Shown: positions 1 through 32,439, numbered from the stretch's first letter. The stretch is 32,439 nt of DNA from an uncultured Bacilli bacterium (GCA_944364015.1 CALVVX010000004.1:1-32439), one strand, 5' to 3'. Notes: generated by a model from the letters alone, not told the origin. Program-made: numbers and translations.

Positions 1-96
1 CCTTTTTAATTATATAACATTTAATAATAAACTTTCAACTCTTTTTTTACTTTTTTTCTCTACTTTACACTTAATTTTTTCATTTTTTTTAAATTA

Positions 97-125
97 TTGA
101 TATAAAAGGTAAAAAATGATATAAT
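97..125 (+). promoter_or_regulatory. Sigma-A promoter of the LTA operon
   Basis: TTGATA (97-102), a 17-base spacer and TATAAT (120-125) form a near-consensus housekeeping promoter. Transcription would begin near 132, only about 15 bases before the ATG at 147, leaving just the GGTGA ribosome-binding site in the leader. No comparable promoter was seen before the next four genes, which all overlap. Confidence 0.8.
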
Positions 126-146
126 TTTTTTGTGGTGATTTATTAT

Positions 147-2066
147 ATGAATAAAATAATAAATAAAGATATTTATAAAAAAGTATTAAAATTTTTAAAA
201 AGATTTAAACATTTTATATATATGAGTCTTCCTTTTTTAGTTATGGATTTAATAACTAGATTTTTTGATAAAAACATCGATTTTTTTAGTATTACAGAAC
301 CTGTACCTACTTTATTTACTTTAATATGGATTTTTCTATTTATTGGAGTTTCTATATCTTTTAAAGATAAAATTGGTAAAAAAGTATATATTTTCTTTGT
401 TATTTTATCTGCATTTATTTATTTAGTTAACAATATTTATTATAATATTACAGATACATTTTTTGATTTTAGTTTACTTGGTATGGCCTCTGAAGGTAGT
501 AGTTATATATTTGACGCTATTAGGCAGGCTAAATTATGGGTTTATTTATCTTTAATTTTAATTGTTATTTTAACTATTGTTGCTATTAAGTATTATCCTA
601 AAAGTAGTAAAAATCAACCTAAACTATTTGTTAAAACTTTTGTTGTTTTCGTTTTTCTTCATTTATTAGTTCCTTTATTACTAGGACCCGCTAATTCAGA
701 TTTGAGTTGGAATACATGGCGTAATGTTAAGAATATTTATATTAGTTTTAATGATAGTAATAAAAGTATGCGAGTTGCTGGTTTATATGAATATACTGTA
801 AGAAACTTTTATATTACTTTCTTAAAAGAAGAAGAAACTAGTAATGATACCGAAAAGGACTTTTTAGATGGTGTATTTTTAGATGATGAATCTCATAGTA
901 ACGAATATACTTCTATTTTTGAGGGAAAAAATCTTATTTTACTACAACTAGAAGGAATTGATAATTGGCTAGTTACTAAAGAAGTTATGCCTAATTTATA
1001 TTCTCTTACTAATAATGCTATTAATTTTAATAATCATTATTCTTATTATAATGGTGGTGGTTCTACTTTTAATTCAGAATTTGCAGTTAATACTGGTTAT
1101 ATTACTCCAATTTCTTATACTAGAAATGCTTATACTTTTAATAAAAATAAATTTAATTATTCTCTTGCTAATTTATTTAAAACTAAAGATTATCAAGTTA
1201 ATGCTTTTCATATGAATTCTGCAGAGTATTATTCTCGTAAGATTAATTATAAAAATTGGGGTTATGATGATTATTATGGTTTAAAAGATTTAGATTATTA
1301 TGATAATGAAGAATATACTTTAGATCGTGAATTAATTAATAATCCAATATTTTATGAAAAAATGTTTCCTGAAGATACTAAATTTGTAAATTATATTATT
1401 ACTTATTCTAATCATATTCCATTTTCTTATGAAAAAGGTGTTTGTAAGTTATTACTTGATTTAGATAAAGAAGAAAGTGGTAGTGATGAACAAATAATTT
1501 TAAGTGAAGAAGAATGCACTAAAAGACAAGCTCAAGAGACTGATTATATGATTGGTTTATTAATTCAAGCTTTAAAAGATAATAACTTATATGATAATAC
1601 TGTTATTGTTGCATTTGCAGATCATTATTTATATACTTTAAGTGATGAGAGTATTTTAGCTAAATATAAAAATGTTAATAATAATTTAATTAATCATACT
1701 CCTTTAATTATTTGGTCTAGTGATATGAAAAGAGTTGATGTTAATAAAGTTACTTCTCAATTGAATATTTTACCTACTATTTTAAATTTATTTGGTTTAG
1801 AATATCATCCTAGCTATTATATTGCAGAAGATGCTTTAGATAAAGATTATTCTCCAATTGCATTTTTCTCTGATTATTCTTGGTATGATGGTAATGTATA
1901 TGTTGATGGTGGTATTGTTACTAATAATAAGAAGATTGATGCTAAAGAGTTAGAGGAGAAAAATAATTATATTAATTATATTATTAAGAAAAATGATTTA
2001 GTATTAAAATATAATTATTTTAAAAATATAGAAGATCCTATTGTAAGTAGTGATATAGATGAATAA
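147..2066 (+). CDS. LtaS-family lipoteichoic acid synthase (sulfatase-fold phosphoglycerol transferase)
   Basis: This is a membrane enzyme expected to move glycerol-phosphate from phosphatidylglycerol onto a growing lipoteichoic acid chain outside the cell. The N-terminal ~220 residues hold about five hydrophobic helices; an extracellular sulfatase/alkaline-phosphatase-type domain follows. The segment GGGSTFNSEF aligns with the LtaS active site, placing the catalytic Thr at residue 307. Metal ligands are plausible at Glu269 (LQLEG) and at Asp492-His493 (FADHY). An in-frame GTG lies upstream at 132, but the ATG at 147 is preferred: GGTGA at 134-138 sits 8 bases before it, and the promoter would start RNA around 132. 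The gene overlaps the next one by 8 bases. The ~639-residue length suits LtaS/YqgS-type proteins. Family assignment is firm; whether it makes the main chain or primes it cannot be told. Confidence 0.88.
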   Translation: MNKIINKDIYKKVLKFLKRFKHFIYMSLPFLVMDLITRFFDKNIDFFSITEPVPTLFTLIWIFLFIGVSISFKDKIGKKVYIFFVILSAFIYLVNNIYYNITDTFFDFSLLGMASEGSSYIFDAIRQAKLWVYLSLILIVILTIVAIKYYPKSSKNQPKLFVKTFVVFVFLHLLVPLLLGPANSDLSWNTWRNVKNIYISFNDSNKSMRVAGLYEYTVRNFYITFLKEEETSNDTEKDFLDGVFLDDESHSNEYTSIFEGKNLILLQLEGIDNWLVTKEVMPNLYSLTNNAINFNNHYSYYNGGGSTFNSEFAVNTGYITPISYTRNAYTFNKNKFNYSLANLFKTKDYQVNAFHMNSAEYYSRKINYKNWGYDDYYGLKDLDYYDNEEYTLDRELINNPIFYEKMFPEDTKFVNYIITYSNHIPFSYEKGVCKLLLDLDKEESGSDEQIILSEEECTKRQAQETDYMIGLLIQALKDNNLYDNTVIVAFADHYLYTLSDESILAKYKNVNNNLINHTPLIIWSSDMKRVDVNKVTSQLNILPTILNLFGLEYHPSYYIAEDALDKDYSPIAFFSDYSWYDGNVYVDGGIVTNNKKIDAKELEEKNNYINYIIKKNDLVLKYNYFKNIEDPIVSSDIDE

Positions 2067-4506
2067 AAAAGATATTAGAAATATTGTTATTATTTGTTTA
2101 ATCTTTATCTTTTATGTCTTTTATACTTATTTAAGTGGTTATGTATATATATCTGAAGTTGATTTCATTTCACAACATTTTCGTATTAGTCAATATTTAA
2201 GAGATTTATTTTATAATACTTTTGGTTTTTTCAATAATTTTGCTTTTAACTTAGGTGCTGGTCAAAATATATTTTATTTGTCTTATCATTCTTTATATAG
2301 TCCTATTTTACTTATTTCTTATTTATTTCCATTTATAGAAATGTCTACTTATGTTATTATTAGTAATATTATTTTAGTTGTTTTATCTATTATATTTTTC
2401 TATTATTTTTTAAAGAATAAATTTAATACAAATATTACTACTATTTCTACTTTTATTTTCGCTATGGCAGGTCCTCTTATATATCATACACATCGTCATA
2501 TTATGTTTAATAATTATATGTTGTTTTTAATACTTGCTTTAATTTGTGTTGATAAATATTTTGATAATAAAGATAAAAGAGGTTTAATTATATCAATATT
2601 TTTAATTATTTTAACTAGTTATTTCTATAGTGTTAGTGCTATTTTTACAATATGTTTATATGCTTTATTTAAGTATTTAAAAACAGTTAAAAAACTTACT
2701 TTTAAATCTTTTATTAAAGAGATGTTTAAATTTATTTTAACTATATTTGTTCCTATTATTATGTGTGCTTTCTTTTTACTTCCTACTTTATATACGATTT
2801 TAAATGGTCGTGGTATGGATAATAATAATGTTGATATTTTGAGTTTATTTATTCCTAATTTTAATATTGATAATTTTATGTATCAATCTTATAGTGTTGG
2901 TTTATCTTCTATTTTGATTTTTAGTATTATTGATAATTTACTTAGTAACAAGAAAGAAAATAAAGTTATTAGTATTATTAGTATTATTATTTTAATTTTT
3001 CCAATAGTTTGTTATGCTTTTAATGGTTTTTTATATGTTGATGGAAAATGTTTTATTCCCCTACTTCCTTTGTTTTGCTTTTTGATTGCTAATAGTTTGA
3101 ATAATATTACTAGTAAAAATTATAATATTAATAAATTATTATTAATTAGTTCTATTGTTATTTTAATTATTATTTTATCTAATTTAACTTATAAGTATTT
3201 AGCTATTTTTATTATTGATTTTCTAATAGTTATTTTGGCATTTATTTTATATAAGAAAAAAAATAATATACTATTTATATCTATTCCTATAATTATTTTT
3301 AGTATTATATGTGCTTTTATTATTAATAATAATGATACTTTAGTTACTAGGAATAAATTTAATGATATTAATAGTATTAATAATAGTATTAATATTGATT
3401 ATGATGATAATTACCGCAGTGGAAACTTATTTTATATTTTAGAAAATGTTAATAATGTTTTAGATAATAATTATTATTCTACTTCTATTTATTCTTCTAC
3501 TTCAAATAATTATTATACTAATTTTATTAGAAATGTTTTTAAAAATGAGGTATATAATAAAGATTATCATACTTTGACTCAATCTAGTAATGTTTTATTT
3601 AATATGTATATGGGAGTTAAGTATTTAATTTCTCCATATAATGTTATTGGTTATAATAAGATAGATGATAATTTATATCAAAATAATGATGTATTTTCTA
3701 TTGGGTATGCTTCTAGTAATTTAATGTCTTTAGAGGAATTTAATTCTTTATCTTATCCTTATACTCTAGATGCTTTGATGAATTATATTATTGTTGATAA
3801 AGATTTAGATTATGTATATGAGAATAATAATATTAAAACTTATAATAATTTTGTTAATTTATTTGAAAATTTAGATTATGAATATATTGATGATAATTAT
3901 GTTTTTGATATTAAACAAAATACTAATACCAAATTAAAATTAGATGATAGTATAAAAAATAAAATTATTATTATTAGTTTTGATATGAATTATAATGATA
4001 ATATTGATACTAGTATTACTATTAATAATGTTAAGAATACATTATCTTATAAAAACTGGAAATATCATAATAATAATTATACTTTCCATTATGTAATTAG
4101 TGATAATGTTTTAGATATTGATATTACTCCTGGGCATTATGAAATTAGTAATTTAAATATATATTTTATGGATTATGATAGTTATAAGAATATTAATAAT
4201 ACTCATGATAAATTTTACTTTACTTATGATTCTAATAATATTTTAGGAAATATTAATGTTAGTAATGATGGATATTTTACTTTATCTATTCCTTATGATT
4301 TAGGTTTTGATATTAAATTAGATGGTAAGAAGATAGATTATGAATTAGTTAATACTTCTTTTATTGGTTTTAATATAAATAAAGGATATCATGAGATAGA
4401 TATTAGTTATAATGCTCCTTATTTTAGAAGTGGTTTGATAATTAGTCTTATTGGTGCTATAATATATGTAATAATTTTTTGGAGGTTTAAACATGAAAAA
4501 AATTAG
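2059..4506 (+). CDS. YfhO-family multi-pass membrane glycosyltransferase (LTA glycosylation)
   Basis: An 815-residue protein with about a dozen hydrophobic helices, a large C-terminal extracytoplasmic region rich in Asn, Asp and Ile, and a final helix near the C-terminus. The start resembles YfhO/GT-C proteins: an acidic residue in the first loop (SEVDFISQHFRISQYLRD), then a Gly-rich NLGAGQN and LSYHSLYSP segment. In Bacillus and Staphylococcus, YfhO is the proposed final enzyme that moves a sugar from a lipid carrier to LTA. Here it sits between an LtaS homologue and CsbB and GtcA homologues, which supports that role. It overlaps upstream by 8 and downstream by 14 bases, so translation is probably coupled. 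The low-complexity Asn/Ile composition follows the extreme AT content. Family call good; acceptor and sugar inferred. Confidence 0.8.
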   Translation: MNKKDIRNIVIICLIFIFYVFYTYLSGYVYISEVDFISQHFRISQYLRDLFYNTFGFFNNFAFNLGAGQNIFYLSYHSLYSPILLISYLFPFIEMSTYVIISNIILVVLSIIFFYYFLKNKFNTNITTISTFIFAMAGPLIYHTHRHIMFNNYMLFLILALICVDKYFDNKDKRGLIISIFLIILTSYFYSVSAIFTICLYALFKYLKTVKKLTFKSFIKEMFKFILTIFVPIIMCAFFLLPTLYTILNGRGMDNNNVDILSLFIPNFNIDNFMYQSYSVGLSSILIFSIIDNLLSNKKENKVISIISIIILIFPIVCYAFNGFLYVDGKCFIPLLPLFCFLIANSLNNITSKNYNINKLLLISSIVILIIILSNLTYKYLAIFIIDFLIVILAFILYKKKNNILFISIPIIIFSIICAFIINNNDTLVTRNKFNDINSINNSINIDYDDNYRSGNLFYILENVNNVLDNNYYSTSIYSSTSNNYYTNFIRNVFKNEVYNKDYHTLTQSSNVLFNMYMGVKYLISPYNVIGYNKIDDNLYQNNDVFSIGYASSNLMSLEEFNSLSYPYTLDALMNYIIVDKDLDYVYENNNIKTYNNFVNLFENLDYEYIDDNYVFDIKQNTNTKLKLDDSIKNKIIIISFDMNYNDNIDTSITINNVKNTLSYKNWKYHNNNYTFHYVISDNVLDIDITPGHYEISNLNIYFMDYDSYKNINNTHDKFYFTYDSNNILGNINVSNDGYFTLSIPYDLGFDIKLDGKKIDYELVNTSFIGFNINKGYHEIDISYNAPYFRSGLIISLIGAIIYVIIFWRFKHEKN

Positions 4507-5431
4507 TGTTATTGTTCCTTGTTATAATGAAGAGGAAGCAATTGGTTTATTTTATGAACAAATTAATAAAGTTATTAATTCTCTAGATTATAAATTTGAA
4601 CTTATTTTTGTTAATGATGGATCTAGTGATAATACTTATAATATTATTAAGAATTTAGCAGATATAGATAAAACTGTTAAATATATTAATTTTTCAAGAA
4701 ACTTTGGCAAAGAAGCTGCAATGTATGCTGGATTAGAACTTTCAAGTGGAGATTTAGTTACAATTATGGATGCTGATTTACAAGATCCTCCTAGTTTATT
4801 GCCAGAGATGATTGATTATATTAATAAAGAAGGTTATGATTGTGTAGCAACGAAGAGTACTTCAAGACATGGATATTCTTTTTTAAGAAAAACTTTTACA
4901 CGTTGGTTTTATAAAATTATCGCTAAAATATCTAAAACACAAATGGTAGCAGGCGCTAGAGATTATAGATTGATGAGTAGACAAATGGTTAATGCTATTA
5001 TTAATATGAAAGAATATAATCGTTATTCAAAAGGATTATTTAGTTTTGTTGGTTTTAATACTAAATGGATTGAATTTGAAAATCAAGAAAGAGTTGCAGG
5101 TAGTACTAAGTGGAACTTTTGGAAATTATTTTCTTATGCTTTAGATGGTATTGTAGGTTTTTCTACCGCTCCTTTGATTATCTCATCAGTTATGGGTGTT
5201 ATATTTTGTTTAATTTCTTTTGTTATGATTATTTTCATTATTGTTAAAACCCTTGTTTTTGGAGATGATACAAGTGGTTGGCCAAGCCTTGCATGTATTA
5301 TATTTTTTGTAAGTGGAATTCAATTATTTTGTCTAGGAATTATGGGACAATATTTATCTAAAACCTATTTAGAAGTTAAAAATAGACCAATTTATATTAT
5401 AAAGGATACTAATATTAAGAATCATGATTAA
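4493..5431 (+). CDS. CsbB-type polyprenyl-phosphate glycosyltransferase (GT2)
   Basis: A 312-residue GT-A fold, family 2 glycosyltransferase. The N-terminus SVIVPCYNEE is the nucleotide-sugar binding strand, and DADLQDPP with the DxD at residues 93-95 binds the metal. GARDYRLMSR and the ERVAGSTKW region are typical of DPM1/CsbB enzymes, which load a sugar onto undecaprenyl phosphate on the cytoplasmic face. Two hydrophobic helices (about residues 225-290) anchor the C-terminus, as in CsbB. The ATG at 4493 has a strong GGAGG seven bases upstream, inside the end of the previous gene. In Bacillus CsbB the sugar is GlcNAc; here the sugar is inferred only. Confidence 0.9.
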   Translation: MKKISVIVPCYNEEEAIGLFYEQINKVINSLDYKFELIFVNDGSSDNTYNIIKNLADIDKTVKYINFSRNFGKEAAMYAGLELSSGDLVTIMDADLQDPPSLLPEMIDYINKEGYDCVATKSTSRHGYSFLRKTFTRWFYKIIAKISKTQMVAGARDYRLMSRQMVNAIINMKEYNRYSKGLFSFVGFNTKWIEFENQERVAGSTKWNFWKLFSYALDGIVGFSTAPLIISSVMGVIFCLISFVMIIFIIVKTLVFGDDTSGWPSLACIIFFVSGIQLFCLGIMGQYLSKTYLEVKNRPIYIIKDTNIKNHD

Positions 5432-5837
5432 TTTATATAATAAAAATAAAGAAATAATTAATTATTTAATAATTGGTGTTTTAACTACTATAGTTAGTTT
5501 AGTTTCTTATTATTTACTTACTATTACTATTTTAGATCCCTTAAATGTAATTGAATTACAAATTGCTAATATTATTTCATGGATCTTATCTGTTTTATTT
5601 GCTTATGTTACTAATAGAAAATATGTTTTTGCTAGTAAAAATAAAAATATTAAAAAAGAAATATCTAAATTTGTAAGTAGTCGTCTTACTACTTTGTTTA
5701 TTGATATGCTACTGATGGCTTTATTTGTTAGTATTCTTAATTTTAATGATAAAATAATTAAATTAATTGTTCAAATTATTGTTATTGTTCTAAATTATAT
5801 TTTTTCTAAATTATTTGTTTTTAAGGAGCAAAAATGA
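5424..5837 (+). CDS. GtcA-family flippase
   Basis: A 137-residue, four-helix membrane protein of the GtcA family. Family marks are the early NYLIIGVLTT helix, ANIISWILSVLFAYVTNRKYVF in the middle (Ser-Trp and Asn-Arg-Lys-Tyr-Val-Phe are conserved) and a closing KLFVF. GtcA proteins are believed to flip polyprenyl-phosphate sugars across the membrane for wall or teichoic-acid glycosylation. It overlaps the CsbB-like gene by 8 bases and the next gene by 4 (ATGA). There is no strong ribosome-binding site, so translational coupling is likely. It is one of only two intact genes here that stop with TGA. Confidence 0.88.
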   Translation: MINLYNKNKEIINYLIIGVLTTIVSLVSYYLLTITILDPLNVIELQIANIISWILSVLFAYVTNRKYVFASKNKNIKKEISKFVSSRLTTLFIDMLLMALFVSILNFNDKIIKLIVQIIVIVLNYIFSKLFVFKEQK

Positions 5838-6961
5838 AAGTTATTGGTTTAATTTGTGAATATAATCCTTTTCATTTAGGACATAAATATCAAATTGATA
5901 AGATTAAATCTTTATATAAAGATTCAATTATTATTTGTCTTTGTTCTTCTACTTTTACTCAACGAGCAGATGTTTCTGTTATTAATAAGTGGGATAAAGC
6001 TAGTATTGCTCTAGATTATGGAATTGATTTATTTATTGAATTTCCTTTTTGTTATGCTACTCAAGGTGCTGATATTTTTGCTAAAGGGGCATTAGAGATT
6101 TTAAATATGTTAAAAATTGATATTTTAGTTTTTGGAAGTGAATCTCTAGATTCTAATACTCTTTTTAAAATGGCTAAAATAAGCCTAAATAGCCCTATTT
6201 ATGATAATCTAGTAAAACTATACTTAAATAAAGGTATTAACTATCCTACTGCCTTAAATAAAGCTTTAGAAGATATGAACGGTTTTAGTATTAATAAACC
6301 TAATGACTTACTTGGTTTATCTTATGTAAAAGAGATTATAAAAAATAATTATAAAATAGAAGCTGTTAGTATTAAGAGAATTGATAATTATCATAATAAT
6401 AAGGTTATAAACAATATAGCTAGTGCTAGTTATATTAGAAAAAGACTACATGATAATTTAGATATAGATAAATATATTCCTAATTATGATATAAAATATA
6501 TTAATAATATTGATATTAATATGTTTTATAGTTATTTAAAATATAATATTATTTCTAATATTAATGATTTAGATAAATATTTAGATGTAGATGAAGGTAT
6601 TGAAAATAGAATTAAAAAATATATAAATACATCTAATAGTTGGAATGAATTAGTTATGAATATAAAAACTAAAAGATATACTTATAATAAAATAAATAGA
6701 ATGTTATTACATATACTTACCTCTTTTACTAAAGAAGAAAATAATAAGATTAAAATAGATTATATAAGAGTATTAGGATTTAATAATAAAGGAAAAAATT
6801 ATTTAAGAAAAATTAAAAAAGATATAAATATTATTACTAATTATAAGAAAAATATATCTTTATTACTCGACATAGAATATCGTATTACTAATATATATTC
6901 TACCGTTTTAAATAATGATTTAATCAAAGATGAAATAAGACATAAACCCATAATAAAATAA
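5834..6961 (+). CDS. tmcAL: tRNA(Met) cytidine acetate ligase
   Basis: A 375-residue TmcAL (formerly YlbM) protein. It activates acetate with ATP and acetylates cytidine 34 in the anticodon of elongator tRNA-Met, giving ac4C and accurate AUG reading. The N-terminal HIGH-type nucleotidyltransferase signature is clear: GLICEYNPFHLGH at residues 5-17. Downstream blocks such as FTQRADVSVINKWDKA, PNDLLGLSYVKE and ASASYIRKRL also match the family. The gene starts at an ATGA overlap with gtcA and has AAGGAG six bases upstream of its ATG. It is functionally unrelated to the wall genes but shares their transcript; its stop codon lies inside the operon terminator. Confidence 0.93.
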   Translation: MKVIGLICEYNPFHLGHKYQIDKIKSLYKDSIIICLCSSTFTQRADVSVINKWDKASIALDYGIDLFIEFPFCYATQGADIFAKGALEILNMLKIDILVFGSESLDSNTLFKMAKISLNSPIYDNLVKLYLNKGINYPTALNKALEDMNGFSINKPNDLLGLSYVKEIIKNNYKIEAVSIKRIDNYHNNKVINNIASASYIRKRLHDNLDIDKYIPNYDIKYINNIDINMFYSYLKYNIISNINDLDKYLDVDEGIENRIKKYINTSNSWNELVMNIKTKRYTYNKINRMLLHILTSFTKEENNKIKIDYIRVLGFNNKGKNYLRKIKKDINIITNYKKNISLLLDIEYRITNIYSTVLNNDLIKDEIRHKPIIK

Positions 6962-6987
6962 CTATGGAAATAGTTATTTTATTTAAT
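6952..6987. terminator. Terminator after the LTA/tmcAL operon, probably bidirectional
   Basis: A perfect 13-bp stem (AATAAAATAACTA with TAGTTATTTTATT) closes a six-base TGGAAA loop. Its outer arms are A/T runs, so it can act from either side. The tmcAL TAA (6959-6961) lies in the left arm. The unknown minus-strand gene ends at 6999 and may use the same hairpin. Confidence 0.8.
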
Positions 6988-6998
6988 ATTAGAGTCAT

Positions 6999-7415
6999 TT
7001 ATTCACTTATTAATATGTTTACTACTTCTTCATCTAAATATTTAGATAAAGGCTCTTTAGGATTAGTAGACTTTAATGCCTTACAAAAATAAATCAGATT
7101 ATCTTTAACTTTACTCTCATCATATAATTCTACACATTTTCTAATATGAATAGTATTTATAACAGTATTTTTAAAAACTGACTTTTCTAAATATGTATCA
7201 CTATAATCATCTACTAATTCATATGTATTTACTATATTTTCATTTCTTCTTTCAAAAATGTATAAAATAGCATCATCATTAATAATTTGAACATAAAAAT
7301 CTACTTTACTATCTTTTTCTATCTTATAGTTAAAAGTTTTTAAAATAAACTCCTCTAATAAGTTACAATTTCTTAATTGTCTTAAATGCTTCTCTAAACT
7401 ACTACAGTTGAGCAT
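6999..7415 (-). CDS. Hypothetical small cytoplasmic protein
   Basis: A 138-residue protein that I do not recognise. It is charged and soluble, with no signal peptide or membrane segment. It has an N-terminal helix-rich part (SSLEKHLRQLRNCNLLEEF), a middle of alternating hydrophobic residues that looks like beta strands (KVDFYVQIINDDAILYIFERR), and a helical acidic C-terminus. The reading frame is open up to a GTG at 7445. The ATG at 7415 is chosen because it follows AGAGGTGA at normal spacing and because a strong promoter (7436-7464) would start RNA around 7430, downstream of the GTG. It stands alone between two convergently placed operons. Confidence 0.65.
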   Translation of the reverse strand: MLNCSSLEKHLRQLRNCNLLEEFILKTFNYKIEKDSKVDFYVQIINDDAILYIFERRNENIVNTYELVDDYSDTYLEKSVFKNTVINTIHIRKCVELYDESKVKDNLIYFCKALKSTNPKEPLSKYLDEEVVNILISE

Positions 7416-7435
7416 ATTACTCACCTCTTGAGTAG

Positions 7436-7464
7436 AGATTAACACAAAGATTTGCTTAAGTCAA
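7436..7464 (-). promoter_or_regulatory. Sigma-A promoter of the hypothetical gene at 6999-7415
   Basis: On the minus strand TTGACT (7464-7459), a 17-base spacer and TAATCT (7441-7436). It falls across the apparent GTG start of the reading frame, which moves the real start to the ATG at 7415. Confidence 0.65.
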
Positions 7465-7532
7465 TCCAATATTTAACAAAAGTTGCAAATGTATAAGATA
7501 AGTCAACATTTTACTTGACACTTTTTGTAAAC

Positions 7533-8354
7533 CTACAGTTTCTGACATTTATCACAATAGTAAGTACCACGACCTTTAATAAATACTTTTTTTATTTCAT
7601 TTTTACAATTTGGACATAGAGATTTATCTTTATGTACCAATAATTCATTTTGAAATTTTCCATCCATTCCATCCACTGAAGTATATGAATGTATTGTACT
7701 TCCTCCTAATTTTATGGCTTTATCTAAAGTTATTTTAGTATTTTCAATTATTTGTCTTAATTGATTATCATCTAAATCACATGCCCTTTTAAAAGGAGAT
7801 ATTTCAGATAAAAATAATATTTCATCTGCATATATATTACCTATTCCAACAATTATACTTTGATCTAATAAAACTGCTTTTATTGGTAGTTTTTTATTTT
7901 TAAATTTATCTTTTAAATAATTTATATCTAAATTACTATCCCAAGGCTCTAATCCTAATTTAATTAAAGGTCCTATTAAGTTTATTTTATCTTTTTCAAT
8001 TAAATACATTTTACCAAATTTTCTTGTATCATGATATCTTAATTCAACATCATTATCTAAAATAAATACAACATGTTCATGCTTATTTCTTACTTCACTA
8101 CTTTTTTTAAAAAAGTATTTTCCTTCCATCCTAAGATGAGATAGTAAATAATAAGAATCTAATTCAAATATTAGCCATTTTCCTCTTCTTTTTATATCAT
8201 TTATTTTTTGATTAGATATTTGTTTTTTAAATTCTTCTATTTTAGGATAAGAAATAATATCATTATAATAAATTATTACTTTTTTAATTATTCTATTATT
8301 TAGTTTTTCTTTAAGTTGTCTTCTTACTGTTTCTACTTCTGGTAGTTCTGGCAT
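7533..8354 (-). CDS. mutM: Formamidopyrimidine-DNA glycosylase (Fpg/MutM)
   Basis: A 273-residue base-excision repair enzyme that removes 8-oxoguanine and formamidopyrimidines and nicks the DNA by beta,delta-elimination. The start must be the ATG at 8354, because the N-terminal Pro (MPELPEVETV) is the catalytic nucleophile; the GTG nine bases earlier is not used. GGTGA precedes that ATG. Other marks are the RRGKW catalytic lysine block, the GIGNIYADEILF helix-two-turn-helix and a C-terminal zinc finger with Cys at about 247, 250, 267 and 270 (CPNC and CDKC), with GRGTYYC holding the conserved Arg. Its 5' end overlaps the CDF gene by 44 bases; polA is two genes upstream, a common arrangement in Bacilli. 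Confidence 0.95.
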   Translation of the reverse strand: MPELPEVETVRRQLKEKLNNRIIKKVIIYYNDIISYPKIEEFKKQISNQKINDIKRRGKWLIFELDSYYLLSHLRMEGKYFFKKSSEVRNKHEHVVFILDNDVELRYHDTRKFGKMYLIEKDKINLIGPLIKLGLEPWDSNLDINYLKDKFKNKKLPIKAVLLDQSIIVGIGNIYADEILFLSEISPFKRACDLDDNQLRQIIENTKITLDKAIKLGGSTIHSYTSVDGMDGKFQNELLVHKDKSLCPNCKNEIKKVFIKGRGTYYCDKCQKL

Positions 8355-9222
8355 TTTTATCACCTTCTTTGTAATTTACACTTATTGTTAAATATGAAAT
8401 ATTGGTTTTCTTATTCATTATTTGTTTTTTAATATTAGATTTTAATTTGCTAATTTCTTTTAATTTAACATTTTTATTAAGTTCTAATTCAATATTAGCT
8501 ACATAATAAGATCCATATTTAATTATAGATATATCTAATATTTCTTCAACTAAATCATTATCTAATACTTTTGTAGTAACATAGTTTATTAAATCTATAT
8601 TATCTGTATTAGTATCTATTATACTTAATACATTTTCTTTTAATATTTTAATAGCAATATATATTATATAAGCTCCTATTATAAAGGTACATATATTATC
8701 AGAATAACTATATATTGGATTATAAGTACTAAGTTTTGATAATAGTACTGATATAACTACTAATATACTAGTTAAACTATCCGCTTTTGATTCTATTCCT
8801 GATACGATTAAAATACTATTTTTATATTCTTTTCCTTTTCTTTGCATATAACTAGCAAATATATATTTAACTATAGCACATATTATACTAGTTATTAATA
8901 TTAGATTAGATGGAATACTAGTTTTACTACTAAAAGCATTAATAACTGTTTCTAATCCTAAAAATGCTATTACTACTCCAACAAATATATTAGTTAGATA
9001 TTCTATTTGACCATATCCTAGTGGATGTTTATCATTAGACTTTTTTTTAGATAAATGATATCCAAATATTGATATTAAATCTGTAATTAAATCTGATAAA
9101 GAATGTATTGCATTGGCAATTAAAGCTTTTGAAGTACCAATAATACCAAATATTAATTTTACAATAACTAAACTAATATTTATTAAAACACTTTTTAATA
9201 GTACTTTAATTATTTTATCCAT
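8311..9222 (-). CDS. Cation diffusion facilitator (CDF) metal efflux transporter
   Basis: A 303-residue, six-helix inner-membrane antiporter exporting a divalent metal (Zn, Fe, Mn or similar) for protons, with a cytoplasmic ferredoxin-like C-terminal domain from about residue 215. Helix 2 carries HSLSD and the next loop KHPLGYGQIEYL, both family hallmarks. In helix 5 the usual HxxxD is ExxxD (ESKAD), so the second metal pair is Glu/Asp instead of His/Asp. Its ATG has AGGTGA upstream that overlaps the polA stop codon; the gap is 7 bases. Its last 44 bases overlap mutM, so the C-terminal tail rich in Arg, Ser and Thr is read out of frame from mutM sequence. Metal specificity is unknown. Confidence 0.87.
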   Translation of the reverse strand: MDKIIKVLLKSVLINISLVIVKLIFGIIGTSKALIANAIHSLSDLITDLISIFGYHLSKKKSNDKHPLGYGQIEYLTNIFVGVVIAFLGLETVINAFSSKTSIPSNLILITSIICAIVKYIFASYMQRKGKEYKNSILIVSGIESKADSLTSILVVISVLLSKLSTYNPIYSYSDNICTFIIGAYIIYIAIKILKENVLSIIDTNTDNIDLINYVTTKVLDNDLVEEILDISIIKYGSYYVANIELELNKNVKLKEISKLKSNIKKQIMNKKTNISYLTISVNYKEGDKNARTTRSRNSKKTT

Positions 9223-9229
9223 ACTTCAC

Positions 9230-11764
9230 CTACTTTGCTTCATACCAGTTTTTACCAAATTCTATATCTACTTTAAGTGGTACACTTATTTTATATGTAT
9301 TTTCCATAATATCCGCAACTATTTTAGCTACTTGTTCTTTTTCTTCATTTAAACAATTAAAAATTAATTCATCATGTACTTGTAATAACATTTTACTTTT
9401 TAAGTTTAATCTTTTAAATTCTTTATCTATTTCAATCATAGATTTTTTTAAAATATCTGCACTACTACCTTGTACTGGAGTATTTAATGCCATTCTTTCG
9501 CCCATTTTTTTAATCATTTGATTTTTATTATTTATCTCATCTAGTCTTCTTTTTCTATTCATAATTGTTTTAACATATCCTTTTATATGAGCTTCATTTA
9601 TTACTTTTTCCATATATTGTTTAACACTAGGATAAGTATCTAAATATTTATCAATAAATGATTTAGCTTCTTTAGCACTTATTTCTAGTTCTTCTGATAG
9701 ACCATAACTACTAATTCCATATAATATACCAAAGTTAACTGCTTTTGCATGTCTTCTCATTGATTTTGTTACTTCATTTTCATTTACATTAAATATATCC
9801 ATTGCAGTTTTAGTATGTATATCCATATTATTATTAAAAGCTTCAATTAATTCTTTAGATTTAGATAAATGTGCAAACATTCTAAGTTCTATTTGAGAAT
9901 AATCAGATGACATTATTAAAGAATTTTCTTCTGGTAAAAATGCTTTTCTAATTAATCTTCCATATTCACTTTTCATAGGTATATTTTGCAAATTTGGTTC
10001 AATTGAAGATAATCTTCCTGTTCTAGTAATTACTTGGGTATAAATTGTATGTATTTTTCCATCTTCATTTATTAATTCTTTCATACCATCAATATATGTT
10101 CCTTTTAATTTAGATAAGCTTCTGTGCTCTAAAATAAGCGCTACGATTGGATAATTGTATTTTAATTTATTTAAAACATTTACATCTGTAGAATAATTCC
10201 CACTTTTATTTTTTCTACCATAAGGTAATTTCAATTTATCAAATAATATTTCTGATAATTGTTTTGGAGAGGCAATATTAAATGAAGTACCCGCTAGGTT
10301 ATATATATTTTTGCTAATTACATCTAATTTTTTTTCTATTTCTATTTTCATATTATCTAAAATACTACTATCTACTCTAATTCCAGTATATTCCATATCT
10401 CCTAGTACTCTACTTAAAGGAAATTCAATATTTTTATAAAAATCATATACTTCTTCTTCTTTTAATTTCTTTTCTATTTGTTCTTTATTATCAAATATGA
10501 ATTTAGCTTTCAATACACAGTTTTTCTCTAAATCATCACTGAAATTTACATTAAACTGCATAGCAAGTGGTTCTATATCTTCTTTTACATTGTAATTTAG
10601 TAGATATGCTGATAACATAAGATCAAAATCTATTTTATCTAATTTTATATTATTATATAAGAAGCTTACATATATTTTCTTATAATCATAAGTATATTTA
10701 GATATATCAGTTAAAAAACTAGGATTTTGATATAAAATATCTTTTGGTATATAATAACTTACTTCTTGATTATATACACCCATACCTACAATATTAGCAT
10801 AATGATAATTTTCTTTATCTAGCTCTAAATAAATAGCAACTGGATTTGTTATATTAATTTGATCTATACTATTAATAATTTTAAATTCTAAATCATTAGT
10901 AGTATTTTTAGTATTTTTTAATAAAGAATAAAACTCTAAATCATTATATATTTCTATTAAATTAGAAGTATTTTCTTTATTTATTTTTAAATCTTCTAAT
11001 TCTATATCTAAATCTACATCAGTATAAATAGTTGCTAATTCATAACTTTCATAAGCACTATTTTTACCATCAATTAATTTAGTTTTAGTACTACCTGTTA
11101 TTTCTTCTATATTATTATATATATTATCTAGTGATCCATATTTTTGTAATAATTTAAGAGCTGTTTTTTCTCCTATTCCTTTTACTCCTTTAATATTATC
11201 AGAACTATCTCCCATGAGTGCTTTTAAATCAATCATTTTTATTGGTTCTATTTTATATGTTTCAAAAAAAGTTTGTTTATTCATTTTAATATAGTCTTTT
11301 GTTTTTAATAATTTAACATCAATTTCTTCATTTATTAACTGTAATAAATCTTTATCACTACTTATAATAGTAGCAATAAAATCTTTATCTATATATGCTT
11401 TTTTTGCTAGTGTTCCAATTATATCGTCTGCTTCATAACCTTCTTTTTCTATATATTTAATTCCCATTGCTTCAATTATTTTCTTTGCTACAGGAAATTG
11501 CATTTTTAACTCATCTGGGGTTTCACTTCTTCCTGCTTTATAATCAGCATATTTTTCATGTCTAAATGTTTTTCCAACATCAAAGGCTACTGCAATATAT
11601 TCTGGTTTTTCTTCATTAATAATTTTATTTAACATATTAACTAAACCATATATTCCATTAGTAGGAAATCCTTCACTATTTCTCATAAAATTACCTGTAT
11701 ATGCTGTTGCATAATAACTTCTAAATAGTAAATTATTTCCATCAATTAAAATTAACTTTTTCAT
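9230..11764 (-). CDS. polA: DNA polymerase I
   Basis: An 844-residue full-length Pol I that fills gaps and removes RNA primers. The 5'-nuclease domain (about 1-290) shows DGNNLLFRSYYA, EADDIIGTLAKK, SSDKDLLQLI and GDSSDNIKGVKGIGEKTA. The central 3'-5' exonuclease fold is degenerate: YLELD stands where the E. coli FDTET acidic pair would be, so proofreading is probably absent, as in Bacillus Pol I. Polymerase motifs are intact: A (SSDYSQIELRMFAHL), B (RRHAKAVNFGILYG) and C (LLQVHDELIF). The ATG at 11764 is preferred over GTG 11773 and ATG 11770 because AAAGAGTG lies at proper spacing. A TGTTATAAT extended -10 is at 11788-11793 with a poor -35. It is first in the polA-CDF-mutM operon. Confidence 0.95.
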   Translation of the reverse strand: MKKLILIDGNNLLFRSYYATAYTGNFMRNSEGFPTNGIYGLVNMLNKIINEEKPEYIAVAFDVGKTFRHEKYADYKAGRSETPDELKMQFPVAKKIIEAMGIKYIEKEGYEADDIIGTLAKKAYIDKDFIATIISSDKDLLQLINEEIDVKLLKTKDYIKMNKQTFFETYKIEPIKMIDLKALMGDSSDNIKGVKGIGEKTALKLLQKYGSLDNIYNNIEEITGSTKTKLIDGKNSAYESYELATIYTDVDLDIELEDLKINKENTSNLIEIYNDLEFYSLLKNTKNTTNDLEFKIINSIDQINITNPVAIYLELDKENYHYANIVGMGVYNQEVSYYIPKDILYQNPSFLTDISKYTYDYKKIYVSFLYNNIKLDKIDFDLMLSAYLLNYNVKEDIEPLAMQFNVNFSDDLEKNCVLKAKFIFDNKEQIEKKLKEEEVYDFYKNIEFPLSRVLGDMEYTGIRVDSSILDNMKIEIEKKLDVISKNIYNLAGTSFNIASPKQLSEILFDKLKLPYGRKNKSGNYSTDVNVLNKLKYNYPIVALILEHRSLSKLKGTYIDGMKELINEDGKIHTIYTQVITRTGRLSSIEPNLQNIPMKSEYGRLIRKAFLPEENSLIMSSDYSQIELRMFAHLSKSKELIEAFNNNMDIHTKTAMDIFNVNENEVTKSMRRHAKAVNFGILYGISSYGLSEELEISAKEAKSFIDKYLDTYPSVKQYMEKVINEAHIKGYVKTIMNRKRRLDEINNKNQMIKKMGERMALNTPVQGSSADILKKSMIEIDKEFKRLNLKSKMLLQVHDELIFNCLNEEKEQVAKIVADIMENTYKISVPLKVDIEFGKNWYEAK

Positions 11765-11823
11765 ATACATCACTCTTTCTTAAATATATTATAACAAAAA
11801 TAAACTATAAATTAAATATAAAT

Positions 11824-11856
11824 AATAAAAAAACAAACTCAATATTAATGAGTCTG
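11824..11856 (-). terminator. Terminator after tRNA-Asn
   Basis: On the minus strand an 8-bp stem (CAGACTCA with TGAGTTTG, one G-U pair) and a seven-base loop are followed by TTTTTTT. It lies 12 bases past the CCA end of the tRNA and before the polA promoter, making the tRNA a single-gene transcript. Confidence 0.75.
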
Positions 11857-11867
11857 CTAATTTCAAA

Positions 11868-11943
11868 TGGCGCCTAATGTAGGACTCGAACCTACGACCT
11901 ATCGGTTAACAGCCGAGTGCTCTACCGACTGAGCTAATTAGGC
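11868..11943 (-). tRNA. tRNA-Asn (anticodon GTT), CCA encoded
   Basis: A full cloverleaf reads on the minus strand: acceptor GCCTAAT/ATTAGGC, D arm GCTC/GAGC, anticodon loop CTGTTAA with GTT, T arm GTAGG/CCTAC with TTCGAGT, discriminator G and encoded CCA. The anticodon stem CTCGG/CCGAT has a C27-U43 mismatch at its base; the remaining four pairs are good. Position 37 is A, the site that t6A enzymes (encoded next door) modify in ANN-reading tRNAs. It has its own promoter and terminator. Confidence 0.96.
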
Positions 11944-11965
11944 ATTTTTTCTCATGTGCTACTTA

Positions 11966-11994
11966 ATTATATTATAAATATTTAAAATATGCAA
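11966..11994 (-). promoter_or_regulatory. Sigma-A promoter of tRNA-Asn
   Basis: TTGCAT (11994-11989), a 17-base spacer and TATAAT (11971-11966) on the minus strand, predicting RNA start near 11959, about 16 bases before the mature tRNA. Confidence 0.75.
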
Positions 11995-12015
11995 TACTTT
12001 TTTATTATTTTTTTC

Positions 12016-12073
12016 AAAAAAAATGATTATATACTATATTACAGCCAAAAAGTTAATCATTTGGCTGTAATAT
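12016..12073 (-). terminator. Terminator region after tsaD with two alternative hairpins
   Basis: Two stems compete at the 3' end of tsaD. Hairpin 1 pairs 12060-12073 with 12036-12049 (14 bp, ATATTACAGCCAAA with its complement). Hairpin 2 pairs 12054-12062 with 12021-12029 (AAATGATTA with TAATCATTT) and runs straight into a U-tract (12023-12016), the usual terminator form. They share bases 12060-12062, and the 5' arms of both contain the end of the tsaD coding sequence. Confidence 0.65.
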
Positions 12074-13084
12074 TTCCATATCATATAAATTATCAGTTGC
12101 TTTAGCATTTAAACTCAAATCTGCAATTATATTGTTTTTGTATGCATAATATGCTGCCGCTCCTATCATTGTGGCATTATCGGTACAATATTTAGTTTTA
12201 GGTATAGATAATCTTATTTTCTTTTCTTTGCATAAGATAGAAAATTTATGTCTTAATCCATTATTTGCAGATACTCCTCCTGCAATTATTAAGTTTTTAA
12301 CATTATATTCTTCTACAGCTTTCATTGTTTTTTTTGTAAGTATTTCTACTACTCTATTTTGAAATGAACAACACATATCTTCTACTTTTATTTCTTTTCT
12401 TTTTTGATGTTCTTTATGTACAGTATTTAATACAGCACTTTTTAGACCACTAAAGCTAAAGTTATAGCTATCATCATCTAGTGGATAAGGTAGTTTATAA
12501 CTATCTTCTCCTTTAATTGATAAATCATCTATTTTAGGGCCTCCTGGGTATGATAAACCTAATATTTTAGCAACTTTATCATATGCTTCTCCTACAGCAT
12601 CATCTAATGTAGATCCTATTTTTTTAAATGAATAATCTTTATCCATATATACTAAATCTGTATGTCCTCCACTTACTACTAATGCAATTAGTGGAAACTT
12701 TAGTCTGTTTTCTATATTATTTGCATAAATATGTCCTGCAATGTGGTGTACTGGTATAAGTGGTTTATTTGTTATTAGTGAGATTGTTTTTGCTACTTGT
12801 ACACCAATTAATAATGATCCTATTAATCCTGGACCATATGTTACTCCAATTATATCTACATCTTCTAATGTTATTGCAGTTTTATTAAATAATTCTTCTA
12901 ATACATAGGTAATACTTTCTATATGACTACGACTAGCTATTTCTGGTACTACTCCCCCAAATGTTTTGTGTATGTCTATTTGACTAAATACAACTGTTGC
13001 TAAATCTTCAGTGCCATTTTTTACTAAACTCATACTTGTTTCATCACAACTTGTTTCAATTGCTAAACAAATAACATCTTCCAT
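12053..13084 (-). CDS. tsaD: tRNA N6-adenosine threonylcarbamoyltransferase TsaD
   Basis: A 343-residue ASKHA-fold catalytic subunit that transfers threonylcarbamoyl from threonylcarbamoyl-AMP to A37 of ANN-reading tRNAs, working with TsaB and TsaE. Visible marks are AIETSCDETS at the N-terminus, YGPGLIGSLLIG, the metal-binding VHHIAGH, VSGGHTDLV, DDAVGEAYDKVA and the C-terminal IAGGVSANNGLR and CTDNA. The length is normal. The ATG overlaps the rimI stop by one base (TAATG) and follows AGGTGATG. It is last in the tsaE-tsaB-rimI-tsaD operon; its 3' end takes part in two alternative RNA hairpins. Confidence 0.96.
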   Translation of the reverse strand: MEDVICLAIETSCDETSMSLVKNGTEDLATVVFSQIDIHKTFGGVVPEIASRSHIESITYVLEELFNKTAITLEDVDIIGVTYGPGLIGSLLIGVQVAKTISLITNKPLIPVHHIAGHIYANNIENRLKFPLIALVVSGGHTDLVYMDKDYSFKKIGSTLDDAVGEAYDKVAKILGLSYPGGPKIDDLSIKGEDSYKLPYPLDDDSYNFSFSGLKSAVLNTVHKEHQKRKEIKVEDMCCSFQNRVVEILTKKTMKAVEEYNVKNLIIAGGVSANNGLRHKFSILCKEKKIRLSIPKTKYCTDNATMIGAAAYYAYKNNIIADLSLNAKATDNLYDMEILQPND

Positions 13085-13437
13085 TACATCACCTGCTTTT
13101 CCATTAGTATTCCATCTTCTAATCCATAATAAAATTTTCTTAATGCTACTTCACGAAACCCAAATTCTTTATATAAATTTCTTGCTATTTCGTTACTTAT
13201 TCTAACTTCTAAAGTAATATTTAATACATGATTATCTATTGCTATAGATATTAAGTAAGCCATAAGTTTAGTAGCTATTTTTTGATTTCTATATTCTTCT
13301 AATACAAAAAGGCTATCTATTTCCATTCTATCATATATAAGTAAATATTTTAAATATCCTACTTTTTTATTATCGATAATAAATTCAATTTCTTTTAAAA
13401 AAGGATTTACATCTTCTTTATTACTTTCTTTAATCAT
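13084..13437 (-). CDS. rimI: RimI-like GNAT acetyltransferase (short form)
   Basis: A 117-residue GNAT protein, placed where Bacilli carry rimI, whose E. coli product acetylates the N-terminal Ala of ribosomal protein S18. LEVRISNEIARNLYKEFGF and ALRKFYY are the usual RimI C-terminal blocks. It is about 30 residues shorter than typical RimI and lacks the first helix region. The acetyl-CoA loop, normally RxxGxG/A, reads RNQKIA, so both glycines are missing. It may be weakly active or have a structural role. It overlaps tsaB by 8 bases and touches tsaD. Family certain, activity doubtful. Confidence 0.8.
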   Translation of the reverse strand: MIKESNKEDVNPFLKEIEFIIDNKKVGYLKYLLIYDRMEIDSLFVLEEYRNQKIATKLMAYLISIAIDNHVLNITLEVRISNEIARNLYKEFGFREVALRKFYYGLEDGILMEKQVM

Positions 13438-14056
13438 TTTTATCCTCTAGTGCTTGTGGTAATTTTAGATAATTTGGAAGTATTTTATGTACATTAGTAG
13501 GTGTCTCATTCTTATAATAATCTACTATTTTTTCTATGTCTAATTCTACTTTGTTTACTTCATAATTATCTATTTTAAAGTTTTTATTACTAATTAATAA
13601 AGCATCTTTATATTTTTCAATTTTTTCTATTACTTCTTCTTTTTTGGCAAACTTTTCTACTTTTACTTCATTATCAAACATATCATAAATTCCCATATAA
13701 TAATTATCATTTTTAGCATCTATTAAAGAAATTGCTATTTGATTTTTAATACTTATTGCCATTTGTCTTAAACTAGATATTAAAATAACATCTTTTTTTA
13801 GTATGTAGCCATATGTCTTGGCAATACTTATACCTATTCTAAGTCCTGTAAATGATCCTGGTCCATTTACTACCATGATAGTATCTACATCATTTGGTTG
13901 TAAATTTGATTCATCTAATACATCTTTGATGTAGTTAACTGTATATATAGAGTGTTCATTTTTACATTTTCTTTCTTTTTTACTTAATATTTTTCCGTCT
14001 TTTAATAAATATACTCTTAGTTGTTCTAATGATGTATCTAAATATATTGTAATCAT
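13430..14056 (-). CDS. tsaB: t6A biosynthesis protein TsaB
   Basis: A 208-residue ASKHA-fold partner of TsaD. It has no catalytic role itself but forms the TsaBD heterodimer needed for t6A37 formation. The N-terminus ITIYLDTSLEQLRVYLLKDG and the block VNGPGSFTGLRIGISIAKTYGY are diagnostic. The C-terminal half is shorter and more divergent than in Bacillus, as is usual for TsaB. It starts in an ATGA overlap with tsaE and ends within rimI. Confidence 0.93.
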   Translation of the reverse strand: MITIYLDTSLEQLRVYLLKDGKILSKKERKCKNEHSIYTVNYIKDVLDESNLQPNDVDTIMVVNGPGSFTGLRIGISIAKTYGYILKKDVILISSLRQMAISIKNQIAISLIDAKNDNYYMGIYDMFDNEVKVEKFAKKEEVIEKIEKYKDALLISNKNFKIDNYEVNKVELDIEKIVDYYKNETPTNVHKILPNYLKLPQALEDKND

Positions 14057-14502
14057 ATTACGTCTTCACAAACACTTACATATTTTTCTCCGATAGGTTT
14101 TAAAACTAAAATACGAGTATTTTCATCAATCATTTTAAATTCAATTTCCAATCTTTCTTTTGGTAGATTATCTTTTATTAAATCTGCCCATTCTATTATG
14201 CAGACTCCTCCTTTATCATAGTATTCAGATAATCCTAAATTATCTATATCATTACTAGTACGATATACATCCATATGATATAAAGGAAGTTCTCCATTGT
14301 ATTCTTTGATAATATTAAAAGTAGGAGAAGTTACATCAACAATTCCCATCGCATGCGCGAATGCTTTGGCAAAAACTGTTTTTCCACTTCCTAAATCTCC
14401 AATTAAGCATATAACCATATTAGGAAATTTCTCTGATTCTATATTTTGGGCAAGTTCTATTGTTTCCATTTCACTATGTACTGTTATTTTATATGTATTC
14501 AT
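14053..14502 (-). CDS. tsaE: t6A biosynthesis ATPase TsaE
   Basis: A 149-residue P-loop ATPase that binds the TsaBD complex and resets it between rounds of t6A synthesis. The Walker A motif is GDLGSGKTVFAKA, followed by TSPTFNIIKEYNG and YHMDVYR, both conserved in TsaE; IIEWADLI is the Walker B/W region. The start at 14502 has GAGGTG seven bases upstream; nearby ATGs are out of frame. It is first in its operon and divergent from the cotJ locus. It is one of only two intact genes ending in TGA, through overlap with tsaB. Confidence 0.95.
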   Translation of the reverse strand: MNTYKITVHSEMETIELAQNIESEKFPNMVICLIGDLGSGKTVFAKAFAHAMGIVDVTSPTFNIIKEYNGELPLYHMDVYRTSNDIDNLGLSEYYDKGGVCIIEWADLIKDNLPKERLEIEFKMIDENTRILVLKPIGEKYVSVCEDVI

Positions 14503-14539
14503 TCATCATCACCTCTTTATAACTATTTTACCCAATTTC

Positions 14540-14568
14540 ATTATAGCATATTTAAAACTTAATTAAAA
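14540..14568 (-). promoter_or_regulatory. Extended -10 promoter of the tsaE operon
   Basis: TGCTATAAT (extended -10; hexamer 14545-14540) on the minus strand with a poor TTTTAA -35 at 17 bases. It would start RNA near 14533, about 31 bases before tsaE. Confidence 0.5.
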
Positions 14569-14611
14569 TATTTTTTACATTATTTACATATTTTAATTTA
14601 GACAATAACCT

Positions 14612-14640
14612 ATACACTTTTTCATTATAAACATAATTTA
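14612..14640 (+). promoter_or_regulatory. Candidate sporulation (sigma-K-like) promoter of cotJ
   Basis: CATAATTTA (14632-14640) fits the sigma-K -10 CATAnnnTA, with an AC about 16 bases upstream. No good sigma-A promoter is visible. The RNA start would fall close to the ribosome-binding site GGGAGG at 14645-14650, so this is tentative; B. subtilis cotJ is sigma-E controlled and the sigma-E -35 is not seen. Confidence 0.25.
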
Positions 14641-14657
14641 TATTGGGAGGAAGAAAA

Positions 14658-15131
14658 ATGAGTAATTTTAATGATTATTATAACTATATGACTAATGGGT
14701 ATAATAACGATTTTTATAATAATCAAAATAATTTTGATAATAATACTTTTCAAAATACGTTTTTAAATATGGATAATAATCCTAAACTATATAGTCCAAA
14801 TGAAGGATTTACTAAAGGAAATATGTACGAAAACTTATATTATGGCTATAAAAATTATAAACCAATGCCTATTATTGCAAATAGTGAAAAAGAAAGTTTG
14901 TTAAATCAAATTCAAATGTATAAATTTGCAATGAATGATCTAGCTTTATATTTAGATATTAATCCTAAAAATAGTTCTTTAATTAAGTTATATAATGATT
15001 ATTTGACTAAAAGTAAACAATTAATTAATAACTATGAAAAATTATATGGTCCTTTATGTAATGATGTATTAATGAATACTAGTAATTGGAGTTGGAATAA
15101 TGCTCCTTGGCCTTGGGAGAGTGATAAGTAA
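14658..15131 (+). CDS. CotJA-CotJB fusion spore coat protein
   Basis: A 157-residue protein. Residues ~80-157 are CotJB: LLNQIQMYKFAMNDLALYLDINP, LYNDYL, YEKLYGPL and a Trp-rich end (WSWNNAPWPWE). Residues 44-69 look like the core of CotJA (LYSPNEGFTKG then NLYYGYKNYKP, compare F/YSPEEALKKGT and LYxPY in CotJA proteins). The first ~40 residues are Asn/Tyr-rich low complexity. The order JA-JB matches the usual cotJA-cotJB-cotJC operon, so two genes appear merged. The start is the ATG at 14658 after GGGAGGAAG; an in-frame TTG at 14643 precedes that site and is rejected. It is joined to cotJC by TAATG. CotJB call strong; the CotJA part is by motif only. Confidence 0.78.
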   Translation: MSNFNDYYNYMTNGYNNDFYNNQNNFDNNTFQNTFLNMDNNPKLYSPNEGFTKGNMYENLYYGYKNYKPMPIIANSEKESLLNQIQMYKFAMNDLALYLDINPKNSSLIKLYNDYLTKSKQLINNYEKLYGPLCNDVLMNTSNWSWNNAPWPWESDK

Positions 15132-15694
15132 TGTGGAAATATGAGAAAATGACACAATATCCTATTAATATTAAGAAAAAAGACTTAAAGATGGCTAGAT
15201 ATTTAATTGAGCAATATGGGGGCGCTAATGGGGAGTTGGCCGCTGCTTGGAGATACTTAAATCAAAGATATACTATGCCTGATAATAAGGGGAAAGCTTT
15301 GCTTACTGATATTGGTACAGAAGAGTTAAGTCACGTAGAAATGATTTCTGCAATGATTTATCAGTTGACTAAAAATGCTAGCATTGAAGAATTAAAGCAA
15401 GCTGGTATGGATCTACATTATGCTGCGCATGGTATGGATTTGTATCCTACTGATGTTAATGGTGTGCCTTTTACTGTTGCATATTTTGCTTCAACTGGTG
15501 ATCCAATTGCAGATTTATCTGAGGATATGGCTGCAGAACAAAAGGCTCGTGCAGTTTATGAAAATTTAATTGATTTGACTACTGATCCTGATGTTATTGG
15601 TCCTTTACTATATTTAAGACAAAGAGAAATAGTTCATTTTAATAGGTTTAAAGAATTATATGATGAATATGTGAAAAAGTATAAAAAGAAATAG
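15131..15694 (+). CDS. cotJC: CotJC-type manganese catalase-like spore coat protein
   Basis: A 187-residue ferritin-like four-helix bundle. The di-manganese ligands of Mn catalases are visible: Glu35 (GELAAAWRY), Glu65/His68 (EELSHVE), Glu in DMAAEQKARA and the ExxH in REIVHF. CotJC is a coat protein of Bacillus and Clostridium spores and may protect against peroxide. The start ATG overlaps the stop of the CotJA-JB gene (TAATG), so the two are co-translated. Its sequence is more conserved and less AT-biased than its neighbours. Its presence suggests that the organism or its recent ancestors made spores; no other sporulation gene is in the window. Confidence 0.93.
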   Translation: MWKYEKMTQYPINIKKKDLKMARYLIEQYGGANGELAAAWRYLNQRYTMPDNKGKALLTDIGTEELSHVEMISAMIYQLTKNASIEELKQAGMDLHYAAHGMDLYPTDVNGVPFTVAYFASTGDPIADLSEDMAAEQKARAVYENLIDLTTDPDVIGPLLYLRQREIVHFNRFKELYDEYVKKYKKK

Positions 15695-15720
15695 CAAAGT
15701 TTTAATTGCTATTTCTTTTT
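15683..15720. terminator. Perfect bidirectional terminator between cotJC and typA
   Basis: A perfect 15-bp stem (AAAAAGAAATAGCAA with TTGCTATTTCTTTTT) closes an eight-base loop. Its arms give a U-tract on either strand. Both stop codons lie inside it: cotJC TAG at 15692-15694 in the left arm, typA TAA (15702-15704 on the minus strand) in the loop. Confidence 0.92.
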
Positions 15721-17525
15721 GCATCTGCTTTTTTTCGTTGTTCTGTGTTTAATATTTCTTTACGAAGACGAATAGATATTGGAGTTATTTCTACTAATTC
15801 ATCACTATTGATATAATCTAAACAATATTCTAAACTCATTAGACGAGGTCTTTTTAGTACTACAGTGTGGTCTGATCCTGCTGCTCGAGTATTTGTTAAT
15901 TGTTTGCCTTTTACTACATTTACTGCTAGATCATTTTCACGATTACATTCTCCTACTATCATTCCTTCATATACTTCACAACCAGGCTCTATAAACATTG
16001 TTCCTCTATCTTCTAAATTACCTAGAGCATAAGCGGTTGCTTTTCCATTTTCCATAGAAACTAATACACCAAGTTTTCTTTTGCCTAAAGAGATATTTTG
16101 AGCAGGTCTATAATCTTTAAAGGTATGATTTAATATACCATATCCTTTAGTCATTGTCATAAAATCTGTATTAAATCCTATTAATCCGCGAGATGGCACT
16201 GTATAATTTAGTCTTACTAGATTATTAATATTAGTCATATTATCCATGATGCCTCCTCGTAATCCTAAGGCTTCAATTACATTACCAACATTTTCTTCTG
16301 GTACTTCTATTTGTACATCTTCATATGGTTCGCATGTAATATCATCTATTTGTTTTAAAATTACTTCTGGTTTTGATACTTGTAATTCATAACCCTCTCT
16401 TCGCATATTTTCAATTAATATAGATAAATGTAACTCTCCACGACCTGATACTATCCACGATTCGTTTCCACTTTGTTCTACTTTTAAACTTACATCTTTT
16501 TGAGTTTCTTTGAATAATCTATCTTTAATTTTAGATGCAGTAATTAATTTTCCTTCTTTACCCGCAAATGGACTATCATTAGTCATAAATGTCATTTTTA
16601 ATGTTGGAGCATCTATTTTTAATATTGGTAATGCTTCTTCTTTTCCTACTTCGCAAATAGTCTCTCCTACTGATATATCTGATAAGCCTGCAATTGCAAT
16701 TATGTCTCCTGCATGTGCTTCTTTTATCTCTATTCTTTTTAATCCTAAAAATCCAAATAATTTTTGAACACGAAATTGTTTTATGGTCCCATCTAATCTT
16801 ACACATGATACCATTTGATTTTCTTTAATACTTCCAGATTTTACTAATCCTATTCCTATTCTTCCTACGTAATCATTATAGTCTAGTAACGCTGGTTGAA
16901 ATTGTAAATTACCATCAATATTTACTTTTGGTTCTGGTATTTCATCTATTATTAATTTAAAAATATCATCATAATTTTCAGTTTGTGTATTAATATCAGA
17001 ATCTAGACTAGCTGTTCCATTTAATGCTGATACATATGCTACTTTAAAGTCTAATTGTTCATCAGTTGCACCAAGTTCAATAAATAAATCTATTACTTCA
17101 TCTAATACTTTATCTACTCTAGCGGTAGGTTTGTCTACTTTATTAATAACTACAATCGGTTTTACATTTGCTTCTAATGCTTTTTTTAATACAAATCTAG
17201 TTTGAGGCATTGTTCCCTCATATGCATCTACTAATAACATTACACCATCAACCATGTTCATAATACGTTCTACTTCACCGCCAAAATCAGCATGTCCTGG
17301 TGTATCTAAAATGTTAATTCGATAATCATTGTAATGAATTGCTGTTGTTTTAGCTAATATTGTTATTCCTCTTTCTTTTTCTATTTCATTGCTATCCATT
17401 GCTCTATCATCTATTTGTTCATTTTCACGAAAAGTGTTTGATTTTTTCAATAATTGATCAACAAATGTTGTTTTACCATGGTCTACATGAGCAATTATGG
17501 CTATATTTCTAATTTTCAATGTCAT
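15702..17525 (-). CDS. typA: Ribosome-associated GTPase TypA/BipA
   Basis: A 607-residue translational GTPase of the EF-G/LepA group that binds ribosomes and helps 50S assembly, mainly under cold or stress. The G domain shows AHVDHGKTT (P-loop), ERGITI (switch I), DTPGHADFG (G3) and NKVD (G4); the BipA-specific C-terminal domain includes [12 protein letters not shown] and GTMFIEPG. The length matches the family. The start is uncertain: ATG 17525 is used here, but TTG 17519 has better spacing from AGGAAG; GTG 17528 is least likely. The gene starts inside the nudix gene, so the two are coupled. Confidence 0.95.
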
Positions 17526-17910
17526 CACTTCCTATCATTTTTCTTAATACTTCTTTAGAATCATTATAAGTTATTAGAGAAAATGCTTCCTCAATACTAA
17601 CCCATTTTACATTGCTTACTTCCTCAAGTTGTGCTTTTAAACTACCTCCTTGTGATTTTGCTTTAAAGAAAACAACATCCTTTATAATATCAACTCTAGG
17701 ACTATATGTAATAACTATTCTTTTACTTTCATCTATTTCTATTTTTATTCCTGTTTCTTCATAAACTTCTCTTTTTGCAGTTTCCACTTCTGTTTCATTT
17801 AACTCAACATGTCCTTTAGGAAAACATACATGTCCATCATTATGTTTTACTATTAAAACTTCTTTTTTATCATTAAACACTACTGCTCCACACGATTTTT
17901 CTTTTTTCAT
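17509..17910 (-). CDS. NUDIX hydrolase
   Basis: A 133-residue NUDIX pyrophosphohydrolase. The full 23-residue Nudix box is present from Gly33 to Ile55 (GHVELNE, then seven residues, then REVYEETGI), with both catalytic Glu residues. The short single-domain form with SCGAVVF at the N-terminus and FPKGHVE resembles Ap4A hydrolases (bis(5'-nucleosyl)-tetraphosphatases), but the substrate cannot be read from sequence. AAGGAG lies five bases before the ATG. It is first in a two-gene operon and overlaps typA by 17 bases. Confidence 0.9.
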   Translation of the reverse strand: MKKEKSCGAVVFNDKKEVLIVKHNDGHVCFPKGHVELNETEVETAKREVYEETGIKIEIDESKRIVITYSPRVDIIKDVVFFKAKSQGGSLKAQLEEVSNVKWVSIEEAFSLITYNDSKEVLRKMIGSDDIEN

Positions 17911-17924
17911 ATAAACTCCTTATC

Positions 17925-17952
17925 ATTATATCATAATACTTAAATTAATCAA
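17925..17952 (-). promoter_or_regulatory. Sigma-A promoter of the nudix-typA operon
   Basis: TTGATT (17952-17947), a 16-base spacer and TATAAT (17930-17925) on the minus strand, giving a leader of only about ten bases before the ATG at 17910. It sits just past the end of the unknown gene at 17973. Confidence 0.6.
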
Positions 17953-17972
17953 AATAAATATGACTAGCATAT

Positions 17973-18563
17973 TTATCTTTTTTTGACTAAGTTTCTTTTC
18001 TTATTTTCTTCTCTTTGTTCCTCTATTTGTTTTGAATATTTTGCTTCTTCCATGGTAATTATTTTATTATAATATTTAGAAGACATATTATGTGATTTTA
18101 ATTTATAGTTTTTATCATTTAACTTTATATAAAACTCATCTATTCCTGCTTGATAATAAGCAGTTTGTAATGCGTGTAATGTATATAATCTTCCCATATT
18201 TAAACTTTCAAAATTCATAATAATATTATTATTGTTGTTGATAGAATTATAAAAGTGCTTTTCCATTATCATAAATTTTAAAAACATATCATCAATATAA
18301 TTAGCATGAATATTTAATTCTTTTGCTAATAAAAGTAAATTATCTACATCAATATTTATTTCAATATTTTCTTCTTTTGCTTTAGCCTTTAACTTTTCAA
18401 TCAACACTTTTAATTTACTTGCTTTATAATTACCAAGTGGAATATTCAAATCATAAGCTATTTTACTTACTAACTCATTTTTAATTTTACTAATTATAAT
18501 AGTAGATAACATATCTATATCCATACTATTAGCATTTCTTATCATATGACTAAAACTGTACAT
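17973..18563 (-). CDS. Hypothetical helical cytoplasmic protein
   Basis: A 196-residue protein that I do not recognise. It is mostly helical by composition, with no signal peptide or membrane segment, an Asn run (INNNNN) in the middle and a very charged C-terminal tail (KQIEEQREENKKRN, ending KKR) that could bind RNA or membrane. The frame is open to 18617, but the ATG at 18563 is chosen: AAAGAAGTGAT lies just upstream and a strong promoter occupies 18589-18617, so RNA would begin near 18582. It is a single-gene unit between the surface-protein operon and nudix-typA. Confidence 0.65.
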   Translation of the reverse strand: MYSFSHMIRNANSMDIDMLSTIIISKIKNELVSKIAYDLNIPLGNYKASKLKVLIEKLKAKAKEENIEINIDVDNLLLLAKELNIHANYIDDMFLKFMIMEKHFYNSINNNNNIIMNFESLNMGRLYTLHALQTAYYQAGIDEFYIKLNDKNYKLKSHNMSSKYYNKIITMEEAKYSKQIEEQREENKKRNLVKKR

Positions 18564-18588
18564 AATATCACTTCTTTCTGTAGTGAAT

Positions 18589-18617
18589 ATTTTACATCGT
18601 ACAACTGTATTTGTCAA
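18589..18617 (-). promoter_or_regulatory. Sigma-A promoter of the hypothetical gene at 17973-18563
   Basis: Consensus TTGACA (18617-18612), a 17-base spacer and TAAAAT (18594-18589) on the minus strand. It overlaps the first codons of the open frame, showing that the upstream in-frame starts are not used. Confidence 0.8.
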
Positions 18618-18639
18618 GTTTTTTTGTTATTTTACTTAT

Positions 18640-18668
18640 AAAAGAATAATTCTATAATGAATTATTCT
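18640..18668 (-). terminator. Terminator of the surface-protein operon
   Basis: A perfect 10-bp stem (AGAATAATTC with GAATTATTCT) closes a six-base loop and is followed by a short U-tract (TTTTAT) on the minus strand. The first arm contains part of the stop codon of the 236-residue gene. Confidence 0.6.
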
Positions 18669-19377
18669 ACTTTATATTTTGTAAATCTATTGGTTTATTT
18701 AACATAACAAATTTATCAAATCTTAATGCTTTATCTTCATTTAAACTAATTCTATAAGCATTATTTGATACATAAACTTTTTCATTAGTTATATTTGTTA
18801 TATAATATTTATCAGTCTCTTTATCATAATATTCTAAACTATTATTATTATTCACTATAACATATGACATTGGACTAAGATTTATCTTTTTTCCCTCTAT
18901 GTCTAAAATAGAAGCTTCTGGAAAGAAATACAAGTCATATCCATCATATAATACTAAATTAGCAACCTCTTTATCATAGTCAGTTGTTTTTAATTTATAT
19001 GCTGTATTTGATTCATCATATTCAATAGAAGAATAAATAGGAAGTCGTACTTGCTTATAATTTTCATAAACAAATAATGCTGTCATTTCCTTTGGAAAAA
19101 TAGCTTTATTTTCAATGTAAACCACATTAGTTAAATCCATATTTTTACTAGGGGTTATATCAATTATTTCCTTTTTTCTATTTATTTTCACATCATAAGT
19201 ATCATTTATTTTTGTTCCTGCAAAGTGGGTATATCCTTCTTCTGTTTTAGTTTCAGAATAGTTATTATATAACTTTTGAATATTGTAAATAGCATATGTT
19301 AGAAGCAAAACAATAATTAAGCATATTGGTATTAATATTACATAATGTTTAATAACAAACTCTTTTATTTTTTTCAT
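18667..19377 (-). CDS. Membrane-anchored extracytoplasmic protein (short member of a three-gene series)
   Basis: A 236-residue protein with a short Lys-rich cytoplasmic tail, one transmembrane helix (about residues 10-33) and a ~200-residue outer domain of alternating hydrophobic residues that looks all-beta. I do not recognise a family. The outer domain resembles the membrane-proximal modules of the next two upstream proteins in pattern: a Pro/Tyr strand, then xAYxLK, then a Tyr-rich hairpin. The acidic linker and fibronectin-like repeats are missing. It is third in the operon, 12 bases after the 475-residue gene. The only Cys is in the membrane helix. A structural or assembly role at the cell surface is inferred from context. 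Confidence 0.7.
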   Translation of the reverse strand: MKKIKEFVIKHYVILIPICLIIVLLLTYAIYNIQKLYNNYSETKTEEGYTHFAGTKINDTYDVKINRKKEIIDITPSKNMDLTNVVYIENKAIFPKEMTALFVYENYKQVRLPIYSSIEYDESNTAYKLKTTDYDKEVANLVLYDGYDLYFFPEASILDIEGKKINLSPMSYVIVNNNNSLEYYDKETDKYYITNITNEKVYVSNNAYRISLNEDKALRFDKFVMLNKPIDLQNIK

Positions 19378-19389
19378 TATTTTTCCTCC

Positions 19390-20817
19390 CTATGGCATAG
19401 CTATTTTATAACTTATATTACTATTTATAGTATAACCTTGATATACTATATTAGATAAATATACTGTTACATAACTACCAATATCATCATATTCAAAATA
19501 TCCCTCTATGCTATCTTTACCATTTAATGTAGATGAATTTATACTATTAGTAAGTTCTAGTTTACCATTTTTAAGATCTGATACTAAATTTACATTGACA
19601 CTATCTAGTTTATAATCTTTATCCAATGATAATTTGTAATAAATTCTATCAGAAGTTACTTTTGTTATCTTTAAATCAAGTTCAGGACTTCCCATCATAA
19701 CACTTGCCTCATCAAATTGTTCTTCAACTCTTTTGTTATTATCATAATAACTATACTTGAAATTCAATTTATATGTAACATTGGCTCTTAATCCTGGTAT
19801 TACTAAATTATTTGTTGTTTTATCAAAATAACTTACTGCCACTAATGTATTGTTAGAATCATATATTTCTACAAAAACTGATTCATATTCATCTAATGGA
19901 TCATATATTACATAATCAACATTTATATATCCCACTGATGCTGTTACTGATATAATTGATGTTGTTTTAGTTGCATCTATAAAATGATCTGTATTATTAT
20001 TATCTTGTTGTTGATTATTGTTTTGCGATCCATCTTGTTCATTATTTTGATTATTATCTTCTTCTGGTGGTGTTTGAGTATTTCCTCCTGCTCCTTGTTG
20101 TTGATTTTGTTCGTCTTCATCAGTTGAAGGTTTAGTCTCTTCTATTTCTTCTGCTTTTACATATTCATTTGTACTTCCTATTATCTTCTTTAAATCAACT
20201 TCTTCATTTTCTATATACAATTTCTCTAAAGCTATATCAAATGTATAAGTGGATGTTTGTATCTGCGTTTCTTTGAAAGTTTTTAGATTTAGAGTATTAT
20301 TGTAAAGTTGTGCATTACCACTTTTATCTAATTCTACAATTAAATAATTTGTTGTATTTAATTCACCATTAGTAGTTCTTATTACTTTATCTACTATTAA
20401 ATATTTTCTGTCTGCAATTTTGTAAAATTTAGATTCATTTATATTTACTAAAGTTTCATCTTCATGTACTATCACTTTATCTTCACCTTCAGATGTTACT
20501 TCATAATATTTTCCATATAAATTCATTTGTGATTTTTTAGGATTATATATAATTGCATTATTTCCCAATAAATACATCTGATCTCGATACATTAAATAAT
20601 ACATATCATTCCATTTTATTTTTAAAATGCCATCTTCATCTAATTTTACTAAATTTTTATCTTTATCATACATAACGGATCCTGCATCTATATCATAATG
20701 TATTTTTCCATTGGTTATTACTTTATTTATAAAGAAAGAAAATATGACAATTAGAATAACACTTGCAATTAATATTATAAACATATACATTTTATTTTTT
20801 TTATCATATTTTCTCAT
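19390..20817 (-). CDS. Membrane-anchored surface protein with acidic/Gln linker and FN3-like domains
   Basis: A 475-residue protein. A cytoplasmic Lys/Arg-rich start and one helix (about 11-32) anchor it. Residues ~35-220 form the membrane-proximal module shared in style with its two operon neighbours. Residues ~221-277 are a Glu, Asp, Asn and Gln-rich linker that should be disordered. The rest holds about two fibronectin-III-like beta domains (for example VIPGLRANVTYKLNFKYSY). There are no cysteines, sortase signal or enzyme motif. It lies 11 bases after the 1854-residue gene and 12 before the last one. It is probably a surface scaffold or partner of the giant protein. Function unknown. Confidence 0.72.
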   Translation of the reverse strand: MRKYDKKNKMYMFIILIASVILIVIFSFFINKVITNGKIHYDIDAGSVMYDKDKNLVKLDEDGILKIKWNDMYYLMYRDQMYLLGNNAIIYNPKKSQMNLYGKYYEVTSEGEDKVIVHEDETLVNINESKFYKIADRKYLIVDKVIRTTNGELNTTNYLIVELDKSGNAQLYNNTLNLKTFKETQIQTSTYTFDIALEKLYIENEEVDLKKIIGSTNEYVKAEEIEETKPSTDEDEQNQQQGAGGNTQTPPEEDNNQNNEQDGSQNNNQQQDNNNTDHFIDATKTTSIISVTASVGYINVDYVIYDPLDEYESVFVEIYDSNNTLVAVSYFDKTTNNLVIPGLRANVTYKLNFKYSYYDNNKRVEEQFDEASVMMGSPELDLKITKVTSDRIYYKLSLDKDYKLDSVNVNLVSDLKNGKLELTNSINSSTLNGKDSIEGYFEYDDIGSYVTVYLSNIVYQGYTINSNISYKIAMP

Positions 20818-20828
20818 TTTTATTCCTC

Positions 20829-23800
20829 CTATCCAACGGTAATATATTTAGAATTATTACTTGTAGATATTGCTTGATATTCTCCATTTTCATCTGTTAT
20901 ATAAAATTGGAATGTTATCATATATGTTGTTTTTGGCTCTAATTTTATATTTTCATCATCTAAAACTAATGTATAATATCTATCTTGATTACTACCTTCA
21001 ATCATATTAAACATTTTATCCATTCCTTCACCAATGGTATAAGTATTTGTAGTTATTGGTGTGCTTTGTCCTTCTTTTGTTATTGTATAATCCATTTTAG
21101 TGATATTTGTTAAATTAGAACTACTAAAGAAATTCATTGTAATACTATTAGAAGTAGCATTAATAGCTAATTCTCCTAGTGATACACCATAAATACCAGA
21201 AGTATAAATTGAATAATTATAAATATTTGTTTTATTTATATATTGATTATAATCTGCTCCATTTAATTCAGCTTCATCTCTTAATGATTTGTTATTCATG
21301 TATGTTGTTAAACTTACTTCTAATGTATATTCTCTATTTGGAACTAAATTAGCAATAACGTTATATTTATCAACTTCATCTAAAGTAGTTGCAAATTTTA
21401 TTGTTCTTAATTCTTCAACATCAATATTTTCAATTTTAGCAACTTCTGATCCATAACTATCTAACAATCTAACATTATATGTTCCATTTGGAATTACTTT
21501 ATCATCATCTGTAATTGCTATATTGTATTCTAATGAATATATATAGTTTGAATCAACAATTTCTGTTTTTGCACCTTTAGTAACTGTTATACTTGGAGAA
21601 ATTAATTCTGCTAAGTTTATGTAATCGTTATATATTTCTACTTCTTCTTCTTGTTGTGATGTTGTCGTTTTAGCAAGCAATTGAATTTTAAAATAATCAT
21701 CTCCAAATATAGTATCATAGTTTGTTATATCAAAATCAATTTTATTATTTATCTCTAACGTTTCATTAGTTATTGTTTTAGTATCCACGATTATGTCATT
21801 TTCTATTAAATTGATTACTAAATCATAATTTTTAGTTACATTTGTAATTTCATTGTTCAATGTTAGATCTAAATTAAGATTTCTATTTAAGTATTTTTCT
21901 TCACTACTACTTGATTTATGAGTAGCAATCATATCTCCATATAACTGACTACCACTTAATGTTTTAAATTTATATGTTGTTGGTACACAGCTAGATGTTT
22001 CGCAAATTAAAGTATCATTTAATTGAACATAAGTTTTTCCATTCTTGTCTAAATATGCAAATATCTTATATGTATATGTAGTATCATCATCCAAATTTTC
22101 AATTGTAAAATTTGTTGTTCCTGTTGTGCTAATTTCTATTTTTTTAGTATCTATTTTACTCGAAGTATCTTCATTATATAATTCAACATAATAGTAATAT
22201 TTTCCATCATCGTCTGCAATAAAATCTTTTTTCAAGACATTTTCTGTAATACTTGAAGATGTTATTGAAATATCTGCTCCATTTATAATTGGATTGTATG
22301 AAGTAGTTATATCAGGTGTAATACTATAAAATTTAAAAGTGTTATTTGAACTTTCATCTATATTTATTTGCTTTTTATCCACAGTTTTGAAATTAATAGT
22401 ATAATTACCATTTTTATATCCTTCATTTGTTCTTGTTAGACTTATATTTAATTTTTTAATTCTTGCATCCTTATAATTTAATAAATTATTGTTATATATT
22501 AAATTATATAAATTAAATGTCGATTGATTTGTTTCATAATAATATAAATCTTTTGGTAATTCTGATTCTACTAAATTAGAAGCATTATTTAATACTAAAT
22601 AAGTTCCTTGTCCTGTTTCATTGCTATTTTGTTGTACCAAATATCCATATTCTGATGGTTGTGCAATTAAACCTGTATCATAATATCCATATAAATTTAC
22701 ACTTAATGTGCGATCTGGAAAATCTTCTATATCTCTATAATGATAATCTAAATATTTAATGCATCCAGAATTTGGTTCACAATCTTGTAATTCAGAGAAA
22801 AATCTATTTCTAATTGTTACAGTATTACTTTTTACTTCTAATTCATAAGTACTTATTCGATCAATTATTTTTCTTGCATTTTCTGTATCTAATATTTTAA
22901 GAGTTATTTTATTACTTGTTTCATTATTTTCTAATATATAATGCAAATTATAATCATCTAAATTATAAAATCCATCAAATGTATAATTAGTTTGATAATC
23001 TATTTTTACATCCTGCTCTTCATTAGCAGTCTTATTAATGGCGTTTTTATAATATATACTGTATTTTGAACCATTTGATAAATTAGAAATTGTAAATTCT
23101 GCTCCTTTATTTAATGTAAGTGGAACTTCATATTCTGTATCATCAATGCTATAATATAATGAATAATTTTCTTTCCCTTCTTCTTTATATAAGGCGACAT
23201 CTCTATCATACATTGTATATGCATAAGTAATAGAGTTTTCTGTACTTGATACAATGTTCAAATAAAAGTCCGGTGCTTGTTTATTGGCAACAACTGGATC
23301 AGATTCTACGTATTCTCTTTGTATTCTTCCAGGATAATAGTAATCTGTTGTATTATCTTTGCCATCGTCTACTGTTATGTAAAATCTAAATTTGTATTTA
23401 TTCCCACGATATAATACAATATTTCCATTGCTATTTACTATTGCATCTTTTTTATAATAATCTGTTCCTGCTTGATAATTAAATGTTTTTGTATAACTTC
23501 CTGTTAATTCATTCATCTTTTCACTACTTAAATCATGACATTCTCCTGTTGTCATTGAACATACTCCCATATGCATATAGTAATTTGCATTTGGGTATAA
23601 AAGCGCTAAATTTTCAGAATCATAGTTAGCAGTTACAATTGCTCTGTCCGCTACATTATTTACATTTCTTATTTCTACATCCATCCAAGGATCACCTAGG
23701 ATATCATCTGCTCGAAGATCTGTATTTATTTCAAATATGTATTTATTGTTTTCTACAGCAATGTTATTTATACCTGCACTATCAGTCGCATTTGTTATTT

Positions 23801-26393
23801 CAAAAATGTAATATCTTGTTAACAAACCATTTGTTTGTGCTTTTAATTTATCAATGTCCATATTAAATGTATTAGTTGCACTAATTATGAAATTATTATC
23901 AAAGAAATTTTTCTTTATTTCATCCGTATAATCAACGGTTCCTACTTGCTTTCCATCTTCTATATTTTCAGTATTACTTGCGTATACATTGATTGTTAAA
24001 TTAGTTAGAGCATTTATTTCTGCTTGTGAATTATTACTAGATGCTAATTTATTACCTCCAAGTGAAAATACTTGCTCAACTGTACTTATTTTCTCATCGC
24101 CCCAATTTACTGTTAGTGGAACAATACTTTTAGTAGAGGCATTCATACTTTCTCCTATTTGTACGCATTCTCCTTGTTCATACATAGTAGCATCACAAGA
24201 TTGTAAACCATTTCCATCTTTAAAATCTACTCCCCCAAAAACTTCTATCATATAATTTGTATTGGCTTTTAGTCCCGTAGCTTCAAAGCGATAATTTAGA
24301 TTTACTGGATCAAAGTTTGCTTCTACGGTTGAATAATTTAGTGTTGTTGTTCCTGTTTCATAATATCTTATATATATTTTATTTGGAGCATTATAACAAT
24401 TTCTTCCTTCAATTGGAATAGTACAGTTATCATCTGCAATTTTTATTTCTCCAGATAAAGTATTAAATGTTGTTTTATCACTGTCTAATGCAAAGCTTAC
24501 TGATGGTACTGCACCCGCTACAAATGAGTTGCTATAACCACTATTGTATTCTACATCTTTTTCATTGTCATTATATTCTACTACTACCATATAACGATAG
24601 CTTTGTCCTGTTATTAGATTTTTACCATCGATTTCTAAGTCAAATGGAGTACTATCTTTTTTCTCTATGGCATCCATTACAGGATCTTTGCCACCTTCGC
24701 CTGTAACACTATTGTATTTATAAATGTAATAGCGATAGCCAGTTATTGCTTTATCTTCGTCAATTACTTCTCCAATATCAAAAGTTACTTTTGTCATTTC
24801 TTTATTTACAGTTGCTTTTACATTTGTTACAATTGGTGATTTTTTAAGTGTTTTTGCATCTAGTGTTATTGTATAATCTCCATTTTCACGATAATTATTA
24901 CCTTCTTCAACATCAGTATATATTACGTTATTATATGCTATGTTGTTTAACACTATTTTATAATCACTATTAGATTGTAAGTTTTCAAATGTTATTTCTT
25001 CATTTTCGCGTGAGACTGTTATATTTTTTCTTTCTATTTCATTATTTTCATGATCAAATATACTTATATCATATCCCTTTACTGCATTGGTATTTCCTAC
25101 TGTGGCATTTACTGTTATACTATCTTTAGTTACAAAACTTTTTTCTAATTTTATATCTAGTCCCTCTGTTACAAAAACTCTTTGGAAGTATTGTTTATCA
25201 TAACTTACATCTTCATTAGTATAATTACCTGTTATTGATACTATATAATTTGTATCTGGTGATAAACTGCCACTTGGTGTTGATATTGTTACTATATTAC
25301 TTATATCATCTATAGTTGTTCTATATACTGTTTGTGCTGTTTTCATATTAATTACAGCTACGTTTAAACTACCTTGTATTACTTTGTATTCATCTATTAT
25401 TTGTAAATCTAGATCCATTTTATTTGCAGTAATATTCGCTTCAATTATTTTAAATATAGGGTTTTTTGTAATTGTTACTTCCTCAGTTGGAGTATTTGGA
25501 TCTTCTTCATCTTCATCTGGAGGAGTTGTTTCTGGTTGCTGTGGTGTTTGTGGTTGCTGATTATCTTCTGTTGCATTTCCATCACCGTCTCCACTTCCTG
25601 ATCCATCTCCATCACTGCCTTCATTATTTTCTTGTTCTTCTGGTGGTAATATTTCAATATTTTCATCACCATTTATTGTCATTTGATCAAGTGATATTTT
25701 AGCTTCATCATTGTAATATATATATTTATCTCCTAAATTAATTACTGTATCTTCTCCTATATAAATATAACTCTTATCCGCTGTAGTAGTTCTTGTATTA
25801 ATTCCATCTGATATTACTACTACTCCATCTTCTACGTATGTTAGTTCAAAAAAACTTCCTACCGCTTGCGATATCATCATATCTGCATTACCTGATAATC
25901 TTGCACTTATATTTTCAGAAGCAATTATATATTTATTTTCGCTTATTTTTCCTATCCAACTATTTATTTCTAAATCTCCATTAACGTTTTTAATATGATA
26001 GGCATTATTAATAAATTCAATTAATGATTTATTTGTTATATTATAATAAGGAATTATATCATCATTTATATTTTCAAGGTTTAAAATTACACCATTTTGT
26101 AAAAATGCAATATCACCATTGTCATAGTGAATAAAATTATCTAATGTTGCTTCTACTTTAGTCTTATTTTCATTTTTAAAGGTTAAATTTCCACTTATAT
26201 TATGTCTGTATTCTTCACCTTCATTAAATTTATATACTTCTGTATTTCCGCTTTTATAAGATATTATATATCCGTTTTTAGTAAATGTCTGCTTATTATT
26301 CTGAGTCAAAAAGAAAACTCCAGCAATTAACAAAACTAAACTCAAGATACTTAATACCATTATTATCCCAAAACTTTTTTTTATAACTCCCAT
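20829..26393 (-). CDS. Giant membrane-anchored surface protein with FN3-like repeats and five paired cysteines
   Basis: An 1854-residue protein. One N-terminal helix (about 9-30) anchors it; residues ~35-247 are the membrane-proximal module; ~248-303 is an acidic/Gly/Pro/Gln linker; the rest is a rod of about ten fibronectin-III-like domains. Each is marked by a strand such as LSPDTNYIVSI, LITGQSYRYMV, LKANTNYMIEV or LEPKTTYMITF. All ten cysteines form close pairs: 657/666, 733/743, 945/952, 1205/1211 and 1464/1469, pointing to five small disulfide loops. There is no LPxTG, catalytic domain or C-terminal anchor. The ATG follows GGGAGG. It heads a three-gene operon with its own promoter. An adhesin or matrix scaffold is likely; the ligand is unknown. 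Confidence 0.78.
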   Translation of the reverse strand: MGVIKKSFGIIMVLSILSLVLLIAGVFFLTQNNKQTFTKNGYIISYKSGNTEVYKFNEGEEYRHNISGNLTFKNENKTKVEATLDNFIHYDNGDIAFLQNGVILNLENINDDIIPYYNITNKSLIEFINNAYHIKNVNGDLEINSWIGKISENKYIIASENISARLSGNADMMISQAVGSFFELTYVEDGVVVISDGINTRTTTADKSYIYIGEDTVINLGDKYIYYNDEAKISLDQMTINGDENIEILPPEEQENNEGSDGDGSGSGDGDGNATEDNQQPQTPQQPETTPPDEDEEDPNTPTEEVTITKNPIFKIIEANITANKMDLDLQIIDEYKVIQGSLNVAVINMKTAQTVYRTTIDDISNIVTISTPSGSLSPDTNYIVSITGNYTNEDVSYDKQYFQRVFVTEGLDIKLEKSFVTKDSITVNATVGNTNAVKGYDISIFDHENNEIERKNITVSRENEEITFENLQSNSDYKIVLNNIAYNNVIYTDVEEGNNYRENGDYTITLDAKTLKKSPIVTNVKATVNKEMTKVTFDIGEVIDEDKAITGYRYYIYKYNSVTGEGGKDPVMDAIEKKDSTPFDLEIDGKNLITGQSYRYMVVVEYNDNEKDVEYNSGYSNSFVAGAVPSVSFALDSDKTTFNTLSGEIKIADDNCTIPIEGRNCYNAPNKIYIRYYETGTTTLNYSTVEANFDPVNLNYRFEATGLKANTNYMIEVFGGVDFKDGNGLQSCDATMYEQGECVQIGESMNASTKSIVPLTVNWGDEKISTVEQVFSLGGNKLASSNNSQAEINALTNLTINVYASNTENIEDGKQVGTVDYTDEIKKNFFDNNFIISATNTFNMDIDKLKAQTNGLLTRYYIFEITNATDSAGINNIAVENNKYIFEINTDLRADDILGDPWMDVEIRNVNNVADRAIVTANYDSENLALLYPNANYYMHMGVCSMTTGECHDLSSEKMNELTGSYTKTFNYQAGTDYYKKDAIVNSNGNIVLYRGNKYKFRFYITVDDGKDNTTDYYYPGRIQREYVESDPVVANKQAPDFYLNIVSSTENSITYAYTMYDRDVALYKEEGKENYSLYYSIDDTEYEVPLTLNKGAEFTISNLSNGSKYSIYYKNAINKTANEEQDVKIDYQTNYTFDGFYNLDDYNLHYILENNETSNKITLKILDTENARKIIDRISTYELEVKSNTVTIRNRFFSELQDCEPNSGCIKYLDYHYRDIEDFPDRTLSVNLYGYYDTGLIAQPSEYGYLVQQNSNETGQGTYLVLNNASNLVESELPKDLYYYETNQSTFNLYNLIYNNNLLNYKDARIKKLNISLTRTNEGYKNGNYTINFKTVDKKQINIDESSNNTFKFYSITPDITTSYNPIINGADISITSSSITENVLKKDFIADDDGKYYYYVELYNEDTSSKIDTKKIEISTTGTTNFTIENLDDDTTYTYKIFAYLDKNGKTYVQLNDTLICETSSCVPTTYKFKTLSGSQLYGDMIATHKSSSSEEKYLNRNLNLDLTLNNEITNVTKNYDLVINLIENDIIVDTKTITNETLEINNKIDFDITNYDTIFGDDYFKIQLLAKTTTSQQEEEVEIYNDYINLAELISPSITVTKGAKTEIVDSNYIYSLEYNIAITDDDKVIPNGTYNVRLLDSYGSEVAKIENIDVEELRTIKFATTLDEVDKYNVIANLVPNREYTLEVSLTTYMNNKSLRDEAELNGADYNQYINKTNIYNYSIYTSGIYGVSLGELAINATSNSITMNFFSSSNLTNITKMDYTITKEGQSTPITTNTYTIGEGMDKMFNMIEGSNQDRYYTLVLDDENIKLEPKTTYMITFQFYITDENGEYQAISTSNNSKYITVG

Positions 26394-26420
26394 AAGTGCC
26401 TCCCTAGTATTATTTATTTA

Positions 26421-26449
26421 ATTATATCATTTGCTTTTCTAGAAGTCAA
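26421..26449 (-). promoter_or_regulatory. Sigma-A promoter of the surface-protein operon
   Basis: TTGACT (26449-26444), a 17-base spacer and TATAAT (26426-26421) on the minus strand, with RNA start near 26414, 21 bases before the ATG of the 1854-residue gene. Confidence 0.82.
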
Positions 26450-26658
26450 TTGCATTGTATTATTTTTTGAGTGCTTATGGGATGTAGTTAAAAAGTTTTG
26501 TCCAGCTCGATCTTGGCCTTGTTTCCTACTTCAACAGTATATTTCTCTATTTCCGATAGGCTTAAATTCGGATGGGTGCCACCCTATATGTTTTAATTAT
26601 TGGAGTTTTCTTTTAACCATAACTCCATTAATTTTTTGTAATTCTTTTTTCTCTCCTT
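26450..26658 (-). ncRNA. Candidate noncoding RNA or orphan leader with a GC-richer core
   Basis: This fills most of the 450-base gap between the giant surface gene and the TasA-like array. A strong promoter at 26665-26693 would start RNA near 26658, beginning with AAAGGAG, yet no start codon lies at a usable distance. Within it are a 6-bp hairpin GGAGTT/AACTCC, then GGGT/ACCC and TCCGA/TCGGA hairpins side by side. The core (about 26499-26584) is much richer in G and C than anything around it. I do not recognise a known RNA family. The 3' end is undefined: no clear terminator is seen before the next promoter. The RNA could also read through into the surface operon. Confidence 0.35.
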
Positions 26659-26664
26659 TCAACG

Positions 26665-26693
26665 TCAATATAACAAATATATGTTTGCTTGTC
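26665..26693 (-). promoter_or_regulatory. Consensus promoter upstream of the candidate RNA
   Basis: TTGACA (26693-26688), a 17-base spacer and TATATT (26670-26665) on the minus strand. It is one of the best promoters in the window but has no gene directly after it. Bases 26694-26814 upstream show no gene or structure that I can name. Confidence 0.7.
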
Positions 26694-26814
26694 AACCTTT
26701 TTTTAATAAAAATAAATAAAAAAATTCAACCCTTTACTTTAAAGAGATAGAAGTCCAAAAAATGTAACTGATTTTTGAAAAATGATAACAAATAATTGAA
26801 CTTAAAAATTTAAA

Positions 26815-26841
26815 ATTAAAAAAACACGATTATTCCGTGTT
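26815..26841 (-). terminator. Terminator of the 207-residue TasA-like gene
   Basis: Stem AACACG/CGTGTT with an eight-base-or-less AT loop, followed by TTTTTT on the minus strand, directly after the stop codon. Confidence 0.8.
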
Positions 26842-26843
26842 AT

Positions 26844-27467
26844 TTATCCAATAAACGTTGCATTTGCTCCTGTGCCTGCTGTTGAATTAAATTGAACTGT
26901 TCCTGCAAAATTACCACGATCGTAATTATTTTGCGACTTACCTGTATCACTTAACCAAATTAAAATATAAAATTTTGAACTACTTCCTGGTCCCATTACA
27001 AATGAAGTTTTCCAGTTTTGATCATTCATTGTATGAACTTTTCCAAATGGTGTTGCATCTGTTGCACTGTTAATTTCTGCCCACTTTAGATTAGTAAACT
27101 TGCTATTTTCTCCAACTGCATATAATTCTATTTTACTTGATAGTGTTGAAATTACATTACCAGTATTAGTTACTGTTATTTGATATAATTGGCATATTCC
27201 TTTACCATCTTCATCAACACATGAACCATTTGTAGTTCCATTTAATGCATTTTGTAAATTAGTATCTTGTGTTGGAAGCAAGCCAATCGTGTTATCACTC
27301 GTTACTCTTTCTACATTTAACGATAATCCTACATAAGCTGATTCTGGTGTTACAGTACTTTTACCTTTTGAGTTAGAATAAAAATACGAAAAGCTAATTG
27401 TTGCTGTTGAGATTAATATTACTATTATTATTACTGCTATATAAAGTTTTCTATACCCACTTGACAT
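26844..27467 (-). CDS. TasA/camelysin-like secreted protein, divergent copy
   Basis: A 207-residue secreted protein with an N-terminal hydrophobic stretch ending in SFSYFYSNS, like the FAYF-type SipW-dependent signal of TasA and camelysin. The mature part is beta-rich. It shares with the three proteins downstream on the map a Gly-Leu-Ser-Leu strand, the CVDEDGKGIC loop (Cys83/Cys92), QLYQITVTNTG, NLKWAE, FYILIWL and a closing GTVQFNS...NATF. It is the least similar of the four: the GGLIP motif is reduced to GLLP. It has its own promoter, AGGAGG site and terminator, so it can be expressed separately. It is probably a fibre or matrix subunit. No SipW signal peptidase gene is in the window. Confidence 0.72.
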   Translation of the reverse strand: MSSGYRKLYIAVIIIVILISTATISFSYFYSNSKGKSTVTPESAYVGLSLNVERVTSDNTIGLLPTQDTNLQNALNGTTNGSCVDEDGKGICQLYQITVTNTGNVISTLSSKIELYAVGENSKFTNLKWAEINSATDATPFGKVHTMNDQNWKTSFVMGPGSSSKFYILIWLSDTGKSQNNYDRGNFAGTVQFNSTAGTGANATFIG

Positions 27468-27498
27468 AATTTACCTCCTATTCTATTTCTATATCTTT

Positions 27499-27527
27499 AT
27501 AATAGCAAAAAATAAATAAAATTGCAA
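27499..27527 (-). promoter_or_regulatory. TasA-array promoter, copy 1
   Basis: TTGCAA (27527-27522), a 17-base T-rich spacer ending in TGC, and TATTAT (27504-27499) on the minus strand: an extended -10 promoter of the form shared by all four TasA-like genes. Confidence 0.7.
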
Positions 27528-27529
27528 GA

Positions 27530-27560
27530 GTAAAAAAAGAACATAATCTATTGACTATGT
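27530..27560 (-). terminator. Terminator of the 226-residue TasA-like gene
   Basis: Stem ACATAGTC/GATTATGT with an AATA loop, followed by TCTTTTTTT on the minus strand. The stem-loop is identical to the one at 28341-28360. Confidence 0.8.
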
Positions 27561-27562
27561 CT

Positions 27563-28243
27563 TTATGCACTAAATGTTGCAGATATTCCAGAACCATCAG
27601 CAGAGTTGAATGCTACGCTTCCATTAAAGTGTCCATAATCTGCTGAATTTTGAGCTTCGTTTAAGTTATCAATCCAAATAACTACATAAAATGTTTGATC
27701 TCCCTCTGCATTTAATGTTACATTAGATGCTATTGGGTTTTCTCCTATTCCATATGAAGTTGCACCTGGATTAACAGTAGTGCTATCAGTTAATACTTGC
27801 CATTTTAAATTAGCAAATGAACTTTCTTGTTCCTCTTCTTCATCTACACCTTGGTATGGCACTGCTTGTAGGTCTAATGTTCCAGTAACAGCTGCGATGC
27901 TATTACCTTCATTTATTACTTTAATTGAATAAATTTGACATATACTATTGTTATTACTATCTAAACAAGTTTTAGGATCTCCTGTTGCAGCCGTATCACC
28001 AGTTACTGCTTTTTGTAAATCAGTTGTATTTAAAGGAATTAACCCTCCTACTGCTCCTGTACTTAGATGAGTTACTTCTAGACTAAGACCTGTATTAGCA
28101 GCCTCACCTTGGATAGTATTAGTATCTTCAGCAGTTGCTGTAAAGTATGCAAATGTTGCTCCGATTATTGCTACTACTAAAGTTGCTACTCCGATTACAC
28201 CGTAGAAAAAACCAGTTCCGCTTTTCTTTTCTTTTTCTTCCAT
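27563..28243 (-). CDS. TasA/camelysin-like secreted protein
   Basis: A 226-residue protein with a short charged start (MEEKEKKSGTG), a hydrophobic signal ending in ATFAYFTATAED (probable SipW-type cleavage after AxA), and a beta-rich mature domain. Family marks are VGGLIPLN, the loop CLDSNNNSIC (Cys93/Cys102), QIYSIKVINEG, SSFANLKW, PIASNVTLN, FYVVIWIDNL and GSVAFNSADGSGISATFS. An acidic insert (DEEEEQE) is unique to this copy. AAGGAGG precedes the ATG; it has its own promoter and terminator. It is likely a secreted fibre-type subunit; function is inferred from the TasA resemblance and the array context. Confidence 0.75.
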   Translation of the reverse strand: MEEKEKKSGTGFFYGVIGVATLVVAIIGATFAYFTATAEDTNTIQGEAANTGLSLEVTHLSTGAVGGLIPLNTTDLQKAVTGDTAATGDPKTCLDSNNNSICQIYSIKVINEGNSIAAVTGTLDLQAVPYQGVDEEEEQESSFANLKWQVLTDSTTVNPGATSYGIGENPIASNVTLNAEGDQTFYVVIWIDNLNEAQNSADYGHFNGSVAFNSADGSGISATFSA

Positions 28244-28267
28244 TTTTATATCCTCCTTACATTAATA

Positions 28268-28296
28268 ATGATAGCAAAAAATACTTTTTTATGCAA
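28268..28296 (-). promoter_or_regulatory. TasA-array promoter, copy 2
   Basis: TTGCAT (28296-28291), 17-base spacer ending TTTTTTGC, TATCAT (28273-28268), then the shared leader with TAAGGAGGATA before the ATG. Confidence 0.7.
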
Positions 28297-28331
28297 CTGT
28301 TTTCTAAAAAAAATATTAAAAAGTATTAAAT

Positions 28332-28360
28332 AATAAAAAAACATAATCTATTGACTATGT
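28332..28360 (-). terminator. Terminator of the interrupted TasA-like gene
   Basis: Same stem-loop as at 27541-27560 (ACATAGTC/GATTATGT, loop AATA) followed by TTTTTTATTATT on the minus strand. Confidence 0.8.
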
Positions 28361-28362
28361 TT

Positions 28363-28995
28363 TTATGAACTAAATGTTGCAGATACACCTGCTCCATCAG
28401 CAGAATTGAATGTTACACTACCTGTAAATGAACCAGTATCATCTGATGATTGGTCTGAACTTAAGTTGCTGATCCAAATCATAACGAAATATGTTTTGCT
28501 TCCACTAGCAGTTAATGATGCTCCAGTGTCTAGAGTTGTTGTAGCTATTGGATTATAAGTTGTTGTTGTTGATAATGAACTTGATTCAGTACCATTTAGT
28601 AATTGCCATTTTAAGTTTGCAAATGTTGTACCTGTTATATTTAAAGTACCATTTACAACTGCTGTTGCAGTACCATTGTTAGTAACTGTTATTTGGTATA
28701 CTTGACATACTGTATTTCCATTTTTATCTACACACATTTTACTACTTGTAGCAGCATCACCTTTTAAACCTTTAGAAACATCAGCACCATTCATTGGAAT
28801 TAATCATCTAGCTGCATCTGTACTAACTTTTGTTACGTCTAGATTTAATCCAATTTGTGCAGCATTACCTTTGATTATAGTGTCGTTAGTAGCTGTTGCA
28901 CTAAAGTATGCAAATGTTGCTCCTATTATTGCAACTACTAATGTAGCCACACCTATTACTCCATAAAAAATTCCCTTTCCGTTATTATTTTCCAT
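28363..28995 (-). pseudogene. TasA/camelysin-like gene interrupted by an in-frame TGA
   Basis: This is a full-length copy of the neighbouring 210-residue gene, except that codon 64 is TGA (28806-28804). In the intact paralogue this spot reads Asp-Ala-Ala-Gly-Gly-Leu-Ile-Pro with GGA GGA; here it reads AGA TGA, so two substitutions and no frameshift. The first 63 codons encode the signal (ATFAYFSATAT) and first strand. The remaining ~146 codons stay open in the same frame with the CVDKNGNTVC loop, QVYQITVTNNG and the conserved end intact. The ATG shortly after the stop has no ribosome-binding site and would lack a signal. Promoter and terminator are intact. It is most likely a recent nonsense mutation; readthrough or a base error are alternatives. 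Confidence 0.75.
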
Positions 28996-29020
28996 TTTCT
29001 ATCCTCCTTACATTAATAAT
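28885..29020. repeat. Direct repeat, copy A (signal-peptide region of the TasA-like genes)
   Basis: This 136-base segment matches 29626-29761 at a fixed offset of 741 bases, with only two differences seen. It covers the leader, ribosome-binding site and signal-peptide codons, and marks a recent duplication or gene conversion. Confidence 0.85.
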
Positions 29021-29047
29021 AATAGCAAAAAATATTTTTTTATGCAA
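29019..29047 (-). promoter_or_regulatory. TasA-array promoter, copy 3
   Basis: TTGCAT (29047-29042), 17-base spacer ending TTTTTTGC, TATTAT (29024-29019). It still serves the interrupted gene. Confidence 0.7.
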
Positions 29048-29060
29048 TATATTTTTTAAA

Positions 29061-29099
29061 AAAAATTAAAAAAGTTTGAATTTTTTATCAAACTTTTTC
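29061..29099 (-). terminator. Terminator of the 210-residue TasA-like gene
   Basis: Stem AAAAAGTTTGA/TCAAACTTTTT with a loop of about eight A/T bases, followed by a T-rich tract on the minus strand, four bases after the stop codon. Confidence 0.75.
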
Positions 29100-29103
29100 T
29101 TTT

Positions 29104-29736
29104 TTAACTAAATGTAGCTGATATACCCGCTCCATCTCCAGAGTTGAAGGTTACACTTCCTGTAAATGAACCAGTATCTGTTGATGTTTGGTCTGAATCT
29201 AAGTTGCTGATCCAAATCATTATATAATAAGTTGCTGAACCATTGTTAGCTGCTAGTGTTGTTCCATTTACTAAAGTTGTTGTTGATACGGGATTATATG
29301 TAGAATTTGTTGATAATGCATCAGGTCCTGTTCCGTCTAGTAATTGCCATTTTAAATTAGCATATCCTGTTGCAGTTATGTTTAAAGTTCCATTTACTAT
29401 GGCTGCTGAACTACCAGTGTTATTTACAGTAATTGAATATACTTGACATACTGTATTTCCATTTTTATCTACACACATTTTACTACCTGTAGTAGCATCT
29501 CCTTTTAAACCTTTAGCTATATCTGCGTTGTTCATTGGAATTAATCCTCCAGCAGCATCTGTACTAACTTTATCTACACTAAGATTTAGTCCTACTGTAG
29601 CTGCAGTACCTTGGATTACATTATTGTTAGTAGCTGTTGCACTAAAGTATGCAAATGTTGCTCCTATTATTGCAACTACTAATGTAGCTACGCCTATTAC
29701 TCCATAAAAAATTCCCTTTCCGTTATTATTTTCCAT
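29104..29736 (-). CDS. TasA/camelysin-like secreted protein
   Basis: A 210-residue secreted protein and the intact twin of the interrupted copy. MENNNGKGIFYG leads into a hydrophobic signal ending ATFAYFSATATN. The mature part carries AAGGLIPMNNADIAKGLKGD, the loop CVDKNGNTVC (Cys88/Cys97), QVYSITVNNTG, NGTLNIT, YANLKW, YYIMIWISNL and GSVTFNSGDGAGISATFS. It is nearly identical to the broken copy over the signal region and diverges more in the middle, as expected for surface proteins with gene conversion. It has its own promoter and terminator. A TasA-like fibre subunit is the best guess; no enzyme residues of peptidase M73 type can be assigned. Confidence 0.77.
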   Translation of the reverse strand: MENNNGKGIFYGVIGVATLVVAIIGATFAYFSATATNNNVIQGTAATVGLNLSVDKVSTDAAGGLIPMNNADIAKGLKGDATTGSKMCVDKNGNTVCQVYSITVNNTGSSAAIVNGTLNITATGYANLKWQLLDGTGPDALSTNSTYNPVSTTTLVNGTTLAANNGSATYYIMIWISNLDSDQTSTDTGSFTGSVTFNSGDGAGISATFS

Positions 29737-29761
29737 TTTCTATCCTCCTTACATTAATAAT
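29626..29761. repeat. Direct repeat, copy B
   Basis: Partner of 28885-29020, same orientation, 741 bases apart. Confidence 0.85.
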
Positions 29762-29787
29762 GATAACAAAATAATAAAAAAAAGCAA
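29760..29787 (-). promoter_or_regulatory. TasA-array promoter, copy 4
   Basis: TTGCTT (29787-29782), 16-base T-rich spacer ending TGT, TATCAT (29765-29760). The T-rich spacer directly follows the ABC-transporter gene, and no hairpin terminator separates the two, so some readthrough is possible. Confidence 0.55.
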
Positions 29788-29792
29788 GTATT

Positions 29793-32090
29793 TTATTCTG
29801 TTCTTAACGCTTCTACAGGATCTTTTTTACTTGCTAATTTTGCAGGAATGAAACCTCCAATTAGTGTTAAGCTTATACTTACTATCATCAATATTAATGC
29901 ATGTAGAGGATTAAGCTGTGCCACATTTTCTAAATTAGTTAAATTTTCTAGCAATATATTAGCTGGAACTAATAATATACAAGTTATTAATATTCCTATT
30001 ATTCCAGATACTAGCCCTATTATAAATGTTTCAGCATTAAATACTCTTGTTATATCTTTTTTCCTAGCTCCTAATGCTCTTAGTATTCCTATTTCTTTAG
30101 TTCTTTCTAATACACTTATATAAGTAATTATTCCAATCATTATTGATGATACAATTAATGATATTGCAGAAAAAGAAATTAATACTATTGTTACAGCATT
30201 CATTATATTACCTGTTAATGATGATACCATTTGAGCCATATCAGTATATTGTATTGTGTCTTTTTCTTCTTTTTTTTCATTGTATTTGTCTAAATAACTA
30301 ATTATATTATCTTTAGATTCAAAATCTTTTGGGTATATGTATATTGCTACTGGCGTTGTTTCTGCTCCTAAATAACTTAATATTGTTTCTTTTGTTTCAT
30401 CTTCTGTAAATGGCTGATTAGTTAATACATTATAATCACTTTCTTTTTGATCATTGACAATACTTGATCCTTTATTATTTTCTATTACTATATCTGTTAG
30501 TGCATTTGTATATGCTATAGCACTAGTTGAAGTCAATATTTCTTTATCTTCTTTTCCTCTTATTATTGCTTGTACTTTTATGGTAATACTATTTTCATTA
30601 TTATATAGTGCTTCTAAATCTTGATTAGGAATATAAAACTCATTTACTTTTTTGTAATAATCATCATTCAATACTAATTTTAATTCTTTGTTCAATATAT
30701 CTTCAAAGTCTACTTCATCTTCGCTTGTAAATCCTAATTGTTTTAGTGTTGATGCGTATACTCTATTTTTTGGATCAACTTGTAAAATCAAACCAGGAGA
30801 TGACGTGTCTATTTCTCCTGCTAGGACATCATAGTTTGTTTCTAACATTTCTGATGTATTATCTTCTTTTGTTGGAATTAACGTCCATGGCATTAAACCT
30901 GTTGTTGAATTTACTAATTGATATCCTGTTTCTTCGTTATAGTTTATGATATTAAAATTAGTTGCAGTTTGATACGAAATACCTGATATATCTTTTTGAC
31001 TTATTTTTTTTATATAATCGACATATTCATTTGATATATTATTAGTGTGCATCATCGTTGTTTCTAAATCGTCTTGGACAAATACTTTTTTATCAGTAGG
31101 ATATTTTTCTAAATTATTGTTGTCCTCTATTACTTTGGCTATATTTTCCTCACTCATACTCATTGCTTGTTCACTAATTATAATCGGAGATTGTGATAAT
31201 GTTTCTCTTTCAAATTTATCTATTTGTATATCAAATCCATTTGATAGTGATAATATCAGAGCTATTCCTATTATCCCAATGCTAGAGGCAAATGCTGTTA
31301 GCGCTGTTCTTCCTTTTTTTGTTTTTATATTATTAAATGATAAGTTTAATGCAGTTAAAAAATTCATTGATGTTTTTTTTATGTGAATCTCTTCTTTATT
31401 TTTTTCTTTTTTCTTAATCGGTTTTGAATCGCTAATTAAGCTACCATCTTTAAATTCAATGATTCTTGTAGCATAATTTTTAGCAAGTTCTGGGTTATGT
31501 GTTACCATTATTACTAACTTATCTTGTGCTATTTCTTTTATTAAATCCATTATTTGCTTACTAGTTTTTGTATCAAGTGCTCCTGTTGGTTCATCTGCTA
31601 GTATTATTTCAGGGTTATTTACAAGACTTCTTGCTATTGCTACTCTTTGCATTTGTCCACCAGATAATTGATTAGGTTTTTTATGTATATGTGATTTTAA
31701 GCCTACTTTTGTTAATGCTTCGATTGCTCTTTGTTTTTTTTCTTTTTTATCTACACCACTTAAAGTTAATGACATTTCAACATTTTCTAATATTGATATG
31801 TGATTTATAAGGTTATAGCTTTGGAATATAAAACCTATACAATTATTTCGATATGCATCCCAATTACTATCATCAAATTCTTTTGTTGATTGATTGTTTA
31901 TTATTAAATCTCCATTATCGTATCTATCTAATCCACCTATTATGTTTAGAAGTGTTGTTTTTCCACTTCCTGATGGACCTAATATTGCTACAAATTCGTT
32001 TTTTCTAAACTCTATAGTTACATCTTTTAAGGCGTGTTGTTTAAACTCTCCTGTTTTATAACTTTTGTTGATTTTTTTTAGTTTTAGCAT
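29793..32090 (-). CDS. MacB-type ABC transporter, fused ATPase and permease
   Basis: A 765-residue protein with an N-terminal ABC ATPase (about 1-225) and a C-terminal FtsX/MacB permease. ATPase marks are Walker A GPSGSGKTT at residues 38-46, the Q-loop FIFQSYN, the signature LSGGQMQRVAIARS, Walker B IILADEPTGALD and the H-loop VTHN. One helix near residue 265 precedes a large extracytoplasmic MacB-like core (about 285-630); three helices follow at the C-terminus with the FtsX loop ERTKEIGILRALGARKKDI. Such fusions act as dimers in mechanotransmission, lipoprotein or peptide handling or antimicrobial defence. The ATG follows AGTAGGA. No two-component regulator is adjacent. Its position before the TasA array makes a link to surface-protein handling possible but unproven. 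Confidence 0.88.
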   Translation of the reverse strand: MLKLKKINKSYKTGEFKQHALKDVTIEFRKNEFVAILGPSGSGKTTLLNIIGGLDRYDNGDLIINNQSTKEFDDSNWDAYRNNCIGFIFQSYNLINHISILENVEMSLTLSGVDKKEKKQRAIEALTKVGLKSHIHKKPNQLSGGQMQRVAIARSLVNNPEIILADEPTGALDTKTSKQIMDLIKEIAQDKLVIMVTHNPELAKNYATRIIEFKDGSLISDSKPIKKKEKNKEEIHIKKTSMNFLTALNLSFNNIKTKKGRTALTAFASSIGIIGIALILSLSNGFDIQIDKFERETLSQSPIIISEQAMSMSEENIAKVIEDNNNLEKYPTDKKVFVQDDLETTMMHTNNISNEYVDYIKKISQKDISGISYQTATNFNIINYNEETGYQLVNSTTGLMPWTLIPTKEDNTSEMLETNYDVLAGEIDTSSPGLILQVDPKNRVYASTLKQLGFTSEDEVDFEDILNKELKLVLNDDYYKKVNEFYIPNQDLEALYNNENSITIKVQAIIRGKEDKEILTSTSAIAYTNALTDIVIENNKGSSIVNDQKESDYNVLTNQPFTEDETKETILSYLGAETTPVAIYIYPKDFESKDNIISYLDKYNEKKEEKDTIQYTDMAQMVSSLTGNIMNAVTIVLISFSAISLIVSSIMIGIITYISVLERTKEIGILRALGARKKDITRVFNAETFIIGLVSGIIGILITCILLVPANILLENLTNLENVAQLNPLHALILMIVSISLTLIGGFIPAKLASKKDPVEALRTE

Positions 32091-32153
32091 ATATTTTCCT
32101 ACTTTCTACATTGTCTTTAAAATGAAATTATTAAATAATTCCTTTCGGTTATA

Positions 32154-32182
32154 ATTATATAGGGTTTAAGTTTCAAAGTCAA
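32154..32182 (-). promoter_or_regulatory. Sigma-A promoter of the ABC transporter
   Basis: TTGACT (32182-32177), a 17-base spacer and TATAAT (32159-32154) on the minus strand. The leader (about 55 bases) contains an AT-rich palindrome, AATTATT-T-AATAATT, that could be an operator but is weak evidence in such AT-rich DNA. Confidence 0.78.
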
Positions 32183-32362
32183 TAAAATCACATAATTTCC
32201 CAAAATTATTAATCTAGTAGTTATATTCATTATTTTTTATGTTTAATATGTTTTATATTTTATTTTAATATTTATAACTTTTACATTTATATCTTTAATA
32301 TAGTTTATAAAATTTTTTTAAATTTATGATTAATCTACAATATTATTTACAATATTAATAAC

Positions 32363-32427
32363 TATAAATTACTATATAAATTACTATAAAATTAATGATT
32401 ATAAATTACTATATAAATTACTATAAA
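32363..32427. repeat. AT-rich tandem repeats at the window end
   Basis: A 28-base block occurs twice exactly, at 32363-32390 and 32400-32427 (period 37). Each block is itself two copies of the 12-mer TATAAATTACTA plus TAAA. The rest of the 349-base gene-free end (32091-32439) holds only the ABC promoter and featureless AT-rich DNA. Confidence 0.8.
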
Positions 32428-32439
32428 TGTTAATAGAAA

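Follow-up and report, generated by a model that had tools for sequence, protein, structure and literature searches.

The window, the whole 32,439-nucleotide stretch of DNA from an uncultured Bacilli bacterium, carries an array of four tandem TasA-like genes on the minus strand at 26844-29736. Each gene has an AGGAGG-like ribosome-binding site and encodes a signal/transmembrane (TM) helix followed by about 180 residues. TasA-like protein 1 (29104-29736, minus strand, 210 aa) has its signal/TM helix at residues 8-31 and a CX8C pair formed by C88 and C97, the codons of which lie at 29473-29475 and 29446-29448, respectively. TasA-like protein 2 (28363-28995, minus strand) is an interrupted copy of 210 aa if read through one TGA, which stands at codon 64 (28804-28806) where the neighbouring copy has GGA; its CX8C is encoded by codons 88 and 97 (28732-28734 and 28705-28707). 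TasA-like proteins 3 (27563-28243, minus strand, 226 aa) and 4 (26844-27467, minus strand, 207 aa) carry the pair as C93-C102 and C83-C92, respectively. TGA as a sense codon was ruled out, as Trp is encoded by 43 TGG codons across 25 window ORFs and TGA terminates two of those ORFs. Because the source is a metagenome assembly, the TGA in the second copy is possibly an assembly error. All four members have exactly two cysteines, always as CX8C, and the sequences that begin at the second cysteine (CQLYQITV, CQIYSIKV, CQVYSITV, and CQVYQITV) all read Q-x-Y-x-I-x-V after it. The first-pass annotation had described four members, one of them broken, with this pair and this motif, and the genes lie where it placed them. 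A terminator-like hairpin 3' of the array (26823-26841, minus strand) is weak, two having been found against 1.2 expected by shuffling.

A MacB-like ABC transporter adjoins the array (window 29793-32090; L037:2198-8548), and two further ABC-like genes lie between transporter and array in congeners. Within a genome, the leaders of the paralogues are 98-100% identical, compared with 90.5% between genomes (window 28363-29736; L041:2585-3953). The mature parts diverge much more than the leaders, with 68-93% identity, a pattern reminiscent of gene conversion in the signal-sequence region.

A second group of minus-strand genes lies beyond the array. A promoter-like site (26421-26449, minus strand; TTGACT-17-TATAAT with an extended -10, a consensus match only) is located just before the gene of a giant membrane-anchored protein (20829-26393, minus strand, 1854 aa) with a weak FN3 match and five short-range cysteine pairs. 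Paired cysteines in the giant had been noted at first reading and are confirmed, as the short-range pairs are mostly shared or missing together among orthologues. The operon continues with a membrane-anchored protein of 475 aa (19390-20817, minus strand), which resembles the giant's N-terminal part in profile comparison, and with a third gene for a membrane-anchored protein of 236 aa (18667-19377, minus strand). In congeners, the sub-lineage of TasA-like protein 4 adjoins the giant gene, and F1-like ATPase genes come after the counterpart of the 236 aa gene, where the window has none.

The source genome (1.12 Mb in 99 contigs, 89% complete) holds two further family members, both on contig C14: one has CX8C plus a third cysteine (L007:3005-3649) and the other has no cysteine (L007:2412-3002). 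Both adjoin the sole SipW-type signal peptidase found in this genome, which scored 110 bits against a cut-off of 51.85. The F1-like operon of the genome is also on C14 (L007:4169-8406 and L088:169-414); it includes a c-subunit homologue without the ion-binding carboxylate and contains the only F-type ATPase genes found in this genome. The cluster is thus split in the source genome, with the array and the giant on contig C4 and the motor genes and SipW on C14.

Related arrays were present in all six congeners searched, and a search of genome contigs with a single protein returned three loci, all in MAGs of uncultured Bacilli bacterium. A tree was built from 119 related proteins of about 18 genera, and in it the 73 pair-bearing proteins formed one clade with support of 99/94. 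Since the 73 were chosen by the pair, the occurrence of both cysteines in 73/73 is in part a result of that choice; what stands independently is that the pair-bearing proteins form a single clade without a pairless member inside. As the pair defines one well-supported clade, it is not a product of chance, and the distinct subfamily proposed from the window is borne out. The loop is CX8C in 61 clade members, CX7C in 11, and CX9C in one. Q directly follows the second cysteine in 40/73 and the third position after it is aromatic (Y, W, or F) in 73/73. The spacing described as invariant thus holds for most of the clade, but CX7C and CX9C occur too and the Q is limited to roughly half of the members. 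The segment between the cysteines is rich in D, N, and G. The first cysteine column is a gap in 41 of the 46 members outside the clade, which makes an insertion the best reading of the hairpin.

“Pair” labels of G134 and G162 in the tree proved to be pattern matches outside the clade. In the G162 proteins, cysteines with a wider spacing do occur close to these columns, and a pair at this place may therefore somewhat predate the 73-member clade. TasA profile matches occurred in 54 of 145 genomes of the bacterial family, and the pair is absent from most genera examined. Commonness of the family without the cysteines, which would speak against a new subfamily, thus applies to the wide family and not inside the clade. 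The pair is the mark of one derived clade within a large, mostly pairless family; taken by itself, this clade adds a modest new variant to the TasA-like fibres. A large array was seen in G028 (L045:2814-13794), with 14 tandem TasA-like genes, ten of which are of the CX7C subtype.

The SipW-dependent signal TIGR04088 was matched by 13 of 22 members at E up to 0.01. In the window, TasA-like protein 3 reached 23.4 bits (cut-off 19) and TasA-like protein 1 stayed below the cut-off with 16.9 bits. The camelysin model PF12389 remained below its gathering score for TasA-like protein 1 (15.5 against 22.5 bits) and did not match the other window members, and over the 22 members it gave four matches at E of 0.05 or less, the best at 6e-5. 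F31, P67, and Q183 are conserved in 68, 73, and 70 of the 73 clade members, respectively, and are also common in pairless relatives. In TasA, F29, P62, and Q232 are part of the proline box, which lies at the interface between subunits (PMC10151520). The three conserved residues are likely counterparts of this box, matched by order and context rather than by superposition, and their conservation makes it likely that clade members form TasA-like donor-strand fibres.

The system shares with the TasA/CalY (camelysin) fibres of Bacillus (PMC9674648, PMC10151520, PMC13082335) the SipW-type signal and the SipW peptidase, a beta-rich prediction, the likely F/P/Q counterparts of the proline box, several paralogues per genome, and an accessory membrane protein encoded beside SipW. 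It differs from them by the inserted CX7-9C hairpin, by Pfam scores below cut-off, by the clustering of the array with F1-like and giant FN3 genes, and by the lack of a recognisable TapA homologue. A TasA-like domain in the anchor-like protein beside SipW was considered and found no support, as profile comparison shows only TM-helix similarity to the TasA-like family. A literature search returned nothing on TasA in RF39-like bacteria, an absence that is no proof of novelty.

AlphaFold2 models built from 8-9 sequences reached a pLDDT of 76.6 for the whole protein and 84.1 for the mature part. The domain is beta-rich in both, with C88 and C97 on either side of a short bridge (around residues 89 and 94-95), and C97 is located at the next long strand or just ahead of it. 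The models fit a hairpin closed by a predicted disulphide between the two cysteines. Of the disulphide-locked hairpin suggested at first reading, the placement of the pair in a hairpin-like inserted segment agrees with both the alignment gaps and the two models, and the bond itself is inferred. Fold searches gave generic beta-sandwich matches only, with Z below 9; TasA did not appear in the match lists, which is no evidence against a TasA fold. A search of solved structures with the TasA-like profile likewise returned nothing meaningful. Across the 12 genomes searched, no DsbB, DsbA-like, or VKOR oxidase was found, and no Thioredoxin_4 scored above cut-off. The proposal that fibre subunits and giant have one dedicated oxidative route in common is therefore unsupported; oxidation of the pair could possibly be spontaneous or proceed by another route.

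In congeners, the array and the giant belong to a single long cluster with the order array, giant (about 1850 aa), 475 aa protein, 240 aa protein, c homologue (81 aa), b-like protein (250 aa), alpha, beta, epsilon-like, a 4-TM membrane protein of 180 aa, gamma, spacer, TasA-like with cysteines, TasA-like without cysteines, SipW, and anchor-like protein. The full order was pieced together, as no single contig has all of it; L038, L040, L042, L044, and L075 each hold most. The order gamma, spacer, TasA-like with cysteines recurs in L075, L078, and L073. The giant was present in 11 of 145 family genomes, and all 11 carry the F1-like ATPase (Fisher 1e-15); F1-like alpha occurred in one further genome, G095, where the operon includes a true subunit a. 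Among seven sampled genomes with strong matches to the Cys-type TasA profile (E up to 1e-39), six have F1-like genes compared with 5 of 138 others, a difference (p 3e-7) that is not corrected for ancestry; the association of array and motor may partly reflect common descent. Within the class, 5 of 395 genomes carry a match to the b-like protein, all of them from this bacterial family.

G028 has its large Cys-type array without the giant and without F1-like genes, and G013 and G086 encode motor and giant but have TasA-like proteins that lack the pair. Array, giant, and motor are therefore separable. A link between the array and the FN3 operon, expected by the first-pass annotation, thus stands in the congener cluster, where both occur together, without being obligatory.

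The cluster encodes alpha, beta, gamma, epsilon-like, and b-like proteins and a homologue of the c subunit, the epsilon-like protein being named by size and position as it has no Pfam match. PF00006 gave two matches per genome in the 11 giant-bearing genomes, which are the alpha and beta of this system. The P-loops are GDKKTGKT in alpha and GGAGVGKT in beta, and many ordinary F1 chains score above mycoplasma G1 for both subunits, as ranked by score. The c homologue matched PF00137 with 35 bits and PDB c subunits down to 2e-14. It keeps the GxGxG helix and the polar loop, while the position of the ion-binding Glu/Asp in the second helix is Ser or Ala in all eight c homologues compared. PF00119 (subunit a) had no match in the 11 giant-bearing genomes, and the same search gave matches in 9 of 14 control genomes and in G095. 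Gene content, order, conservation, the loss of the carboxylate, and the lack of a subunit a match are read directly from these genomes; together they describe what is apparently a rotary motor without an ion path.

Alpha, beta, gamma, and c homologues and P-loops in alpha and beta are shared with the F1Fo ATP synthase, from which the system differs by the lack of a subunit a match and by a c homologue without the carboxylate. With the mycoplasma F1-like X0 and G1 systems it has in common the alpha, beta, gamma, and epsilon-like genes in one cluster, the lack of a canonical ion path, and a genetic tie to large surface proteins. It differs from them by a carboxylate-less c homologue and a b-like membrane protein, the seven-gene mycoplasma clusters having no c homologue (PMC3369863). 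The 12-TM protein that takes the place of c and b in those clusters was not seen among the cluster ORFs here, and alpha and beta are closer by score to ordinary F1 than to G1. In addition, the F1-like system is the only F-type ATPase found in the source genome, and it is accompanied by FN3 and TasA-like proteins. A literature search returned no paper on F1-like ATPases outside mycoplasmas, which is no proof of novelty. Some F1-like alpha proteins carry long C-terminal extensions (L083:4888-9138, up to 1416 aa; L072:1-1945; L081:2776-4464; L082:4629-6287), and in G024 (L079:4812-6161) a TAA interrupts the F1-like beta gene in the assembly.

The reading that we favour, with somewhat more confidence than doubt, is that the array supplies parallel hairpin-bearing TasA-like fibre subunits to a surface apparatus that includes the giant and the F1-like motor. 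The array would encode a set of parallel TasA-type subunits for an extracellular fibre, each exported and then cut by the SipW-type signal peptidase, the gene of which lies on contig C14. From the proline-box counterparts we infer that the subunits would polymerise by N-terminal donor-strand exchange, with the inserted hairpin, presumably closed by an intramolecular disulphide, decorating the core. The fibre would be part of a surface apparatus to which the giant FN3 protein and the two proteins of its operon also belong, and most genera that have this clade encode an F1-like rotary ATPase along with it. Given a c homologue without carboxylate and no subunit a found, the ATPase would probably spend ATP on moving or remodelling the surface apparatus and not on pumping ions, by analogy with mycoplasma G1 and F1-like X0.

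A plainer account, which we hold to be unlikely but of real weight, sees an ordinary TasA-like biofilm matrix system that acquired the hairpin as a decoration in this lineage, and beside which the F1-like and giant genes lie through shared ancestry with no working link. Several genera of the same bacterial family have SipW and pairless TasA-like genes without F1, and the array of G028 lacks both giant and motor, as this account would expect; it fits less well with a congener cluster that is contiguous from the array through SipW, and with the persistence of the gamma, spacer, TasA-like adjacency across several genera despite diverged sequences. The array could also be mainly a store for surface variation, with near-identical leaders and diverged mature domains maintained by gene conversion. 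The leader and mature identities given above, the ten CX7C copies in G028, and the stopped copy in the window agree with such a store, but no switching mechanism was seen, and variation would go together with a fibre role instead of replacing it. We consider a store improbable as the main function.

The pair itself might bind a metal or make inter-subunit disulphides along the fibre instead of an internal bridge. The D/N/G-rich segment could bind a cation, and the lack of a thiol oxidase in 12 genomes would suit this reading. Against it stand the short and nearly constant spacing, the bridge between the cysteines in both models, and the short-range pairing of the giant's cysteines, so that it appears very improbable. 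The parallel hairpin fibre subunits of a motor-linked apparatus remain our preferred reading.

Taken together, the findings point to a hitherto undescribed surface apparatus that is linked to a motor. In its widest form, Bacilli of one uncultured family would have an F1 motor with a c ring that has lost ion binding and with no subunit a, and this motor would drive a surface machine of the giant FN3 protein and disulphide-hairpin TasA-like fibres; it would stand beside mycoplasma gliding and MIB-MIP as a further F-type ATPase made into a mechanical device of the cell surface, apparently with a separate origin and as the first outside mycoplasmas. This proposal is offered tentatively, and we would sooner doubt it than rely on it. 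If the link is true, an F-type motor without an ion path acts on an extracellular fibre in an uncultured Bacilli lineage, which widens the question raised by G1 and F1-like X0 of how cytoplasmic ATP hydrolysis becomes work on surface proteins, and the recognisable c subunit makes rotation through the membrane testable. It is this setting, a motor apparently without an ion path and tied to a giant surface protein, that gives the finding its weight. At a smaller scale, a probable donor-strand fibre family has gained what is probably a disulphide hairpin, which offers a handle on fibre stability and decoration.

In G168, a Cys-type TasA-like domain is fused to a C-terminal region in proteins of 546-559 aa (L126:3256-4935 and L127:4453-6093), and these fusion proteins are possibly tip adhesins.
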